Shown here: piece by piece, positions 1 to 9,960 of the stretch | Layout: every line of letters begins with the position of its first letter | Numbering within the stretch: position 1 is the stretch's first letter | From: an uncultured Clostridia bacterium | GTDB taxonomy: Bacteria; Bacillota_A; Clostridia; Christensenellales; CAG-138 | Length of the DNA stretch: 9,960 nt | Assembly (NCBI GenBank): GCA_946539625.1 | Contig: CAMNHT010000030.1 | Span: forward strand, 1 to 9,960 | Reading direction: 5' to 3' | Program-made: the position numbers and the translations under genes | The notes under the pieces: generated by a model | Databases searched by the model: none | The model's input: the letters and a program-made list of their open reading frames with translations, nothing else | What the model was told of the DNA's origin: nothing

Positions 1-126
1 CAGCGTAACAGCGTTACAACGTAACATATATTGTATATCTATATATAATCGGTCATCTATCTGTTACGATGTTACGATGTTACGCATAACACGCACACCC
101 CCTCCGTTACACGGAACAGAGATCGT
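1..126. repeat. GTTAC/GTAAC array in the 3' intergenic region
   Basis: This stretch lies downstream of the leftward operon and I see no gene in it. It carries seven copies of the pentamer GTTAC or its complement GTAAC. Three are at 5, 13 and 21 (start positions, alternating orientation) and three at 63, 71 and 79 (all GTTAC, two of them as the octamer GTTACGAT). One more is at 106. Within each triplet the copies are spaced exactly 8 bp apart, and the triplets flank about 37 bp of very AT-rich DNA. The whole block is roughly symmetrical around base 44. It could be a cluster of protein-binding sites for a neighbouring gene outside the window, a short tandem repeat, or part of a mobile-element end. 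The function is unknown; the repeat pattern itself is seen directly. Confidence 0.6.
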
Positions 127-795
127 TCAGATCTCAAGCGTCAGGTTTTTGCCGGTGATGCCGACAAACGCACCCTTCTCCGCCTGCGGAGAATCCGGAT
201 GGCAGATGAGCCACTTATTGCGCATCCAGAGAAGTCCCTCCTCTCCCGGCGCGGACGTGTTCACCGATTCCAAAGGCGCGTTGGTGCCGCGTTCCAATAC
301 AACAAGGCAGTTGAAGCCGGTATTCTGTATCCGGCACGGCGCAAAGTGCAGCACGCGCGGATGGATCTCAACGAGCGTTTCGGGCGGCAGATAAAAGCCC
401 TTCACGTCCCTCGAATCAAGCGTGCGGTTACAGACATCTTCGGGCAGTGCCAAAAGCAGAACGAGTCCGGTCGTCGAGTAATTGACCTCGCTGCATTTAT
501 GATACTCCTCGGCGTTCAGCGTAAATCCTCTGCCGTTACAGAAGCCCGCCTGGATCGGCATGCCGCCGTAAACGGTGCGTCCGATTTCTTTGATCGCGTC
601 AAGCGCTTCCAGCGCGGGATCGCCCGCGACGTACCGGTTGCCGCTTTCGGGGATGCCGGTCTGTTCCATCGCACGGGAAAGCGCGGCGGTATCGGTGCAG
701 GGCAGGATCCGCCCGTAAGGCGCGAATGCCGGATCGGTCACGGAAAACAACGGCAGATTTGGGTTCTTATGTTGAAGCTGTTCAAGGATCGTCAT
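127..795 (-). CDS. DUF4867 family protein, cupin-like
   Basis: A 222-residue soluble protein with no signal peptide or membrane segment. I recognise it as DUF4867, an uncharacterised family of Clostridia found beside sugar-metabolism genes. The central part looks cupin-like. His99 and Glu103 sit in an EYHKCSE stretch, followed about 30 residues later by a YLPPETLVEIHP stretch (135-146) and LHFAP (149-153, His150). This layout recalls the two metal-binding motifs of cupin sugar isomerases and lyases, but the fold and any metal are inferred. The start codon overlaps the stop of the ROK gene as ATGA (792-795), and a GGAGG lies 9 bases upstream inside that gene, so the two are translationally coupled. 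It is the last gene of the leftward operon. Possible roles are sugar isomerisation or epimerisation, or a sensor partner for the ROK regulator. The family call is fairly secure and the function is not known. Confidence 0.8.
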   Translation of the reverse strand: MTILEQLQHKNPNLPLFSVTDPAFAPYGRILPCTDTAALSRAMEQTGIPESGNRYVAGDPALEALDAIKEIGRTVYGGMPIQAGFCNGRGFTLNAEEYHKCSEVNYSTTGLVLLLALPEDVCNRTLDSRDVKGFYLPPETLVEIHPRVLHFAPCRIQNTGFNCLVVLERGTNAPLESVNTSAPGEEGLLWMRNKWLICHPDSPQAEKGAFVGITGKNLTLEI

Positions 796-2012
796 TCGAT
801 CATACCTCCGTTTTTGTAAAAGTGGATCGTGTACAAAAGTCCCGCCGCAAGAGACTCCAGCTGTCCGTTAAAACGGCTTTTCTCCATCGGCGCCGCATGC
901 GCGGCGTCCACGCCGACGTCCATTTCCGCCGAAAGGCGCGACATAAAATACGGATGCTCGAAAATCTCGCCGTACAGCACGAGCTTTCCGGGGTCGAGGA
1001 GATACACGACGCTTTTCAGCGCGTCCGCAAGCGCCTGTGCCGCGCGGTCCGCAATGTTTGATGCGCCTGCGTCGCCGCCGCGCGCCGCGTCTAAAACGAG
1101 TGCGGTCGTTACCGCGTCCCTGTCGCCGTTTGTCAGCTTCCATAGCAGCGGCGTTTCCGTTTCGGAGAGGATCGTCTGTGCATCCTCACGGATCGCCGCC
1201 GGAGACGCGATCGTTTCAAGACAGCCGGACTTGCCGCAGTGGCACGGCTTGCCCCCGCGCCGGATCACCGGGATATGCCCGATCTCCGCGCACTGCCGCC
1301 GATCGCCCTCAAAAACCTCATCGCCCGCGGAAAACGCCGCGCCGATGCCCGAGCCGCACCGCAGGAAAAAAAAGCTTTCCGGCTGTTCCTCGCCGGATAA
1401 AAACATCTGCGCCGATAAAAGCGCACGGACGTTGTTCGAAAGTACCGTGGGATAGCCTGTGTACGTTTCGAACCGATCGCAAATCGGAAAATCCGCCGTA
1501 TCGAGCGCATCGAAGCTCGTTTTGACGGTGCGTCCGTCCGTCCCGATCACGCCGCGTACGGCGATCCCGAGCCCAAGGATGCTGCTCCGGTCGACGCCTT
1601 TCGTTCTGCAAAGTGCAGGCAGCCGTTCGGAAAGCACCCGCACCGTTTCCTCTGCAGGCGCTTTGATCGGTATCGGCACGGTTTCGGTAACCATTACTTC
1701 CCCGTCCGTTCGCACGGCGGACAGAATCGCTTTTCCGAGCCCGATCGACACGCCCAGCGTACAGAACGAATCGGTTTTCAGCCGCAGCGTGATCTCACGC
1801 CGACCCGCGCCGTCGGACGGCTTGGCCCCCTCCTCGTAGACAAGTCCCTCGCCGATCAGCTCCCCGACGATCTTCGTCATTGCCGCGGGAGTCAGTCCGA
1901 GCATTGCCGCAAGGCGCTTCCTTGAAAGTCCGCCGTACCGGTGCAGGCACATGAGCACCGCGGCGCGGTTCTGCCGTTTCAGACCGATCATGTTGTCGCC
2001 TTCGGTCCGCAT
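792..2012 (-). CDS. ROK-family transcriptional regulator
   Basis: A 406-residue ROK protein of the NagC/Mlc/XylR type. Residues about 16-62 form a winged helix-turn-helix (recognition part TPAAMTKIVGEL). The rest is the ROK sugar-kinase-like fold, with the zinc signature CHCGKSGCLE at 257-266 and the EIGH motif at 243-246. In ROK kinases the conserved catalytic Asp follows Asn (ND). Here that place reads Asn193-Asn194, so sugar phosphorylation is unlikely and the domain probably only binds an inducer. The ATG at 2012 is preceded by GGGAGG with 8 bases spacing. A second ATG at 1991 also has a usable AAGG site and would remove only seven residues. The gene abuts the EamA transporter stop with no gap and overlaps DUF4867 by 4 bp. 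It most likely controls this operon and perhaps the divergent pair through the operator-like sites near 6470 and 6560; that is inference from position. Confidence 0.92.
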   Translation of the reverse strand: MRTEGDNMIGLKRQNRAAVLMCLHRYGGLSRKRLAAMLGLTPAAMTKIVGELIGEGLVYEEGAKPSDGAGRREITLRLKTDSFCTLGVSIGLGKAILSAVRTDGEVMVTETVPIPIKAPAEETVRVLSERLPALCRTKGVDRSSILGLGIAVRGVIGTDGRTVKTSFDALDTADFPICDRFETYTGYPTVLSNNVRALLSAQMFLSGEEQPESFFFLRCGSGIGAAFSAGDEVFEGDRRQCAEIGHIPVIRRGGKPCHCGKSGCLETIASPAAIREDAQTILSETETPLLWKLTNGDRDAVTTALVLDAARGGDAGASNIADRAAQALADALKSVVYLLDPGKLVLYGEIFEHPYFMSRLSAEMDVGVDAAHAAPMEKSRFNGQLESLAAGLLYTIHFYKNGGMIE

Positions 2013-2927
2013 TTATGCGTCCTCCCTTTTTTCCGGATGAAGCTTTTCGCGAAGCAGAATGATCACAGCGCCTAAGAGCACCACGCCGATCCCGACAAGC
2101 TTCCATACCGTCGGCTCCTCGCCGAGAAACAGTACGCCGACGATACAGCTCAAAACCGGCATCAAAAGAAGCCAAAGCTTTACGATCCACACCTCGTGAT
2201 GTTTGAGGTTGCGATAATAGAAGAAATAGATGCCCGTCTGCGCAAGTCCGCCGAGGAGTACGAACCACCAGAAACCCGGCGTTTCGGAGGGTTTCAATGC
2301 CGCAAGATCCCCACGGGAGACCGCAAAGAGCGCGAACAGCAGCAGTACGACAAAGTTATTGTAATACGAGATCGTGTCGGCTTTCTGCCCATGTCTGCCC
2401 TGCGCAGCCTTGATGATGAATGCATTCGCGGTCACGCATGCCGCGCTTGCGATAAAGAACAGGTCCGTCGGTCGGAAGGTCAGTTCCTTAAAATCCAGCC
2501 CAAGCACAAGCAGCACGCCTGCGAGCATCAGCAGCGTACCGATCCAGTCGGTGGCATAGAGGCGCTTTCGATAGATCGCGACGGTCAAAAGATTTACCAT
2601 CAGCACGTCGGTTTTCAAAAGCGCGGTCCCCGTGCCGAGCGACCCGCCGTTTGCATAGCCGAGGTTTGCGAACAGGTCCAGAAGAAACCCGAACACGCCG
2701 ATGATCACAAGGATCACCGTCGCCTTCCCCTGCCGGAACAGATCACGGAAACCGCCGGTAACCGCAAGCTGCACGGTCAGAAAGACGAGCGCCGCTGCGC
2801 GCAGCAAAAAGCCCGCCGCGTACGGGGATCCCGTCCGGTCCACCATGTATTTGCTGACTGCATAGTAGATCGTCCACGCGATCACCATGCCGGCGATCAT
2901 GCCGACGTCCTTCGTCCGTCCCTTCAT
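2013..2927 (-). CDS. EamA/DMT-superfamily transporter
   Basis: A 304-residue integral membrane protein with ten predicted helices, at about 7-25, 36-57, 69-90, 100-117, 127-145, 153-172, 188-204, 219-238, 248-268 and 275-293. This is the two-times-five arrangement of EamA (drug/metabolite transporter) proteins. The closing LGEEPTVWKLVGIGVVLLGAVI region is typical of the second EamA repeat. Members are mostly exporters or metabolite carriers of the cytoplasmic membrane. The substrate cannot be read from sequence. The start overlaps the stop of the upstream iron alcohol dehydrogenase as ATGA (2924-2927), and the stop is directly followed by the ROK start. Placement straight after a reductase suggests export of the reduced end product, or uptake of the pathway substrate. 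The family call is strong and the role is inferred. Confidence 0.9.
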   Translation of the reverse strand: MKGRTKDVGMIAGMVIAWTIYYAVSKYMVDRTGSPYAAGFLLRAAALVFLTVQLAVTGGFRDLFRQGKATVILVIIGVFGFLLDLFANLGYANGGSLGTGTALLKTDVLMVNLLTVAIYRKRLYATDWIGTLLMLAGVLLVLGLDFKELTFRPTDLFFIASAACVTANAFIIKAAQGRHGQKADTISYYNNFVVLLLFALFAVSRGDLAALKPSETPGFWWFVLLGGLAQTGIYFFYYRNLKHHEVWIVKLWLLLMPVLSCIVGVLFLGEEPTVWKLVGIGVVLLGAVIILLREKLHPEKREDA

Positions 2928-4021
2928 TGCAGTGCTTCGAACATACGCCGCAAGGCGCTTTCGTCCATCGGGACCGGGTTGTTGCCCATCAGCGGATGCT
3001 TCGCCGCGTCGCGGCAGAGCTTATCGAGATCGACCTCGCCGAGGTCGGAGAGCGTCATGCGAAGACCCGCAAGCTGTTTCAGCGCTCTGATGCGATCCGC
3101 AAGCTCGTCCGTTCCGGAAAGGCCGACGCGGCGGGCAAGCAGCGTGAGCCGCTCGTCCGCGTTGATGCGCACAAAGCTGTCGAGCGTGAACGCGCACGCC
3201 TCGCCGTGCGGCAGATGATAATCCTCGCTCAAAGGATAGCTGCACGCGTGACTGCCCGCGGTTTTCGGAAGCGCGAAGCTCATGCCGCCGAGCAAAGCCG
3301 CAAGCGACATGTTTTCGCGTGCCGCAAGATTTGTCCCGTCTCGGTACGCCGTTTCGAGGTTTTCGAGTACAAGCCGCACCGCCTCGATCGCGCAAAGGTC
3401 CGAGATCGGCTGATGGTTCCTGCTCCAGTAGCCCTCCAGCGCATGCGCCATTGCGTCAAGCCCGGTGTTCATCGTCGTGCGCGGCGGCACAGTCACGGTC
3501 AATGCGGGATCGACGATCGCGAGCGTCGGCATAAAGACCGGGTTGTTGATCGTCTTCTTTTCCCTGCCGTGGCTGATGACCGAGACCTGCGTGACCTCGC
3601 TGCCGGTGCCGGCGGTGGTCGGGACCGCGATCATCGGAAAACGTGTTTCGGGGAAAGGCGTTTCACCTTTGAAGCACGCAAGCGCGTCGGCGTTTTCCCG
3701 TGCGATCGCCGCCGTGAACTTTGCCGTATCCATGGTGCTGCCGCCGCCGACGCCGACGATCGCGTCGACCTGCGCTTTGCGCGCGAGCTGCGTCGCTTCG
3801 ATCACGCCGCTAAGCTTTGGATTCTCCTCCACGTCCGAAAAGACCGCCGCGATCTCCGGGATCTCCTTCTGCATCGCTTCGACGGTCGCGCGTAAAAACC
3901 GGTCGCAAACGACGAGGCAGCGGCTTGCGCCGAGTGAACGGATTTCTTCACCCAGATTCCTAATGCTGCCCGTTCCGAAGCGGATTCTGACCGGCTGCCG
4001 ATACAGAAACTCAAGCGCCAT
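2924..4021 (-). CDS. Iron-containing alcohol dehydrogenase (group III)
   Basis: A 365-residue member of the Fe-ADH family, near the usual 380. The N-terminal half binds the dinucleotide: GGGSTMDTAK at 92-101 contacts the pyrophosphate, and Asp40 after the second strand suggests NAD(H) rather than NADP(H), as in FucO. The metal site is complete. Asp189 and His193 lie in GLDAMAHALEG, His258 in AGSHACSYP and His272 in LPHGEACA, matching the Asp-His-His-His set of FucO. The second conserved segment TTAGTGSEVT is at 135-144. The enzyme should reversibly reduce a short aldehyde to an alcohol in the cytoplasm. Family members act on lactaldehyde, propanediol and, in gut bacteria, sulfoacetaldehyde. 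The start at 4021 has GAGGA 8 bases upstream and overlaps the isomerase by 11 bp. In this operon it most likely disposes of a short aldehyde left by transketolase cleavage while regenerating NAD+. The exact substrate is unknown. Confidence 0.93.
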   Translation of the reverse strand: MALEFLYRQPVRIRFGTGSIRNLGEEIRSLGASRCLVVCDRFLRATVEAMQKEIPEIAAVFSDVEENPKLSGVIEATQLARKAQVDAIVGVGGGSTMDTAKFTAAIARENADALACFKGETPFPETRFPMIAVPTTAGTGSEVTQVSVISHGREKKTINNPVFMPTLAIVDPALTVTVPPRTTMNTGLDAMAHALEGYWSRNHQPISDLCAIEAVRLVLENLETAYRDGTNLAARENMSLAALLGGMSFALPKTAGSHACSYPLSEDYHLPHGEACAFTLDSFVRINADERLTLLARRVGLSGTDELADRIRALKQLAGLRMTLSDLGEVDLDKLCRDAAKHPLMGNNPVPMDESALRRMFEALQ

Positions 4022-4487
4022 AGATGCCGTCCTCGATCTTTTGGACTTCTGCGGAAAACTTATGCATGTTCACCGCGCGCCAGTCCTCGAGCCCCTCGCA
4101 CCATTCGGTGTTCAGGAACGCCTTGACCATCTCGATCGCCATCTCGGGTCCGACGATCCAGCCGCCCATGCACAGCACGTTCGCGTTGTTGATCGCGCGC
4201 GCCATTCTCGCCGAATAGACGCCCTCGCACGCAACGGCGTGAACGCCCTTGAACTTATTGGACACAACGCACATGCCCGCGCCGGTGCCGCAGATCAGGA
4301 TCGCCTTTTCATAAGTACCGTTCTGCACGAACGGCGCGACGTCGCTCGCCACGCGGTAGTAGGGATGGACTTCATTGAGATCTACGGTACCGAGGTCGTC
4401 AAACGCGACGCCCGCCTCGGTAAGGTATGCCTTGATCGCTTCCTTGACGGCAAAGCCGGATTTATCGCTTCCGATTGCAAGTTTCAT
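4011..4487 (-). CDS. RpiB/LacA/LacB-like isomerase with altered active site
   Basis: A 158-residue protein of the ribose-5-phosphate isomerase B / galactose-6-phosphate isomerase family. The frame extends to an ATG at 4505, but an AAGGAGGAG site lies 6 bases before the ATG at 4487, so I use that start (MKLAIGSDKSG). The fold signatures are present: IGSDKSGF at 5-12, LICGTGAGM at 64-72 with catalytic Cys66 and Thr68, and YSARMARAINNANVL at 91-105. Compared with E. coli RpiB as I remember it, several catalytic positions differ. The DH pair reads Asp8-Lys9, the ring-opening His99 is Ile99, and the phosphate-binding Arg110, Arg133, His134 and Arg137 are Trp110, Asn140, Met141 and Phe144. The general-base Cys and the anion-hole loop remain, so aldose-ketose isomerisation is still expected, but of an open-chain and perhaps non-phosphorylated substrate. 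True ribose-5-phosphate activity seems unlikely. Confidence 0.88.
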   Translation of the reverse strand: MKLAIGSDKSGFAVKEAIKAYLTEAGVAFDDLGTVDLNEVHPYYRVASDVAPFVQNGTYEKAILICGTGAGMCVVSNKFKGVHAVACEGVYSARMARAINNANVLCMGGWIVGPEMAIEMVKAFLNTEWCEGLEDWRAVNMHKFSAEVQKIEDGIYGA

Positions 4488-4493
4488 AAGATT

Positions 4494-4502
4494 CTCCTCC
4501 TT
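4494..4502 (-). promoter_or_regulatory. Ribosome binding site fixing the isomerase start
   Basis: On the minus strand this reads AAGGAGGAG, an almost full match to the anti-Shine-Dalgarno sequence. It sits 6 bases before the ATG at 4487-4485. The alternative ATG at 4505-4503 lies upstream of this site and has no comparable one of its own, so it is unlikely to be used. Confidence 0.8.
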
Positions 4503-4549
4503 CATTATTTGATCTTTTCAGTAATCAGCGCGGAAGAATGATTGACCTT

Positions 4550-4672
4550 CACCTCATCCGCCGCCTGACGGCGTCACCTTCCCCATCAAGGGGAAGGCTT
4601 TTGGGGGTACAAATGCAGAGACTTCTCCCCCTTGAGTGTGGAGAAGCTCCGCGAAGCGGTGATGAGGGGGTC
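4550..4672. repeat. Palindromic intergenic repeat (MITE/REP-like)
   Basis: This block of about 123 bp fills the only sizeable gap in the leftward operon, between the transketolase C-subunit and the isomerase. Its ends are inverted (CCTCATC at 4552-4558 against GATGAGG at 4661-4667) and it is made of nested hairpins. The clearest is a perfect 8-bp stem, 4577-4584 with 4590-4597, around a 5-base loop. Further stems are GCCG/CGGC near 4562-4572 and CTTCTCC/GGAGAAG at 4622-4628 and 4639-4645. No run of T follows the stems on the transcribed (minus) strand, so it does not look like an ordinary intrinsic terminator and read-through is plausible. It resembles dispersed palindromic repeats I associate with Clostridia genomes; copy number elsewhere cannot be seen here. 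It may act in mRNA processing or differential stability between the two halves of the operon. Confidence 0.7.
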
Positions 4673-4682
4673 CTTCTTCCTC

Positions 4683-5609
4683 TCATTTGAGCGCGACCGC
4701 TTCCCGTGCGGTCTTGATGATGTTTTCTTTTGTCAATCCCATCGTTTCCTTGAGGTACGGGAGTTTGCCGACTTCGCCGAAGCGATCCTGAACGCCGACC
4801 GATTTTACCGGGATCTTTTCTTCCGCAAGCGCTTCGAGCACCGCGGAACCGAGCCCGCCGATGACGTTGTGGTTTTCCACCGTCAGCACGGCATGGGTCT
4901 TCCTTGCCGATGCAAGCACCGTTTCGCGGTCGATCGGCTTGATCGTATGGACGTTGATCACTTCGCAGGAAACGCCTTCCTTTTCGAGCGCTTCCGCCGC
5001 GTCCAGCGCGTCCTTTGTCAGCATACCGGAGACGAAGATCGAAAGGTCCGTGCCCTCTTTGAGCGTGTCCGACTTAAAGAGATCGAACTTGTAATCCGCG
5101 GGAAATACGTCGGGCAGTTCCTTTCGGAACAGGCGGATATAGACCGCGCCGTCATAGTCGTTCAGCACCGGCATGGCTGCCTTTAGCTGCACGCCGTCGA
5201 CCGGCTCGAAGATCACGAGTTCCGGGATCGAACGCAGCACTCCGATATCCTCCATGCTCATGTGCGTACCGCCGTTCAGCTCCGCCGAGATGCCCGGGTC
5301 GGTGCCGACGATCTTCACGTTCTGCTTTGCGTACGCGATCGAGATCGCGATCTGATCGCAGATGCGGCGCGAGGCAAACGGCGTAAAGCTTTCGATCCAC
5401 GGCTTAAATCCGTAGCTACTAAGTCCCGCCGCGATCGACGCCATGTTTTGCTCCGCGACGCCGCAGTCAAAGATCTGCGTACCGTAGAACTGTTTGCGAA
5501 GTCCCACCGTGCCGCTCGCCTTTGCAAGATCCGCATCCAGAAGCACGACATGTTTGTCCGCTTCCATGAGCTGTTTCAGACATTCTGCATAAATTGCCCG
5601 CATTTCCAT
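4683..5609 (-). CDS. Transketolase, C-terminal subunit
   Basis: A 308-residue C-terminal half of a split transketolase, carrying the pyrimidine-binding domain and the C-terminal domain. It pairs with the N-subunit encoded just upstream to form the thiamine-diphosphate active site. The cofactor-activating Glu is Glu53 in CGVAEQNMASIAAGL. GGTHMSMEDIGVLRSIP at 113-129 is the usual active-site His segment (His116). Of the residues that bind substrate phosphate in E. coli TktA, Arg4 and Arg162 appear kept. The His of the THDSIG-like segment is Asp104, and the nearby Asp of GEDG is Asn112, suggesting a changed donor or acceptor. The start at 5609 is chosen because GGGGAGG lies 7 bases upstream. An ATG at 5615 would overlap the N-subunit stop but sits only one base from that site. 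The enzyme moves two-carbon ketol units between cytoplasmic sugars. Confidence 0.92.
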   Translation of the reverse strand: MEMRAIYAECLKQLMEADKHVVLLDADLAKASGTVGLRKQFYGTQIFDCGVAEQNMASIAAGLSSYGFKPWIESFTPFASRRICDQIAISIAYAKQNVKIVGTDPGISAELNGGTHMSMEDIGVLRSIPELVIFEPVDGVQLKAAMPVLNDYDGAVYIRLFRKELPDVFPADYKFDLFKSDTLKEGTDLSIFVSGMLTKDALDAAEALEKEGVSCEVINVHTIKPIDRETVLASARKTHAVLTVENHNVIGGLGSAVLEALAEEKIPVKSVGVQDRFGEVGKLPYLKETMGLTKENIIKTAREAVALK

Positions 5610-5611
5610 GG

Positions 5612-6439
5612 TCATGCCTCCCCTCTGATCTCGCGGATCGCTGCTTCCGCCTGCTCCGCTGTGACATTCGTGTTGTGGTTGCCTGCGCCGAGCTCCTCGA
5701 TCCATTTGACGCCGCAGCCCTTCTTGGTGTTCAGGATCACCATCGTGGGCTTACCGGAACCGATGCCGAGCTTTGCGTGCTGTACCGCAGCGCTTACCTC
5801 GTCGATGTCGTTGCCGTCCTCGACGTCGATCACGTTCCAGCCGAACGCTCTCCATTTTTCGTCCAAAGGCGCAATGCCATTGACTTCTTCGACCGTCCCG
5901 TCGATCTGCAGCTTGTTGTAGTCGGTGAACGCGATCAGATTGTCGAGCTTTTTGCTTGCCGCGAACATCGCCGCTTCCCAGATCTGTCCCTCCTGCGTTT
6001 CGCCGTCGCCGATCAGCGTATAGATCGTCGCGCCGTCATTTTCGAGCTTACTGCCCAATGCGACGCCCACCGCGCAGGAAAAGCCCTGTCCCAAGGATCC
6101 CGTCGTCATGTCGATGCCCGTGGTGCGGTTCATGTCGCAATGGCTCGGCAGGTTCGTGCCGCCCTGATTCAGCGTCAGAAGCGCCGCCTTATCGAAATAG
6201 CCGCGGTTAGCAAGCGTTGCGTACACCGCAGGGCCTGCGTGTCCCTTCGAGCAGATGAAGCGGTCGCGTCCCGCCTTTTTCGGCTCGTTCGGGTCGATGT
6301 TCATTGCTTCAAAATACAGTACCGTGAGTAACTCGACGACCGAAAGGCAGCCGCCGATGTGCCCGACGCCGAGGTGTCCGATGCAGGTTAATACGTCGCA
6401 GCGGATATCCTTTGCGATCTCCCGTAAATTCTGTTCCAA
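5612..6439 (-). CDS. Transketolase, N-terminal subunit
   Basis: A 275-residue N-terminal half of a two-subunit transketolase, binding the diphosphate end of thiamine diphosphate. The thiamine motif begins with GDGETQEGQIWEAA at 144-157 and ends with DYNKLQIDG at 173-181 (Asn175). Conserved active-site parts are GHIGGCLS with His27, SKGHAGPAVYA with His67 and TGSLGQG at 113-119. The start is TTG at 6439, since no ATG lies near and AAGGAG is 9 bases upstream; the resulting MEQNLREIAKDIR matches the usual N-terminus. Split transketolases are common in Clostridia, either as housekeeping copies or as specialised copies in sugar clusters such as the apulose-4-phosphate and sulfofructose transketolases. 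Promoter-proximal placement ahead of an isomerase and a reductase points to a specialised copy. It is the first gene of the leftward operon. Confidence 0.93.
   Translation of the reverse strand: MEQNLREIAKDIRCDVLTCIGHLGVGHIGGCLSVVELLTVLYFEAMNIDPNEPKKAGRDRFICSKGHAGPAVYATLANRGYFDKAALLTLNQGGTNLPSHCDMNRTTGIDMTTGSLGQGFSCAVGVALGSKLENDGATIYTLIGDGETQEGQIWEAAMFAASKKLDNLIAFTDYNKLQIDGTVEEVNGIAPLDEKWRAFGWNVIDVEDGNDIDEVSAAVQHAKLGIGSGKPTMVILNTKKGCGVKWIEELGAGNHNTNVTAEQAEAAIREIRGEA
5617..5623 (-). promoter_or_regulatory. Ribosome binding site for transketolase C-subunit
   Basis: Minus-strand GGGGAGG, located inside the end of the N-subunit gene. The spacing is 7 bases to the ATG at 5609 but only one base to the ATG at 5615, so it favours the shorter product and indicates translational coupling of the two subunits. 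Confidence 0.6.
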
Positions 6440-6466
6440 ATCCCTGTTCTCCTTCTATTTAATTAA

Positions 6467-6480
6467 TTTTGTTAACCAAA
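6467..6480. promoter_or_regulatory. Operator-like palindrome at the leftward start site
   Basis: The 14-mer TTTTGTTAACCAAA is a palindrome with a single mismatched pair, centred on GTTAAC. It covers the expected transcription start of the transketolase operon (about 6477), a classic place for a repressor to block initiation. The ROK regulator of the operon is the obvious candidate; binding is inferred. Confidence 0.45.
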
Positions 6481-6483
6481 TGT

Positions 6484-6512
6484 ATTTTATCTTTACGTAC
6501 GGTCGTTGTCAA
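6484..6512 (-). promoter_or_regulatory. Sigma-A promoter of the transketolase operon
   Basis: On the minus strand, TTGACA (6512-6507) is followed after exactly 17 bases by TAAAAT (6489-6484). That is a perfect -35, an ideal spacer and a 5-of-6 match to the -10. The expected start of transcription is near 6477, leaving a leader of about 38 bases to the TTG start codon. Confidence 0.85.
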
Positions 6513-6523
6513 GGGAAAAAGCA

Positions 6524-6552
6524 TTGACTTTCAACCGTCTTTGGATTATGAT
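6524..6552 (+). promoter_or_regulatory. Sigma-A promoter of the isomerase/phosphorylase-like pair
   Basis: TTGACT (6524-6529), a 17-base spacer, then TATGAT (6547-6552): each box matches the consensus in 5 of 6 places. The expected start is near 6559, about 32 bases before the ATG at 6591. Its -35 is separated by 11 bases from the -35 of the leftward promoter, so the two polymerase sites are back to back and could be controlled together. Confidence 0.85.
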
Positions 6553-6573
6553 TGATTAAAAGATTGAATCAAT
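6551..6573. promoter_or_regulatory. Operator-like inverted repeat at the rightward start site
   Basis: ATTGATT (6551-6557) and AATCAAT (6567-6573) are a perfect 7-bp inverted repeat with a 9-base centre. ATTGA recurs at 6563-6567, giving an overlapping second palindrome (ATTGA-A-TCAAT, 6563-6573). The site overlaps the -10 end and the predicted start of transcription, so it is well placed for repression. It does not obviously match the leftward palindrome at 6467. Confidence 0.45.
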
Positions 6574-6590
6574 TCGAAGGAGAACGATCC

Positions 6591-7931
6591 ATGAAGGAAT
6601 TCACCCCCGTTTATGTTCCGGTCGGCGTCGGCACATTTCATATGGAAAGCGCCGAGGACGCGTTTGTCCGCTCGTGCGCCGCGCTGAAGGCGCTTGACGA
6701 CCGCTTTGTCTGTCCCGCGGAAAAGCTGCTTTCGGTCGATGCGCTGAAGGCGTATCTCGAGCCGCTTTCCCCCGATCTCATCGTCTTTCAGAACCTGACC
6801 TTTGCAAACGCCGCCTATATGTCCGAGGTGCTTCGCCGTGTGAACTGCCCCATCGTCCTCTGGACGCTTCGTGAGCCGGTCATCGACGGCGGACGGCTTC
6901 GGCTGAACTCGCTTACCGGCGCGTACTCCGCGGCGAACACGCTCCGCGCGTTCAACGACCGTCCGTTCCTCTACGTGTTCGGCGCTCCGGAGGAGGCGCG
7001 GGTCAAGGAAGAACTCAACGCGGCGATCTCGGCGGCGTCCGTCATGCACGCCATGCGTTCTTTGAAGATCGCGGCGATCGGGCACACCCCGCAGGGCTTC
7101 GGCTTCGGCCGCGCGCTCGATACGGAAATGATGAACACCTTCGGCACGGAGCTTGTTTCGATCGAAGCGCGGGAGCTCATTGACCGCGCAAAGAACTATA
7201 CCGACGAAGAATGCAAGCCGTATCTTGAAAAGACCGCCTGCGCGACCTGCGGACTGGACTGCACGCCCGAAAAGAACCGTCTCGACCACGCGCGGCTCTA
7301 TAAAGCATACAGCGACTGGATCAAAGAAAACAACGTCGATGCGCTCGCGTCGCGCTGCTGGCCGGACTTCTTCACCGCGTTCGGTACACCCGTCTGCACG
7401 GTGCTGTCGATGCTCAACGACGACGGCGTCGCCTCCGCCTGCGAAGCGGATATCTACGGCGCGCTGTCCATGTGGGTGGGCATGCGGCTTTCCGGCGCTC
7501 CCGTCTTTTTCGGCGATCCGGTCTCTTTGGACGAGAACGAAAACACGATCACGTTCTGGCACTGCGGCGCGGCGGCGTGCTCCATGGCGCGCAAGGACAC
7601 CGGCGCGGTCGTCGGCGTGCATCCGAACCGCAAGATCGGTCCCGCCATGGATTTCGGCTGTGAAGCGTTTGACGGCGCGACGGTCTTCCGCATCGGTCGT
7701 GAGCCGGACGGCTCGTTCCGCTTCTTCCTCACCGAGGGCACGGCGCTCGACAAGCCGAAGCAGTTTACCGGCACGAGCATCGTGATCAAAACCGACAGCC
7801 CCGCCCGCGAGATCGTTGAAGACAGCGTGCAGGACGGCTTTGAGCCGCATTTCGTCGTGATCCGGGGGCGTCACGCAAAGACGCTCGAAGCGCTTGCGAA
7901 CTATTACGAATTCCCGGTCTATCGGTACTGA
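6591..7931 (+). CDS. L-fucose/L-arabinose isomerase-like protein
   Basis: A 446-residue member of the FucI/AraA-like isomerase superfamily (COG2407 type). These enzymes convert an aldose to a ketose using a divalent metal. The frame runs back to 6552, but AAGGAG lies 8 bases before the ATG at 6591, giving MKEFTPVYVPVG. The N-terminal half has the alternating fold of the family. The C-terminal half carries the metal and catalytic positions: Glu285 in ASACEADIYGALSM, Asp309 in VFFGDP, His324 in FWHCGAA and His420 in FEPHFVV. A Cys-rich stretch at 217-224 (CATCGLDC) is unusual. The gene is divergent from the transketolase operon and 3 bases upstream of the phosphorylase-like gene. It probably makes the ketose that transketolase cleaves. 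Family membership is clear; fucose or arabinose as the substrate is not implied, because no fuculose or ribulose kinase or aldolase is nearby. Confidence 0.88.
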   Translation: MKEFTPVYVPVGVGTFHMESAEDAFVRSCAALKALDDRFVCPAEKLLSVDALKAYLEPLSPDLIVFQNLTFANAAYMSEVLRRVNCPIVLWTLREPVIDGGRLRLNSLTGAYSAANTLRAFNDRPFLYVFGAPEEARVKEELNAAISAASVMHAMRSLKIAAIGHTPQGFGFGRALDTEMMNTFGTELVSIEARELIDRAKNYTDEECKPYLEKTACATCGLDCTPEKNRLDHARLYKAYSDWIKENNVDALASRCWPDFFTAFGTPVCTVLSMLNDDGVASACEADIYGALSMWVGMRLSGAPVFFGDPVSLDENENTITFWHCGAAACSMARKDTGAVVGVHPNRKIGPAMDFGCEAFDGATVFRIGREPDGSFRFFLTEGTALDKPKQFTGTSIVIKTDSPAREIVEDSVQDGFEPHFVVIRGRHAKTLEALANYYEFPVYRY

Positions 7932-7934
7932 GCC

Positions 7935-8684
7935 ATGATCACCGATTCCTTTGACAACAGATCGGAACCGCTGTTCACGCCCGAACAGTTTCTCGGCCCG
8001 CAAAAGCACTTGTGCGATATCTGCATTCTGACCTTTTCGCACGTCATCTTAAAGGAGCTGCAGACGCGCTTTGCGCTGCGCGAGATCGGCAGTCTCGATT
8101 CCGCCAACGGCAGCCGTCCGGTCTATGCGTTTGAACTCGGCGGCATGACGCTTGCGGTGCTGCTCTGCGGCATCGGCTCGACCATCGCCGGAAACGACGT
8201 GATCGAGCTGAACTGGGAGATCGGCGCGACGCAGTTCATCCTGTTCGGCTCGGCGGGCAACCTGAACCGCGAAGCGACAACCGGAAAATACGTGATCCCG
8301 ACCGAAGCGTACCGCGACGAAGGCATGTCCTATCACTACGCCCCGCCCGCGGACTATATCGCGATCAAAAACGCGGACAAACTCGCGGCAATGTTTGACG
8401 AGCTGCGTCTGCCGTACGTCAAGGGACGCGTGTGGACGACCGACGCGTTCTACCGCGAGACGCGGGATCTGGTCGCGGCGCGGCAGAAAGAGGGCTGTCT
8501 CGCCGTCGAAATGGAGCTTGCGGGCGTCGAAGCCGTCTGTGATTTTTACGGCTTCGAGCTGTATAATTTCCTCGTCACCGGCGACGTTCTGGATGCGCCG
8601 GTCTATGAAAACGGCGAGCTTCGCTCCGCAAACCACGATCTGGACAAGCTCGATATCGCGCTTGAGATCGCAAAGCGGATCTGA
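7935..8684 (+). CDS. Nucleoside phosphorylase-like protein lacking the phosphate site
   Basis: A 249-residue PNP/UDP-family protein, closest in layout to uridine phosphorylase. The family core is visible: CGIGSTIAGNDVIEL at 78-92, FGSAGNL at 104-110, SYHYAPPADY at 132-141, WTTDAFYRET at 167-176 and AVEMELAG at 190-197, whose Glu192-Met193-Glu194 contact the ribose in relatives. The phosphate pocket is not conserved. The PGDPxR loop of uridine phosphorylase reads TFSHVI, so Gly26 becomes Phe34 and Arg30 becomes Ile38, and Arg91 of RIGTTG becomes Leu103. Phosphorolysis is therefore doubtful. Hydrolysis of an N-glycoside, or action on another glycoside, is more likely. The start at 7935 is 3 bases after the isomerase stop, with no clear ribosome site of its own, so translation is probably coupled. 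The family is secure and the activity is uncertain. Confidence 0.85.
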   Translation: MITDSFDNRSEPLFTPEQFLGPQKHLCDICILTFSHVILKELQTRFALREIGSLDSANGSRPVYAFELGGMTLAVLLCGIGSTIAGNDVIELNWEIGATQFILFGSAGNLNREATTGKYVIPTEAYRDEGMSYHYAPPADYIAIKNADKLAAMFDELRLPYVKGRVWTTDAFYRETRDLVAARQKEGCLAVEMELAGVEAVCDFYGFELYNFLVTGDVLDAPVYENGELRSANHDLDKLDIALEIAKRI

Positions 8685-8721
8685 GCGACAACGAAGGATC
8701 TTTACGAAACAGGCGTACACA

Positions 8722-8751
8722 AAAACGGCACGGATCGATCCGTGCCGTTTT
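8722..8751. terminator. Bidirectional intrinsic terminator (perfect 30-bp palindrome)
   Basis: Bases 8722-8736 are the exact reverse complement of 8737-8751. The RNA would form a stem built on ACGGCACGG/CCGTGCCGT with an ATCGAT loop. It is flanked by a T run on the right (8748-8751) and an A run on the left (8721-8725), so U tracts follow the hairpin in both directions. It lies between the convergent ends of the phosphorylase-like gene and the symporter gene and should terminate both. Confidence 0.9.
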
Positions 8752-8764
8752 GAGTTGTCAGCGA

Positions 8765-9960
8765 TTATTCGGCATTCTGTTCGCGGAGGTACTCTTCCTT
8801 TTCGACCTGGAGCGCGTCGATGCGCTTCTTGGAAAGCGGATAGACGAACCGTAGGATGATGAACACCAGCAGGAACAGCGCGGCGGGGATCATGACTGAG
8901 TAGTTGTACATGGTATTCAGCGCGTCGGGTGTGAGACCTTCGGTCTTCAGCTGGCTGCCGTTGTAGCCGATGATGAGAAGCGGCACGTTGATGAGGATCG
9001 TCGCCACGGTCTGACCGAGCTTGCGCATGAAGGAATAGAATGCGTAGCTCGTCGCGTCGTCGTTCAGCTTATAGGTGACCTTGTTGTAGTCGATCGCGTC
9101 GTTCGCAAGCGCCCAGATCAGCAGGAAGATGAACGCGGTGCCGATGCCGGCGACGAGGTTTGCCGCAAGGTACAGCCACACGTTCGTAACGCCGAACAGC
9201 GCGAGCACGAACAGCACGAGATAGAACGCCGCGGCGGCAAGCACGCCGTAGGAGCAGACCTCGCGGCGACCGAATTTATTGCCCATGCGCGTTGCGAAGA
9301 ACATGATGACCGCGACCGGAAGATACTGGAACACGGTCGGCAGCATGGTAAGACCCTGCTTATTGAAGAACTTGTCGAAGAGGTACGCGTTGTAGCCCTG
9401 TCCGAACATCTGCGCCGCAAGGAACAGCATGGACGCGATCGAAACCGCCATAAACGGACGGCTCTTCAGGAGCGTTTTGACGACCTTCCACGTCTGTCCC
9501 TTTGCCTTCGGGTCGGGATGCGACGCGACGCGCTCCTTGCTCCAGCCGTAGCAGAGGAAATAGAACACGACGGAAAGCACGGCGATGACGGTGACACCGA
9601 TGATCGTGATGGTGGGATCCATGACCTTCATTGCGTTGCCGTTTGCGTCGAGGATCTTGTTGCCGCTCTCATCAACCATCGCGACATAGCAGAAAGATGC
9701 AAGCACCATCGCCGGCATTGCGCCGAACGTGGAGCCGATCGAACGGAACACGGACAGCGACGAACGTTCCTTGTCATTCGAGGTGATGACCTGCGCCATC
9801 GAACCGTACGGAATGTTGATACAGGTATAGAGCATGCCGAACAGGATGTACGTCGCGTAGATCCATACGATACGCCACGTCATTGCAAAACCTTTGACGT
9901 TTAAAAACATCAGGATCGCCGAGATCGCGACCGGCACGGCAAAGATCTTCAGCCAGTGGC
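8765..9960 (-). CDS. GPH-family sugar:cation symporter (5' end missing)
   Basis: The frame stays open to the window edge, so about 398 C-terminal residues are seen and roughly the first 60-80 are missing. The first ATG/GTG-like codons inside the frame are internal. It is a polytopic membrane protein of the glycoside-pentoside-hexuronide:cation symporter family (MelB, XynB/YnaJ, GusB, YihO). The NIPYGSMAQVITSNDKERSS stretch (about 9760-9820) is the family signature before a cytoplasmic loop, and ANDAIDYNKVTYK (about 9060-9100) matches the second-half D-x-x-DY signature. A hydrophilic C-terminal tail follows the last helix. Such carriers bring in sugars or sugar glycosides with Na+ or H+. The sulfoquinovose carrier YihO belongs to this family, as do many xyloside and uronide carriers. 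It converges on the isomerase pair and probably imports the substrate of the cluster. Confidence 0.92.
   Translation of the reverse strand, partial: HWLKIFAVPVAISAILMFLNVKGFAMTWRIVWIYATYILFGMLYTCINIPYGSMAQVITSNDKERSSLSVFRSIGSTFGAMPAMVLASFCYVAMVDESGNKILDANGNAMKVMDPTITIIGVTVIAVLSVVFYFLCYGWSKERVASHPDPKAKGQTWKVVKTLLKSRPFMAVSIASMLFLAAQMFGQGYNAYLFDKFFNKQGLTMLPTVFQYLPVAVIMFFATRMGNKFGRREVCSYGVLAAAAFYLVLFVLALFGVTNVWLYLAANLVAGIGTAFIFLLIWALANDAIDYNKVTYKLNDDATSYAFYSFMRKLGQTVATILINVPLLIIGYNGSQLKTEGLTPDALNTMYNYSVMIPAALFLLVFIILRFVYPLSKKRIDALQVEKEEYLREQNAE

Follow-up and report, generated by a model that had tools for sequence, protein, structure and literature searches.

A gene cassette of an uncultured Clostridia bacterium with the predicted functions of a sulfo-transketolase pathway for sulfoquinovose

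Sulfoquinovose (SQ) is the sulfonated sugar found in the membrane lipids of plants. A sulfo-transketolase (sulfo-TK) pathway with the proteins SqvD, SqwGH, SqwI, SqwF and SqwE is described in passages of two papers for Clostridium sp. MSTE9 and for Faecalicatena (PMC9594981, PMC11659671). In addition, sulfo-TK clusters have been found in rumen Ca. Limivicinus (sp900317375 among them), Caproiciproducens and Sphaerochaetaceae, and isethionate formation in rumen bacteria was reported in the same work (PMC13219744).

For the window analysed here (a stretch of 9,960 nucleotides of DNA from an uncultured Clostridia bacterium), the cassette very likely encodes SQ catabolism via the sulfo-TK pathway, ending in isethionate. 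We infer the reactions, the direction of transport and the regulation from gene content, gene order, conservation and residue signatures, which form the observed basis of this reading. The transketolase-type sulfoglycolysis proposed in the original prediction is supported by the family and tree of the isomerase, the transketolase motif, the residues of the Fe-ADH and the RpiB-like protein, the relation of DUF4867 to SqvB, and a YihQ-family GH31 in relatives. The end product had been given as dihydroxypropanesulfonate (DHPS) and is corrected to isethionate (C2), because the last sulfonated aldehyde is sulfoacetaldehyde according to the published passages (PMC9594981, PMC11659671).

As shown in Table 1, ten genes forming one unit were found where they had first been placed, the last of them cut by the window end. 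Gene and domain calls confirmed the placement within 4011-9960 of the RpiB-like isomerase, the transketolase C and N halves, the FucI/AraA-like isomerase, the PNP_UDP_1 phosphorylase and the GPH symporter. The Fe-ADH, EamA, ROK and DUF4867 genes lie outside this range, yet are part of the same unit.

Table 1. Genes and putative regulatory sites in the window
Feature	Position	Strand	Evidence or remark
DUF4867 protein, SqvB/SftX-like cupin	127..795	-	PF16161, 226 bits
ROK-family transcriptional regulator, probably not a kinase	792..2012	-	PF00480 and MarR HTH
EamA carrier, probable isethionate exporter	2013..2927	-	PF00892; direction and substrate predicted
Fe-ADH, SqwF-like sulfoacetaldehyde reductase	2924..4021	-	Best solved relative 6jko (BkTauF)
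RpiB-like isomerase, SqwI-like	4011..4505	-	PF02502
Transketolase C half, SqwH-like	4683..5615	-	PF02779 and PF02780; RAFDR residues
Transketolase N half, SqwG-like	5612..6439	-	PF00456
Operator-like palindrome, left	6459..6479		3 mismatches to a pattern written from the right palindrome
Promoter-like site, transketolase arm, TTGACA-17-TAAAAT	6484..6512	-	11/12
Promoter-like site, isomerase arm, TTGACT-17-TATGAT	6524..6552	+	10/12; aligned in relatives
Operator-like palindrome, right	6552..6572		Like sites in 10/12 relatives
SQ isomerase, SftI/SqvD-like	6591..7931	+	NF048012, 387.6 bits; tree
Nucleoside phosphorylase-like protein, accessory	7935..8684	+	PF01048
GPH symporter, probable SQ / SQ-glycoside importer	8765..9958, 5' end beyond window	-	PF13347; TIGR00792 below cut-off

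Compared by description with the published passages on MSTE9 and Faecalicatena, the cassette shares the isomerase, the split transketolase with RAFDR, the RpiB-like isomerase and the metal-dependent ADH, and DUF4867, also encoded here, is common in clusters of that kind. It differs in having a GPH importer and a GH31 where those clusters have an ABC transporter, in lacking a transaldolase gene within the window, in its EamA carrier (to which the SqwE of the literature was not tied here) and, in part of the family, in a phosphorylase. The Ca. Limivicinus clusters are likewise from rumen Clostridia and combine sulfo-TK genes with YihQ; Ca. Limivicinus carries yihQ in two copies and YihQ falls into several clades there, which resembles G708, G481 and G423 here, and a search of that text for residues, motif, GPH and phosphorylase found none of them named (PMC13219744). 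The suggestion that the pathway might be a new relative was not upheld, since that paper (2026) already reports rumen bacteria that have sulfo-TK genes and that isethionate is formed there.

The isomerase gave a sole NCBIfam match, the SQ isomerase model NF048012; it scored 387.6 bits where the cut-off of the model is 700, a value reached in none of the 398 genomes searched. In the isomerase tree, from which L001, L002 and other rows were excluded because their aligned stretch overran the reading frame, it was placed in a clade of 29 of the 55 rows (support 99/98) together with isomerases of SQ-like clusters carrying FBA-like and PFK-like genes and ABC transporters (gene names read by eye). 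The plasmid search yielded only isomerases of ≤33.2% identity. Translation probably starts at ATG 6591 rather than TTG 6552, and the alignments of several relatives show in-frame stops before this ATG. For the DUF4867 protein, the only solved relative was 9gyy, SqvB of B. megaterium, and the metal ligands E97, H99, E103 and H150 are present in the window and kept in 23/23 rows. This protein had been regarded as unexplained by the sulfo-TK pathway; as the SqvB/SftX of many SQ clusters, it is now accounted for.

In the transketolase C half, the sulfofructose motif RAFDR, taken from PMC11659671, was observed as R6, A33, F80, D106 and R164, and not as RSFHR. RAFDR was present in 30 of the 33 cassette transketolase rows, with Ser in place of Ala in 3 of the 33, while RSFHR was found in 24 of the 47 other rows; the motif Asp also occurs outside the cassettes (13 Cys/Asp rows, 3 Ser/Asp rows). 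In the RpiB-like protein, Lys replaces His10 and Ile replaces His99, with Cys66 kept, in 29/29 cassette rows, and His was found at both positions in 14/14 other RpiBs aligned. By family and place, this protein is predicted to be the SE isomerase SqwI. Among transketolases outside the cassettes, those closest to that of the window (L130-L132, 46-48%) were set aside; their clusters resemble inositol use by eye, and no isomerase match at E <= 1e-40 was obtained in their genomes.

Housekeeping pentose phosphate genes, or a pathway of the D-apiose type, might stand together here by chance, and split transketolases are indeed common, with the C half matched in 322/398 genomes at E <= 1e-50. However, cassette genomes hold a separate second split transketolase, and most of those searched hold a separate RpiB with ordinary residues; the transketolase and the RpiB-like protein of the cassette differ in identity and active-site residues from housekeeping copies, and a grouping with such copies was to count against the original prediction. 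Among 361 relatives of the phosphorylase, the loci of the best 80 were compared, and 13 of these have isomerase and transketolase genes in window order. The family to which the relative G002 belongs comprises 103 genomes with G002 itself, and the isomerase was present in 21 of them. Both counts indicate that the cassette is no chance assembly. Its carriers are uncultured Clostridia, several from ruminant stomachs.

In the D-apiose transketolase pathway a kinase acts before the split transketolase. As had been noted from the first, no sugar kinase is encoded in the window; among the ten proteins the only kinase-like one is the ROK protein with a MarR-type HTH, which by eye lacks the DxGGT motif and catalytic Asp of ROK kinases. 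A sugar kinase with an aldolase in the adjoining genes, a finding that was to count against sulfoglycolysis, was not seen in the window. Inspection by eye of the flanking genes in six relatives showed neither of the two immediately next to the cassette; the FGGY-kinase-like gene of G009 (L198) is some 12 kb distant from it. With the isomerase matching the SQ isomerase model only, a housekeeping or D-apiose origin is highly improbable.

For the Fe-ADH, the best solved relative was 6jko (BkTauF, 265.8 bits), followed by one of 167 bits. The sulfoacetaldehyde-reductase residues of BkTauF (PMC6616044), F252, T257 and F265 (as Tyr), are kept in 35/35 cassette rows, and the metal ligands are kept as well; Gln196 of BkTauF is replaced by His, as in other homologues. 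BkTauF itself was tied to taurine use by its authors (PMC6616044).

The nucleoside phosphorylase gene follows the isomerase gene by 2-3 bases in 13/13 cassettes that have one, an arrangement that would suit a pathway for an N-linked (nucleoside-derived) sugar, in which the phosphorylase cuts first and the isomerase acts on the product. However, in the nearest family it adjoins the isomerase in 12 of the 21 genomes that encode the latter and is missing there in the other 9. It is also absent from all of a further 18 loci, and stands alone in 67 of 80 loci (best 80 of 361 relatives), a sample biased by the use of the phosphorylase to collect it. In a second tree, the label 'alone' for L318, L319, L320 and L328 belongs to cassette copies fetched again. 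The phosphorylase, which the original prediction left unexplained, is thus accessory and not core, and there is very little probability of an N-linked sugar. The idea that the phosphorylase is the key to a new pathway was dropped, since the family genome counts show it to be optional. No relative of it was detected on viral contigs by tblastn, and no paper joining sulfoquinovose, nucleoside phosphorylase and gene cluster was found in the literature searched.

A YihQ-family (sulfoquinovosidase) GH31, which had been sought beyond base 9960, was found directly upstream of the GPH gene in 6/6 relatives whose flank was read, and would occupy the same place in the window's own genome. PF01055 was detected in 6/6 of these GH31s and NF007746 above its cut-off in 4/4 tested. 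Compared with YihQ (5aed) and SftG (6pnr), the nucleophile D405, the acid/base D472, Q262, Q288 and W304 are kept, but Gln stands at Arg301 and Phe at Tyr508 in 18/18 sequences of the type, including those of the nearest relatives, and also in 27 rows of a second alignment, which has 10 canonical rows with one reference sequence counted twice. Of R301, W304 and Y508, which we take to be the sulfonate-binding residues of YihQ, W304 alone remains. The divergent GH31 shares 35-36% identity with two further GH31s of the SQase type. Among the literature matches listed for QQRWY or KERWY, only unrelated words were found.

These substitutions would fit a rival reading in which the GH31-GPH pair takes in some other C6-modified alpha-glucoside and the chemistry is otherwise unchanged. 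The C6 group of this sugar would be bound without Arg301 and Tyr508, and the two-step transketolase route would give another C2 product. A canonical GH31 is missing from the assemblies of 28 of the 34 genomes with the cassette, one further assembly has only a partial copy, and an operator-like site was absent upstream of GH31 in 6/6 informative loci. However, the transketolase motif and Fe-ADH residues suit a sulfonate, closely related orthologous cassettes (G423, G708, G527, G682, G481) hold a canonical QQRWY GH31, and 3 other GH31s combine R301Q with an unchanged Tyr508, one of them (L115) beside an SftI relative. Such a substrate is therefore considered unlikely. Against SQ as the substrate stand the divergent GH31 residues, the NF048012 score below cut-off, the motif Asp outside cassettes and the Ser rows.

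The GH31-GPH pair might tentatively be seen as a second kind of gateway into sulfoglycolysis, in which the sugar is recognised without Arg301 and Tyr508. The enzymes may be SQases whose sulfonate pocket has been rebuilt, or they may be glycosidases that act on a different SQ conjugate or on another C6-modified glucoside; uptake would then be regulated separately from the core pathway.

In the proposed pathway, the GPH carrier would import SQ or an SQ glycoside, the GH31 would release SQ, and DUF4867 may aid ring opening before SftI forms 6-deoxy-6-sulfofructose. SqwGH would transfer C1-C2 to glyceraldehyde-3-phosphate, yielding xylulose-5-phosphate and 4-deoxy-4-sulfoerythrose, which the RpiB-like SqwI would convert to the ketose; removal of a second C2 unit by SqwGH would leave sulfoacetaldehyde, to be reduced to isethionate by the Fe-ADH and probably exported by the EamA carrier. 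The phosphorylase is not required. The ROK protein probably regulates both arms from the divergent promoter region.

The residue signatures of SqwI and SqwF may help to separate SQ clusters from look-alikes, and where yihQ serves as the sulfoquinovosidase marker, surveys may be counting enzymes with a sulfonate pocket unlike that of YihQ. Isethionate feeds sulfide producers, and the cassette extends the range of gut lineages that apparently make it from the sugar of plant sulfolipids.

The predicted sulfoquinovose (SQ) sulfo-transketolase (sulfo-TK) cassette in the window is an addition to already known sulfo-TK gene clusters, the pathway having been described (PMC9594981, PMC11659671, PMC12890257). 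Ten genes were found in the window, and the gene pair on the + strand fills the gap between the GPH symporter and the transketolase N half, both on the - strand. Cow rumen microcosms convert SQ to isethionate, and sulfo-TK genes were transcribed in Caproiciproducens, Ca. Limivicinus and Sphaerochaetaceae (PMC13219744). For DUF4867, 15/127 members of its cluster are in sulfo-TK neighbourhoods, and no activity was detected; a further, smaller group (14 members) with matching types of gene was assigned to pentose phosphate metabolism (PMC11968277).

Positions of features in the window and in loci (L-numbers) read from genomes
Feature	Source	Position	Strand	Remark
GPH symporter	window	8765-9958	-	truncated by window end
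FucI/AraA-like isomerase	window	6591-7931	+	
Nucleoside phosphorylase-like protein	window	7935-8684	+	
Seven-gene run	window	6439 down to 127	-	transketolase N half, C half, RpiB-like isomerase, Fe-ADH, EamA carrier, ROK regulator, DUF4867
Other genes in isomerase-GPH gap	L213; L271; L232	11438-12484; 10683-11681; 7468-9954		
Second split transketolase, Cys/Asp	L192; L194; L196; L202	1932-3741; 15968-17776; 1956-3765; 4688-6497		
GH31, R301 to Gln, Tyr508 retained	L115; L215; L216	1749-3761; 11939; 5692		
Lysine-fermentation-like genes	L193; L195; L197; L203	2661-8959; 11426-17554; 1989-8288; 11553-17681		by eye

Sulfofructose transketolase carries the motif RAFDR at the positions where phosphate-using enzymes carry RSFHR (PMC11659671), and the corresponding residues in the window were R6, A33, F80, D106 and R164. 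When the transketolase rows were split at an identity of at least 60%, the 33 distinct segments in that group (window counted) carried RAFDR (30), RSFDR (2) and KSFDR (1), and the 47 other rows carried RSFHR (24), Cys with Asp (13), RSFDR (3), RSFYR (3), KSFSR (2), RSLHR (1) and RAFDR (1), the last being the diverged cassette L245. Asp alone is no proof, since it also occurs in rows outside the group of at least 60% identity; among the rows aligned, Ala and Asp together were found only in cassettes. In 4/4 relatives read there (genomes G002, G003, G004 and G011), another split transketolase, with Cys and Asp in the motif, is located slightly more than 1 kb past DUF4867, with one malic-enzyme-like gene between. 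This may be the housekeeping enzyme of the lineage, in which case its phosphate motif may likewise be atypical.

Split transketolases of the RSFDR kind, 46-48% identical to that of the window, were also observed at L189, L190 and L191 (G063, G362 and G248) in clusters resembling inositol use by eye; L189 and L191 contain IolB/D/E-like, PGK and GAPDH-like genes. It would be out of the ordinary for a transketolase to work in such clusters.

The sole NCBIfam match of the window isomerase (E <= 0.001) was the SQ isomerase SftI, with 387.6 bits vs a cut-off of 700. The low score by itself says little, since 26/398 genomes of the phylum matched this model at E <= 1e-40 and none reached its cut-off. 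In a tree of 55 sequences, the window copy was placed within a clade of 29 (support 99/98), with more distant AraA/FucI relatives outside. Also in this clade are isomerases whose clusters carry genes resembling those for aldolase, PFK and ABC transporters (named by eye); of these loci, L113 and L115 contain a YihQ-family GH31 and L113 contains DUF4867.

The equivalents of E. coli His10 and His99 were Lys and Ile in 29/29 cassette RpiB-like rows, with Cys66 retained, and both His were present in 14/14 other aligned RpiBs (16 genomes searched; the weak match L362 failed to align and was omitted). The RpiB-like protein of L052, 34% identical, has both His and no Cys66. His99 aids sugar ring opening, and its loss fits a sulfoerythrose substrate, since 4-deoxy-4-sulfoerythrose has no 4-hydroxyl and is unable to form a furanose. 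The best solved relative of the window Fe-ADH was BkTauF (265.8 bits; next structure, 167), a sulfoacetaldehyde reductase, and F252, T257 and F265 were retained in 35/35 cassette rows, the last as Tyr, as also seen in BkTauF homologues (PMC6616044). The four other Fe-ADHs of the fetched loci kept F252, with T257 replaced by L or D and F265 by H.

The phosphorylase was taken for cargo. In 13/13 cassettes (loci fetched by phosphorylase), 2-3 bases separate it from the isomerase upstream. It lies beside the isomerase in 12/21 isomerase-bearing genomes of the G002 family, is absent there in 9/21, and was found in none of 18 loci read from G410-family genomes. Among the best 80 of its 361 relatives, 67 loci had no cassette, and cassette copies were intermixed with stand-alone copies in the tree. 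Other genes occupy the isomerase-GPH gap in three loci (by eye, carboxypeptidase-like and phosphatase-like proteins plus a protein of 828 aa), which gives the gap the look of a cargo slot. A supply of pentose phosphate to the transketolase by the phosphorylase is speculation.

With centre genomes counted, the isomerase was present in 21/103 genomes of the G002 family and 16/300 of the G410 family, whose centre G410 is a MAG with Oscillospiraceae in its title; the sulfo-TK pathway was found in 4.7% of Oscillospiraceae genomes (PMC13219744). After removal of L215 and L216, which are of another type, 16 of the 18 G410-family loci, all read from isomerase-bearing genomes, remained. Both transketolase halves (66-83% identity) were present in 12/16, L245 had a diverged set, and the halves were not found within the stretch read of L213, L234 and L244. 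The G006 MAG contained two cassettes on separate contigs and an extra stand-alone phosphorylase (L006, L008, L010), and may be a mixed bin.

A sulfoquinovosidase-type GH31, which the original prediction had suggested seeking past position 9960, was present in the flanks of 6/6 relatives (G002, G003, G004, G009, G010 and G011), immediately upstream of GPH. It exceeded the NF007746 (YihQ) cut-off in 4/4 tested, and YihQ (5aed) and 6pnr were among its six best solved relatives. Four relatives carry lysine-fermentation-like genes (by eye) beyond GH31, on the side facing away from the cassette.

Between the divergent arms, two sigma-70-like promoters with 17-base spacers (11/12 and 10/12 matches) and two operator-like palindromes were found; the window had no other such palindromes (0.05 expected), and one match is built in because the pattern was derived from that site. 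A similar site was at the same place in 10/12 relatives. No operator-like site was found upstream of GH31 in 9/9 loci, of which six are informative, the isomerase promoter of L213, L232 and L235 also having no such site. Judged from these upstream sequences, control of the GH31-GPH pair may be separate from that of the two divergent arms.

D405 and D472 (YihQ numbering) were retained in the flanking GH31. R301 and Y508, which we take to be sulfonate-binding residues, were replaced by Gln and Phe in 18/18 GH31s at an identity of at least 65% to the G002 copy (two further rows being second segments of counted GH31s), and again in 27 distinct rows of a later, larger set. Canonical GH31 (QQRWY, with Arg301 and Tyr508) was found in 5/34 cassette-bearing genomes, as the only GH31 match in G527 and G682 and beside a divergent copy in G423, G708 and G481; G656 had a partial one, and it was absent from the assembly in 28/34 genomes searched. 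In L238, the canonical GH31 adjoins ABC-transporter-like genes and the divergent one adjoins GPH (names by eye). Three other YihQ-family GH31s had only the first replacement (table). The GH31 variant is the part worth testing.
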